NCBI GenBank assembly: GCA_024638265.1
Contig: JAHEKQ010000019.1
Span: 1 to 43,879, forward strand
DNA from: Flammeovirgaceae bacterium
GTDB lineage: Bacteria > Bacteroidota > Bacteroidia > Cytophagales > Cyclobacteriaceae
Length of the DNA: 43,879 nucleotides
Direction of reading: 5' to 3'
Each line of letters starts with the position of its first letter. Position 1 is the stretch's first letter. Shown here in pieces: positions 1-43,879 of this stretch. A program made the translations under genes and the position numbers. The notes below the pieces were generated by a model that saw nothing but the letters and a program-made list of their open reading frames with translations, had not been told where the DNA came from and searched no databases.

Positions 1-261
1 GTATCCAACAGCCAATAAAGCATAACCCATATTATTCAGGCTATCACGTTTTGATTTTAAGTAATTTCTGGTCCAGTCATTGCCACCCCCACCTCCGCCA
101 AAGGCTACGATTAATGGCTGCATGTCCGATGCTCCGAGGTATAATTCTGATTCAACAATCCCATGCTTATCAGACAAATCCGGGACATAGGAGAATAGAT
201 AGACTAACCCAATTAAGAGAATGATGATTATCGATAGTATTATTTTGATTCCGGTGCTCAT
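1..261 (-). CDS. Alpha/beta hydrolase, BAAT/dienelactone-hydrolase-like (N-terminal part, runs off the window)
   Basis: Only the first 87 codons are inside the window. The start ATG is at 261. Residues 5-25 form a hydrophobic anchor or signal segment with no lipobox, so the protein is probably exported or membrane-anchored. Residues about 52-90 carry a strand followed by a glycine-rich loop (PLIVAFGGGGGGNDW) and a second strand (YALLAVGY). That pattern is what bile-acid-CoA:amino-acid N-acyltransferase / acyl-CoA thioesterase C-terminal domains and related hydrolases show at the oxyanion loop. The catalytic serine, aspartate and histidine would lie beyond the left edge, so function is a family-level guess. 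The upstream region (262-728) has no gene on either strand. Confidence 0.6.
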   Translation of the reverse strand, partial: MSTGIKIILSIIIILLIGLVYLFSYVPDLSDKHGIVESELYLGASDMQPLIVAFGGGGGGNDWTRNYLKSKRDSLNNMGYALLAVGY

Positions 262-354
262 GAACTGTTGCTTTTATTTCTGTACAAAGCTAACAGTTCA
301 AGGATTTGATCAGTCCGACATAGACCTGACATTTAGCCGACACTTTAGTGCGGT

Positions 355-378
355 GGTTGGTTGGTGAGTTGGTGAGTT
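355..378. repeat. Octamer tandem repeat
   Basis: Three consecutive 8-base units, GGTTGGTT then GGTGAGTT twice, directly followed by the related GGTCTGAC. It belongs to the set of period-7/8 intergenic arrays seen throughout this window. Confidence 0.6.
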
Positions 379-452
379 GGTCTGACTACTGTTTCAGTAG
401 TTGAAACGTTCAAAGGGGCTTCACGAGGTGCAATTTGTCCAAACTTTGCTTC

Positions 453-484
453 CCCCCTTCTCCATTGCCGAATGGAGAAGGGGG
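453..484. repeat. Perfect 14-bp inverted repeat with GCCG loop
   Basis: The left arm 453-466 (CCCCCTTCTCCATT) pairs exactly with 471-484 around the four-base loop GCCG. There is no T-run after it on either strand, so it is not a standard intrinsic terminator. The right arm continues into TTAGGGGG. It may be a dispersed intergenic palindrome or a processing/stability hairpin. Confidence 0.7.
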
Positions 485-511
485 TTAGGGGGATGAGGTC
501 TTAGGTAAGGC

Positions 512-532
512 GGGATTAGCTTCGCTGATCCC
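512..532 (+). repeat. Covarying hairpin, copy 1
   Basis: Arms 512-520 (GGGATTAGC) and 524-532 (GCTGATCCC) form nine pairs, one of them T-G, around the loop TTC. Copy 2 at 614-634 keeps the same stem length, the same T-G wobble and the same TTC loop, but the two inner pairs change from G-C and C-G to A-T and T-A. Confidence 0.65.
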
Positions 533-576
533 AAAGGGGAGCGTCTAATTACTTACTAAAGCTGACTGCTGGAATC

Positions 577-600
577 TTTGCGTCTCTGAGTCTCTGCGTG
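577..600. repeat. Octamer tandem repeat (TTTGCGTC / TCTGAGTC / TCTGCGTG)
   Basis: Three related 8-base units in a row, lying between the two covarying hairpins. From memory, similar 'tctctgcgt' strings occur in intergenic DNA of various bacteria; that is recall and not a search result. Confidence 0.5.
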
Positions 601-613
601 AAACAAAACCGAC

Positions 614-634
614 GGGATTAATTTCATTGATCCC
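614..634 (+). repeat. Covarying hairpin, copy 2
   Basis: Arms 614-622 (GGGATTAAT) and 626-634 (ATTGATCCC) with loop TTC. Relative to copy 1 at 512-532, both sides of the two innermost pairs changed together so that pairing is kept. An A/G-rich stretch (AAAGGGG or AAGAGGGG) follows both copies. Confidence 0.65.
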
Positions 635-728
635 CAAGAGGGGTGTGTCAATACTGCATTAAGCTGCGGGCTGACGCCCTGGTTTTTCATTCGAAATAAT
701 CTCAAGCAAGCTTGGATTACTTCTTCAT

Positions 729-753
729 AAAAAAACCCGTACTGACGTACGGG
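729..753 (-). terminator. Intrinsic terminator of tRNA-Gly
   Basis: On the minus strand the stem CCCGTAC/GTACGGG (736-742 with 747-753, four-base loop) is followed by seven T (735-729). It begins 15 bases after the tRNA 3' end, so it ends the tRNA transcript. Confidence 0.9.
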
Positions 754-768
754 CTTAATGAAGTGTTG

Positions 769-841
<73 letters not shown>

Positions 842-861
842 GTATTCCCCGAAAGGGACTG

Positions 862-891
862 CAAATTTAAGCATGGAGTCATTATTTCCAA
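862..891 (-). promoter_or_regulatory. Promoter of tRNA-Gly, Bacteroidota type
   Basis: Minus-strand TTG (891-889), a 19-base spacer and TAAATTTG (869-862) match the phylum's -33 TTG / -7 TAnnTTTG pattern. The box ends 21 bases before the tRNA 5' end, which predicts a short 5' leader removed by RNase P. Confidence 0.8.
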
Positions 892-925
892 TATCTTAGA
901 TAGAATATTCACCAAGTACGAAGTC

Positions 926-1315
926 ATGAAAGAAAAACTGGAAATGTCAGAATTCTTCCCCGTGGAACCCGAAGTGATTTACAGGGCATGGCTCTCCAGT
1001 GAGGGGCATAGCCAAATGACGGGAGGGGAGGCCTCTTGTACCGACAAGGAAGGCGATGCCTTTACGGCTTGGGATGGTTATATCTGGGGTGCAAATCTCG
1101 AACTTACTCCCTACAGTGAGATCCATCAAACCTGGCGGACGACTGAGTTTGCCGATGGGGACGAAGACTCCCACCTGGTGATCAAACTGGAACCGGAGAA
1201 CTCAGGCACCCGACTGATGCTCATCCATATTAATATTCCCGAAGGACAAACCCAGTATGAGCAGGGGTGGATTGATCACTACTTTACGCCTATGAAAGAG
1301 TATTTCGGCGAATAA
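926..1315 (+). CDS. SRPBCC / AHSA1-like domain protein
   Basis: This 129-residue protein is built entirely of an SRPBCC (START-like, AHSA1) fold. The N-terminus has the typical FFPVEPEVIYRAWLSSEGHSQMTG segment (described here in part: residues about 9-30, with VIYRAW and a following MTGG), then GDAFTAWDGYIWG near residue 45, EIHQTWRT, and a C-terminal helix GWIDHYFTPMKEYF. Such domains bind hydrophobic ligands or partner proteins; the ligand is unknown. I chose ATG 926 because the longer frame from 815 starts inside the tRNA gene and its extra 37 residues do not fit the family. The stop codon overlaps the first of four TTGAAC palindromes (1314-1446). Confidence 0.85.
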   Translation: MKEKLEMSEFFPVEPEVIYRAWLSSEGHSQMTGGEASCTDKEGDAFTAWDGYIWGANLELTPYSEIHQTWRTTEFADGDEDSHLVIKLEPENSGTRLMLIHINIPEGQTQYEQGWIDHYFTPMKEYFGE

Positions 1316-1446
1316 ATTGAACGAATGTTCAATTTAATGGGTACTCAGACAGTAATATTGAACAAACGTTCAACTTTTTTTAGAAAATTGAGCTTGGAAA
1401 TTGAACAAACGTTCAAGATTTAAACAGTAATTGAACGATCGTTCAA
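1314..1446. promoter_or_regulatory. Array of four TetR-like operator palindromes
   Basis: Four copies of the 16-base palindrome TTGAACRAWYGTTCAA lie at 1317-1332, 1358-1373, 1401-1416 and 1431-1446. The central bases are GAAT, AAAC, AAAC and GATC; the last copy is a perfect palindrome. Centres are 41, 43 and 30 bases apart, close to 4, 4 and 3 helical turns, so all copies face roughly the same side of the DNA. Palindromes of this size are bound by TetR-family acyl-CoA regulators such as B. subtilis FadR. The position is odd: the array fills the gap between the 3' ends of two convergent genes and is not upstream of either. Copy 2 is followed by seven T and could also act as a weak terminator for the plus-strand gene. 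Confidence 0.7.
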
Positions 1447-1448
1447 CT

Positions 1449-2654
1449 TTAAACACTCTCAAGGACAACGGCATATCCCTGGCCCACTCCCACGCACATA
1501 GTACAAAGTGCATAACGTCCATTCTTCTCTTGTAATTGTAGCGCCGCGGTGTAGGTGATCCTTGCACCGGACATACCCAGCGGATGACCCAGTGAGATCG
1601 CTCCCCCGTTCGGATTAATCCTTGGATCATCATCAGGCAATCCCCATGAACGGATACAGGCCAGGCTCTGTGCTGCAAAAGCCTCATTCAATTCAATGAC
1701 ATCCAGGTCTTCAAAGCTGATACCAGCTTTTTCCAACGCACGATTTGAAGCTTCTACCGGTCCTATACCCATGATCCTGGGCTCTACTCCCACTACTTGT
1801 GAAGAGATGACCCTTGCCATGGGCTTCAGTCCATATTTCTCAACGGCACTGTCAGAAGCAACAAGAATTGCTGATGACCCATCGTTAAGTCCGGAGGCAT
1901 TCCCAGCTGTTATCGTTCCACCTTCCTTCCGGAATGCAGGCTTCAACCCGGCGAGCGCTTCGAGCGTAGTTTCCGGGCGGATAAATTCATCGTGTTCGAA
2001 AATTTCCGGATCACCTTTTCGGCGCGGTATCGATACAGGACTGATCTCCTTCGCAAGACGTCCGGATTCCCTTGCGGCGGCAGACTTCTTATGACTTGAT
2101 AGCGCAAAACGGTCCTGATCTTCACGCGACACCTGGTGAATATCCACCAGGTTTTCCGCGGTTTCTCCCATGGCCTCGGTACCGTAGAGCTTATGCATTT
2201 TAGGATTGACAAACCGCCACCCGAAACTGCTGTCGTACATCCGGGCGTCATTCCCATAAGGAAGGGCACTCTTCGAGATTACATAAGGACTGCGAGTCAT
2301 ATGTTCAACTCCCCCGCTGATGAAAAGGTCACCATCGCCAGCCTTGATGGCTCGGGAAGCATGAATAATAGCAGACATTCCTGAAGAGCACAATCGGTTG
2401 ATCGTTTCACCCGGAACCGATACGGGCAATCCCGCCAGGAGTGATGCCATTCGTGCCACATTCCGGTTGTCCTCCCCCGCCTGGTTAGCACAACCCATGA
2501 TCACATCATCAATCAATGACGGATCAAGTTCCGGATGCCTGGCCATCAATTCCCTGATGACATGAGCCGCCAGATCATCAGCCCTTACCTCTGAAAGCCC
2601 TCCACGAAAACGGGCAATTGGGGTTCGAACCCCGTCGATGATATATGCTTCCAT
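1449..2654 (-). CDS. Acetyl-CoA acyltransferase (thiolase), 3-oxoadipyl-CoA-thiolase-like
   Basis: The 401-residue product is a full-length thiolase that cleaves a 3-oxoacyl-CoA with CoA to acetyl-CoA and a shortened acyl-CoA. The nucleophilic cysteine lies in RLCSSGMSAI (about residue 88), followed by GGVEHMTRSPYV, NEAFAAQ, GGAISLGHPLGMSGAR with the catalytic histidine, and the second cysteine in CTMCVGVGQG. The internal SSFGWRFVNPKM stretch and the CVGVGQG ending resemble PcaF/PaaJ, but use in fatty-acid beta-oxidation is equally possible. ATG 2654 is chosen over an in-frame TTG six codons earlier because GAGGAGA lies directly before the ATG. No partner hydratase/dehydrogenase gene is adjacent. 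Four TetR-like palindromes begin three bases beyond its stop codon. Confidence 0.93.
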   Translation of the reverse strand: MEAYIIDGVRTPIARFRGGLSEVRADDLAAHVIRELMARHPELDPSLIDDVIMGCANQAGEDNRNVARMASLLAGLPVSVPGETINRLCSSGMSAIIHASRAIKAGDGDLFISGGVEHMTRSPYVISKSALPYGNDARMYDSSFGWRFVNPKMHKLYGTEAMGETAENLVDIHQVSREDQDRFALSSHKKSAAARESGRLAKEISPVSIPRRKGDPEIFEHDEFIRPETTLEALAGLKPAFRKEGGTITAGNASGLNDGSSAILVASDSAVEKYGLKPMARVISSQVVGVEPRIMGIGPVEASNRALEKAGISFEDLDVIELNEAFAAQSLACIRSWGLPDDDPRINPNGGAISLGHPLGMSGARITYTAALQLQEKNGRYALCTMCVGVGQGYAVVLESV

Positions 2655-2833
2655 CTTTAAATTTCTCCTCAAGGTCGGAAACCTCGCATTTTTTACAAAG
2701 CCAGACCCAGATTCATAAGTGTTTTGGGTGATTTTACCCTAATAGTCTTAAAGAAAAGAGAATTTTCTGGTCATTCAGACTCATTTTTCATGCCCATCAT
2801 AAATTCAAAGGGTACAGAGTAATGAAAGAGATG

Positions 2834-2841
2834 TAAATTTG
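2834..2841 (+). promoter_or_regulatory. Possible -7 box close to a start codon
   Basis: TAAATTTG matches TAnnTTTG exactly and ends four bases before the ATG of the gene at 2846. If used, the transcript would start at or next to the ATG and be leaderless. No clear TTG was found at the expected -33 distance, so support is partial. Confidence 0.4.
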
Positions 2842-2845
2842 CTAC

Positions 2846-3733
2846 ATGGGGAAAACAATAGTTTTTTGCTGTCTCGTTGTGGGATTTTGGTCATGCTCAG
2901 AGGTTCCGGAAAGAGAAGTAGATGAGATGGTAATTGGTGACGGTTTATGTGAATTCAACGGAGTGGATTCTTCTTTAGAATTGTGCCTGGATGATTATGG
3001 CAATTCAACCTTTGAAATTGTTACATGGAATGTCGAACAGTTCCCGCTGGATTTTAACAATACGGTACCTTCCCTTGTCCATATGATTAACAATATCAAT
3101 GCAGATGTAATTGCTTTTCAGGAAGTCCGAAATCCGGCAGTATTTCTTCAGCTGGACATGGATTTAACGGAATGGGTGGGAGAATTTATTGAGCTGGAAG
3201 GAGACCTCGATCTTGCCTTTCTATTCAAAAAATGCGAGATCGTATCATATACAGAACCTACTGCTATATTAAACAATATTTGGCCGAGGCCACCCGTCCA
3301 GACAAAAGTGAAACACTACAACGGTCTTGAACTGACGATAATAAATATCCATCTCAAATGTTGTGGGGGTAGTGATAATATAGCTATACGTGAGAGTGCT
3401 TCCAATGACATTAAGAATTATTTGGATACGGAATATGAAAAGGAATCAGTCGTTGTGTTAGGTGACTTTAATGACGTGATTTCAGTTCAAGGTCCATTTT
3501 CAAATTTCATTTCTGATTCGGACAGTTACCGTTTTGCAGACCAGGCAATAGCAGAGGGAAGTTCTGATAATTGGAGCTATCCGTCGTGGCCCAGCCATAT
3601 TGACCATATACTCATATCAAATGAACTTTCCACCCGGATTCAAACTACTCAGACCCTTACCATTGATAATTGTTTTGCTGATTATGAAAAATATATCAGC
3701 GACCACCGGCCGGTGATGGTAGTATTGGAGTAG
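2846..3733 (+). CDS. Endonuclease/exonuclease/phosphatase (EEP) family lipoprotein
   Basis: The 295-residue protein starts with a short hydrophobic signal ending in a cysteine (FWSC, residues about 14-17), a slightly irregular lipobox, so it is likely a lipoprotein. The rest is one EEP metal-dependent phosphoesterase domain with all motifs in order: TWNVEQF, FQEV with the metal-binding glutamate, NIHLK, GDFND, the SHIDHIL motif and the C-terminal SDHRPV with the catalytic Asp-His. This fold covers DNases, phosphodiesterases and phosphatases; the substrate cannot be read from the sequence. An extracytoplasmic nuclease or phosphatase role is the simplest reading. The gene stands alone between the thiolase and a repeat-rich spacer. 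Confidence 0.88.
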   Translation: MGKTIVFCCLVVGFWSCSEVPEREVDEMVIGDGLCEFNGVDSSLELCLDDYGNSTFEIVTWNVEQFPLDFNNTVPSLVHMINNINADVIAFQEVRNPAVFLQLDMDLTEWVGEFIELEGDLDLAFLFKKCEIVSYTEPTAILNNIWPRPPVQTKVKHYNGLELTIINIHLKCCGGSDNIAIRESASNDIKNYLDTEYEKESVVVLGDFNDVISVQGPFSNFISDSDSYRFADQAIAEGSSDNWSYPSWPSHIDHILISNELSTRIQTTQTLTIDNCFADYEKYISDHRPVMVVLE

Positions 3734-3746
3734 GTTGGGAAGTTAA

Positions 3747-3794
3747 AAAGTCAAAGTGCAGAGTGAAAAGTGTAAAGTGTAAAATCGCACTTTG
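3747..3794. repeat. Heptamer tandem repeat with an inverted end
   Basis: Five 7-base units run from 3747 to 3781: AAAGTCA, AAGTGCA, GAGTGAA, AAGTGTA, AAGTGTA. The segment CAAAGTGC (3752-3759) is the exact reverse complement of GCACTTTG (3787-3794), so the array can fold into a long hairpin. It starts 13 bases after the EEP gene stop and might contribute to its termination. Confidence 0.55.
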
Positions 3795-3907
3795 CATCAG
3801 TTTCTTAAAATATCATGTACTTACCAGCTATAGGCCTCAGCCTCGAGAACCTTTTTGATTTCTACCACTCAAGCTGTCGCCTGAACAGTTGAACCACTGA
3901 ACCCACT

Positions 3908-3942
3908 GTTAGTTGTTAGTCGTTAGTTGTTAGTTCGTAGCT
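3908..3942. repeat. Heptamer tandem repeat GTTAGTY reaching a stop codon
   Basis: Four units (GTTAGTT, GTTAGTC, GTTAGTT, GTTAGTT) fill 3908-3935, and a fifth degenerate unit overlaps the stop codon of the amidohydrolase (3943-3941). Bases 3902-3919 reappear exactly in reverse complement at 12196-12213. Confidence 0.6.
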
Positions 3943-5548
3943 AATCCCTTTCGGCCTTCTGCTTCTTCACCATTTCCTCCACATCCTTAAGCAGCTGCTT
4001 GGCATCGAAGATGATCCCGTCCTTGATTGTATATTCAACGCCACCTACTCGTTCTACTTCACCGGTCTCGTCGTTGAGTTTGACCGCACCGGTTCCGTAG
4101 AGAACTTTGAAGTTCTCCAGGGGATTTTCGTCGACGATCAGCAAATCGGCCTTCAACCCGGGCCTGATGACACCGTACTCTATGGGCTTTCTTTTTGGAT
4201 AGAATATTTCCTCGGCGCCATGCATGGTGGCGGCCCTTACCACCTCAAGTGGATGAAAACCTGCTTCCTGCAATAATTCCAGTTCCAGGATGGTACCAAA
4301 CCCGTAAAGCTGGTAGATGAATCCTGAATCGCTGCCAACCGTGATCCTGCCCCCCTTGTTCTTATAATCCTGAAGGAACTCCATCCATTTCTGGTAGAAC
4401 TTCTTCCAGGCCACTTCGTCGTGGGTGGTCCAGTAGAACCAATAGGCGCCATGGCTCACCCGGCTGGGCTGGTAGAAGTCCATAAGACTGGGCAGTGTGT
4501 AGATCTCATGCCAATCGGCATTCCTTGCACGCATTACGTCCCTCCCGGCGGAATATATCGTCATGGTGGGATTGATAAAAAAATTAAGCTCCAGGAATTT
4601 ATCGAGCAGGGCATTCCATTCTTCACTACCCCTATCATGGATCAGATTCCATTGCCTGGCCACCTGCCCGAATCGGTGCTGTTCATCCTGGTAATTCATA
4701 TCGAGCGGGAAGGGCTGAACATCATAACCGTCGTATAGGGCCTCGAAAAGCCCATAATAGTGGGTCATGCCGGTCATTCCCAATTTTGCGGCATCCAGGG
4801 CATTCATTTGCGCCACACCCATCTGGTCGAGGTGGGCCGTTGAACCCATGCCCAGCTTATTAGCTTCGCTGATCAGGGCCCCCATGATCTCCGGACGGAA
4901 AGCCCCGAGCTTCAATCCATCCACTCCTTTTTTATGTGCATACTGCACCCATTCCCGGGCATCAGCAGGGGTGTTGATTCGTCTGCCATTCCACTCTTTC
5001 CCACTGCCGGGGCGCTGGAATGAAACGATTCTAGGGGCTGTTATCTCATTGGCAGCTGATCTCTTTTTCTCACTCAAGCTCCATTCCAGTGGACCGTCGG
5101 GAACTCCACGAACAGTGGTAATGCCATGCCCGAGCCAAAGTTTGTATACATATTCTGCTTCAGGAGCTTTTGGTACTCCGCCGGTGTGCACATGAAGGTC
5201 GACGATGCCGGGCATCACATACTTCCCATGAGCGTCAATTTCTTTAGTGGCATCTTTGGGCCGTCTTTCTTCATTTATGGGAAGTTTCGGGTAGCCCACT
5301 CTTCGAACCTGTACAATTTTATCGTTTTCCACTACAATATCCACAGGACCAATTGGAGGCGCACCGCTTCCATCAATCAGGGTGGCCCCCCGGATGATGA
5401 GTCGGTCAAACGGGCCTTCACCTTCTGCCCTGTCAGGGCCCGGTTTTACCTGGGCCACAGCGGCAACAACGGCGATGATCATAACGATGGCGAGGATTAT
5501 CCAATGAAGACGGGGACGGCGATGCATACGATAAAGGTTTTGGTACAT
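3941..5548 (-). CDS. Membrane-anchored metal-dependent amidohydrolase
   Basis: The 535-residue protein has a basic N-terminus and one hydrophobic segment (about residues 15-33), either an uncleaved anchor or a signal peptide. The amidohydrolase-superfamily barrel follows with a complete set of candidate metal ligands: HVH at residues 119-121, a lysine in GLKLG near 213 (candidate carboxylated lysine), His 239 in TAHLD, His 263 in MTHYYG and Asp 407 in GSDSG. The N- and C-terminal beta-sandwich (LIIRGATLIDG and GLKADLLIVDENPLENF) is typical of imidazolonepropionase/prolidase-like members. The substrate is probably a cyclic amide, dipeptide or similar; I cannot assign it. ATG 5548 is preferred to an in-frame TTG five codons upstream because that TTG directly abuts GAGGAG, leaving no spacing. 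Confidence 0.87.
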   Translation of the reverse strand: MYQNLYRMHRRPRLHWIILAIVMIIAVVAAVAQVKPGPDRAEGEGPFDRLIIRGATLIDGSGAPPIGPVDIVVENDKIVQVRRVGYPKLPINEERRPKDATKEIDAHGKYVMPGIVDLHVHTGGVPKAPEAEYVYKLWLGHGITTVRGVPDGPLEWSLSEKKRSAANEITAPRIVSFQRPGSGKEWNGRRINTPADAREWVQYAHKKGVDGLKLGAFRPEIMGALISEANKLGMGSTAHLDQMGVAQMNALDAAKLGMTGMTHYYGLFEALYDGYDVQPFPLDMNYQDEQHRFGQVARQWNLIHDRGSEEWNALLDKFLELNFFINPTMTIYSAGRDVMRARNADWHEIYTLPSLMDFYQPSRVSHGAYWFYWTTHDEVAWKKFYQKWMEFLQDYKNKGGRITVGSDSGFIYQLYGFGTILELELLQEAGFHPLEVVRAATMHGAEEIFYPKRKPIEYGVIRPGLKADLLIVDENPLENFKVLYGTGAVKLNDETGEVERVGGVEYTIKDGIIFDAKQLLKDVEEMVKKQKAERD

Positions 5549-5646
5549 CCTAAATCTAGTCAACTCCTCGGAAATCTCGAACTGAGTTTGCGATTATGTG
5601 ATCAATGAACTGAAGAATGGCCTACAACAGGTACCGTAGTATGAAG

Positions 5647-6798
5647 CTACACTTCCGACAACTGGTAAATCCCACAACCCGTTTTTTTCATTTCACTCAC
5701 TGTATCCTTGATCTCAAATTGGGTTATGTTGCCAAAGCTGCCATCGCAGAAAGGACAGACTTTCAAATCACCATCGGAATCAATGTAGAGGAATCGGCCA
5801 CCGGCACCGACACATCCCACCCTGTTTTGATGATAGCCATGGTATGTAATAATGGGGTATTTCCTCCCTTTTCGCGTAAAATTCATTTTTTCATAGAATT
5901 CTGACAGGACCTTCTTCTCTTCTTTGATTAATTCTACATCTTTTTCCTTGTATGCTCCTGCTGATCTGGGCTCCATAATCTGTATGAAGCCCACTCCCAA
6001 ATCAGCTGCCAGCTCTGCATATCGTTGCAGGTTCTCCTCTCCAAGAAACTCCCGAGTTACACAAAGTGAGAGCCCCGTGATAAGTCCATGTTTTACTGCT
6101 GACTTTGCTGTTCTGGCTGCCCAATCGAAAGAGCGGTCTTTACCCCGGAATACGTCATGTTTTTCTGCCTCGAAGTGATCAATACTGACCGTCATTCCCC
6201 TGATTCCCCATTCTGCCAGCTGCCTAACCTGTTCGTCGGTTACTTTGTATCCCGACGTGACTACCATAAAATCGGAACGATCTTTAAACCGCGTGACGAG
6301 CTCCCGAATGGTATCAAGTCTGAGCATGGGTTCGCCACCTCCCAATTGAACCTGGAAAACCGCGTTTTCCTGGAATTTCTCTACGGTCCTGTACAGGAGT
6401 TCGTTGGTCAAAACTTCATGCCCATTGAGACGGTCCCATTCATAGCAATGTTCGCAGTTCAATCCGCATTTTTTTGTGATGGCCAACAGCAGGATCTTCA
6501 ACTCTTTTGGTGGGTACTTCTTATAAATCCTGTTAAGCTCACTGATATAATAGTGGTCAAATATCTTCGAAGGGAAACCGGGAGTATTGAGGTCGTAGTA
6601 ATAATAGCCACCCGCTTTGGATAGTTTGAGGTTGTTGAAATCACCCATGAACTGCCTTCGGACCTTCTCCAGCTCTTGTACACCATTTTGTGCTTCTTCA
6701 GCATTACCAAAATAATCAAAGGCCAGGCGATGCTTGATCTTTCGGATCATGCGACTGACACGCAGCCGTTCCAATGGATTTGTGACCAGCTGTTTCAT
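5647..6798 (-). CDS. Radical SAM enzyme with C-terminal SPASM-like cysteine cluster
   Basis: The 383-residue protein has the radical SAM motif CGLNCEHC at residues 111-118, where three cysteines bind the 4Fe-4S cluster that cleaves S-adenosylmethionine. GGGEP (153-157) and the following strands fit the partial TIM barrel. C-terminal cysteines at 329, 348, 351 (CPFC) and 375 look like a SPASM/twitch domain binding a further iron-sulfur cluster, as in peptide-modifying maturases. About 100 residues precede the core and match nothing I recognise. It is the last gene of a three-gene operon; its ATG shares four bases (ATGA, 6798-6795) with the stop of the upstream lipoprotein gene, so the two are probably translationally coupled. 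The substrate is unknown; no short precursor-peptide gene is visible nearby. Confidence 0.88.
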   Translation of the reverse strand: MKQLVTNPLERLRVSRMIRKIKHRLAFDYFGNAEEAQNGVQELEKVRRQFMGDFNNLKLSKAGGYYYYDLNTPGFPSKIFDHYYISELNRIYKKYPPKELKILLLAITKKCGLNCEHCYEWDRLNGHEVLTNELLYRTVEKFQENAVFQVQLGGGEPMLRLDTIRELVTRFKDRSDFMVVTSGYKVTDEQVRQLAEWGIRGMTVSIDHFEAEKHDVFRGKDRSFDWAARTAKSAVKHGLITGLSLCVTREFLGEENLQRYAELAADLGVGFIQIMEPRSAGAYKEKDVELIKEEKKVLSEFYEKMNFTRKGRKYPIITYHGYHQNRVGCVGAGGRFLYIDSDGDLKVCPFCDGSFGNITQFEIKDTVSEMKKTGCGIYQLSEV

Positions 6799-8426
6799 TG
6801 GCTATTAGTCGCTATGGATTGCATAAACGCCTGATGATGCCGGAAAGAGAATTCTGAAAGGGCACCTGGCTTTTTGAAAGACTTCAGGTACAGGTAATCG
6901 GGTTTTCCCTCAAAGGATACTTCATTCCGGTAGTATCCACGGACACAAATAATAGCCGTTTGAAAGTTAACAGGATTGGCCTCGAAAGTGAGATCAACCC
7001 GGTCCCCCTGTTTCATTTCCTGAAAATATTGAGAATCATCAGCTCTTAGCATTTCAACATATTCAATTCCAGCGACGTCAATCACAGAGATCAATGGTGC
7101 CTGTGTGATGGTTATTTCCGGGCTTTGGGAAACATCGAGGACCGCTTCATCAATCTCCCAGAAATTAAACCCTGATTCGAGTTTGATCCTTATGTCGCCT
7201 TGTATTACCCCACTCAGATCTATGGGCATGATCATATCCTTATCTATAAGGGATCCGGGAACTTCAAAATAGTCGACATACTCCCACTTGTCCCCTTTTT
7301 CCAGGAATACCTTCAGCACTACGCCCTGGTCCAGCATCCACTCACGATGCTCACTGGCGGGAAGCTCAGCTTGTTTTGAACTGAATTCGGGATAGTAATC
7401 ACCAAAAAGCTTAACGAATTCTGTAAAGGTATAATCAAACCAACGCGTGTTTTTTGCATTAAGCACAAGTTTGGCCGTTTCTGCTCCTTTTGGAATGCTG
7501 AAATCCAAGACGGTACTGACCATACCCTTTGAGTCCGGGACTCCGTCAAATTGCAAGTACCGGGAATCATCTTCCTTTAGAATATTAACGTCCGATTCAT
7601 GTTCAGATACTATAGATACCGGGTAGTTTTCCTTCTTATAGGCAAACAATTCACCATGCTTATCCCGGTGCACCCTGTAGTCGGCCGGATGATCGATCAG
7701 TTCCAGCGATGTGTAATTTATGAATTCAGTTTCCATCTTCTCATTTCGAAGCTGAAGCCTGTAAACGTCACCATCCGGTCGGATTTTGCCCAGGGGTAAA
7801 TAGTCGGTTCTTTCCAGGCTTTGATATATCGCCCCGGGAAATACGCCACCCTTGAATTCATATTCCTCATCATTAAGTACATAGACTGAAGGGCAACTGC
7901 AGGCAATGGCGATAAAAATTCCGAAAGCTACTGCTGCCACTCCTACTGTTGGGCCGAGATAGGAAGCCACGGTAGCCCCAAGTGCCTCATCGTAAATCTC
8001 GATTTTTTCAATCCCGGCAAGGGGAATCTCTACCTCAGAGTCACTTGTGTTGATGGATTCAGGTATGTATACGTGAATCTCATTGGTGGGAAGCGAGGGT
8101 TTGTCCTGCTTTCTGATATACCGGTGTGTGGATTTCTTTTCTGGTTTTGATAACCTCTGCAGGTAATTGGCCTCCCTGATTCTGTCGAGTTCTTCCAAAG
8201 TGCCCTTAACTTTATTCTCATCGACAGAGATACCGGACAAGTGCCAGTATTTTTGTCCCTGGTGAATAATGACATAATCACCCGAGTTAACGGTTTTTGA
8301 GCTCACATACTGGCTGTTGATGTCTTTCACACGCCCGACTTTATAGAAATGGCAGGCATTGAGTTGTACAAGCATTAAGAGCAGCAGGAAAATTGCCAGC
8401 GATCGTCGTTTAGTTATTCTTTTCAT
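6795..8426 (-). CDS. Large lipoprotein with internal membrane segment, unknown function
   Basis: The 543-residue protein starts with a basic signal peptide and lipobox ending at Cys25 (QLNAC). An N-terminal domain of about 120 residues is followed by a hydrophobic glycine/alanine-rich stretch at 150-176, ending in CSC, and then a conserved-looking block (CPSVYVLNDEEYEFKGG and LERTDYLPL, about 178-213). The C-terminal 320 residues are predicted mostly beta and contain no motif I can name. It begins four bases after the barrel gene ends and overlaps the radical SAM gene by four bases, so the three are almost certainly one transcript. Cysteines 176 and 178 may be disulfide partners or targets of the radical SAM enzyme; that is speculation. 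Confidence 0.8.
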   Translation of the reverse strand: MKRITKRRSLAIFLLLLMLVQLNACHFYKVGRVKDINSQYVSSKTVNSGDYVIIHQGQKYWHLSGISVDENKVKGTLEELDRIREANYLQRLSKPEKKSTHRYIRKQDKPSLPTNEIHVYIPESINTSDSEVEIPLAGIEKIEIYDEALGATVASYLGPTVGVAAVAFGIFIAIACSCPSVYVLNDEEYEFKGGVFPGAIYQSLERTDYLPLGKIRPDGDVYRLQLRNEKMETEFINYTSLELIDHPADYRVHRDKHGELFAYKKENYPVSIVSEHESDVNILKEDDSRYLQFDGVPDSKGMVSTVLDFSIPKGAETAKLVLNAKNTRWFDYTFTEFVKLFGDYYPEFSSKQAELPASEHREWMLDQGVVLKVFLEKGDKWEYVDYFEVPGSLIDKDMIMPIDLSGVIQGDIRIKLESGFNFWEIDEAVLDVSQSPEITITQAPLISVIDVAGIEYVEMLRADDSQYFQEMKQGDRVDLTFEANPVNFQTAIICVRGYYRNEVSFEGKPDYLYLKSFKKPGALSEFSFRHHQAFMQSIATNSQ

Positions 8427-8429
8427 GGC

Positions 8430-8936
8430 TTAAAATCTAAATCCAATGTTAGCACCACCCGTAACGCGTGTGAACCTGAAACTATAAGAATTCTCAACCA
8501 CTTCCTTAAAATTTCCCAGTCCGACATAAGCTTCAAGAACTATATTGTCGCTCAGTTTGAAATAGTTGCCAAAATTCAGGCCGAAGCCATTAATTGTATA
8601 GGGAGTGGAATAGATATCATCGTTATCATTTCGTACTCGCGAATAAAAGATTCCGATGAAGGTATTTGATCTGAATTCCACATTGAAATCCCGATTAGTC
8701 TGAATTCGGTATTCCACCGAAAAACCATCCTCACCACCGTAATCGTACGGGCCGCTGATTCCCTTGATCCATGTTACTACCAACCAGTCTTCTCCCTGGG
8801 AGGTCTTAATTTGAAGATTGGGACGGAAAGAATTGGCCAGGAGCCAGGGTGTATTAACGGGGAAGATTCCCACGCTTTGTCCCTGTACAACCCACGAGGT
8901 TGCGACCAGGGACAGGATCAGTATGATTCGTACCAT
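8430..8936 (-). CDS. Small outer-membrane beta-barrel protein
   Basis: The 168-residue product begins with a Sec signal peptide ending near VVQGQ (about residue 20). The mature part alternates hydrophobic and polar residues in short strands and ends in GGANIGFRF, with the terminal phenylalanine expected for outer-membrane barrels. It resembles DUF3575-type small barrels, but I cannot confirm the family. The start at ATG 8936 is chosen because the longer frame up to 9038 adds 34 charged residues before an otherwise perfect signal peptide. It is the first gene of the barrel-lipoprotein-radical SAM operon. It may anchor or export the lipoprotein; that is inferred from position alone. Confidence 0.78.
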   Translation of the reverse strand: MVRIILILSLVATSWVVQGQSVGIFPVNTPWLLANSFRPNLQIKTSQGEDWLVVTWIKGISGPYDYGGEDGFSVEYRIQTNRDFNVEFRSNTFIGIFYSRVRNDNDDIYSTPYTINGFGLNFGNYFKLSDNIVLEAYVGLGNFKEVVENSYSFRFTRVTGGANIGFRF

Positions 8937-9130
8937 TTTCGTATGAAAAAGCTGAGAAATCTCGCAATTATTCCAGTGATATCCAATAGTTATTTTTTTC
9001 TCAGAAGGATCACAATCCGCAGAGCAGGATATAGGCAAAATGGCCCCATCTATGATTTAATTGAGGTCAAAATTTCAAGGAAGGATTTGAATTCCTATAA
9101 TTTGTTAAATTGTAGAAATCAAAACCCGGT

Positions 9131-10777
9131 ATGACGTATTTATCACCCCTAGAGTACCTGTATAAGTGGTCTGACGAAAATTCTGATCTTGTCTACCTCC
9201 GCGAGCCTATCGCCGGACAGTACAGGGAATTGACATGGAAACAGACTGCGGATCAAGTGAGGCAGATGGCCGCCTACCTGAAAAGCCTGGAGCTACCTGA
9301 AAAGAGTAAAATTGCGATCCTGAGTAAGAATTGCAGCCACTGGATCATCACTGATCTCGCGATTATGATGGCTGGGCATATTTCAGTTCCTCTCTATCCG
9401 AATCTCACCGCCGAAACGCTCAATAAAATATTGATCCACAGTGAAGCAAAATTGATTTTTGTTGGAAAGTTGGACGATTTTGAAGTGATGGAACCCGGAA
9501 TACCCCAGGACATGCCCTGTGTTTCATTTCCGTATTACCCAAGGGACAAGCACTTGCAATGGGATGATCTGGTAGAGGGTGTTAACCCAATTGTTGAAAA
9601 TGTTGTCAGGGATCCACAAGATACTGCCACCATCATCTATACTTCGGGCACTACCGGAATGCCCAAAGGGGTTATGCACAGTTTTCACAACATCAGCTTT
9701 GTACTTGAATATTTCTCCACCAAAAAGGGCTTGAATATGGAAATGGGTCAGCGATTCTTTTCTTATCTCCCCATGTGTCACATAGCGGAGAAAATGCTTA
9801 TCGAAATGGGCAGTTTGAAAGTACGGGGAGTGGTTTCCTTTGCAGAATCTTTGGACACCTTTACTCAGAATCTCAAAGACGCGAAAGCCACAGTATTTCT
9901 GGCGGTTCCCAGGATCTGGACCAAGTTCGAACAGGGAATCCTGGCAAAAATGCCACTCAAAAAGCTCAACCGATTACTCTCCATTCCTATCCTGTCTTCA
10001 GTAGTTAGGAAGAAGATAAAAACGGGTCTGGGTCTTGAAAACGCCAAGCATGTATTCGTGGGGGCAGCACCGAGTCCGCCCAAACAACTGGAGTTCTTTG
10101 CGAAACTTGGAATCCATATCCAGGAGGCCTATGCGATGACCGAAAACTGCTGTTATTCACATGCCAATTTTCCGGGGAAGATTCAGATAGGATCTGTTGG
10201 TCAGCCTTTCCCCCATTGCGACGTACGCCTCAGTGAGGAAGGGGAGATCCAGGTAAAACACGAGGCCATCATGACCGGTTACTACAAAGAACCTGAGATG
10301 ACAAAGGAAACCATCACTGAGGATGGGTATTTAAGAACCGGGGACAAAGGTGAGATCGATGGTCAGGGATACCTGCGCATTACTGGCAGGGTAAAGGACC
10401 TGTTCAAATCCAGTAAGGGCAAATACATTGCCCCATCACCCATCGAATTGATGCTCTCTGAAAATCAATACCTCGAACAGGTATGCGTGGTGGGTAACGG
10501 TATGCCTCAACCGCTGGCCATTTGTGTCAAATCGGAAATTGCCCCCAACGAAGAGGAATTCAGGAATAGCTTGAAAGATCTCCTCGATTCTGTCAACAGT
10601 CGCCTGGACCACCATGAGAAAATTGCAAGGATTATAGTCGTTGATGAAGAATGGACCGTGGAAAACGGCATGGTCACGCCAACCTTGAAAGTCAAACGCA
10701 ATGAGATTGATAATGCATACGGCCCTCACTACGAGGAATGGTCCAACATGGCCGATCTCGATGTAGTAATCGTTTAG
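9131..10777 (+). CDS. Long-chain acyl-CoA synthetase (AMP-forming)
   Basis: The 548-residue enzyme belongs to the ANL adenylating family and should activate fatty acids with ATP and CoA. The AMP-binding loop YTSGTTGMPKG is at 170-180. Further motifs are YLPMCHIAE, GAAPSPPKQ, YAMTEN, DGYLRTGDKG, and the long-chain type hinge GRVKDLFKSSKGKYIAPSPIE. The catalytic lysine is in the C-terminal TLKVKR. The size and hinge fit long-chain rather than acetate or medium-chain enzymes. With the thiolase about 6.5 kb away it suggests fatty-acid use, although the genes are not co-transcribed. Its stop overlaps that of the convergent rmuC by four bases. Confidence 0.93.
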   Translation: MTYLSPLEYLYKWSDENSDLVYLREPIAGQYRELTWKQTADQVRQMAAYLKSLELPEKSKIAILSKNCSHWIITDLAIMMAGHISVPLYPNLTAETLNKILIHSEAKLIFVGKLDDFEVMEPGIPQDMPCVSFPYYPRDKHLQWDDLVEGVNPIVENVVRDPQDTATIIYTSGTTGMPKGVMHSFHNISFVLEYFSTKKGLNMEMGQRFFSYLPMCHIAEKMLIEMGSLKVRGVVSFAESLDTFTQNLKDAKATVFLAVPRIWTKFEQGILAKMPLKKLNRLLSIPILSSVVRKKIKTGLGLENAKHVFVGAAPSPPKQLEFFAKLGIHIQEAYAMTENCCYSHANFPGKIQIGSVGQPFPHCDVRLSEEGEIQVKHEAIMTGYYKEPEMTKETITEDGYLRTGDKGEIDGQGYLRITGRVKDLFKSSKGKYIAPSPIELMLSENQYLEQVCVVGNGMPQPLAICVKSEIAPNEEEFRNSLKDLLDSVNSRLDHHEKIARIIVVDEEWTVENGMVTPTLKVKRNEIDNAYGPHYEEWSNMADLDVVIV

Positions 10778-12075
10778 GAATTCGGTGAATCTTCAGAGCG
10801 GCCGATTAGCCTCTGATCAATATTCTTAGAGGGAGTTGCTCCCAATTTGCGGATATTCTCTGCCCTTTTAACCAGGTTACCCCTGCCCTCGGAAAGCTTT
10901 TTCATCGCCTCTTCATAGGCTTTTTGTGTTTGCCCGATATTCTTACCCACAGTAATCAGGTCTTCTGTGAAGTTTACAAATTTGTCATACAAGTCACCCG
11001 CCTGCCGGGCAATTTCCATGGCATTCTGGTTCTGGTATTCATTCTTCCAGATATTTGCGATGGTTCTCAAAGTCGCAATCAGGGTTGAGGGCGATACGAT
11101 AACGATATTCTTTTCATACGCATCGTTGAAAAGGGCGGAGTCATTTTGGACGGCAAGACTGAATGCCGGTTCCACCGGGATGAACATCAGCACAAAATCG
11201 AGGCCCTTCACCCCATACAATCCCTGGTAATTCTTGCCACTGAGGTTTTTAATATGTGCCCTTACTGACATAAGGTGGTCCTTTACAAAAGACTCCTTGG
11301 CTGAATCATCCTCTTCACTTGAATATCGTTCAAAAGCCGTAAGCGAAACCTTGGAGTCAATGATTATATTCTTGTTCTCGGGCAGACCCACGATTACATC
11401 AGGTTGAAGCCTCCTTCCATTATTACCCGTAAAGGACTCCTGAACATGATACTCCCTGCCCTTTTCAAGTCCCGATTTCTCAAGGATGTTCTCGAGGATC
11501 AGTTCACCCCACTTACCCTGGGAACGGGTATCCCCTTTCAGGGCGCGGGTGAGGTTTTCCGCCTCCTTGGTGATCTGGGTATTCATTTCCTTAAGACCTG
11601 AAATTTGCTCTCGTAATGCGGAGTTCCGGGCTATGCTCTGCTGGTTGCTTTCCTCCACCTTCTTCTCAAAATCAGTGAGTTTTGCAGAGAGGGGCTTTAA
11701 TATCTCATCCAGACTGGTCTTGTTCTGATCGGTGAATTTTTTGGTTTTCTCCTCGAGGATCTCGTTGGCGAGGTTCTTGAATTCTGCCGAGAACTTAGCC
11801 TGTATCTCCCCAAGTTCCCTTTTCTGATCCATAATCCTTTCCTGCAGTGCCTTGTATTCCGCTTCACGGGAGGCCAGTTGCCTGCTGAGGGAAAGAATAT
11901 TTTCACGCTCCCGGCTTAGCTCCTGCTTAAGTTCATCCCGGTCTTTAGTGATTTCTGATATTCTCCGTTCGGCCTCCTCGGAATTGGCGGTACCTTTTCC
12001 CAAACGGGGCCGTAAAAACAGCCAGGCCATCGCTGCTCCAAGCACTAGTCCTACGAAAAGGTAAATGAACTCCAT
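10774..12075 (-). CDS. rmuC: RmuC family protein
   Basis: The 433-residue protein has an N-terminal membrane helix (residues 1-20), a long coiled coil rich in Glu, Lys and Arg (about 25-165) and the RmuC nuclease-like domain. Characteristic blocks are KGDTRSQGKWGELILENILEKSGL, GRRLQPDVIVGLPENKNIIIDSKVSLTAFERY in part, and FVLMFIPVEPAF. RmuC limits inversions at short inverted repeats in E. coli and is thought to have a restriction-endonuclease-like fold. The gene is convergent with the acyl-CoA synthetase, with a four-base overlap of stops. A tandem octamer array lies 25 bases upstream of its start. Confidence 0.95.
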   Translation of the reverse strand: MEFIYLFVGLVLGAAMAWLFLRPRLGKGTANSEEAERRISEITKDRDELKQELSRERENILSLSRQLASREAEYKALQERIMDQKRELGEIQAKFSAEFKNLANEILEEKTKKFTDQNKTSLDEILKPLSAKLTDFEKKVEESNQQSIARNSALREQISGLKEMNTQITKEAENLTRALKGDTRSQGKWGELILENILEKSGLEKGREYHVQESFTGNNGRRLQPDVIVGLPENKNIIIDSKVSLTAFERYSSEEDDSAKESFVKDHLMSVRAHIKNLSGKNYQGLYGVKGLDFVLMFIPVEPAFSLAVQNDSALFNDAYEKNIVIVSPSTLIATLRTIANIWKNEYQNQNAMEIARQAGDLYDKFVNFTEDLITVGKNIGQTQKAYEEAMKKLSEGRGNLVKRAENIRKLGATPSKNIDQRLIGRSEDSPNS

Positions 12076-12100
12076 TTAATGCTTAAAGTTATCAATTTTA

Positions 12101-12132
12101 GTAGACGCGTAGACGGGTAAACGCGTAAACGC
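12101..12132. repeat. Octamer tandem repeat (GTAGACGC / GTAAACGC)
   Basis: Four exact 8-base steps: GTAGACGC, GTAGACGG, GTAAACGC, GTAAACGC. It sits upstream of the rmuC start on the minus strand and contains overlapping ACGCGT palindromes. Confidence 0.65.
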
Positions 12133-12195
12133 GATCAATTTATTTGTGAAGATGGGTTGTTTTTGTGACAATTAGTGTCAAAAGTTAATTAACGG

Positions 12196-12251
12196 CTAAC
12201 AACTAACAGTGGGGATGAGGGATGGGGGAGGAGGAATGAGGGGGTTGGGGG
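12196..12251. repeat. Heptamer pair followed by a G-rich tract
   Basis: CTAACAA and CTAACAG (12196-12209) run directly into a plus-strand G-rich stretch (12211-12251) with five or more runs of at least three G separated by short A/T/G loops, capable of forming a G-quadruplex. Bases 12196-12213 are an exact reverse-complement copy of 3902-3919. No gene lies between rmuC and the lipoprotein at 12298. Confidence 0.5.
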
Positions 12252-12297
12252 AATTCTACCTTTGCGTGAAATTTTCAAGGCCGCTAGTTAGCCACTA

Positions 12298-12831
12298 CTA
12301 GTTACTTATTGAAATCTCAAAAAACTCCTCAATCTCAATAATTATATCCTCCCGGGAAATATCCGCTGGGAGGGTCTTTTTAGTTTGTCCTTTTACCAAG
12401 TCATAACTTTCAAATCCAACTACATTCATGTCAGTATGCTCCGGATCAGGATAAATTCTAATCGAACGTGAATCAAGAAAATCTGCGATTGAGTAGATGT
12501 ACTCACTATGAGCGGGATCTAAATCGTAATTTATCCGGTTGATCCTAATATACATACCGGATTTGTTAAGGGAGTCTTTTAAGTCATTTACTCTCTCGGT
12601 TGCCATTAGTGATCTTTCTCTTGCTAATTCATATGCCATCTGAGCAACATTAGCGCTTTCCACAGCAAGCTTTTCATTGCGTTCAGCAAGCTTTTTGTGT
12701 AGGATTGCTGCCTCGCTTAAGCTATCAACTGCCATTTGAAGGGAATCTACTTCGGATTCCAATTGCGATATATATCCGGACCTGCAAGAAGCCATGATTA
12801 TTAGAAAACTGAGGAAAAGCAGGTATTTCAT
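12298..12831 (-). CDS. Small lipoprotein with central coiled coil, unknown function
   Basis: The 177-residue product has a signal peptide with lipobox MASC (cysteine at about residue 16). Residues about 24-85 are a heptad-like coiled coil rich in Leu, Glu and Ala (LESEVDSLQMAVDSL and onward). The C-terminal 90 residues form an unrecognised mixed domain. The start at ATG 12831 gives a proper signal peptide; an upstream extension of 24 residues does not. Both flanks carry G-rich tracts (12211-12251 and 12933-12968) with G-runs on the same strand. Confidence 0.7.
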   Translation of the reverse strand: MKYLLFLSFLIIMASCRSGYISQLESEVDSLQMAVDSLSEAAILHKKLAERNEKLAVESANVAQMAYELARERSLMATERVNDLKDSLNKSGMYIRINRINYDLDPAHSEYIYSIADFLDSRSIRIYPDPEHTDMNVVGFESYDLVKGQTKKTLPADISREDIIIEIEEFFEISISN

Positions 12832-12932
12832 GTTTTCATTCTTTAATGATGCCAGTATGATTATATGAATTTCTGGCGAGAATTGTAACCGCTGAAAGTT
12901 CACGGGCTCATGGGTTCACGGGACTGAGGACT

Positions 12933-12984
12933 GGGATTGGGAGGAGGGGAAGGGGAAGGGGAAGGGGGAAAAGAGGCAAGAGGC
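12933..12984. repeat. G-rich tract with GGGGAA units and a heptamer pair
   Basis: Six runs of three to five G (12933-12968) with loops of two to four bases make a strong G-quadruplex candidate on the plus strand; the later part is a GGGGAA hexamer repeat. AAGAGGC occurs twice in tandem right after it (12971-12984). Confidence 0.6.
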
Positions 12985-12986
12985 AT

Positions 12987-13039
12987 GTTGGACTCTACTG
13001 TTTTATCCGCTGTAGATTCGGCGAAGGTTGGCTCTACTG
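12987..13039. repeat. Short direct repeat covering a gene end
   Basis: GTTGGACTCTACTG (12987-13000) is repeated as GTTGGCTCTACTG (13027-13039), and the second copy includes the stop codon of the GH130-like gene. This looks like a small duplication of the gene's 3' end. Confidence 0.45.
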
Positions 13040-14179
13040 CTTCATCGCTACTCCGATTTTAGAATCAGCTGTTCCATAATAAAGAAACCATTTGTTCTTG
13101 AACCACACCAAACCTTCTACAAAGCATACTTCGTTTACTTCCCCAACCCTTTCAAAGTCTTTGTCCGGATAGATGAAAGGTGAATCGGTGCGATCTAATA
13201 ACTTATAGGGCTTGCCTGCATCGAAAAGGGCTTGTCCGGCGCCATAGGTGTAGACTGGGAAATTGGGGTCATTGTAATTTGCTGCATTACTGGCGTTGTA
13301 GATTAATAGAACACCACTTTCGGTAAGCATAGCATAGGGACCAGGTTCTACCAGCCTGCTATCAAAGAAGCCCTTCCGAGGGTGTAACACTGATATCCGG
13401 GTCTTCTTCTCTTCATCTTCAAGCGGTTCCCAATTGATGAGGTCATCAGAAGTGGCCATGAACAAATCAGTATCGCCGTAGTACATCCAGTATTTTCCAT
13501 TGATCTTTGTGGCTGTCATTTTACCTGCATTCTGTTTTGTAATAATAGCTCCTGCTTTTGACCATGTGTCAATGTATTTTTCAGAACTAAGAACAGGTCC
13601 ATGTTTTGTCCAATTTCTAAGATCACTTGATGAAGCCAGGCTTAACCTGGCGGTTTTGCCATCATAGGAAGTATAGGTCATGATATACTTGCCATCCTCA
13701 CTTTCTACGATTCTCGGATCTTCTACCCCGTCAAAAAGACAATTGAAACAATCGGGAAGGCTATCGGACTGAAATTTCATGTAATTCCATTCATATTCCT
13801 TCATGGAATCATTTTTGGGATAAAATACAGGTTCGGGTTCTTTTTGGAAATTGATACCATCTTCACTAATGGCCAGCCCTATCCTGGATGTGCCTGTGCT
13901 GTCTTGTGCCCTGTAAAAAAGATATACCTTTCCGTCCCTCACCACTGCTGCCGGATTCAGTACATTACGGGTCTCCCACCGTATATCCTCACCTTCAATA
14001 GGATCAATAAATCTCAGATTATCGCCAGGGGTAATAATAGGATTTTTATCATCCACCTTTTCAAAGCCTTCGAGTTGCCAGGTATCCTCGGCTTCTTCCT
14101 TTGTATTGCAGTTTACCAGGACTGCCAATAGTAGCATGAAGATGAATAAGGTAGAGAGGTGTTTGCGGGAAAGGTTCAT
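13034..14179 (-). CDS. GH130-like glycosidase/phosphorylase lipoprotein
   Basis: The 381-residue protein has a signal peptide and lipobox ending at Cys24 (LVNC), so it is exported and lipid-anchored. The remainder is a five-bladed beta-propeller with GH130-type blocks: ETRNVLNPAAVVRDGKVYLFYRAQD (from about 69), the GVEDPRI motif with candidate catalytic Asp154, YTSYDGKTARLSLASSSDL, NGKYWMYYGD and SRLVEPGP. GH130 enzymes act on beta-mannosides, mostly as phosphorylases, some as hydrolases. I cannot check the phosphate-binding residues, so the reaction is open. No SusC/SusD pair or other sugar gene is nearby, which is unusual for a Bacteroidota carbohydrate enzyme. Confidence 0.82.
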   Translation of the reverse strand: MNLSRKHLSTLFIFMLLLAVLVNCNTKEEAEDTWQLEGFEKVDDKNPIITPGDNLRFIDPIEGEDIRWETRNVLNPAAVVRDGKVYLFYRAQDSTGTSRIGLAISEDGINFQKEPEPVFYPKNDSMKEYEWNYMKFQSDSLPDCFNCLFDGVEDPRIVESEDGKYIMTYTSYDGKTARLSLASSSDLRNWTKHGPVLSSEKYIDTWSKAGAIITKQNAGKMTATKINGKYWMYYGDTDLFMATSDDLINWEPLEDEEKKTRISVLHPRKGFFDSRLVEPGPYAMLTESGVLLIYNASNAANYNDPNFPVYTYGAGQALFDAGKPYKLLDRTDSPFIYPDKDFERVGEVNEVCFVEGLVWFKNKWFLYYGTADSKIGVAMKQ

Positions 14180-14222
14180 AGTTCTAGAACTGAAGATAGG
14201 AAACTAAGCTGACATGAAACAT

Positions 14223-14250
14223 GACGCAAGAGACAGGAGGCAGGATACAA
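14223..14250. repeat. Heptamer tandem repeat (GACGCAA / GAGACAG / GAGGCAG / GATACAA)
   Basis: Four consecutive 7-base units follow the pattern GANRCAR in the divergent gap between the GH130-like gene and the NTF2-like gene. Confidence 0.6.
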
Positions 14251-14311
14251 TTAGCAGTATTAGCAACTGAATGGCTTAAGCTCTCGTTATAATTCATAAA
14301 CGAACATCATC

Positions 14312-14773
14312 ATGAAGAAACTATATATACTATTAGGTGCAGCGGCCCTCTTGGTCGGATTCACCACGATCTACCTGACCGAAAAAAATTCTGATTTTGA
14401 AATAAAAGAAGTAGAAGCACTGGTCCTAAAGAGCTATGTAAAAGGCGCTTTCAATGATATGAACTACGAGGATATGGCGGCAGGATTCCATGAAGACTTT
14501 GCCATCTTTCGGGCCGAGGGTGAAAACCTGGTGCGATATGAAATTGCTGACTGGGTGGAAAACACCAAAAAGAAGAAAGAGTCAGCGGACTGGAAACTGG
14601 AGGACAATATCTGGGAACATAAATTCCCGGTCATTGATATTACGGAAACCTCGGCCGTGGTGAAGGTTGAACTCTATCGAAACGATAAGCACATATTTAC
14701 AGACTATCTTTCCCTGCTGAAGTTTGATTCGGGCTGGAAGATTGTCGGTAAGGTGTATACAAGGCACAATTGA
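14312..14773 (+). CDS. NTF2-like (SnoaL / lumazine-binding-like) exported protein
   Basis: The 153-residue protein has an N-terminal hydrophobic segment (residues 4-22) without a lipobox, probably a signal peptide or anchor. The rest matches the cone-shaped NTF2-like fold as in PF12893-type proteins: a helix with YVKGAFNDMNYEDMAAGFHEDFAIF, then strands ending in FDSGWKIVGKVY. Such proteins often serve as ligand-binding or accessory domains and no catalytic residues are evident. The gene is isolated and convergent with the DUF3667 gene, ten bases apart. Confidence 0.78.
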   Translation: MKKLYILLGAAALLVGFTTIYLTEKNSDFEIKEVEALVLKSYVKGAFNDMNYEDMAAGFHEDFAIFRAEGENLVRYEIADWVENTKKKKESADWKLEDNIWEHKFPVIDITETSAVVKVELYRNDKHIFTDYLSLLKFDSGWKIVGKVYTRHN

Positions 14774-14783
14774 GGAGCGCGCT

Positions 14784-15524
14784 TCAATTATAGATCATAA
14801 GGGTCACTGCCAGGGAGAACCCGAACCCGAATATCATATAGAAAAATACGCTTAGCACACCTACCAATAGGTATCGTACAATACCGAAGAACCCGTAACT
14901 TCTGAAAAGTGCGATTGCGTTGATAAATATTAACACCATCAAAATGGGCAGTTGTAATTCAGCGGCATAGAACCCGGTAGTCAGTTTAACTAACATTACC
15001 AGGATTACCAGGATCACATATAAACTTGTGATATAAAGGCCTACTACGAGGTACTCTGCCAGATTATATTTCTTCCAGAAAAAGAGCTTTAGCATAAAAC
15101 CAATGGAGAATACCAGGAAGAACATGATATAGTTGATATTCTTAACCATATAGGAAATAGAGGCCTCTGCAATTTCATTTTGCTCCTGTGTACGCGTATT
15201 ATCAATTCCGGGATTGCCCTCCAAAGGATCAAATTGTGTGAGGGTACGAATAATTATGTATACCGCTGTCAAGAGAATGAACAAGGAAACAGGCTTGTAA
15301 TAAGATTTTCTCTTCCCGGCGAAAAATTCCCTGTAAACTCTGCCGGGGTGGATAACCAACCCCTTTAAAGTATAAAAAAAGGGACCTTCAAAAGAGAATG
15401 CAGAACTGAGAAAATCACGGAAAGTATCTCCTAAGTTAATTTTGCCCGGCTGGCCCAACTGTCCACAAGCATGGCAATACTCCCCTTCCAGTGGGGTATT
15501 ACAATTGGCACAGACTTCTCTCAT
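14784..15524 (-). CDS. DUF3667-like membrane protein with zinc ribbon
   Basis: The 246-residue protein starts with a zinc-ribbon (Cys5, Cys8, Cys17 and Cys20; CANC and CHAC), followed by FEGPFFYTLKGLVIHPGRVYREFFAGKRKSYYKP in part, which is the signature block of DUF3667. Four or five membrane helices follow (about 80-96, 128-148, 155-178, 190-205 and 215-243). The role is unknown. It sits alone on the minus strand. Confidence 0.85.
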   Translation of the reverse strand: MREVCANCNTPLEGEYCHACGQLGQPGKINLGDTFRDFLSSAFSFEGPFFYTLKGLVIHPGRVYREFFAGKRKSYYKPVSLFILLTAVYIIIRTLTQFDPLEGNPGIDNTRTQEQNEIAEASISYMVKNINYIMFFLVFSIGFMLKLFFWKKYNLAEYLVVGLYITSLYVILVILVMLVKLTTGFYAAELQLPILMVLIFINAIALFRSYGFFGIVRYLLVGVLSVFFYMIFGFGFSLAVTLMIYN

Positions 15525-15577
15525 CAGTCCAATTTATGGAAAAAGTCCAAACCAATCCTAACCCGGAAACATTCCCG

Positions 15578-16189
15578 TCATTCGAAGGGTTGGCGAATTA
15601 TGGTTTTCCATTTGGCAGGGTCGGCCCTCCTGATGTCGGATAAATAGATCTCATGGTGCTTTCCACGTAGTTTATACCCCTGGTCGGAAATAGCCCGGTG
15701 TATTTTTGCGACAGTGGGACCTTCCTCGGAAAACGGACCGATATGCATTATCTGGGCTGATTTTCCTTCCGAGTAATGACAGAAACGCATCAGGTCAAGC
15801 ACGGCCGGATTCTTTTTTTTACTAACCTTTTCTATGGCATCCATTACCATGTCAACTGAAATAAATTCGGGTTGCATGATCATAGCAGTCCATTTCCAGT
15901 CCGATTTATCCAGACTTTCAAATTTACTCATGTCATCAGCCCACCAGAGTCCTTCGAGGGGCATCACCCCATAATCCAGCTCATGGTCCCCCTTTTTTAT
16001 CATGAATTTTAAGGTGTAGGAAACTGAGTAAAGGGCTTCAATGGCATCGCTGAAAGCCCGGTTTTTGGGATTTCCCTTTCCGTCAATCATCAGGAAATTC
16101 ATCTGCGGGACATCCACAAACTCCACTTTCCGTGCTGAAGGCTTGTAGAACTCCTTCAGCTCTTTTTTGTAGTCTATTTTAGTAAGCAT
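15578..16189 (-). CDS. GyrI-like small-molecule-binding domain protein
   Basis: The 203-residue protein has the conserved N-terminal stretch KELKEFYKPSARKVEFVDVPQMNFLMIDGKGNP (in part, residues 7-40) and later GPFSEEGPTVAKIHRAI and RGKHHEIYLSDIRRADP. These fit the stand-alone GyrI-like (SOUL/BmrR effector-type) domains common in Bacteroidota and Firmicutes. The family binds or hydrolyses small lipophilic compounds; the ligand is unknown. ATG 16189 is preferred since GGAA lies about ten bases upstream and the frame's extra 11 residues upstream do not match the family. Confidence 0.85.
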   Translation of the reverse strand: MLTKIDYKKELKEFYKPSARKVEFVDVPQMNFLMIDGKGNPKNRAFSDAIEALYSVSYTLKFMIKKGDHELDYGVMPLEGLWWADDMSKFESLDKSDWKWTAMIMQPEFISVDMVMDAIEKVSKKKNPAVLDLMRFCHYSEGKSAQIMHIGPFSEEGPTVAKIHRAISDQGYKLRGKHHEIYLSDIRRADPAKWKTIIRQPFE

Positions 16190-16244
16190 GGCATGTTCCG
16201 TTAATGTCCAGAATATAACCATACGATCTCACAATTTATATGAG

Positions 16245-16784
16245 CTAGGTCATGCCAGGCTTATTATAGGTAAGCTGGACCATTCCATTGGGATATTCAT
16301 TGGTTTTGGTAAGCCGGAATTTTTGGACTCCTGAACCCCCTGAAAATAGGCATATTCCTGACCCTATGCTCACCGGAATTATCGTAAGCCTGATCTGGTC
16401 GATCAGGCCGGCTTCCATTAATTCGCCATTTACCTGGCTCCCCCCGATCAGCCAGATGTCTTTCCCGGGTTCACTTTTCAGCTGTTCGACGAAGGTGGGT
16501 ATGTCTCCACTGTAAAACTCTGCGTGTTCGTCGGGGTCTTTTTGGGACCTGGAAAAAACGATGTTCCTGTAATCGGGGTAGGGAAATGGTACATCGAATC
16601 CCAGAACCTGCTGGTAGGTCTTGTTGCCCATAAGGGTAGTATCTACGGAGTTCATAAAGTCGGTATACCCGAAATCTTCCCCTTCAATGTCCCACGCAGG
16701 ATCGTTCAACCAATCGATACTACCGTCTTCGCTGGCGATGTACCCGTCGAGGCTGGTGGCTATGTAGAGCTTGACTTTTCGCAT
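16245..16784 (-). CDS. Dihydrofolate-reductase-like (RibD C-terminal) protein
   Basis: The 179-residue protein belongs to the RibD_C/DHFR-fold family: KLYIATSLDGYIASEDGSIDWL (in part) at the N-terminus, a central TTLMGNKTYQQVL, DIWLIGGSQVNGELMEAGLIDQIRLTIIPV and a C-terminal strand. These stand-alone proteins are NAD(P)H-binding putative reductases and not the essential DHFR. It starts at ATG 16784; the 14-residue upstream extension lacks family similarity. It is 55 bases upstream of the GyrI-like gene on the same strand and probably co-transcribed. Confidence 0.87.
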   Translation of the reverse strand: MRKVKLYIATSLDGYIASEDGSIDWLNDPAWDIEGEDFGYTDFMNSVDTTLMGNKTYQQVLGFDVPFPYPDYRNIVFSRSQKDPDEHAEFYSGDIPTFVEQLKSEPGKDIWLIGGSQVNGELMEAGLIDQIRLTIIPVSIGSGICLFSGGSGVQKFRLTKTNEYPNGMVQLTYNKPGMT

Positions 16785-16910
16785 GACAAAAGTTACGGAA
16801 AAGAAGTGGGCCTTAAAATATTTCACGCAAACCCTACGCTATATTCTTCACTGCGTTACGGATATCAAAGATAGCTTCGGTTTTTGAAAAAAGGCCCAAA
16901 GAATTGCACA

Positions 16911-17007
16911 CCTACTGACCACCTACCGCCTACCGCCTACAACCTATCACCTACCACCTACCACCCACTGACCAACCGCCCAACTGACCAACCGCCCAAC
17001 CGACTAC
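16911..17007. repeat. Compound heptamer and octamer array ending in a stop codon
   Basis: CCTAC-type cores recur at exactly 7-base steps (16922, 16929, 16936, 16943, 16950, 16957, 16964). Then the 16-base unit TGACCAACCGCCCAAC repeats twice exactly (16969-17000). The final CGACTAC (17001-17007) contains the stop codon of the M1 peptidase (17006-17004). The array spans nearly the whole gap between two genes. Confidence 0.75.
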
Positions 17008-19214
17008 TTCTTATTAAACTTATCAAACCTGCTCTCCGCATTCACCCTAGGGAAAGTATTGTCCTCGAGGTAGGTATCGGCGGTCTCCAGGTTGGGGTCC
17101 AGGATAATATTGGTGACCTCTTTGTCAAAGCTGAAGACTTTGGTGACTTCTTCCTCGTTGAATCGCCAGATTTCGGCGGGTACTTTGACCATTTCCCTGG
17201 TGCCGTCCTTGAAGGTAAATTCAAGGATGATGGGCATCACCAGGCCACCCTTATTCTTAAATGTGATCTGGTAATAATTCTTATCTACCAATTTGGCCAT
17301 AATAGCCTTGTCATCCAATCGCCCCTTGAACTCGCGGTAAGCCCTCTCAGGAGTTTCATTCAGGTTAAAGTAGTCAGGTCCGCCACTGAAATCCGTAGCT
17401 TCCCCTTCGGCATCGCCTGCAGCCAGGGCGCCTTTCTCGGCAGTGACCTGTCCTTCGAGTTCCACTTCTTCCTGCTTAACCTTGAACCACTTGACCTTGT
17501 CGACGGCGATGTCTACGTGGTCAACTGTGTAGAACCAACCTTTCCAGAACCAGTCGAGATCCACACCGCTGGCATCTTCCATAGTACGGAAGAAGTCGGC
17601 AGGCTTGGGGTGTTTGAATGCCCAACGCTCTGAATAGGTTTTAAAGGCCTTGTCGAATAACTCAGGACCCATTATGGTTTCCCTGAGAATGTTTAATGCG
17701 GTTGCCGGTTTCCCGTATGCATTGTTACCAAACTGGATAATATTTTCCGAGTTGGTCATGATCGGCCGAATGAATCGCTTATCACCTTTCATATAAGGTA
17801 CAATCTTATCAGCGGGTCCTCTCCTGTGCGGGAAGTTGGGGTAACGCTCCACTTGGGTCCGGTGCTGCACGAAACTATTAATTCCCTCATCCATCCATGT
17901 CCATTGCCTTTCGTCCGAATTGATGATCATGGGGAAGTAATTGTGGCCTACTTCGTGGACGATCACACCAATCATTCCATACTTGGTTCGGTCGGTATAA
18001 TTCCCTTTCTCATCAGGTCTTCCGAAATTGAAGCAAATCATCGGGTATTCCATACCGATGGATGCGGCATGCACCGAGATGGCAACGGGGTAGGGGTAAT
18101 CGATGGTGTATTTTGAGTAAACCTCAAGCGTATTCTTCACTGCTTTTGTGCTCTCCTCTTCCCACAGCGGGTTCCCTTCCTTGGGATAGAAACTCATGGC
18201 GAGGGGAGTCTTGTCTCCCACTTTTACCGCCTGTGCATCCCATATGAATTTCCGTGATGTAGCAAAGGCAAAGTCCCTGACCATATCGGCCTTGAATTTC
18301 CAGGTGGCTTTTTGCTTCGACCTGCTTTTCTCTTTCTTTTTAGCTTCGTCTTCGGTCACGATGATCACCGGCTTATCGAATGTGGTCATTGCCAGGTTGT
18401 ATCGTTCCAGTTCCTTATCGGTGAGGACTTCTTCAGGGTTTTGCAGCATTCCGGTAGAAGCGACAATATGGTCTGCCGGTACCGTGATATCGACCTCGTA
18501 ATCACCAAAAGTGAGTGCAAACTCACCCCTGCCCAGGAATTGCTTGTTTTGCCAGCCCTCATAATCATCAAAAACAGCCAATCGGGGAAACCACTGAGCG
18601 ATCGTATAAACGTAGTTGCCATCCTTGGGAAAGTACTCATATCCCCCTCTTCCGCCATTAGACATCCTGTCATTAACGTTATACCACCAGTCTATGGAAA
18701 AAGTGAAGTTTTCGCCTTTTGCCAATGGCTTGGGAAGATCAATCCTCATCATGGTCTGATTTACGGTGTATTCCAGGTCATTTCCTGAAGCATCCTTAAC
18801 TGACATCAGTTTAAAACCTCCGTCATAGTCATCAAATGCACCGAGGAAACCAGCCTGTTTTACGGCGATGTTGTCCCTTATCTGGCTAGGCGTGATCAGC
18901 GGGGTATTGGAATCCCGAGCCCTCATATTCTGATCCAGTTGGATCCACAGATACTCCAGGGTTTCAGGGGAATTGTTGTAATAGGTGATGGTCTCACTGC
19001 CGTCCAGTCGCTGGGTCTCGTCATTGAGTTCAACGCTGATCTTATGGTCGGCCTTTTGCTGCCAGTACTCAGGTCCCGGGGCACCGGAACCAGTTCTGTA
19101 TTCGTTCGGGGTCGGCAGGGCCTCTCCCAGCTGCTCAAATTTACCTTTCCATTCCTGGGCATTTGTGATGCCTGCTCCAAGCAATAGCAACACCAATATT
19201 TTAACTTTATTCAT
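17004..19214 (-). CDS. M1 family metallopeptidase, secreted
   Basis: The 736-residue protein has a signal peptide (MNKVKILVLLLLGAGITNAQ, cleaved near residue 19). The N-terminal beta-saddle is followed by the M1 zinc site: an exopeptidase-like motif SIGMEYP (385-391, replacing GAMEN), HEVGH at 420-424 and the third ligand Glu443 in WMDEG, 18 residues after the last histidine. A C-terminal extension includes FNLNETPERAYREFKGRLDD and a final IILDPNLETADTYLEDN block usual for Bacteroidota M1 peptidases. It should trim peptides in the periplasm. ATG 19214 is chosen because it gives the signal peptide; a 9-codon leader frame (19240-19211) overlaps this ATG as ATGA. It follows the HupE gene. Confidence 0.93.
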   Translation of the reverse strand: MNKVKILVLLLLGAGITNAQEWKGKFEQLGEALPTPNEYRTGSGAPGPEYWQQKADHKISVELNDETQRLDGSETITYYNNSPETLEYLWIQLDQNMRARDSNTPLITPSQIRDNIAVKQAGFLGAFDDYDGGFKLMSVKDASGNDLEYTVNQTMMRIDLPKPLAKGENFTFSIDWWYNVNDRMSNGGRGGYEYFPKDGNYVYTIAQWFPRLAVFDDYEGWQNKQFLGRGEFALTFGDYEVDITVPADHIVASTGMLQNPEEVLTDKELERYNLAMTTFDKPVIIVTEDEAKKKEKSRSKQKATWKFKADMVRDFAFATSRKFIWDAQAVKVGDKTPLAMSFYPKEGNPLWEEESTKAVKNTLEVYSKYTIDYPYPVAISVHAASIGMEYPMICFNFGRPDEKGNYTDRTKYGMIGVIVHEVGHNYFPMIINSDERQWTWMDEGINSFVQHRTQVERYPNFPHRRGPADKIVPYMKGDKRFIRPIMTNSENIIQFGNNAYGKPATALNILRETIMGPELFDKAFKTYSERWAFKHPKPADFFRTMEDASGVDLDWFWKGWFYTVDHVDIAVDKVKWFKVKQEEVELEGQVTAEKGALAAGDAEGEATDFSGGPDYFNLNETPERAYREFKGRLDDKAIMAKLVDKNYYQITFKNKGGLVMPIILEFTFKDGTREMVKVPAEIWRFNEEEVTKVFSFDKEVTNIILDPNLETADTYLEDNTFPRVNAESRFDKFNKK

Positions 19215-19240
19215 AATATTTTTTCGTTCCATGATTTCAT
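19211..19240 (-). CDS. Possible 9-residue leader peptide before the M1 peptidase
   Basis: ATG 19240 is preceded by AGGA with seven bases of spacing and opens the frame MKSWNEKIL, whose TGA overlaps the peptidase ATG as ATGA. The peptidase ATG itself has only a distant GGAA. This arrangement would couple peptidase translation to the leader. The leader is short and could be chance; many Bacteroidota genes lack Shine-Dalgarno sites. Confidence 0.35.
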   Translation of the reverse strand: MKSWNEKIL

Positions 19241-19300
19241 AAATTTTCCTCGGTCTACTTTCCCCGACTCCTCGTCCGCTTGTCCCCTCGTCTCCCCAAA

Positions 19301-19885
19301 TCACCAAATTCTATTCTCAATCAATAACATTAAAGCAATTCCTGCGCCAGCCGAGGAGATGACCATTCGCCAGTCCTTCCGGGAGGCTCCGATCAGGTCT
19401 ACTATAATAAAGCTGATCAGAAGGAATACGAGTACAATGATCACTTGCCCCACTTCAATCCCGATATTAAAAGCCAATAACTCCACCAGGATATTCTCAT
19501 CGCTCCCAAGGAGGCTTCTCAGATTATTTGAGAACCCCAGTCCATGGATCAATCCAAAGAATCCCGCCAGGTAGTAGTTGACCTGTACCCGTCTTCGTCT
19601 TCCATCTCTGTTACCCCTCACCAGGTTAGACAGTGCGGTCAGAAATATGGTGAGTGGGATCAGAAATTCCACCAGTGAAGAGTTAACGGATATAACCCGT
19701 AGGGTAGCAAGTGCCAGTGTTATCGAGTGCCCGATAGTAAAGGCAGTTACCAGTACCAGGACCTTCTTCCAATCCTTCAGGAGATAAATGGCACAAAGTA
19801 TGATAATAAATACCAGGTGATCCATTCCCGCAAGTGCGAGAATGTGATCCATACCAAGGTCAAAATATATTCTAAAGGTGGACAT
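19301..19885 (-). CDS. HupE/UreJ family membrane protein
   Basis: The 194-residue protein has about six hydrophobic helices and the HupE/UreJ blocks: an N-terminal GMDHILALAGMDHLVFII in which His residues recur, FTIGHSITLALA, and FGLIHGLGFSNNL, plus the AFNIGIEVGQ motif. Family members are proposed nickel/cobalt permeases in urease and hydrogenase clusters, but neither system is here. The linkage to an M1 metallopeptidase suggests metal delivery or a distinct role. Minus-strand TATTTTCG at 19900-19893 may be its -7 box. Confidence 0.9.
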   Translation of the reverse strand: MSTFRIYFDLGMDHILALAGMDHLVFIIILCAIYLLKDWKKVLVLVTAFTIGHSITLALATLRVISVNSSLVEFLIPLTIFLTALSNLVRGNRDGRRRRVQVNYYLAGFFGLIHGLGFSNNLRSLLGSDENILVELLAFNIGIEVGQVIIVLVFLLISFIIVDLIGASRKDWRMVISSAGAGIALMLLIENRIW

Positions 19886-19905
19886 CAGGGGGCGAAAATA
19901 TTCTA

Positions 19906-19913
19906 TAATTTTG
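19906..19913 (+). promoter_or_regulatory. Possible -7 box of the DUF6702-like gene
   Basis: TAATTTTG matches TAnnTTTG and lies 18 bases before ATG 19932. Only five bases separate it from the likely minus-strand -7 box of the HupE gene (19893-19900), so the two divergent promoters would be back to back. No -33 TTG is visible. Confidence 0.4.
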
Positions 19914-19931
19914 AAAAATCAGAACAGTAAA

Positions 19932-20429
19932 ATGATAATGGCCAAATACGTGTTATTAGCGGTATCATTACTGACACTCACGGGGTGGCACCCACTTCAC
20001 GTCAGTGTTTGCGAGATCGATTATGACAGGGAGCGAAAGGCCCTTGAAATCACCCAGAGAATATTCTACGATGACCTGGAGCTTGAGCTTAGAAAGGAAA
20101 CCGGAAATGAAACGCTTGATATTGTGGATGGAGTCACCTACGAAGAATTGGATGGACTACTGGAGCAATACATTCAAAGGCATGTTTCTGTATTCCTGGA
20201 AGGCAAGGTGGCTGATTACGATTACCTCGGCCACGAGCTGGAGGGGGATGCCGTATTCTGCTATTTTGAAATAACCAAAGTTCGAAAGCTCAACCGCATT
20301 GCGGTAAAGAATGACATACTTCTCAACTATTACGATGACCAGATCAACATCGTGCATATTTCTGAAAAAGATAAAGTGCGGAGTATGAGGCTTGAACGAA
20401 AATCTCCCCGTGATGAGATTATTTTCTGA
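19932..20429 (+). CDS. DUF6702-like exported protein
   Basis: The 165-residue protein has a signal peptide (MIMAKYVLLAVSLLTLTGW, cleaved before HPLHVS). The mature part starts with HPLHVSVCEIDYDRERKALEITQRIFYDDLE in part, the usual opening of DUF6702 proteins, continues with LLEQYIQRHVSVFLEGK and ends in a basic tail. Function is unknown; the family is commonly found beside HupE-like and M1 peptidase genes in Bacteroidota (recalled, not searched). It is divergent from the HupE gene and its 3' end overlaps the ThpR-like gene by 11 bases on the opposite strand. An alternative ATG at 19938 is possible. Confidence 0.8.
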   Translation: MIMAKYVLLAVSLLTLTGWHPLHVSVCEIDYDRERKALEITQRIFYDDLELELRKETGNETLDIVDGVTYEELDGLLEQYIQRHVSVFLEGKVADYDYLGHELEGDAVFCYFEITKVRKLNRIAVKNDILLNYYDDQINIVHISEKDKVRSMRLERKSPRDEIIF

Positions 20430-20973
20430 GCGGAAATTTCCTGAATATTTCCCAGTACTTTCCATTGTGCTTTAATAAGCAAACGTCTACAATTCTTTGC
20501 TCAGCCTTAAATTCCCGGTCTTTATAGGCTTCCCAGGCCTTTTGAAATTCGCTTTTTCTCAAGTCACGGAATGCCAACGTGAGATGTGGAGTAAATCCAC
20601 GGTCTTTGTAGTTGCCATCTTTTGATGGCAGGATCCTTCTAACAAGTTTGAGCACATGTTGTTGAAGGTCCATTAGGGAATTATGTTGAACGACATCCAT
20701 ATATAATACCCTGGGTGGGAATGCATCAAAACCCGATAACTCCAATTTGACTTCGGGATGGTCTATTTGCGAGAGATGTTCGATTAGTTTCTCTTCCCGG
20801 TCGTCACGCCACTGGAAGGGCATAAAGAGGGTAACATGAGGAGGAGATCTTAGTGCCTGGCGTGTATAGTATTCTTCAGAAATAATTTTCTTAAGCTTCC
20901 AAAGTTCCTCCAATAGCGGTTCCTCAGGAACCAATGCGATGAAGTATAGTGATTTAGAGATTTTTTGGGACAC
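20419..20973 (-). CDS. thpR: 2'-5' RNA ligase / phosphodiesterase family protein
   Basis: The 184-residue protein has the two hallmark HxTx motifs of the 2H phosphoesterase superfamily: HVTL at 46-49 and HLTL at 130-133. The start SLYFIALVPEEPLLEEL and the FPPRVLYMDV block fit ThpR/LigT proteins, which hydrolyse RNA 2',3'-cyclic phosphates and ligate tRNA halves in vitro. The start codon is GTG at 20973, directly abutting the TAG stop of the SNF2 gene (TAGGTG), so reinitiation after that gene is likely. Confidence 0.87.
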   Translation of the reverse strand: MSQKISKSLYFIALVPEEPLLEELWKLKKIISEEYYTRQALRSPPHVTLFMPFQWRDDREEKLIEHLSQIDHPEVKLELSGFDAFPPRVLYMDVVQHNSLMDLQQHVLKLVRRILPSKDGNYKDRGFTPHLTLAFRDLRKSEFQKAWEAYKDREFKAEQRIVDVCLLKHNGKYWEIFRKFPLRK

Positions 20974-23895
20974 CTATTTCAGGATGGAGGCTATGTCTTC
21001 AGGGGTCAGCGATTTCATAAAGCTTTCTTCAGCAGTTATTAAATCCCTGCTCAGTTTGATCTTCCGGTTTTGCAGAGCGAGGATTTTCTCTTCCACCGAA
21101 TCCTTAGTGATAAATTTATAGGCAAAAACTTTATTGGTTTGCCCGATCCTGTGGGTTCTGTCCACAGCTTGTGCCTCCACTGCAGGGTTCCACCAGGGAT
21201 CGAGGAGGAAAACGTAATCCGCCTTGGTAAGATTCAGTCCCAGACCACCTGCCTTCAATGAGATCAGGAAGAGGTTGATGTTGGGATCTTTCTGGAATTT
21301 GTCGACCTGGGCCATACGGTCCCGGGTTGAGCCATCGAGGTAAGCGAATGGATACCCCTGTTTCATCAAATGATCACTGAATATTTTAAGGTGCTTAACA
21401 AACTGGCTGAATATCAGGATCTTGTGGTTTTTGGCAATCGTGGTTTCGATCATTTCCAACACATCATTCATTTTGCCTGAATCACCTTTATAATCGGTAT
21501 CGACCATTACAGGGTGATTTGCCAATTGTCGCAGTTTTGTCAATCCCTGGAGCACCATCATCTGGTTTGACTTAAGCCATTTGGTGTCGAGAACATTCAG
21601 AATCTCATTCCGGTAGGCATTCTTCACTTCATTATATACCTCCTCCTGGGACTCACTCATGCTACTGTAATAGATATTTTCAATCTTCTCAGGAAGTTCA
21701 GTAGCCACTTGCGATTTATGTCTTCTTAGTATGAACGGCTTTAGAATTGCGTTCAACCGGCCGGTTTTCTTTTCATCCCCCTTCTTCTCAATGGGAACGA
21801 GGTATTCATTCCTGAAATAATGCTTATTCCCCAACAGGCCGGGATTGAGGAAGTCCAACTGGGACCAGATGTCCATGGTGCTGTTCTCCAGGGGAGTACC
21901 CGTCAGGATCAGTTTGTTTTTGCTTTTCAGCCTGCGAACAGCCTTAGAAATAAATGAACCCGGATTCTTTATGGCTTGTGATTCATCCAGGATGACATAC
22001 TCAAAGTAATATTGATCCAGTAAATCAATATCCAGTCGCACTATGCCATAAGTGGTAATCACAAGGTCGTAGCGGCTGAATTTCGAGGGATCTTTTTCCC
22101 GGTTGGTCCCGGTGTAACAGAATACCTTGAGCCCGGGTGTGAATTTTTCAGCCTCTTTCTGCCAATTGTAAACCAGTGAGGTGGGAAGTACGAGCAGGCT
22201 TGTGGACTCGGGATGGGCTTCTTTTTGTGCCTGGAGCAGCGCAAGAGTTTGAACCGTTTTACCGAGGCCCATATCGTCTGCCAGGCAGGCGCCAAACCTG
22301 AATTCATTGAGGAACTTCATCCAGTTATAGCCCGCCTTCTGATAGGGCCTTAGTTTCCCTTTGAATTGCCTGGGCATCGGATAGTCTTCGATTTTATCAA
22401 AGTCTCTCAGTTTTTCCAGCTTATTTCCAATCTTCAACCTAGCGAGTTTACCCTTTTCCATCTCGCGTATCAGTGAAACATGATGTTTTTTCAATCGCCC
22501 GTTTTGCGGGTCATCACCTTCCTCTGACATGTAGATCAGGTCGCTATACTCTGAAAGCCAGCTCTCCGGGATTACTGCCACTTCGCCATTGGGCAGAACG
22601 AATTCCGTCTGTTTTTTGAGGATGTATTTCCTGAGGTTCTTAAATGGGATTTCAAACTCACCAAACCGGATCACAGCCTTGATATCAAACCAATCAATTG
22701 ATTCGCTGATCTCCATCGTAATAGTGGGTTTACCAAGAAAATACCGCTTGTCATTTGACTCTGCCTGGCTGAGTTCAATTTGAAGTTCCTTAAGTAATTC
22801 CTTGTGTTTACTCAACCAGTCAAATGCTTCAGTCTTTGGCATAACGGCCTTAGCATGCTGAAAAGTAAGTCCTTGGTCCTTCAGGGCAGATTGTATTTGT
22901 TTCTCTCTTCGGATATCCCTGCTTACCCTGTGAAAAACATAGCTTTCACCAAAAGGCTCCATCCGAACATTGACTTCACCGTTCATATCAGCCTTAAACC
23001 GGAACTTCCCATAGAGAAAGTTCAATTCAAGTACCACCTTGTCAACCTCGGGCTCTCCATTGCTGCCGCCAAAGAGCACGGACTGCTCATTTCCCTTCAA
23101 AACAGAAAGTGTGAGCTTTGAACAAACGGGTTCCCTAAGCGAGTCAATCTCAAAACCCTTCGCATAGACATCGAATGACTCAATGAGGGGAGCCACGAAT
23201 TTCGAATAGTAGGCTTCCTCTACAGATTTCGGGATGACAATGAATTTTTTGTTGAGAAAGGGTTGCAGTTTGTGCCCGTCTACTTCCTTTTCGAAGGTGA
23301 ATACATGTCCGTTAAGCGCCATCCAGGCGGGTTCCTTGCAAAGGATGAAAGCACCCTTATACTGGAAGTCCACTTTTTTACCTGCGAGTTTGATCGTTGG
23401 GAAATAGTGGGTATTGTCTTCGTTCCTCCTGAAATGAAAAAGTACTGTGGCTTTTTGCTCTTCAAATTTCAATTTCTTCCAGGTTGGTTCTCCGTCATTG
23501 CCCATCTCGTACACCTCCTTGCCGTTCAGCAGCTTCAGTATTTTGGACCGCCTGATCTCCAGGTAATTTTCTATCTGCTCCTGCAGTAATTCATTTCCCT
23601 TTTCCCGGTTGTATACCTTCAGGAAAAAATCCGGGGTCTTGATTGGCTTTTTGGAAAATTTTCTGACCACTGCGTCTTGTTGAATTTCATCCATTAATCC
23701 AATCAATTCATAGTCGGTTTCGTCAAGGCCGTGGGCAAATTCAGGCGCATTCTTGGAAGAGATGTTCTGATGCTTTAAGGTCAGTTTACCTAACTCATTT
23801 ACCTGGACCACGAAGGATTCAAACAGGTAGCCCAGGTATTCATGTTGGAACAGTGAATAGATAATCTGGAAAGGCTTAGAAGTAGATACTTTCAT
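20974..23895 (-). CDS. SNF2-family DEAD/DEAH-box ATPase
   Basis: The 973-residue protein has a 500-residue N-terminal region of unclear fold, with no SWIM-type CxC motif visible, followed by a full SNF2 ATPase. Walker A is DDMGLGKT (540-547), the DExx box reads DESQ (637-640), motif III is LTGTPLENS (664-672), and the helicase C lobe ends with the HRIGQTNKVFAYKF block. SNF2 ATPases translocate on double-stranded DNA; bacterial members such as RapA act on RNA polymerase, but others have unknown partners. It is transcribed with the ThpR-like gene. Confidence 0.93.
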   Translation of the reverse strand: MKVSTSKPFQIIYSLFQHEYLGYLFESFVVQVNELGKLTLKHQNISSKNAPEFAHGLDETDYELIGLMDEIQQDAVVRKFSKKPIKTPDFFLKVYNREKGNELLQEQIENYLEIRRSKILKLLNGKEVYEMGNDGEPTWKKLKFEEQKATVLFHFRRNEDNTHYFPTIKLAGKKVDFQYKGAFILCKEPAWMALNGHVFTFEKEVDGHKLQPFLNKKFIVIPKSVEEAYYSKFVAPLIESFDVYAKGFEIDSLREPVCSKLTLSVLKGNEQSVLFGGSNGEPEVDKVVLELNFLYGKFRFKADMNGEVNVRMEPFGESYVFHRVSRDIRREKQIQSALKDQGLTFQHAKAVMPKTEAFDWLSKHKELLKELQIELSQAESNDKRYFLGKPTITMEISESIDWFDIKAVIRFGEFEIPFKNLRKYILKKQTEFVLPNGEVAVIPESWLSEYSDLIYMSEEGDDPQNGRLKKHHVSLIREMEKGKLARLKIGNKLEKLRDFDKIEDYPMPRQFKGKLRPYQKAGYNWMKFLNEFRFGACLADDMGLGKTVQTLALLQAQKEAHPESTSLLVLPTSLVYNWQKEAEKFTPGLKVFCYTGTNREKDPSKFSRYDLVITTYGIVRLDIDLLDQYYFEYVILDESQAIKNPGSFISKAVRRLKSKNKLILTGTPLENSTMDIWSQLDFLNPGLLGNKHYFRNEYLVPIEKKGDEKKTGRLNAILKPFILRRHKSQVATELPEKIENIYYSSMSESQEEVYNEVKNAYRNEILNVLDTKWLKSNQMMVLQGLTKLRQLANHPVMVDTDYKGDSGKMNDVLEMIETTIAKNHKILIFSQFVKHLKIFSDHLMKQGYPFAYLDGSTRDRMAQVDKFQKDPNINLFLISLKAGGLGLNLTKADYVFLLDPWWNPAVEAQAVDRTHRIGQTNKVFAYKFITKDSVEEKILALQNRKIKLSRDLITAEESFMKSLTPEDIASILK

Positions 23896-23977
23896 CTAAT
23901 ATTATACCCTGAGCAAAGTTCCAAATTAAGGGTTTCAGGCCGATTGAACTAATAAATGCGGCTGATTTTTTCCACAG

Positions 23978-25204
23978 TTACTGTAAATTTTCAAGAGATG
24001 TATAGCGAGTGGCAATTATGGCCGGCCGGTAGGAAACCAAAATGGTAATGGCCATGATACTTATGCCGATCTGTATGAAATCCCATGCCCTCATTTTAAC
24101 TGGATAGTTGCTTTGGACGGCGGTCTCCATTCCCATTGATACTAAGCCTATTTCCTGTTGTAGAATAACAATCAGGGCACCCAATACCAGCCCGATACCG
24201 GCCCCGGCCAGCGAAATGATTACACCTTCCTTAAGAAATATCCGCCTGATAGTTTTAGTAGTAGCACCCATTGAAAACAGCACCGCGATATCCCGCTTTT
24301 TTTCTATAGCCAGCATGCTCAGGACAAAGAGTATATTGATGGAACCCACACCCATGATGAGTACAAGTGAAATAAAAACAAACAGCTTCTCAATCTTGAG
24401 TAATTTATAAAGATCTGCATGTTGCTCCTCACTGTTGAGTACCTGGAAATCATCCCCGAGTATTCCAGAAATCATCTCCTGCGCATCCTCGGTATCGGTT
24501 CCTTCGCGGAGCTTGATCTCCAGAGAGGTTCTTTTATTTTCATAATCAAGTAATTCTTCGGCAAAACGGACCGGAACGAAAATGTAATTTTCATCGAAGT
24601 ATTTCTGAATGCTGAATACCGCTGAGGGCAATATGCTTTTTCGGCTGTATAATCTCGAAGGGTCCAGCCTGCCCTGTTTGACATCCTTAATGTAGTGGAC
24701 TTGCAAGGCATTCATGTCATCCCCGGGCCAGATAGACAGGTAGTATTGAACACCCTGGCCAACGATGGCATAATTTACCTCTCCCTCTGTAAGTTTCAGG
24801 TCTCCCTGAACAATAGCCTGGTCGATGCGGTGCTCATCTATGAACTGGTCACTGACACCTTTCATGGTAACCACCATTTCTGCGTCCCGGTATTTTATGT
24901 AGGCATAGTCCTCAATCACTTCTGTAAGAAATTCTACACCGGGAGTTTCCTCAAGTTGTCTGCGTTTTTCCTCATTCCACTCGAAAGATTTACCCTTGAC
25001 TAATGTGATCTTCAATTCCGGGTCAAAGGAATTATTGAGGGAACGGAGAAGCTCCTCCAGCCCGTTAAACACCGATAAAACTACTATGAGTGCCGCACAG
25101 CAAATAGCAATGATAAATACGGATATATAAGTCAGAAAATTGATGAAATTTTTCTTTCTCCTGGAGAAAAAGTAACGCCTGGCTATATATCCCGAGAGGT
25201 TCAA
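23978..25204 (-). CDS. LolC/LolE-like ABC transporter permease
   Basis: The 408-residue protein has the MacB/FtsX-type layout: one N-terminal helix (about 22-48), a large periplasmic domain of some 220 residues, and three C-terminal helices (about 270-295, 322-350 and 372-395). The start SGYIARRYFFSRRKKNFINFLTYIS in part, and the EKKRDIAVLFSMGATTKTIRRIFLKEG coupling helix, match lipoprotein-releasing permeases. It would help move lipoproteins from the inner membrane to LolA, with an ATPase encoded elsewhere. It starts three bases after the rbfA stop, so the two form an operon. Confidence 0.88.
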   Translation of the reverse strand: MNLSGYIARRYFFSRRKKNFINFLTYISVFIIAICCAALIVVLSVFNGLEELLRSLNNSFDPELKITLVKGKSFEWNEEKRRQLEETPGVEFLTEVIEDYAYIKYRDAEMVVTMKGVSDQFIDEHRIDQAIVQGDLKLTEGEVNYAIVGQGVQYYLSIWPGDDMNALQVHYIKDVKQGRLDPSRLYSRKSILPSAVFSIQKYFDENYIFVPVRFAEELLDYENKRTSLEIKLREGTDTEDAQEMISGILGDDFQVLNSEEQHADLYKLLKIEKLFVFISLVLIMGVGSINILFVLSMLAIEKKRDIAVLFSMGATTKTIRRIFLKEGVIISLAGAGIGLVLGALIVILQQEIGLVSMGMETAVQSNYPVKMRAWDFIQIGISIMAITILVSYRPAIIATRYTSLENLQ

Positions 25205-25207
25205 ATC

Positions 25208-25579
25208 CTATTCTTCTTCCTGGTTATCGGGTGGGATGTCGAGCTTATTAAGAATCTCTTCAATCCTAATGGCATTTTCTTCCACCTCATCGATGTAAAA
25301 TATCAGCTCAGGTACCCTGCGTACCTGTCCGCCAATTCTGCGGCCCAGTTGGTTCCTGATTTCTTTCTTTTTATCGTTGAGGAGTTCGAAAGTACCCTCC
25401 TTGTCACCGTCAAGCATGAAACTGATAAAAACTTTGGCGACACTCAGGTCAGGACTCATTTTCACCTCCATTACCGTGAAAAAGTGTTTACTACCTACCC
25501 CGATGCGATCTCTTTGAAAGATCTCTCCAAGTTCTTTTTGAATAAGGCGTGCAAATTTCCGTTGTCTCTGGCTTTCCAT
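25208..25579 (-). CDS. rbfA: 30S ribosome-binding factor A
   Basis: The 123-residue protein is a full-length RbfA (KH-like fold) that assists late 30S subunit maturation near the 16S 5' end. Visible family blocks are ESQRQRKFARLIQKELGEIF in part, the sequence HFFTVMEVKMSPDLSVAKVFISF, the pair LNDKKKEIRNQLGRRIGGQVRRVPELIFYIDE in part, and an acidic tail. The gene starts the operon with the LolC/E-like permease and is divergent from the DUF6427-like gene. Confidence 0.95.
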   Translation of the reverse strand: MESQRQRKFARLIQKELGEIFQRDRIGVGSKHFFTVMEVKMSPDLSVAKVFISFMLDGDKEGTFELLNDKKKEIRNQLGRRIGGQVRRVPELIFYIDEVEENAIRIEEILNKLDIPPDNQEEE

Positions 25580-25602
25580 GTCTCACAAATATCCTTATTT
25601 AT

Positions 25603-25631
25603 TTGTTATTTAATGCAATAATCTATCTTCG
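25603..25631 (+). promoter_or_regulatory. Promoter of the DUF6427-like gene
   Basis: TTG at 25603-25605, an 18-base spacer, and TATCTTCG at 25624-25631 (one mismatch to TAnnTTTG). The predicted transcript start lies about 15 bases before the TTG start codon at 25653. Confidence 0.55.
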
Positions 25632-25652
25632 CGCTAATCAAAAACGGCCCTC

Positions 25653-27035
25653 TTGTTAAATTATTTCAGAATAAATGACCTTTCGAGGCTTATCACCCTG
25701 GCGGTGATTCTCCTGGCGATCAGGTTGCCATTTTTCCTGTTTGGCGATACTGTTTCAGGAGCGGACATGCGGTATCTGCTCTTGGGTGAGAAAATCGCTT
25801 CAGGAGATTGGCTGTATACTGATATCATTACTTCTGTTTCCCTGCTATCGGGCTTATTTTATGGCTTCCTGGTATGGGTTTTTGGTAAGAGCATTATTGT
25901 GTTCCATGTGGTAGCTTACCTGATTACCATTATTCAGGTTTTCCTGTTCAATAATCTGGTCACTGAAAATCGGGCCACTATTAATCAAACCTATTACCCG
26001 GGTTTGCTCTACGGAATATTCATTTCCATTTTTCCGGGTAGCTTCGCACTTTCTCCGTTCCTGATAGGCCAGACATTCCTGCTAATAGCCATGAACCACC
26101 AGTTCAATCACCTTGAATTCAAGGTGAAGCGGGATGAAAAGATCATTCTGATCGGAATATTGATCAGTATTTTCAGCTTGTTTGAGGGCGCTGCCTCACT
26201 GTATATCCTCACGGCCTACCTCGTATTTATTTTATATACCAATACGCTGTTTAGAAGATATTTGCTGATGGCTATAGGCTTTGTATTGCCCTACTTCATA
26301 ATATGGGGTGTTTTTGTCCTTTCGGGAAGCCCCTCCTCATTTATTGGAGTAATTCCCGATTTGTTTCATGGAAATTGGAATGTGGAACAGTCATTTCTCT
26401 GGTTGGCAATCATCCCCTTGCTATTTCTCCTTCTTTTCCTGAGACAGGCCATTTTTGGCGGGAGATTTACCAACTACCAAACAACCCTAAACTTTGCTAT
26501 GATTATATGGGCATTGTCTTCCATGGGTGTTTTCTGGTTGAGCCAGGAATCTGCTTATCGCTCATTCGTTCTTCTGGTTCCGATTTTGGCTCTATACGGG
26601 AGTCATTACTTCCTTTCAAAAAAGAGGAGGTTTTCTTTCATTTTACTCTTCCTTGGTATGTTGCTGGTAAATTCTGTGGAATGGTATCGCCCTGCGATTC
26701 TCGAAAGGTGGGTACCTGGTAAGGTCGCTCATGATAATCCATACAGGTCGGTGGTCGATGGTAAATCTGTGTTGGTCCTTGGAGAAGGATATGAGTTTTA
26801 CGAACCGTCCAGCTCTCATGCTTCGGTCTTTTTCGACTGGGATGAATATCGGGAAATTTTTGAACGCCCAGTAGATTACTACAGGTTAAGGGATATTTAC
26901 TCCGGACTAAGTACAGATTATCCTGATATTATTATCGATCGGGAGGGCCTGTTTGACAAGTTTTATGAACACTTGCCCGAGGTGCAAAGGCAATACCGGA
27001 AAAGGGGAGACACCTGGGTACGCCTTAACAATTGA
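25653..27035 (+). CDS. DUF6427-like polytopic membrane protein
   Basis: The 460-residue protein starts with LNYFRINDLSRLITL, the characteristic N-terminus of DUF6427. About ten to twelve membrane helices follow up to residue 345, and a soluble C-terminal tail of about 110 residues. The overall layout resembles GT-C type glycosyltransferases, but no catalytic motif is clear, so function is unknown. The start codon is TTG (25653); there is no upstream ATG in frame, and the family N-terminus supports this choice. Its last 11 bases overlap the 3' end of rpiB on the opposite strand. Confidence 0.85.
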   Translation: MLNYFRINDLSRLITLAVILLAIRLPFFLFGDTVSGADMRYLLLGEKIASGDWLYTDIITSVSLLSGLFYGFLVWVFGKSIIVFHVVAYLITIIQVFLFNNLVTENRATINQTYYPGLLYGIFISIFPGSFALSPFLIGQTFLLIAMNHQFNHLEFKVKRDEKIILIGILISIFSLFEGAASLYILTAYLVFILYTNTLFRRYLLMAIGFVLPYFIIWGVFVLSGSPSSFIGVIPDLFHGNWNVEQSFLWLAIIPLLFLLLFLRQAIFGGRFTNYQTTLNFAMIIWALSSMGVFWLSQESAYRSFVLLVPILALYGSHYFLSKKRRFSFILLFLGMLLVNSVEWYRPAILERWVPGKVAHDNPYRSVVDGKSVLVLGEGYEFYEPSSSHASVFFDWDEYREIFERPVDYYRLRDIYSGLSTDYPDIIIDREGLFDKFYEHLPEVQRQYRKRGDTWVRLNN

Positions 27036-27459
27036 TCTTATCAGTTCTTCTTCCGTGCCGGCCTCCTTCAAATTCGGAAGTCAGGAAGGCCTCGACGATT
27101 GAAAGTGCATCTTCATCAGTGATAAACCTCGCGGGGAGGCAAAGGATATTGGCATTGTTATGTTGAACGGCAAGGCTTGCCAATTCGGGATCCCATGCGA
27201 TCGCAGCGCGTACATCATTGTGCTTGTTAGCCGTCATGCATACTCCATTAGCACTTCCACAAATTAAGACCCCAAGGGGAAAAGTGCCTTCAGAAACAGC
27301 CTTGGCCAAAGGGTGCGCAAAATCCGGGTAATCAACAGAATCCGGTGAATTTGTTCCGAAATCTTCGACGGATTCTGCATACTTCCCCAGGTAGCTTTTT
27401 ACTTTTTCCTTTAATTCAAAACCGGCATGGTCCGATCCAATGGCGATATTCTTAAGCAT
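27025..27459 (-). CDS. rpiB: Ribose-5-phosphate isomerase B
   Basis: The 144-residue enzyme interconverts ribose 5-phosphate and ribulose 5-phosphate in the pentose phosphate pathway. GSDHAGFELKEKV near the N-terminus, the CGSANGVCMTANKH loop holding the catalytic cysteine, and the VRAA and HNNANILCLPAR blocks mark RpiB/LacAB. I chose ATG 27459, which overlaps the tatC stop by eight bases; an upstream start would add eight lysine/asparagine-rich residues. Its 3' end overlaps the DUF6427-like gene by 11 bases. Confidence 0.93.
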   Translation of the reverse strand: MLKNIAIGSDHAGFELKEKVKSYLGKYAESVEDFGTNSPDSVDYPDFAHPLAKAVSEGTFPLGVLICGSANGVCMTANKHNDVRAAIAWDPELASLAVQHNNANILCLPARFITDEDALSIVEAFLTSEFEGGRHGRRTDKINC

Positions 27460-28306
27460 CTTCAAATTCTTTTTGTTTTTCAAGTTCCCTTTTGGCGGCT
27501 TTCCTGATTACCCGTCCGGATATTAATATACTGATTTGGTAAAGCCCTATCAACGGGAAGGCAATGAAAATCATGGTAAATGGATCCGGTGGGGTGATCA
27601 TTGCAGAAAGAATAAATATTCCAACAATGGAGTGTTTCCGGTATTTACGCATTAAAGCGGGTGTCACGACTCCAATTTTGGAGAGAAAATAGGTAACAAT
27701 GGGAAGTTGAAAAAGAACACCACTTCCCAAGACAATGATCAGGACGGTAGAGACATAATTCGTAATGTCAAACTGGTTTCTCACTTCCTCAAACACCGAG
27801 TAATTTGCAAAGAAATTGATGGCAACCGGGGTTACAATAAAATATCCGAATGTTACCCCGATACTGAAGAGGAGGGAAACTACAAACACTGCACCCCTTG
27901 ATGTTCTCCGTTCATGGGAGTACAGTCCTGGAGCTACAAATCTCCAAACCTCAAAGAACAGGTAAGGGAATGCAAGGATAATGCCCCCGACAAGCGAGGC
28001 GGTCATATGCATCATGAATTGCCCCATCATTTTCCTGCTTTGAAGCTCAAAGGGGAAATCCTGGAAGCACAGGATATCGGTATTAATAACCGTACCCAAT
28101 TCACAAAGCTTCCGGAATGTCCAGAAATCTGTTTTGGTAGGGGCAAAAATTATTTTTTCGAAGAGGAAATCCGGGAAAATAAAAAGACCAATAGCGACCA
28201 GCATTATGACAATTACTGACCTGATGAGGTGCCAGCGAAGTTCCTCCAGGTGCTGGAGGAATGACATCTCCTTTTCGCCACTCTCTATTTGTTCCTCTTC
28301 GCTCAT
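27452..28306 (-). CDS. tatC: Sec-independent protein translocase TatC
   Basis: The 284-residue protein has six membrane helices. The N-terminal MSFLQHLEELRWHLIRS motif, the conserved proline-rich periplasmic loop and FEVWRFVAPGLYSHERR, where the signal-peptide-binding glutamate lies, are diagnostic of TatC. It forms the receptor for twin-arginine signal peptides; tatA is not in the window. It starts at the last base of the glyA stop (TAATG overlap) and overlaps rpiB by eight bases, so it is part of the glyA-tatC-rpiB run. Confidence 0.96.
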   Translation of the reverse strand: MSEEEQIESGEKEMSFLQHLEELRWHLIRSVIVIMLVAIGLFIFPDFLFEKIIFAPTKTDFWTFRKLCELGTVINTDILCFQDFPFELQSRKMMGQFMMHMTASLVGGIILAFPYLFFEVWRFVAPGLYSHERRTSRGAVFVVSLLFSIGVTFGYFIVTPVAINFFANYSVFEEVRNQFDITNYVSTVLIIVLGSGVLFQLPIVTYFLSKIGVVTPALMRKYRKHSIVGIFILSAMITPPDPFTMIFIAFPLIGLYQISILISGRVIRKAAKRELEKQKEFEDA

Positions 28307-29577
28307 TATTTAAATAAGGGATAACCTTTCATCCAGCTGTTAACTTCAGCTTTCACTTCTGAGATAACCCCATCAGAATTCATGTTGTTCAATACTCTAT
28401 CGATAAGTTCGACAATTTTTTTCATGTCATCCTCGAGTAGTCCACGCGTGGTCATAGCCGCTGTACCCAGTCTCATACCAGAGGTAACAAATGGAGATTC
28501 CGTATCAAAGGGAACCATGTTCTTGTTTATTGTAATATCTGCCTTGATAAGCGAGTCCTCAGCTTCCTTACCCGTAAGACCTTTCGAACGAAGGTCGATA
28601 AGCATACAGTGATTGTCCGTGCCCCCGCTGATCAGTGCATACCCTTTTTGGGTAAAGGCATCTGCCATGGCTTTGGCATTTTTCACCACCTGCACTACAT
28701 AAGACATGAAGTCATCAGACAGAGCTTCTTCAAAAGCAACGGCCTTTGCTGCAATTACATGCTCAAGCGGTCCTCCCTGTGTTCCCGGGAAAACACCACT
28801 GTCTAGTAAACCGGAAATTTTTCTGAGGGCTCCTTTTGCTGTCTTCAGGCCGAATGGGTTATCGAAATTCTCACCGATCATAATTACACCGCCCCTGGGA
28901 CCCCGGAGTGTCTTGTGAGTGGTGGTGGTTATTACATGGCAATGGGGAAGCGGGTCATTTAACATTCCCCGGGCAATGAGCCCTGATGGATGCGAAATGT
29001 CGGCTAGTAGCAATGCCCCTACCTTGTCAGCAGTTGCGCGCAACTTTTCATAGTCCCAATCCCGGCTATAGGCCGAGGCACCGCAAATGATAAGCTTTGG
29101 TTTTTCCCTGCTGGCAATAGCATCCACTTCATCCCAGTCGATGGTACCGGATTCTTTTTGGACACCATAGAAAGTTGGGCGGTAAAGTTTCCCCGAGAAG
29201 TTAACAGCAGAACCATGTGTCAGGTGTCCCCCATGAGAGAGGTCAAAGCCCAGGATAGTATCACCCGGTTTTAAGAGTGCCAGCATAACCGCTGCATTTG
29301 CCTGGGCCCCGGAATGAGGCTGTACATTTGCCCAAACGGCCCCAAATAATTCCTTCAATCGCTCCCTTGCCAGGTCTTCTACCTGATCCACAACCTCGCA
29401 ACCACCATAATATCTTTTTCCCGGAAGCCCTTCGGCGTATTTGTTGGTGAGAACCGAACCCATGGCCTCCATCACTTGCGTACTGGCAAAATTTTCCGAA
29501 GCGATCAGCTCAATCCCCTCCTCCTGTCGTTTTCTCTCTTTGGCTATAAGGTCAAAAATTACGGTGTCTCTTTTCAT
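28306..29577 (-). CDS. glyA: Serine hydroxymethyltransferase
   Basis: The 423-residue PLP enzyme converts serine and tetrahydrofolate to glycine and methylene-tetrahydrofolate. The N-terminal [26 protein letters not shown], the [10 protein letters not shown] block and the PLP lysine in [13 protein letters not shown] are all present, and the length is standard. It has its own promoter (29602-29632) just upstream and begins the run with tatC and rpiB. Confidence 0.97.
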
Positions 29578-29601
29578 CTTGGTGGGTTAATTAACAAGCG
29601 G

Positions 29602-29632
29602 CAAAAATAGTGAGGAATGTGTTCTCGAACAA
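29602..29632 (-). promoter_or_regulatory. Promoter of glyA
   Basis: Minus-strand TTG (29632-29630), a 20-base spacer and TATTTTTG (29609-29602) match the phylum consensus. It lies between the MocA-like gene stop and the glyA ATG at 29577, so glyA can be transcribed independently of the two genes upstream. Confidence 0.65.
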
Positions 29633-29636
29633 TTAA

Positions 29637-30221
29637 TCAATCGAGCGCAAGCCCGGTCAGATCTTCGGGGGTATCGATATCGATCATACCTTTTGGGAAG
29701 TCAACTTTTTCGATTGTCAGATCCTGGTTTTTAAAAATATCGCGGGCACCGCGGTCCCCGTAGAAACTCATCAATTCTTCCTTCCATGATACGGGGAAAC
29801 AGGCTGGAACCCCCGTTTGGCCATTTCCGTATTTAGACGCAGATATATTTTCAGATTTCACAGAATGTTCCAGAAGCTGGTTGAGTATTTCAACTTTAAG
29901 GAAGGGTTGATCAATTACACTGATCCCTATAAAAGTGGGATTAAACTGCTCAATGGAATATCGAACTCCTTCCCGTATTGAGGAGCCCATTCCCTCTTGC
30001 CAGCCTGGGTTGTCAACAATATGGACACCCATTTTCCCTACTTCCGGGATCATGCTATCGGCAAATGCGCCTGCTACTACTACGACTTCGGAAAAATTGG
30101 AGTCCTTAGCAATCTCAATAGTCCGGTTAAGCAATGATTTTCCATCCAACGTTAAATACTGTTTTGGGTCACCAAAGCGACTTGACGATCCGGCCGCGAG
30201 AATAATGAGAACGCTTTCCAT
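29637..30221 (-). CDS. MocA-like nucleotidyltransferase
   Basis: The 194-residue protein has the NTP-transferase signature LAAGSSSRFGDPKQ at residues 8-21, then VVVAGAFAD, the GMGSSIREGV block, IDQPFL and the GDRGARDIF/DIDTPEDL ending shared with MocA (molybdopterin cytidylyltransferase) and MobA. No molybdoenzyme or cofactor gene is adjacent, so the substrate is uncertain. Its start overlaps the stop of the peroxiredoxin-like gene by one base (TAATG). Confidence 0.82.
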   Translation of the reverse strand: MESVLIILAAGSSSRFGDPKQYLTLDGKSLLNRTIEIAKDSNFSEVVVVAGAFADSMIPEVGKMGVHIVDNPGWQEGMGSSIREGVRYSIEQFNPTFIGISVIDQPFLKVEILNQLLEHSVKSENISASKYGNGQTGVPACFPVSWKEELMSFYGDRGARDIFKNQDLTIEKVDFPKGMIDIDTPEDLTGLALD

Positions 30222-30898
30222 TAAAGATTGGCGAGAATTTCAGCCACTGATGCCCGATTCCTGTAATTGAGATCGAAATGAACGAAATTGATGTTTCCCG
30301 TTTGATCGATAATGTATGTAGCAGGAATGGGTAAGCTGGAATCTTCACTCCCGTTATTTTCAGCAATGTTCACTGACTTGCTTTTCTCTATCTTATCAAC
30401 ATAGCTGTCAGTAACACGGAAAGTGACTCCAAAAGCATCCATAATGGTATTCGACGGATCGCTGATTATAGGAAATTCAGTTCCCGTGGCGCTGGCAAAT
30501 TCTTTTGCATTGCTCCGCAACTCGGGGGTGACTGCTACCACCTGGGCACCTTTTTGAAGGATGTAATTGACCGAGTCATTAAAGGCAGACATGTAACGGT
30601 TGCATACCGGACACCATTTACCCCGGTAGAAAACCAGGACTACCGGACCTTCTCTCAACCTTGAATAGAGGTCAAAAGATTCTCCATTCTGGTCCCTTCC
30701 AGCAAATCCCGGAGCTTTGGTCCCGGCAGCCAATCCCTCCGGAAGCCCCTCAATCATATCTATCCCAAATGAACCCGGATCAATGCTTATTGGTGATTCA
30801 TTCTCTTCTCCTTCAGTCTTTTCACTGGTCGATCCGGTAGAGCAGCCCAAAGTGAAAATCAACAATACAGGGATAATGAGGTTTTCTATTCTGCTCAT
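30221..30898 (-). CDS. Peroxiredoxin-like lipoprotein
   Basis: The 225-residue protein has a signal peptide with lipobox TLGC (cysteine at about residue 19), a low-complexity acidic linker, and an AhpC/TSA-type thioredoxin fold. The active site reads FYRGKWCPVCNRYM, with a CxxC that is typical of the 'peroxiredoxin-like' group, which differs from classical Prx (PxxxTxxC). It probably reduces peroxides or acts as a thiol oxidoreductase at the membrane surface. It heads a two-gene unit with the MocA-like gene. Confidence 0.86.
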   Translation of the reverse strand: MSRIENLIIPVLLIFTLGCSTGSTSEKTEGEENESPISIDPGSFGIDMIEGLPEGLAAGTKAPGFAGRDQNGESFDLYSRLREGPVVLVFYRGKWCPVCNRYMSAFNDSVNYILQKGAQVVAVTPELRSNAKEFASATGTEFPIISDPSNTIMDAFGVTFRVTDSYVDKIEKSKSVNIAENNGSEDSSLPIPATYIIDQTGNINFVHFDLNYRNRASVAEILANL

Positions 30899-30950
30899 TT
30901 TTTGTTCATTTGTGATCCTAAAAATAACGCATAGATATTAATATCCGGTA

Positions 30951-31364
30951 ATGAGTAAACTGATCTCAATATTTGTCATCTCCCTTTCTATGGGATTCCA
31001 GGCCCCACAGCTTGGCACCATTGAAGTGGAAATAACCGGGTGGGAGGATAGCTCAGGTCAAATGATAGTTGCGCTTTTCAACGAACCTGGTGATTTTCTA
31101 AAGAAAGATTACAAACATGTGACAATTAAGAAATTCGATGGTAAATGTGTGGCTGTTTTCAAAGATATACCCATAGGAACCTACGCAGCAAGCGTTTTTC
31201 ACGATAAGAATATGAATGGTGAACTGGATACGAATATGTTCGGATTCCCCAAAGAACCTTACGGATTTTCAAACAATGCGGTGGGTTATTTCGGGCCTCC
31301 CAATTTCAGCCAATCGTCATTTGAGGTAGGATCAAGCACTCGGGTAAGCATTAAGCTCAGATAA
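30951..31364 (+). CDS. DUF2141-like exported protein
   Basis: The 137-residue protein has a short signal peptide (about 1-18). The mature part shows the DUF2141 pattern: an N-terminal strand GTIEVEITGWEDSSGQMIVALFN in part, VFKDIPIGTYAASVFHDKNMNGELD with its Asp/Asn-rich loop, GFPKEPYGFSNNA, and a C-terminal strand. Function of the family is unknown. It is convergent with dnaJ, with one base between the stops. Confidence 0.88.
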   Translation: MSKLISIFVISLSMGFQAPQLGTIEVEITGWEDSSGQMIVALFNEPGDFLKKDYKHVTIKKFDGKCVAVFKDIPIGTYAASVFHDKNMNGELDTNMFGFPKEPYGFSNNAVGYFGPPNFSQSSFEVGSSTRVSIKLR

Positions 31365-31365
31365 A

Positions 31366-32490
31366 TTATTCTCCCGAGAAAAATTCCTTCATTTTTTCAA
31401 AGAATCCCTTTTCCCCTTTTCCGGGATTGGGTTTAAAGTTCTCTGAACTTTTCAGCGATTCAAGCTTTTCCTTTTCGTCCTTGGTAAGATTTTTTGGGGT
31501 CCAGATATTAACATGGATAAGCTGATCTCCCCGACCATATCCATTGATATCTCCAACACCTTTACCCCTCAGTCGCAAGATCTTACCGCTTTGAGTTCCC
31601 GGATCAATTTTAATCCTTACTTTGCCATCGATCGTGGGTACTTCCACACTGGTGCCCAGAGCAGCGTCTACGAAATTCAGGTACAGCTCATACACGAGAT
31701 TATTTCCATCCCGCTTTAAAGTTTCGTCTTCTTTTTCTTCAATGAGTATTAGCAAATCTCCCGGAATACCACCACCGGGGGCATCATTACCTTTGCCCGA
31801 CATGGAGAGCTGCATTCCTTCAGCAACACCAGCAGGAATTTTTATACTGATCACTTCTTCTTTGGATACGAGCCCCGACCTGTCAACACCCGGTGGCCTG
31901 TGATCGATTACCTGGCCGGCTCCATTACAGGCAGGGCAGGTACTGGTAGAAACCATCTGACCGAGCATTGTATTGACGGCCCGTCTCACCTGGCCTGCCC
32001 CTCCACAGGTAGTGCAGGATTTATAGGTAACCCCGTCTGCCTGGACCAACCGGTTTACTTTGATCTTTTTCTCAGCGCCAAGGGCGATCTCCTCGAGATC
32101 CAGCTTCAGCTTGATACGCAGGTTACTTCCTTTCCTTTGCCTCCTGCGGCCCCCTCCGGAGCCCCCAAAGAAACTCTCAAAAGCACTCCCGCCAAAAATA
32201 TCTCCGAATTGGCTGAAGATATCTTCCATGGACATTCCCTCACCCCCGCCGAAGCCTCCTCCGCCGCGCATGCCATCATGTCCAAATTGATCATAGCGTT
32301 GCTTTTTCTGAGGATCACTCAATACCTCATAAGCTTCAGCAGCCTCTTTGAACTTGTCTTCCGCTTCTGGGTTGTCCGGGTTTTTGTCAGGATGAAATTT
32401 TAAAGCGACTTTCCGGTAAGCTTTTTTGATCTGCTCCGGGGTAGCCGACTTCTCAATTTCCAGTATATCGTAATAATCTTTTTTTGCCAT
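31366..32490 (-). CDS. dnaJ: Chaperone DnaJ with a reduced zinc region
   Basis: The 374-residue co-chaperone stimulates DnaK. The J domain carries HPD at 33-35, the G/F region runs from about 73 to 118, and the C-terminal client-binding domains are intact. The cysteine-rich region has only two CxxCxGxG motifs, at 159-166 and 185-192, where canonical DnaJ has four. By context these correspond to motifs 2 and 3, which form zinc site II; motifs 1 and 4 (zinc site I) are missing. Zinc site II is the one reported as needed for work with DnaK in E. coli. It is 16 bases downstream of grpE. Confidence 0.95.
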
Positions 32491-32506
32491 GTTAAATGCT
32501 TACACC

Positions 32507-33073
32507 TTAACTTCCCACGACCACTTTGGCAAAGCGAATGACCTTATCCTTCAGGAAATATCCCCTTTCGACTACATCAACAATTTTGCCTTTCAGTTTT
32601 TTCTCAGGAGCCGGAATCTGACTGATCGCTTCGTGTATTTCCACATCGAATTCAGTACCTGGTCCCGCCTTGATCTCTTTTAATCCCACACCTTCCAGTG
32701 TCTTCTTGAATTTTTTATAAACGATCTCAAGTCCTTCATCGGCACCTTCAGAGTTATCCATTGCCCTCTCAAAATCGTCAAGAGTGGGAAGCAATTCTAC
32801 CAGGAGGTCGGCATTGGCGGTCTGAATGACCTCCAGTTTTTCTTTCGCGGTCCTCCTTCTGAAATTGTCGAATTCTGAATACAGGCGTAAATACTTGTCC
32901 TTCATTTCTGACAAATCGTCTTTGTCTGAGGCTTTTGATTCTCCGTCATTATTGGATTCATTTTCTTCCTGGATCTCGCCTTCGTTCTCAACGGCTTCCT
33001 CAGTTACTGCCTCCTGGTCCATTTGGGCAGTATTTTCGCTCTTATCTTGCTTTTGTTCCTTGTTTTTCTTCAT
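32507..33073 (-). CDS. grpE: Nucleotide exchange factor GrpE
   Basis: The 188-residue protein has an acidic, disordered N-terminus (1-55), a coiled coil DKYLRLYSEFDNFRRRTAKEK (in part, about 58-80), LLPTLDDFERAM and a C-terminal beta-wing ending GYFLKDKVIRFAKVVV. GrpE releases ADP from DnaK. It forms an operon with dnaJ. An inverted repeat, 33128-33144, lies upstream, between obg and grpE. Confidence 0.96.
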   Translation of the reverse strand: MKKNKEQKQDKSENTAQMDQEAVTEEAVENEGEIQEENESNNDGESKASDKDDLSEMKDKYLRLYSEFDNFRRRTAKEKLEVIQTANADLLVELLPTLDDFERAMDNSEGADEGLEIVYKKFKKTLEGVGLKEIKAGPGTEFDVEIHEAISQIPAPEKKLKGKIVDVVERGYFLKDKVIRFAKVVVGS

Positions 33074-33127
33074 CGCTTTTAAACAATTCTACTATTCATT
33101 GTCAATTAACTTGCCAATCCATTAAAG

Positions 33128-33144
33128 GGTGTCATTTTGACACC
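33128..33144. promoter_or_regulatory. Inverted repeat upstream of grpE-dnaJ
   Basis: GGTGTCA-TTT-TGACACC is a perfect 7-bp inverted repeat with a three-base centre. It starts three bases beyond the obg stop and lies about 55 bases upstream of grpE. It is not the CIRCE/HrcA site. It could be an operator for heat-shock control or a weak obg terminator, though no T-run follows on the minus strand. Confidence 0.5.
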
Positions 33145-33147
33145 ATT

Positions 33148-34140
33148 CTAATTATTCATTCTTTCCCAGAGTAAGTCTTTCAGCTGATCGATTCCCTTTC
33201 CACTGACAGCCGAAATAAATATATGCGGGATATCAACAGATATGGTTTTACTAATTTCTTCCTCCAACTCATCATCGAGTAAATCGGATTTAGATATGGC
33301 CAAGACTCTTTCCTTATCAAGCAATTCCGGATTATACTTATCCAGTTCACTTAGCAGGAGTTTGTATTCACTGTTGATGTCATCCGTATCAGCCGGTATC
33401 ATAAAAAGTAATACGGCATTTCGCTCGATATGTCGTAAAAAGCGGTGACCGAGTCCTTTACCTTCGGAGGCCCCCTCAATTATTCCGGGAATGTCGGCCA
33501 TCACAAATGACCGGTGATCCCGGTAACTCACCACGCCGAGGTTTGGAGTAAGAGTAGTGAATGCATAGTCGGCAATTTTTGGTTTTGCAGCAGATACACT
33601 GGCCAGCAAAGTTGATTTGCCTGCATTAGGGAGTCCAACCAGGCCTACATCTGCCAGCAGTTTCAATTCGAGAATGACCCATTCCTCCTTACCCGGTTCA
33701 CCAGGTTGAGCATATCGTGGGGTTTGCTGTGTAGAGCTCTTAAAATTATCATTCCCCAAGCCTCCCCGTCCCCCGGGAGTAAGAACCTTTTCTTCACCGT
33801 GTTCAGCGATTTCACAAATGAATTTCCCGGTTTCAGAATCCCGGGCAACGGTACCGGGAGGGACTTCGAGAATCATATCTTCACCATCAGCACCACTCAT
33901 CCTGGCTCCGGCACCGGGTTGACCGTTCCCCGCTATTACATGTTTCCTGTATTTAAGGTGCAGGAGTGTCCAGAGTTGGGAATTGCCTCTCAAGATGACA
34001 TGGCCTCCCCTTCCTCCATTCCCACCATCGGGGCCTCCTTTTGGGATGAATTTTTCCCTTCTGAAGTGTACGGAGCCCGCACCACCCGAACCACTTCGGG
34101 CGCATATTTTTACATAATCAATGAAATTCTCATTGGACAT
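33148..34140 (-). CDS. obg: GTPase Obg
   Basis: The 330-residue GTPase works in 50S subunit assembly. The glycine-rich Obg fold covers residues 1-158 (for example [14 protein letters not shown] and [12 protein letters not shown]), and the G domain has GLPNAGKST (G1) and [16 protein letters not shown] (G3). The C-terminal OCT domain of longer homologues is absent, which is usual for this phylum. Its start overlaps the adk stop by one base. Confidence 0.96.
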
Positions 34141-34715
34141 CAGCTCAATTGGTCAATCGCATCGCTTATGGATGAGAAGATCTCTTCAATATCACCCAGG
34201 CCATGTATCTCTACATACTTTCCCTGGGCTTTATAATAATCCATAACCGGCTGGGTTTCCCGGTAGTATACACTAATCCTGTTATTGATCTTTTCCGGGT
34301 CCTGGTCATCGGGTCTTCCGGAAGTCTTTCCACGGTTGGCAAGTCTCGCCTTCAATTCTTCGTCCGGGACTGCCAGAGAAAGCATAGCCGCTATAGGGTG
34401 CCCCATATTTTCCAATTGTCGATCAAGTGCCTCAGCCTGGGGGGTGGTTCTCGGATAACCGTCGAAAATAAAACCTTCCGCATCCCGGTGATGTTCCAGG
34501 AAATCATCTACCATTCCAACCACTACTTCATCCGGGACAAGGTTTCCGGCATCCATGAATGACTTTGCCCTTAAACCCAGTTCAGTTCCCTCCTTGATAT
34601 TCTTTCTGAACAGATCGCCGGTACTGATATGTGTTAAGTGATATTTTTCAATAATCCTCTCGCTTTGAGTCCCCTTGCCGGCACCGGGAGGACCAAATAA
34701 TACGATGTTTAGCAT
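34140..34715 (-). CDS. adk: Adenylate kinase
   Basis: The 191-residue enzyme balances ATP, AMP and ADP. Walker A is [10 protein letters not shown] at about 8-17; [14 protein letters not shown] and the short LID region [23 protein letters not shown] (in part) follow. The LID lacks the zinc-cysteine insert of longer forms. It is directly upstream of obg, with one shared base. Confidence 0.96.
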
Positions 34716-34786
34716 GACTTAGTAAATTTAGGACCTAAAGGTAGGACTCATTTCAATAAAGGTCAGGAGATTCACCCGAAAAATGG

Positions 34787-35704
34787 TCAAAGCCTTTCCA
34801 GGAGGAAGTTGTACATGTCAATCATTGATTGAATATCCGACTTGTGGACTTTCTCATGTGCAGAATGTACGTTTTGTTCAGCTGCACCGATAAAAATCCA
34901 ATCGATGGGATAAGGAGATTGTTGGATTTCCCTGCCATCGCTACTGCCATTTCCCTCTACCTCCAATTGATAGGGTATTCCGGATTCGTCAGCCAACCCG
35001 ATGACTCTCTCGACATACTCTCTCCTTGGAATGTTTCGGTCCCTCATGGAGATAACCACGCCATGTCCGGGCATTATGCCATCGGTGACCCATGTAATGT
35101 CACAAACTATCGTGTTTCTGATCTTATATTTTTCATGAACGAACTTGATCAGGTAAGGAACTGATCCGCCAAAATGCTCCTCCCATGTACTGAAAACCAG
35201 AATGCCGTTCTCCAACGTTTCTGCAATTTTCAGGCTGGCAAACACTCCCAACCGGTTATCCATATAGGGACCCTCTACATAATCCCCTGACTCCTTCATA
35301 GATGCATTCCATACGAGATTGGTACCCCGCTGAACCGTTCTTCCAAAGTCATGGAATACCCTGCCTTCATCATCTGATTTCAGGGAACATTCAATAGGAC
35401 CCAGGCCATCCTGACCCCGAAGTGATGTTCCCGGTTCTATAGCCGGGCTTCCTATACTAACCAATTGGTTGTCATACCGGGCTGTAAATCCTATAGTATC
35501 GATATGGGTAAATACTGCTGTTTTAGGCTTTCCAAAGACCAGGATGATATTGTTCTGGAAGTCCTCACCCTGAAAAACCTTTGGCTGGGTAACCCACGAT
35601 GATTGGTGTAAATCAATATATTCTAACAGGAATTCGCTTATTTCGCGTTCGTCCCCGGAGGGTCCGTAAATATGGGTGAGTTTGTTCAAGAGGTCATATT
35701 CCAT
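34787..35704 (-). CDS. M42/M20-like metal-dependent aminopeptidase
   Basis: The 305-residue protein has the co-catalytic zinc peptidase fold: THIDTIGF (first histidine and aspartate), GPYMDNRLG (bridging aspartate), WEEHFGGS (Glu-Glu with catalytic base), VCDITWVTDG and a final AAEQNVHSAHEKV with the last histidine. Order and spacing are closest to M42 glutamyl aminopeptidases, without a signal peptide, so it is probably cytosolic. Peptide substrate is unknown. TATTTTTG at 35719-35712 is a likely -7 box ending seven bases before the ATG, predicting a very short leader. Confidence 0.83.
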   Translation of the reverse strand: MEYDLLNKLTHIYGPSGDEREISEFLLEYIDLHQSSWVTQPKVFQGEDFQNNIILVFGKPKTAVFTHIDTIGFTARYDNQLVSIGSPAIEPGTSLRGQDGLGPIECSLKSDDEGRVFHDFGRTVQRGTNLVWNASMKESGDYVEGPYMDNRLGVFASLKIAETLENGILVFSTWEEHFGGSVPYLIKFVHEKYKIRNTIVCDITWVTDGIMPGHGVVISMRDRNIPRREYVERVIGLADESGIPYQLEVEGNGSSDGREIQQSPYPIDWIFIGAAEQNVHSAHEKVHKSDIQSMIDMYNFLLERL

Positions 35705-35805
35705 GTCAGGTCAAAAATACTATGGATTTTCAATAAATTGGGGGCCTTACCGATAATAAGGGTAAATATGGAATCCAAAAATTTCCACTTTACGTTATCA
35801 ATAGC

Positions 35806-36249
35806 GTGGATGTAGCCAAGATCATAAGTATATATCTCCTTTCCACCCTGAAATTCTTTTCAGGCCCATTGGGAGGTTACCTGGCCGGGCTGAACATTGT
35901 CCTTACCATGGGAATCACCGTGGCAGGAATGATGACCAGTGTTTTGGCCTTTACCTACTTTGGTGAGTGGATCAGAAGAAGAATCTATAACCGGTATTTT
36001 CTTGGCAAGCGGAAAATCTTCAATAGAAGAAACCGAAGGGTAGTTCGTGTTTGGAAGCGTTATGGGCCAGTGGGTATTGCAGCATTAACCCCTGTTATTC
36101 TGATGCCTATTGGCGGCACACTTATCCTTACGAGTTTTAGTTTACCCCGTAAGAAGATCATGAGATATATGTTGGTCAGCGCTGTTTTCTGGGCTATCAT
36201 TGAGACCATCATGGTCTACAGCTTCGGCAAGTTTCTCAGGCACCCGTAA
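35806..36249 (+). CDS. Small membrane protein of unknown function
   Basis: The 147-residue protein has three or four hydrophobic segments (about 5-25, 28-52, 88-110 and 120-140) interrupted by a strongly basic loop (KRKIFNRRNRRVVRVWKR, about 68-85). The segment GPVGIAALTPVILMPIGGTLI and the overall layout recall small-multidrug-export/DedA-like proteins, but similarity is weak. The start is GTG 35806; there is no in-frame ATG near it. It is convergent with proS, two bases between stops. Confidence 0.7.
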   Translation: MDVAKIISIYLLSTLKFFSGPLGGYLAGLNIVLTMGITVAGMMTSVLAFTYFGEWIRRRIYNRYFLGKRKIFNRRNRRVVRVWKRYGPVGIAALTPVILMPIGGTLILTSFSLPRKKIMRYMLVSAVFWAIIETIMVYSFGKFLRHP

Positions 36250-36251
36250 AA

Positions 36252-37727
36252 TTAATAAGCCCTGGCAAAGATCACCCTGCGCTTTGAGGGATTGCCGGAA
36301 TAGATGCAGTTACCTTCCTCATCTTTGGTATCAATGGGAATACACCTGATGGTGGCTTTTGTTTCCTCCTTTATTTTGTCTTCAGTCTCTGCCGTACCAT
36401 CCCAGTGTGCCTCAATAAATCCCCCTTTTTCATCGAGAATATTGGTAAACTCTTCCCAATTGTTTGCTACAGAAGTATTGGCTGCCCGATAATCGAATGC
36501 ACGTTTATAAATATTATCCTGGATATCCACCAGTAGCGATTTAATATGGGTAGTAACGCTTTCCAGTGAGATAACCTCTTTCTCGCGCGTATCTCTCCTC
36601 GCCACCTCTACGGTGCCATTTTCAAGGTCTTTTGGTCCCAGCGCCAGGCGTACAGGAACCCCCTTAAGTTCGTATTCGGCAAACTTCCATCCTGGTTTGT
36701 GGGTATCGCGGTTGTCAAATTTCACCGTTATTCCGGCTTCGCGCAGTTGTTCCTGAATGACATCCGCTTTATCCTCAACCATTGATTTCTGCTCATCATT
36801 CCTGTAAATAGGAACGATCACCACTTCTATTGGTGCCAGTTTTGGAGGAAGTACCAACCCGTCGTCATCGGAATGAGCCATGATCAAGGCACCCATTAAC
36901 CGGGTGCTGACACCCCAGGATGTTCCCCATACATGTTCGAGTTTACCCTCTTTATCAGCGAACTTCACATCAAAAGCCTTCGCAAAATTCTGACCGAGAA
37001 AGTGGCTGGTACCCGCCTGCAAGGCCTTTCCGTCCTGCATAAGTGCTTCAATACAATAGGTATCTACGGCCCCCGGGAATTTTTCACTTTCAGTCTTACT
37101 GCCCTTAATTACAGGCATAGCCATATAATCCTCCGCGAAGGTGGCATAGACATCCAACATTCTCAGGGTTTCTTCTTCGGCTTCCTGCCGGGTGGCATGG
37201 GCGGTATGGCCTTCCTGCCAGAGGAATTCTGCCGTTCTCAGGAAAAGCCGGGTTCTCATTTCCCATCGCACCACGTTGGCCCATTGATTGACCAAAATCG
37301 GCAGATCGCGGTAGGATTGAATCCAGTTTTTATAGGTGTCCCAAATCACTGTTTCAGAGGTGGGCCTGATAATGAGTTCCTCTTCAAGCTTCGCCTCCGG
37401 ATCTACAATAACGCCCTCACCAGTATCTGAATTCTTTAGCCGATAGTGAGTAACCACAGCACACTCCTTGGCAAAACCCTCCACGTGGTCAGCTTCTTTA
37501 CTCAGGTACGACTTTGGCACAAAAATCGGGAAGTATGCATTAGAATGTCCCGTTTCCTTGAACATCCTATCAAGGGTTTGCTGCATTTTTTCCCAAATGC
37601 TGAACCCATAAGGCTTTATGATCATGCAACCCCGGACTGGTGAATGTTCCGCTAAATCAGCTCTTTTGACTATTTCGTTGTACCATCCGGAATAATCTTC
37701 GCTTTTTTTAGGTATCGCCTGTGCCAT
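36252..37727 (-). CDS. proS: Prolyl-tRNA synthetase, archaeal/eukaryal type
   Basis: The 491-residue class II synthetase charges tRNA-Pro. Motif 2 region ([24 protein letters not shown] in part), the RPTSETVIW block and motif 3 ([16 protein letters not shown]) are present. It lacks the editing insertion of the E. coli-type enzyme and ends with the C-terminal zinc-like domain and a terminal ARAY, as in ProS type 3. A good promoter lies at 37778-37806. Confidence 0.96.
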
Positions 37728-37777
37728 TTATCGACTTTGGTATAAAATTTGTATAATTTCACTATGGAAAGAACCTG

Positions 37778-37806
37778 CAAATATAAGAGTTTGACAATCT
37801 TTCCAA
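37778..37806 (-). promoter_or_regulatory. Promoter of proS
   Basis: Minus-strand TTG (37806-37804), an 18-base spacer and TATATTTG (37785-37778), an exact match to TAnnTTTG. The predicted start is about 44 bases upstream of the proS ATG. Confidence 0.7.
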
Positions 37807-37859
37807 TCTTTTACGGCAAAATGTCGTTATGTATATAGAGGGGATTTAAACTTATAGAT

Positions 37860-39428
37860 ATGAAAAATTCACGGAGCATTTTAGGATTTCTTCTCACTGG
37901 AATTTTCACAATTTCAGGGACTCTGGTAGCCTATGCCCAGGAATACGATGATATGTATTTCAATAGCAGGGATCGTCAGAAGGAGGAGATGAAGAAAAAG
38001 GCAGAAAGGGATAGCATCAGGAAGGCTGAGGAGGCTTTGCTCTCGAAGAATGTAAATCCCGATTATATGGACCGCTTGCAGGACTATGAGGAAACCGGGG
38101 ATGATGCCGGTTACTACAACGAGGAGTTTGCGCAGGATGCCCTTGATTCCGACAGGCCGATAAATATCTATAACAACTATTACGGAAACGGTTGGAACAA
38201 CAGAAATTTCGACGATATATATTGGAGTAATCCAGCGCTTTATGCCAACACAATGTATGATCCATTTTTCCGAAACAGGATCCGATTTAACCGATGGAAT
38301 GCCGGATGGTATGATCCATGGGCTTGGGACCCCTGGTATAGCCCCGGTTGGGGTTGGGGGTGGAACACCTGGGCACCAGTCAACCGTTTTTACGGTGGAG
38401 TGACTATCTCTTATGGTTGGTCTTGGGGAAGTCGTTGGGCACGACCCTGGTATGGCGGTTGGGGATATAATTATTACGATCCATTCTGCTACAGCCCCTG
38501 GGGATATAACAATTTCTATGGTAACCGCTGGTATGGCGGTGGCTGGGGGAACCGAACCACCATTATAGTTAATAACTTCGATAATGACCGTGGGTTCCGA
38601 AGGGGTCGCAGGGTTTCCAGAAGCTCTTCCTTTGGTAGACTTGCCAGCAATAATAATGGTACGTCAACCAATAATATAAGTCGACGTAATGGCAGGATCG
38701 ATAAGGATACGCCAGTAATGACTCGTAGAACGTCAAGCTATAACAGTGATTCAAGGTCAGGTAGAATAGCGAGCAATACTGTGGGAACACGTCAGACTAC
38801 ACGCAGCGGATCTGATATCGTCAGAAGTCGTGGTACCTACGAGAGCAGGAATATGGATACTTACACTCAAAGGTCTATGGACAGGACTCTTAACAGGTCC
38901 AGGACCCAGGTGGCAGATCAGGGATTCCGTTCTAGATCCACTACTCAGCGATCAAACAGTTCTTCTGTGAACAGGAACAGGTCTTTAGATGATAGGAGGA
39001 CCAATACCAGTTCCTTCAGGGATATTCGTTCAAGGAGTTCAATGGGCAATACCAACTTCGGAAGGTCGTCCAGATCGACTTCAAGTTCGAACAGCAATAG
39101 GAGCCTTACGCGTGGAATAAATTCCAGGAGCAACAGTTCCGGCTACAATCGAAGTTCCAGTAATCGTAGTAGTAACTACCAGAGATCCAATACCGGATCC
39201 AGTAGGGGCTATACTCCCAACAGGAGCACTAACCGGTCCAGTGGCTACAACAGGGGAAGTTCATCTTCATCCAGCTCAAGGTCCGGAGGTTACAGGAGCA
39301 GCAGTAGCAGGTCTTCTTCCTCGCGGTCAAGCGGCATGAGCAGGTCTTCTTCTTCAAGTAGCCGTTCTTCGGGAACCAGCAGCAGAAGCAGCAGCAGCCG
39401 ATCCAGCTCGAGAAGGGGTGGTAATTAA
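37860..39428 (+). CDS. Secreted aromatic- and Arg/Ser-rich low-complexity protein
   Basis: The 522-residue protein has a signal peptide (cleaved near residue 26, AYAQ). Residues 27-105 are charged, with a short KKAERDSIRKAEEALL helix. Residues about 105-235 are dominated by Trp, Tyr, Gly and Asn (WNAGWYDPWAWDPWY, GWGWGWNTW and similar). From about 245 to the end the chain is Ser, Arg, Asn and Gly only, turning into nearly pure SR/SS repeats. No enzyme motif is visible. Such a chain should be disordered and positively charged outside the cell. The FadL-like barrel gene starts 26 bases later on the same strand. Confidence 0.75.
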   Translation: MKNSRSILGFLLTGIFTISGTLVAYAQEYDDMYFNSRDRQKEEMKKKAERDSIRKAEEALLSKNVNPDYMDRLQDYEETGDDAGYYNEEFAQDALDSDRPINIYNNYYGNGWNNRNFDDIYWSNPALYANTMYDPFFRNRIRFNRWNAGWYDPWAWDPWYSPGWGWGWNTWAPVNRFYGGVTISYGWSWGSRWARPWYGGWGYNYYDPFCYSPWGYNNFYGNRWYGGGWGNRTTIIVNNFDNDRGFRRGRRVSRSSSFGRLASNNNGTSTNNISRRNGRIDKDTPVMTRRTSSYNSDSRSGRIASNTVGTRQTTRSGSDIVRSRGTYESRNMDTYTQRSMDRTLNRSRTQVADQGFRSRSTTQRSNSSSVNRNRSLDDRRTNTSSFRDIRSRSSMGNTNFGRSSRSTSSSNSNRSLTRGINSRSNSSGYNRSSSNRSSNYQRSNTGSSRGYTPNRSTNRSSGYNRGSSSSSSSRSGGYRSSSSRSSSSRSSGMSRSSSSSSRSSGTSSRSSSSRSSSRRGGN

Positions 39429-39454
39429 TTAAGGGGACTTAAAACCGTCAAATA

Positions 39455-40945
39455 ATGAAAAATTTAAAGCTTATAACATTAAGCCTGGGATTCCTCTGCG
39501 CAGCTATCGCAGCCGATGCTCAGAGTTATGCGGAAGGAGCTCTGCTATTCAGCAGGACAAACCCCGGGGGTACAGCGAGAATTCAGGCACTAGGTGGTGC
39601 ACAGATCTCACTGGGAGGAGATGTCTCATTGGCGGGAAGTAATCCTGCGGGATTGGGAATGGCTAACCGCTCTTCGATAACTTTTACCGGTTCACTATTT
39701 TCCAATACAACAGAGTCGTCCTTCTATAATTCACTTACACCCGATTCGAAGTTCAATATGAATATTCCACAGGTGGGTTTAATCATTAACAAGCCTGCCA
39801 GGGGTAATGGCAAATTCAGGGGAGGATCGCTGGCAGTTAATTTTAACAGGATCAACACATATCATAACAGGGTGACCTATGAAGGTCAACCAACGGATAA
39901 CAGTATAGTCGATTTTTTCCTGGAGGATGTAGATGGATTTCCACTCAATGCCTTTGACGAGGGTGGATATCATTATAACACAACTACAGGGTTGGGATGG
40001 TATACATTCCTGATCGATACGATTGATAACTTCTATGATAGCTATGTAATCGACTTTCCTGAATCTCAAGGGGAGGAGATTGATATGCGAGGGTCACATT
40101 ACCAGTGGTCTTTCTCATATGGTGCCAATTATGATGATAAATTATTCTTTGGAGCCGGTCTTGGCCTTACGAGCTTCAGGTACAGTTCACAGAAGGATTT
40201 CACGGAAATATTTAATAGTCCTGATTTAAACAGCATCCAGTTACAGGAGAATTTATTCATCAATGGTTCGGGGTTGAATTTTACCCTTGGGATGATTGCC
40301 AGGCCTATCCCTTACTTGCAATTAGGCCTAAGCTATACTACTCCAACTATTTATAATGTCAATGATGAGTGGGATGCGAGCATAGTTACTGACTGGAATA
40401 ACTTTACTTATCCCTCAACGGGCGAAGTTCTCAGTACCATTTCAGAGCAGACGGAGATCCTCATTTCTGATTATTCCCTGACTGCTCCCAGCAGACTTTC
40501 ATTCGGAGCAACGGGATTCTTGGGCAAATATGGATTTGTTACCGCCGACTTTGAACAGGTGGATTATTCTAAAACCAGGTTGAATTCAAGGGACTTCTCT
40601 ATGTCAACAGACAACCAGGAGATTTCATCACAGTTCACAAAAGCTACCTCCGTTAGAGCGGGAGTAGAATTGAGATATGAAGTATTCAGATTCCGATTTG
40701 GAGGATCGCATGTGTCCAGTCCATATGCAGGCGATGATCCCGATTCTGATGACTTCAATCGGTCTATTAGCTCTGTGACAGGAGGAATCGGAATCAGGAA
40801 CAAGAATTTCTTTGCCGATCTGGCAATTGTGAAATCCAATACTGATATGCTGAACCGTCCGTATTTTATCGGGGGTGTAGACAATACGGCCATATCCAAT
40901 ATCAGTAATGTGACCGGATCCCTGACCGTAGGATTTAACTTTTAA
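39455..40945 (+). CDS. FadL/OmpP1-like outer-membrane transporter
   Basis: The 496-residue protein has a signal peptide (about 1-22, ADAQ) and the start SYAEGALLFSRTNPGGTARIQALGGAQISLGGDVSLAGSNPAGLG in part, which matches the Bacteroidota FadL-like family. The remainder shows regular beta-strands and ends in LTVGFNF with a terminal phenylalanine. FadL proteins let hydrophobic molecules cross the outer membrane; the ligand here is open. The preceding gene for the Arg/Ser-rich secreted protein is probably co-transcribed. It overlaps aroK by 11 bases at the 3' ends. Confidence 0.88.
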   Translation: MKNLKLITLSLGFLCAAIAADAQSYAEGALLFSRTNPGGTARIQALGGAQISLGGDVSLAGSNPAGLGMANRSSITFTGSLFSNTTESSFYNSLTPDSKFNMNIPQVGLIINKPARGNGKFRGGSLAVNFNRINTYHNRVTYEGQPTDNSIVDFFLEDVDGFPLNAFDEGGYHYNTTTGLGWYTFLIDTIDNFYDSYVIDFPESQGEEIDMRGSHYQWSFSYGANYDDKLFFGAGLGLTSFRYSSQKDFTEIFNSPDLNSIQLQENLFINGSGLNFTLGMIARPIPYLQLGLSYTTPTIYNVNDEWDASIVTDWNNFTYPSTGEVLSTISEQTEILISDYSLTAPSRLSFGATGFLGKYGFVTADFEQVDYSKTRLNSRDFSMSTDNQEISSQFTKATSVRAGVELRYEVFRFRFGGSHVSSPYAGDDPDSDDFNRSISSVTGGIGIRNKNFFADLAIVKSNTDMLNRPYFIGGVDNTAISNISNVTGSLTVGFNF

Positions 40946-41420
40946 TGGATTGAATGATCCTGGTGAGAACATCGGGCTCCTCACCATTCAAGACAATATC
41001 CGCCTGCCTGTATATGGGCAGGCGATTTTCATTCAGGAGATTTAACCTTTCATTTTTATCACCTTCCAGGAGAGGTCTCTCGTCCTCCTCCTTCAAACGA
41101 GAGATCAAGGAATTGACACTGACCTCAATAAAGACAGTTATTCCCTTTTCTTTCATCTTCTCCAGGTTGCCATGAAAAATAGGCAAGCCCCCACCAGTGG
41201 AAACCACCAGTTCGGGTCCCTGTAACTGTTCGAGCAGCTTGGTCTCAAGTTGGCGGAAATATTTTTCACCTTTTGTCTTAAAGATTTCGGCGATGGTCAT
41301 CCCCTGTTTTTCCTGAATCTCCTGGTCTGTATCCAGGAATCTCCAGCCCAGCTTGTCAGAGAGGGCTCTACCCAGGGTGCTTTTGCCGCTGCCCGGCATT
41401 CCGATGAGAAAGACTATCAT
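40935..41420 (-). CDS. aroK: Shikimate kinase
   Basis: The 161-residue kinase phosphorylates shikimate in aromatic amino acid synthesis. Walker A is GMPGSGKST at about 7-15, then the DTD motif in FLDTDQEI, FRQLE, VVSTGGGLP, and a C-terminal LPIYRQAD block. Start at 41420 overlaps the DoxX gene stop by ATGA, so translation is likely coupled. Confidence 0.95.
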   Translation of the reverse strand: MIVFLIGMPGSGKSTLGRALSDKLGWRFLDTDQEIQEKQGMTIAEIFKTKGEKYFRQLETKLLEQLQGPELVVSTGGGLPIFHGNLEKMKEKGITVFIEVSVNSLISRLKEEDERPLLEGDKNERLNLLNENRLPIYRQADIVLNGEEPDVLTRIIQSIKS

Positions 41421-42517
41421 AATAAGGAAGCGAGTTCCCCGGTATCCGGAAGATCATTGATATGCCATTTTCCGAGGACGAAACCGTCGTTGATAAGTAT
41501 GATTCCGGGGTTGGACCTTATCATGGCTTTCAGAACCGTCCCATCCACAAAGAAGTAATCACCCATAATCTGGAATTCATGGCGAAGTACCTCGAATTGG
41601 GTTTCGGGCATTGAGGTAAAGTGAAGTACCTCAATCTTCCCGTCCAGTTCTGTGATCAGTTTTGCGAGGTCAGGTAAGTCATTATCCCTGAGGGTCTTTA
41701 AATCCTGGAAGACCACAATCATCTTTAGCCCCTGGAAGGAATACTGGGTAAAATCCTCGCCATTGGGACTGACTACCTGGTAATCCTGGATCTTGGGAAT
41801 GATCTTATCCTCGTTAATAATCCTGCTGTTCTTGTATGTATAACCTTCCTGCTCAGTCAGATATTCCTGTGAAGCTACTTCTTCACCATCTTTTTCAAAT
41901 ATATATTCAATGACAGGCTGCTCTTCCGGGAGCATTTTTTCGGGAATGGAATTCCCGATCTTGTAGGGTCGGAAGTCGATATAAGGCAGATGTTCAATGG
42001 CATATATACCCACTATTAGCGAACCGATGGCGGTTCCCAGGATGATGGCATTGCCGGTTTTTGGTTTGAGGACGGGGGAGAATCGTTTTCGGTACCAGAA
42101 CAGGTGTGCAACCAATACAAGTAGTATAACGTCTTTGGTAAAGCTCTCCCAGGGTGTAAGCGGAATTGCATCTCCGAAGCATCCGCAATCCGTCACTTTA
42201 TTAAAATAAGCGGAGTAGAAGGTCAGAAAAGTAAAAAACAATATGAGCAGCAGGAGTATCCAGGTGCTCAGCTTCATACGCCAGTGGATGAGCAGGGCCA
42301 CCCCCAGGGAAATCTCTACTATGATAAGGATCACTGCTATTGGCAGTGCGAAAGGGACGAATAATTCGAAGAATGATCCGAAATCCACAGAGAATACTTC
42401 GAAGTACTCCTCCATTTTGATCTTGGTCCCGATTGGGTCATTGAGTTTCACCAGGCCCGAGAAAATAAACAAAGCTGCTACCACGAACCTGGCAAACTGG
42501 TCTATTATTCTCATCAT
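41417..42517 (-). CDS. DoxX-like membrane protein with thioredoxin-like C-terminus (BT_3928 type)
   Basis: The 366-residue protein has four membrane helices at the N-terminus (about 7-22, 50-78, 82-105 and 122-140), a fifth near 155-172, the conserved pair FSGLVKLNDPIGTKIKMEEYF (in part) and DCGCFGDAIPLTPWESFTKD, as in MauE/DoxD proteins, and a soluble C-terminal domain (about 200-366) that looks thioredoxin-like but lacks a CxxC. It may relay reducing power across the membrane. It shares four bases with both its neighbours (DUF1599 upstream and aroK downstream). Confidence 0.85.
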   Translation of the reverse strand: MMRIIDQFARFVVAALFIFSGLVKLNDPIGTKIKMEEYFEVFSVDFGSFFELFVPFALPIAVILIIVEISLGVALLIHWRMKLSTWILLLLILFFTFLTFYSAYFNKVTDCGCFGDAIPLTPWESFTKDVILLVLVAHLFWYRKRFSPVLKPKTGNAIILGTAIGSLIVGIYAIEHLPYIDFRPYKIGNSIPEKMLPEEQPVIEYIFEKDGEEVASQEYLTEQEGYTYKNSRIINEDKIIPKIQDYQVVSPNGEDFTQYSFQGLKMIVVFQDLKTLRDNDLPDLAKLITELDGKIEVLHFTSMPETQFEVLRHEFQIMGDYFFVDGTVLKAMIRSNPGIILINDGFVLGKWHINDLPDTGELASLL

Positions 42518-43062
42518 GATTTTCCCTCTTTCATTTTGATCAGGCAGAATACAGAATAGTTGATCATATCCTGGTAATTGGCTCTAATTCCTTCTGATAC
42601 AATGGTTTTGCCATCATTATCCTCGATCTGCTTTACACGGAGAAGTTTCATTAGGATAATATCCGTCATCGAACTGACTCGCATCTCTCTCCAAGCTTCA
42701 CCATAATCGTGATTTTTATCCTGTAGCAAGGCAAGGGTGTCCCCGGTTGCTTTATTATACATAGGTTCCAATTCCTCGTAATTGAGTTCCATTCTCGGAT
42801 CATCCCCCAGGTCAATCTGGATAATACCGAGAACACAATAATTGATGATCCCTATGAATTCACCCTGGATGTCATCGGCAACGCGTTGTTGACCTTTCTC
42901 CTGTATAGACCTTATTCGCTGCGCTTTGATAAAGATCTGGTCAGTAATCGAGGAGAGCCGGAGGATGCGCCATGCAGTCCCGTAATCCCTGGTCTTATTG
43001 GCAAATAACTCTTTGCACCGCTCTATTACGTCCCTATATTCGCTTACCGTTTGATCTTCCAA
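42514..43062 (-). CDS. DUF1599 protein with an internal duplication
   Basis: The protein is a tandem duplication: KTRDYGTAWRILRLSSITDQ (DYG at about 26-28) and KNHDYGEAWREMRVSSMTDI (DYG at about 119-121) sit in equivalent positions, each followed by a helix and an INY motif. The family is called nucleotide-modification-associated in some resources; no biochemical role is certain. The start is uncertain. A TTG at 43062 (MEDQTVSEYRD) fits the family's N-terminus and usual length of about 180 residues. A longer frame from another TTG at 43116 would overlap folP by 25 bases. It is divergent from folP. Confidence 0.85.
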   Translation of the reverse strand: MEDQTVSEYRDVIERCKELFANKTRDYGTAWRILRLSSITDQIFIKAQRIRSIQEKGQQRVADDIQGEFIGIINYCVLGIIQIDLGDDPRMELNYEELEPMYNKATGDTLALLQDKNHDYGEAWREMRVSSMTDIILMKLLRVKQIEDNDGKTIVSEGIRANYQDMINYSVFCLIKMKEGKS

Positions 43063-43091
43063 GATATATATGTGTAAATGACCGGACAAAA

Positions 43092-43879
43092 ATGGCAAAA
43101 GATATCCTTTCAGCAAAGAAATTGATCAATGTGCGGGGGGAGTTACTTGACTTGTCCCGGCCGAGGATCATGGGGATCATGAATGTAACACCTGATTCCT
43201 TCTACAGTGGAAGCCGGATGGATTCGGAAAAAATATGGCTTTCCAAGGCAGAGCAAATGATTGAAGAGGGTGCAACATTCCTGGACGTAGGCGGATACTC
43301 TTCCAGGCCCGGAGCGGCCGATATTCCTGTGGAGGAGGAGGTAAAAAGAGTTGAAAAAGCCGTGAAGAGTATCCGGGAGCGGTTTGAGGTATATGTATCC
43401 ATAGATACCTTCCGATCTGAAGTTGCAAATGTAGCGGTAGATTGCGGAGCTGACATAGTGAACGACATATCAGGTGGTGAACTGGATCCCGGGATGTTTG
43501 ACTTCCTGGCGGAAAGGAAACTCCCCTACATTATGATGCATATGAGGGGAACTCCGCAGACTATGAGGGAGTTGACAGATTATGACAACCTGTTGACGGA
43601 GATCACTGATTATTTTGCGGCAAAACTGAATATCTTGAACGACCGGGGAATTGATGATGTTATTATAGATGTGGGTTTTGGATTCGCAAAATCCATTGAT
43701 CAGAATTATGAAATTCTGCGAAATTTGGATTATTTTGAGGTATTGGGCAGGCCTGTTCTTGTGGGAGTTTCCAGAAAGTCAATGATCTTTAAAACCTTGG
43801 GTACAGATGCGGCAGGAGCCCTGAACGGATCTACGGTTTTGCACACAATGGGACTTTTGAAGGGAGCGTCAATTTTAAG
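43092..43879 (+). CDS. folP: Dihydropteroate synthase (C-terminal end cut by the window)
   Basis: The first 262 codons are in the window; the frame stays open to the edge, and about 10-15 residues should be missing. The enzyme joins 7,8-dihydropterin pyrophosphate and p-aminobenzoate in folate synthesis. Motifs are MGIMNVTPDSFYSGS, DVGGYSSRPGA, IVNDISGG, MHMRGTPQTM, DVGFGFAKS and a final VGVSRKSMI. ATG 43092 gives the standard length. It is divergent from DUF1599 with only 29 bases between the two likely starts. Confidence 0.95.
   Translation, partial: MAKDILSAKKLINVRGELLDLSRPRIMGIMNVTPDSFYSGSRMDSEKIWLSKAEQMIEEGATFLDVGGYSSRPGAADIPVEEEVKRVEKAVKSIRERFEVYVSIDTFRSEVANVAVDCGADIVNDISGGELDPGMFDFLAERKLPYIMMHMRGTPQTMRELTDYDNLLTEITDYFAAKLNILNDRGIDDVIIDVGFGFAKSIDQNYEILRNLDYFEVLGRPVLVGVSRKSMIFKTLGTDAAGALNGSTVLHTMGLLKGASIL

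Follow-up and report, generated by a model that had tools for sequence, protein, structure and literature searches.

Gene organization of the locus

The window, by which we mean the whole 43,879-nucleotide stretch that was analyzed, contains three minus-strand genes for a small outer-membrane barrel, a large lipoprotein and a radical SAM (rSAM) enzyme, at the coordinates where the original prediction had placed them. Its description of tightly spaced genes was reproduced, with a 3-base gap between barrel and lipoprotein (8427-8429) and a 4-base overlap between lipoprotein and rSAM (6795-6798). The same is true of its hydrophobic stretch ending in CSCPS, as C176-S-C178-P-S180 comes after a hydrophobic run at lipoprotein residues ~155-175. 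The genes and their features are as follows.

5647..6798, minus strand: rSAM enzyme, 383 aa, predicted twitch-type (PF04055, 69 bits; AlphaFold model; SkfB fold)
6445..6468, minus strand: radical SAM cluster motif CxxxCxxC, residues 111-118 (C111, C115, C118)
5674..5814, minus strand: putative twitch (auxiliary cluster) region, C329-x13-G343-x4-C348-x2-C351 ... C375 (alignment and cysteine counts)
6795..8426, minus strand: predicted lipoprotein, 543 aa, conserved partner (78/80 rSAM loci; AlphaFold pLDDT 87.8)
8352..8426, minus strand: predicted signal peptide and lipobox cysteine, residues 1-25, lipobox LNAC (C25 conservation)
8343..8348, minus strand: aromatic pair F27-Y28 after the lipobox cysteine, candidate modification site (homologue counts)
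7902..7964, minus strand: internal hydrophobic stretch, residues 155-175 (sequence; model of low confidence at 156-174)
7533..7901, minus strand: SCP module, residues 176-298, invariant C178-P179 (kept with and without rSAM)
7122..7643, minus strand: galactose-binding-like jelly roll, residues 262-435 (VIA-align Z 9 to 11)
8430..8936, minus strand: predicted small outer-membrane barrel, 168 aa, optional partner (signal peptide, C-terminal Phe)

The barrel length is counted from the ATG at 8936; a TTG at 9038 opens the longest frame. The barrel sequence has a signal peptide and a C-terminal Phe, passed no Pfam or NCBIfam cut-off, and matched DUF3575 weakly (E 0.15). An acyl-CoA-ligase-like gene (PF00501) in the window diverges from the operon.

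The radical SAM enzyme and the lipoprotein

The enzyme had been described as a SPASM-like radical SAM protein. The superfamily assignment holds, as the PF04055 score is 69 bits against a cut-off of 29.5 and C111, C115 and C118 are present, whereas the SPASM part does not, with 16.2 bits against a Pfam cut-off of 21.5. SPASM domains carry a full auxiliary-cluster cysteine set for two auxiliary clusters, and the twitch form is a truncated version of this pattern with one. Beyond the rSAM core, only C329, C348, C351 and C375 are conserved, which falls short of the full SPASM set and corresponds to the twitch cysteine pattern, so that a single auxiliary cluster is expected from sequence. In 12 HMM-found lipoprotein-linked homologues (window included), CxxxCxxC, C329 and C348 are kept in all 12, C351 in 10 and C375 in 11. 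In the larger set of 80 rSAM loci, the closest ones retained from a scan of named genomes, conservation of CxxxCxxC is partly by construction, as these loci were collected with cysteine-containing search patterns.

The AlphaFold model of the enzyme (pLDDT 92.7) has SkfB as its nearest solved fold (Z 26.4, rmsd 3.3 over 291 residues). The peptide maturases SkfB and SuiB (Z 23.2) are the top matches, with the small-molecule enzymes BlsE (22.9) and the viperins (about 22) close behind. Residues 1-74, which form two helices and a hairpin in the model, lie outside the SkfB alignment, and the first 56 residues are barely covered among the VIA matches listed, which excludes nothing. Among 38 homologues, most have a hydrophobic N-terminal helix (median best 19-mer 1.17 on the Kyte-Doolittle scale), unlike the window's own enzyme (-0.24). 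A check for orthology to a known enzyme reached no NCBIfam cut-off.

The partner protein carries a type II signal peptide with a lipobox cysteine and is predicted to be lipidated; C25 is kept in all 87 rSAM-linked lipoproteins and in 10/10 rSAM-less ones. These and the other residue counts exclude L135 (a duplicate of L041), L143 (split) and L153 (truncated). The hydrophobic stretch, scored crudely as a 17-mer with a mean Kyte-Doolittle value of 1.2 or more, is found in 86/87 and is absent from L115. Only two cysteines are conserved in the lipoprotein. The protein falls below every Pfam and NCBIfam cut-off, a PDB sequence search returned nothing better than E 0.2, and Foldseek with the whole protein gave TM-scores <0.2 by query length among the 50 matches listed. 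In its AlphaFold model (pLDDT 87.8), the jelly roll is the only part placed by fold comparison, resembling CBM6, CBM35, BcsB, Eph ligand-binding and other domains (VIA-align Z 9 to 11).

The two genes travel together. The lipoprotein is present in 78 of the 80 closest rSAM loci, the two misses being sequences that start inside the rSAM gene at a contig edge, and this answers the concern, raised with the original prediction, that rSAM might occur without the lipoprotein in most relatives. An HMM search of 395 genomes placed all nine close rSAM matches (that of the window included) within 0.5 kb of the lipoprotein, with spacings that range from an overlap to a gap of 423 bases. This arrangement is far beyond chance. 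The lipoprotein precedes rSAM in 74/78 loci, rSAM comes first in three and one has the genes on opposite strands; the rSAM stop-to-stop frame begins ahead of the lipoprotein stop in 54 of the 74, and gene order is also altered in L042, L096 and L097. The pair occurs in various Bacteroidota, including Flavobacterium, Gelidibacter, Maribacter and Hymenobacter isolates, and on contigs titled as other phyla. Searches with the lipoprotein in viral contigs and by tblastn in plasmids gave no match. We are therefore confident that lipoprotein and rSAM form a dedicated pair, a real unit matching no curated family.

Candidate substrates and competing explanations

The explanation we favor, tentatively and at somewhat under an even chance, is that rSAM modifies the lipoprotein before export, much as QhpD modifies QhpC; the substrate role, site, chemistry and localization are inferred. 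Behind it stand the gene pairing, the predicted fold, the cysteine pattern and the absence of any other conserved precursor in the loci. The last point agrees with the original report of no short precursor gene: among 681 ORFs of 20-90 aa within 1.5 kb, no family recurs in more than 2 of 91 loci. A further point in its favor is genome G029, in which an rSAM relative has lost all cluster cysteines and a lipoprotein search gave no match. The lipoprotein would be synthesized with an ordinary lipoprotein signal peptide, and rSAM, possibly anchored at the inner membrane through its N-terminal helix, would bind the pre-lipoprotein before or during export. A 5'-deoxyadenosyl radical and the auxiliary Fe-S cluster would then introduce a side-chain modification or crosslink, after which the lipoprotein would undergo export and lipidation and end up in the outer membrane, next to a small barrel in some species. 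Against this, residues 1-74 of rSAM do not align with SkfB and no leader-binding domain was seen, small-molecule enzymes are near in the fold list, and lipid-type enzyme genes accompany some loci. The proposal of an envelope modification system is supported in part, by the dedicated pair, the nearest solved fold in a peptide maturase and the lack of a conserved short precursor, and loses two of its suggested elements, the barrel as a fixed third member and cysteines 176/178 as the site.

These cysteines had been put forward as the modified site and are ruled out. Position 176 is serine in 67/87 rSAM-linked lipoproteins and cysteine in 10, C178 is equally invariant in 10/10 lipoproteins with no rSAM in the locus and so does not distinguish the rSAM form, and the SCP module also occurs in a UnbV_ASPIC/TPR protein (L208) and a subtilase (L206). 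The clade-specific residues, H246 and W329 among them, are weakened as candidates. Both look structural, because L109 and L045 (the latter near a contig end), rSAM-less members inside the clade, retain them.

The aromatic pair F27-Y28 is one candidate site suggested by sequence, and under the favored explanation the signal peptide would then act as leader. An aromatic pair lies at +1 to +6 after the lipobox cysteine in 78/87 rSAM-linked lipoproteins, in 0/59 other lipoprotein-like ORFs and in 3/21 rSAM-less relatives with a located lipobox, a contrast confounded with phylogeny. Nine of the 87 have no pair, rSAM-less L045 still has one, and the pair may be structural because a predicted strand (28-33) begins there. 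The boldest reading, which is unlikely, is that rSAM treats the full-length precursor as if it were a RiPP, with the signal peptide as leader, and crosslinks or otherwise radically modifies this pair before lipidation. If so, the lipoprotein in the outer membrane would have had its membrane-proximal end chemically rebuilt.

The main alternative, possible but rather doubtful, is that rSAM produces or changes a lipid-like small molecule for which the lipoprotein, joined by the barrel in some species, acts as carrier, sensor or exporter; diiron hydroxylases, desaturases and KAS III would then serve for tailoring or supply in some lineages. Of 149 neighbors listed, we scanned 65/67 in first or second place downstream or between the genes and 46/48 upstream. 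FA_hydroxylase (PF04116) was found in 19 of the former 65 and FA_desaturase in 5; KAS III and hydroxylase occur together in 5/80 loci, in varied gene orders, and KAS III also lies 3' of a distant rSAM relative (L098). None of the three families is present in 26 loci without rSAM. Genome-wide, a hydroxylase occurs in 4/9 pair-bearing genomes versus 20/386 others, a comparison confounded by relatedness. The hydrophobic N-terminal helix of most homologues, the resemblance of the jelly roll to carbohydrate-binding modules and the divergent PF00501 gene in the window point the same way. However, 60 of the 80 loci have no hydroxylase, 74 no KAS III and 76 no desaturase family, and the five loci whose titles name other phyla all lack them, some being on short contigs. 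At E 1e-40 the KAS III model gave no match in the 395 genomes, among them the nine bearing the pair, a weak negative in a sample without a known carrier. In the window's genome, whose rSAM helix is not hydrophobic, no gene matched the hydroxylase at E 1e-50. A fatty-acid hydroxylase or KAS III as obligate partner is therefore rejected. In L143, a hydroxylase and the lipoprotein share one frame; this was set aside as evidence of a fusion because the rest of the lipoprotein lies in a separate ORF.

It is rather improbable that rSAM instead modifies a third partner, the barrel or another envelope protein, with the lipoprotein as scaffold or chaperone. Some loci do have a barrel immediately upstream: the DG-type family, which the C-terminal 53 residues of the window barrel weakly resemble (hhalign probability 28), is present in 14/80, and other barrel-like genes are upstream in some. 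The 46 scanned upstream neighbors also include barrel matches (3 OMP_b-brl, 2 OMP_b-brl_2 and 2 DUF3575, counts that may overlap). Against this reading, within the loci searched there was no common barrel family. Of the three-family co-occurrence suggested as a check, the lipoprotein-rSAM pairing stands; the barrel is rejected as a core member and is optional.

Very unlikely is a linkage through shared regulation or inheritance with no direct biochemical coupling: lipoproteins of the same superfamily are present without rSAM in many genomes, yet the pairing survives changed gene order and reaches contigs titled as other phyla. A small second lipoprotein replaces rSAM in 18 of 25 lipoprotein loci without rSAM; L205, taken as such a locus, has no lipoprotein match inside.

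Comparison with known systems

The NCBIfam family TIGR04133 (rSAM_w_lipo) is a radical SAM/SPASM family whose short name we take to imply a lipoprotein partner. The window rSAM scores 62.2 bits, below the cut-off of 425, and the best E-value among the 38 rSAM homologues is 1.2e-19. No ORF of at least 80 aa matches the lipoprotein profile in G216, which was the single TIGR04133 locus examined. Large proteins with the SCP module (L208 and L206) share residues ~176-298 and part of the C-terminal region with the window lipoprotein and differ from it in architecture (2 of 5 matching proteins Pfam-scanned).

The sactisynthase SkfB, as described (PMC6231123), combines a radical SAM core with a twitch domain holding one auxiliary cluster. 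The window rSAM shares this fold most closely (Z 26.4) and has the same twitch-type pattern. In contrast, SkfB has an N-terminal RRE and a short-peptide substrate, whereas the first 74 residues of the window rSAM fall outside the alignment and the only conserved partner found for it is a lipoprotein of ~550 residues. SkfB-type RiPP maturases have a short precursor gene nearby, and no short ORF family recurs in more than 2 of the 91 loci. According to one study (PMC7876137), QhpD crosslinks QhpC in the cytoplasm in a leader-guided manner, both being encoded in one operon. The window likewise has an rSAM gene in an operon with a putative protein substrate. QhpC is ~15 kDa (tagged) with three thioether crosslinks, whereas the window lipoprotein has 543 residues and two conserved cysteines.

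A limited literature search found no report of a large envelope lipoprotein being radically modified in Bacteroidota. Should the lipoprotein be the substrate, such a modification would recur across Bacteroidota and, judging by contig titles, related phyla, and outer-membrane lipoproteins would join short peptides and a few exported enzymes as targets of radical SAM maturation.

The operon and its predicted enzyme

The original prediction placed three genes in close succession, with 3 bases between barrel and lipoprotein and a 4-base overlap between lipoprotein and radical SAM enzyme, and our analysis confirms both positions and spacing:

8430-8936, minus strand, small outer-membrane barrel
6795-8426, minus strand, lipoprotein
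5647-6798, minus strand, radical SAM enzyme

An amidohydrolase gene (3941-5563) follows the enzyme on the same strand, and an acyl-CoA-ligase-like gene (PF00501; 9131-10777) diverges from the operon. The enzyme scores above the Pfam Radical_SAM cut-off but reaches 16.2 bits with the SPASM model against that model's own cut-off of 21.5. The lipoprotein and barrel fall below every Pfam and NCBIfam cut-off, and any one family matched at most a single protein among 65 lipoproteins of the radical SAM-linked type, the window's included.

The predicted enzyme model (pLDDT 92.7) aligns best in VIA-align with SkfB (Z 26.4, rmsd 3.3, 291 residues), followed by SuiB (Z 23.2), BlsE (22.9) and viperins (about 22). 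Four conserved cysteines (C329, C348, C351 and C375) lie past the core and C246 lies within it, a layout that, as read from sequence, is a twitch arrangement. SkfB, too, is described as having a twitch domain, which binds one auxiliary cluster (PMC6231123). Residues 1-74 of the window enzyme do not align with SkfB. Most of 38 homologues have a hydrophobic best 19-residue stretch in the N-terminal region (median 1.17); that of the window enzyme scores -0.24, so its membrane attachment is weakly supported.

Co-occurrence of lipoprotein and enzyme

Run against the window's genome and its relatives (59 genomes in all), the lipoprotein query gave matches in eight, the window's counted, and close enzyme matches (E < 1e-50) occurred in six: the window's, G040, G048, G031, G033 and G029. 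The two genes are adjacent in G040, G048 and G033, and lie on opposite strands with two genes in between in G031. The lipoprotein query found no match in G029. The enzyme relative there (L044:8993-10222) has lost the auxiliary cysteines as well as CxxxCxxC, and a gene for prolipoprotein diacylglyceryl transferase is located roughly 500 bases upstream of it. In a 395-genome sample of the phylum, profiles matched the lipoprotein in 34 genomes (E 1e-8) and the enzyme in 13 (E 1e-30), and the pair is therefore uncommon. For each of the nine enzyme matches with E below 1e-70, the lipoprotein is no more than 0.5 kb away; a predicted 165-residue ORF separates the two in G428. The remaining four (G078, G229, G097, G314; E 1e-34 to 1e-42) form a distant group with different neighbours (KAS III in L098, GMC oxidoreductase in L100) and no C351. 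The lipoprotein profile has no match in G078 or G229, and G097 and G314 carry a lipoprotein of the enzyme-less type on another contig.

For the named-genome set, a pattern scan of genome_contigs returned 190 stretches, 164 encoding relatives, of which the best 80 were retained. The patterns, from five lipoprotein-linked enzymes, contain cysteines and kept about half of the relatives; the scan itself therefore accounts for part of the cysteine invariance seen in the set, a bias from which the HMM searches of the genome samples are free. A DG-type barrel occurs in 14 of these best 80 of 164 loci, and the lipoprotein profile matches in 78 of them. Both exceptions (L114, L129) begin inside the enzyme gene at a contig edge. 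The lipoprotein comes first in 74 of the 78 loci, the enzyme in three, and one has opposite strands; in 54 of the 74, the enzyme's stop-to-stop frame begins upstream of the lipoprotein stop. By record title, five of the 80 loci, all metagenome-assembled, belong to other phyla (Zixiibacteriota L130; Cloacimonadota L154, L167, L181; Delongbacteria L190), L115 and L179 are unassigned, and the others bear Bacteroidota names. L154 has a partial short second copy of the lipoprotein start 3' of the enzyme (4794-5102), and L130 has two extra radical SAM genes of 70% mutual identity (3018-5330) upstream of barrel, lipoprotein and enzyme.

Proposed substrate and candidate site

We tentatively propose, at a little under even chances, that the enzyme would modify the lipoprotein. 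The lipoprotein is favoured as substrate because it is the sole conserved partner in the loci, the genes overlap, the enzyme fold is that of peptide maturases, the one close enzyme relative found without the lipoprotein has lost all cluster cysteines, and no precursor was found. On this last point the original prediction was right: among 681 ORFs of 20-90 residues within 1.5 kb and outside longer ORFs (82 of 91 loci yielded any), no family recurs in more than two of the 91 loci.

A somewhat doubtful alternative is that the enzyme works on a small molecule with a lipid-like product. Among 65 scanned downstream or in-between neighbours, 19 are FA_hydroxylase and five FA_desaturase; the 80 loci hold hydroxylase in 20, KAS III in six (five with hydroxylase, in differing gene orders) and desaturase in four, and these families and the DG-type barrel are absent from all 26 enzyme-less loci. 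Hydroxylase (E 1e-50; 24 of 395 genomes) is enriched in pair-bearing genomes (4/9 vs 20/386), a comparison confounded by relatedness. We take such neighbours to be accessories, or else pointers to a lipid-like product, and the alternative owes its standing to this reading. A KAS III-like gene, a diiron fatty-acid hydroxylase and the pair share one locus in L112, L115, L117, L143 and L183; in L143 (2442-4028), hydroxylase and the lipoprotein's N-terminal half share one frame, the rest being the next ORF, which is either a fusion or an assembly error.

For modification of the lipoprotein, the candidate site suggested by sequence is an aromatic pair after the lipobox cysteine (F27-Y28 in the window). 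Two adjacent aromatics within six positions of that cysteine occur in 78 of 87 enzyme-linked lipoproteins, in none of the 59 further lipoprotein-like ORFs taken from the loci, and in three of the 21 enzyme-less relatives whose lipobox could be placed (L045, L200, L201); in four more, no lipobox was located. L109, with no enzyme match, lacks the pair, and each of its two enzyme-linked sisters, L096 and L097, carries one tyrosine instead; the with/without-enzyme contrast tracks clades. The pair may be structural, since the model puts residues 28-33 in a strand.

The lipoprotein's conserved cysteines are C25 and C178 only. Its AlphaFold model (mean pLDDT 87.8) predicts a galactose-binding-like jelly roll with inserted helices at residues 262-435 (Z 9 to 11 vs CBM6, CBM35, BcsB, Eph and other domains). 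A hydrophobic stretch, poorly modelled, precedes C178 in 86 of 87 enzyme-linked lipoproteins, with a Gly/Pro/Ser-rich linker after it in L158, L172 and L183. The C178-P179 module also occurs in five large proteins from four other regions; the two scanned are an UnbV_ASPIC/TPR protein and a subtilase.

Enzyme-less relatives and known systems

The large lipoprotein occurs in 25 of the 26 loci without the enzyme, none of which has an enzyme match. In a tree of 99 lipoproteins, ten enzyme-less sequences, selected for carrying a small second lipoprotein, separate from the 87 enzyme-linked ones (SH-aLRT 100), and two further enzyme-less ones, L109 and L045 (the second close to a contig end), nest within the enzyme-linked group. 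The small lipoprotein (about 170-220 residues, RFPQGI-like motif) lies directly 3' of the large one in 18 of the 26 loci (L046, L047, L102-L108, L110 and eight of L191-L204) and matches in 0 of 80 enzyme loci; its profile was made from ten of the 18, leaving eight independent, and three of the 18 are weak (E 1e-3 to 1e-5). Three members scanned matched no Pfam family.

Titles and abstract openings of open-licence papers yielded no fitting system. The nearest named idea is TIGR04133 (NCBIfam rSAM_w_lipo), with which the window enzyme scores 62 bits against a cut-off of 425; one TIGR04133 locus was examined, and none of its ORFs matched the lipoprotein profile. The closest precedent for a radical SAM enzyme altering, in the cytoplasm, a protein whose place of action is outside is QhpD, described as modifying QhpC in this way (PMC7876137).
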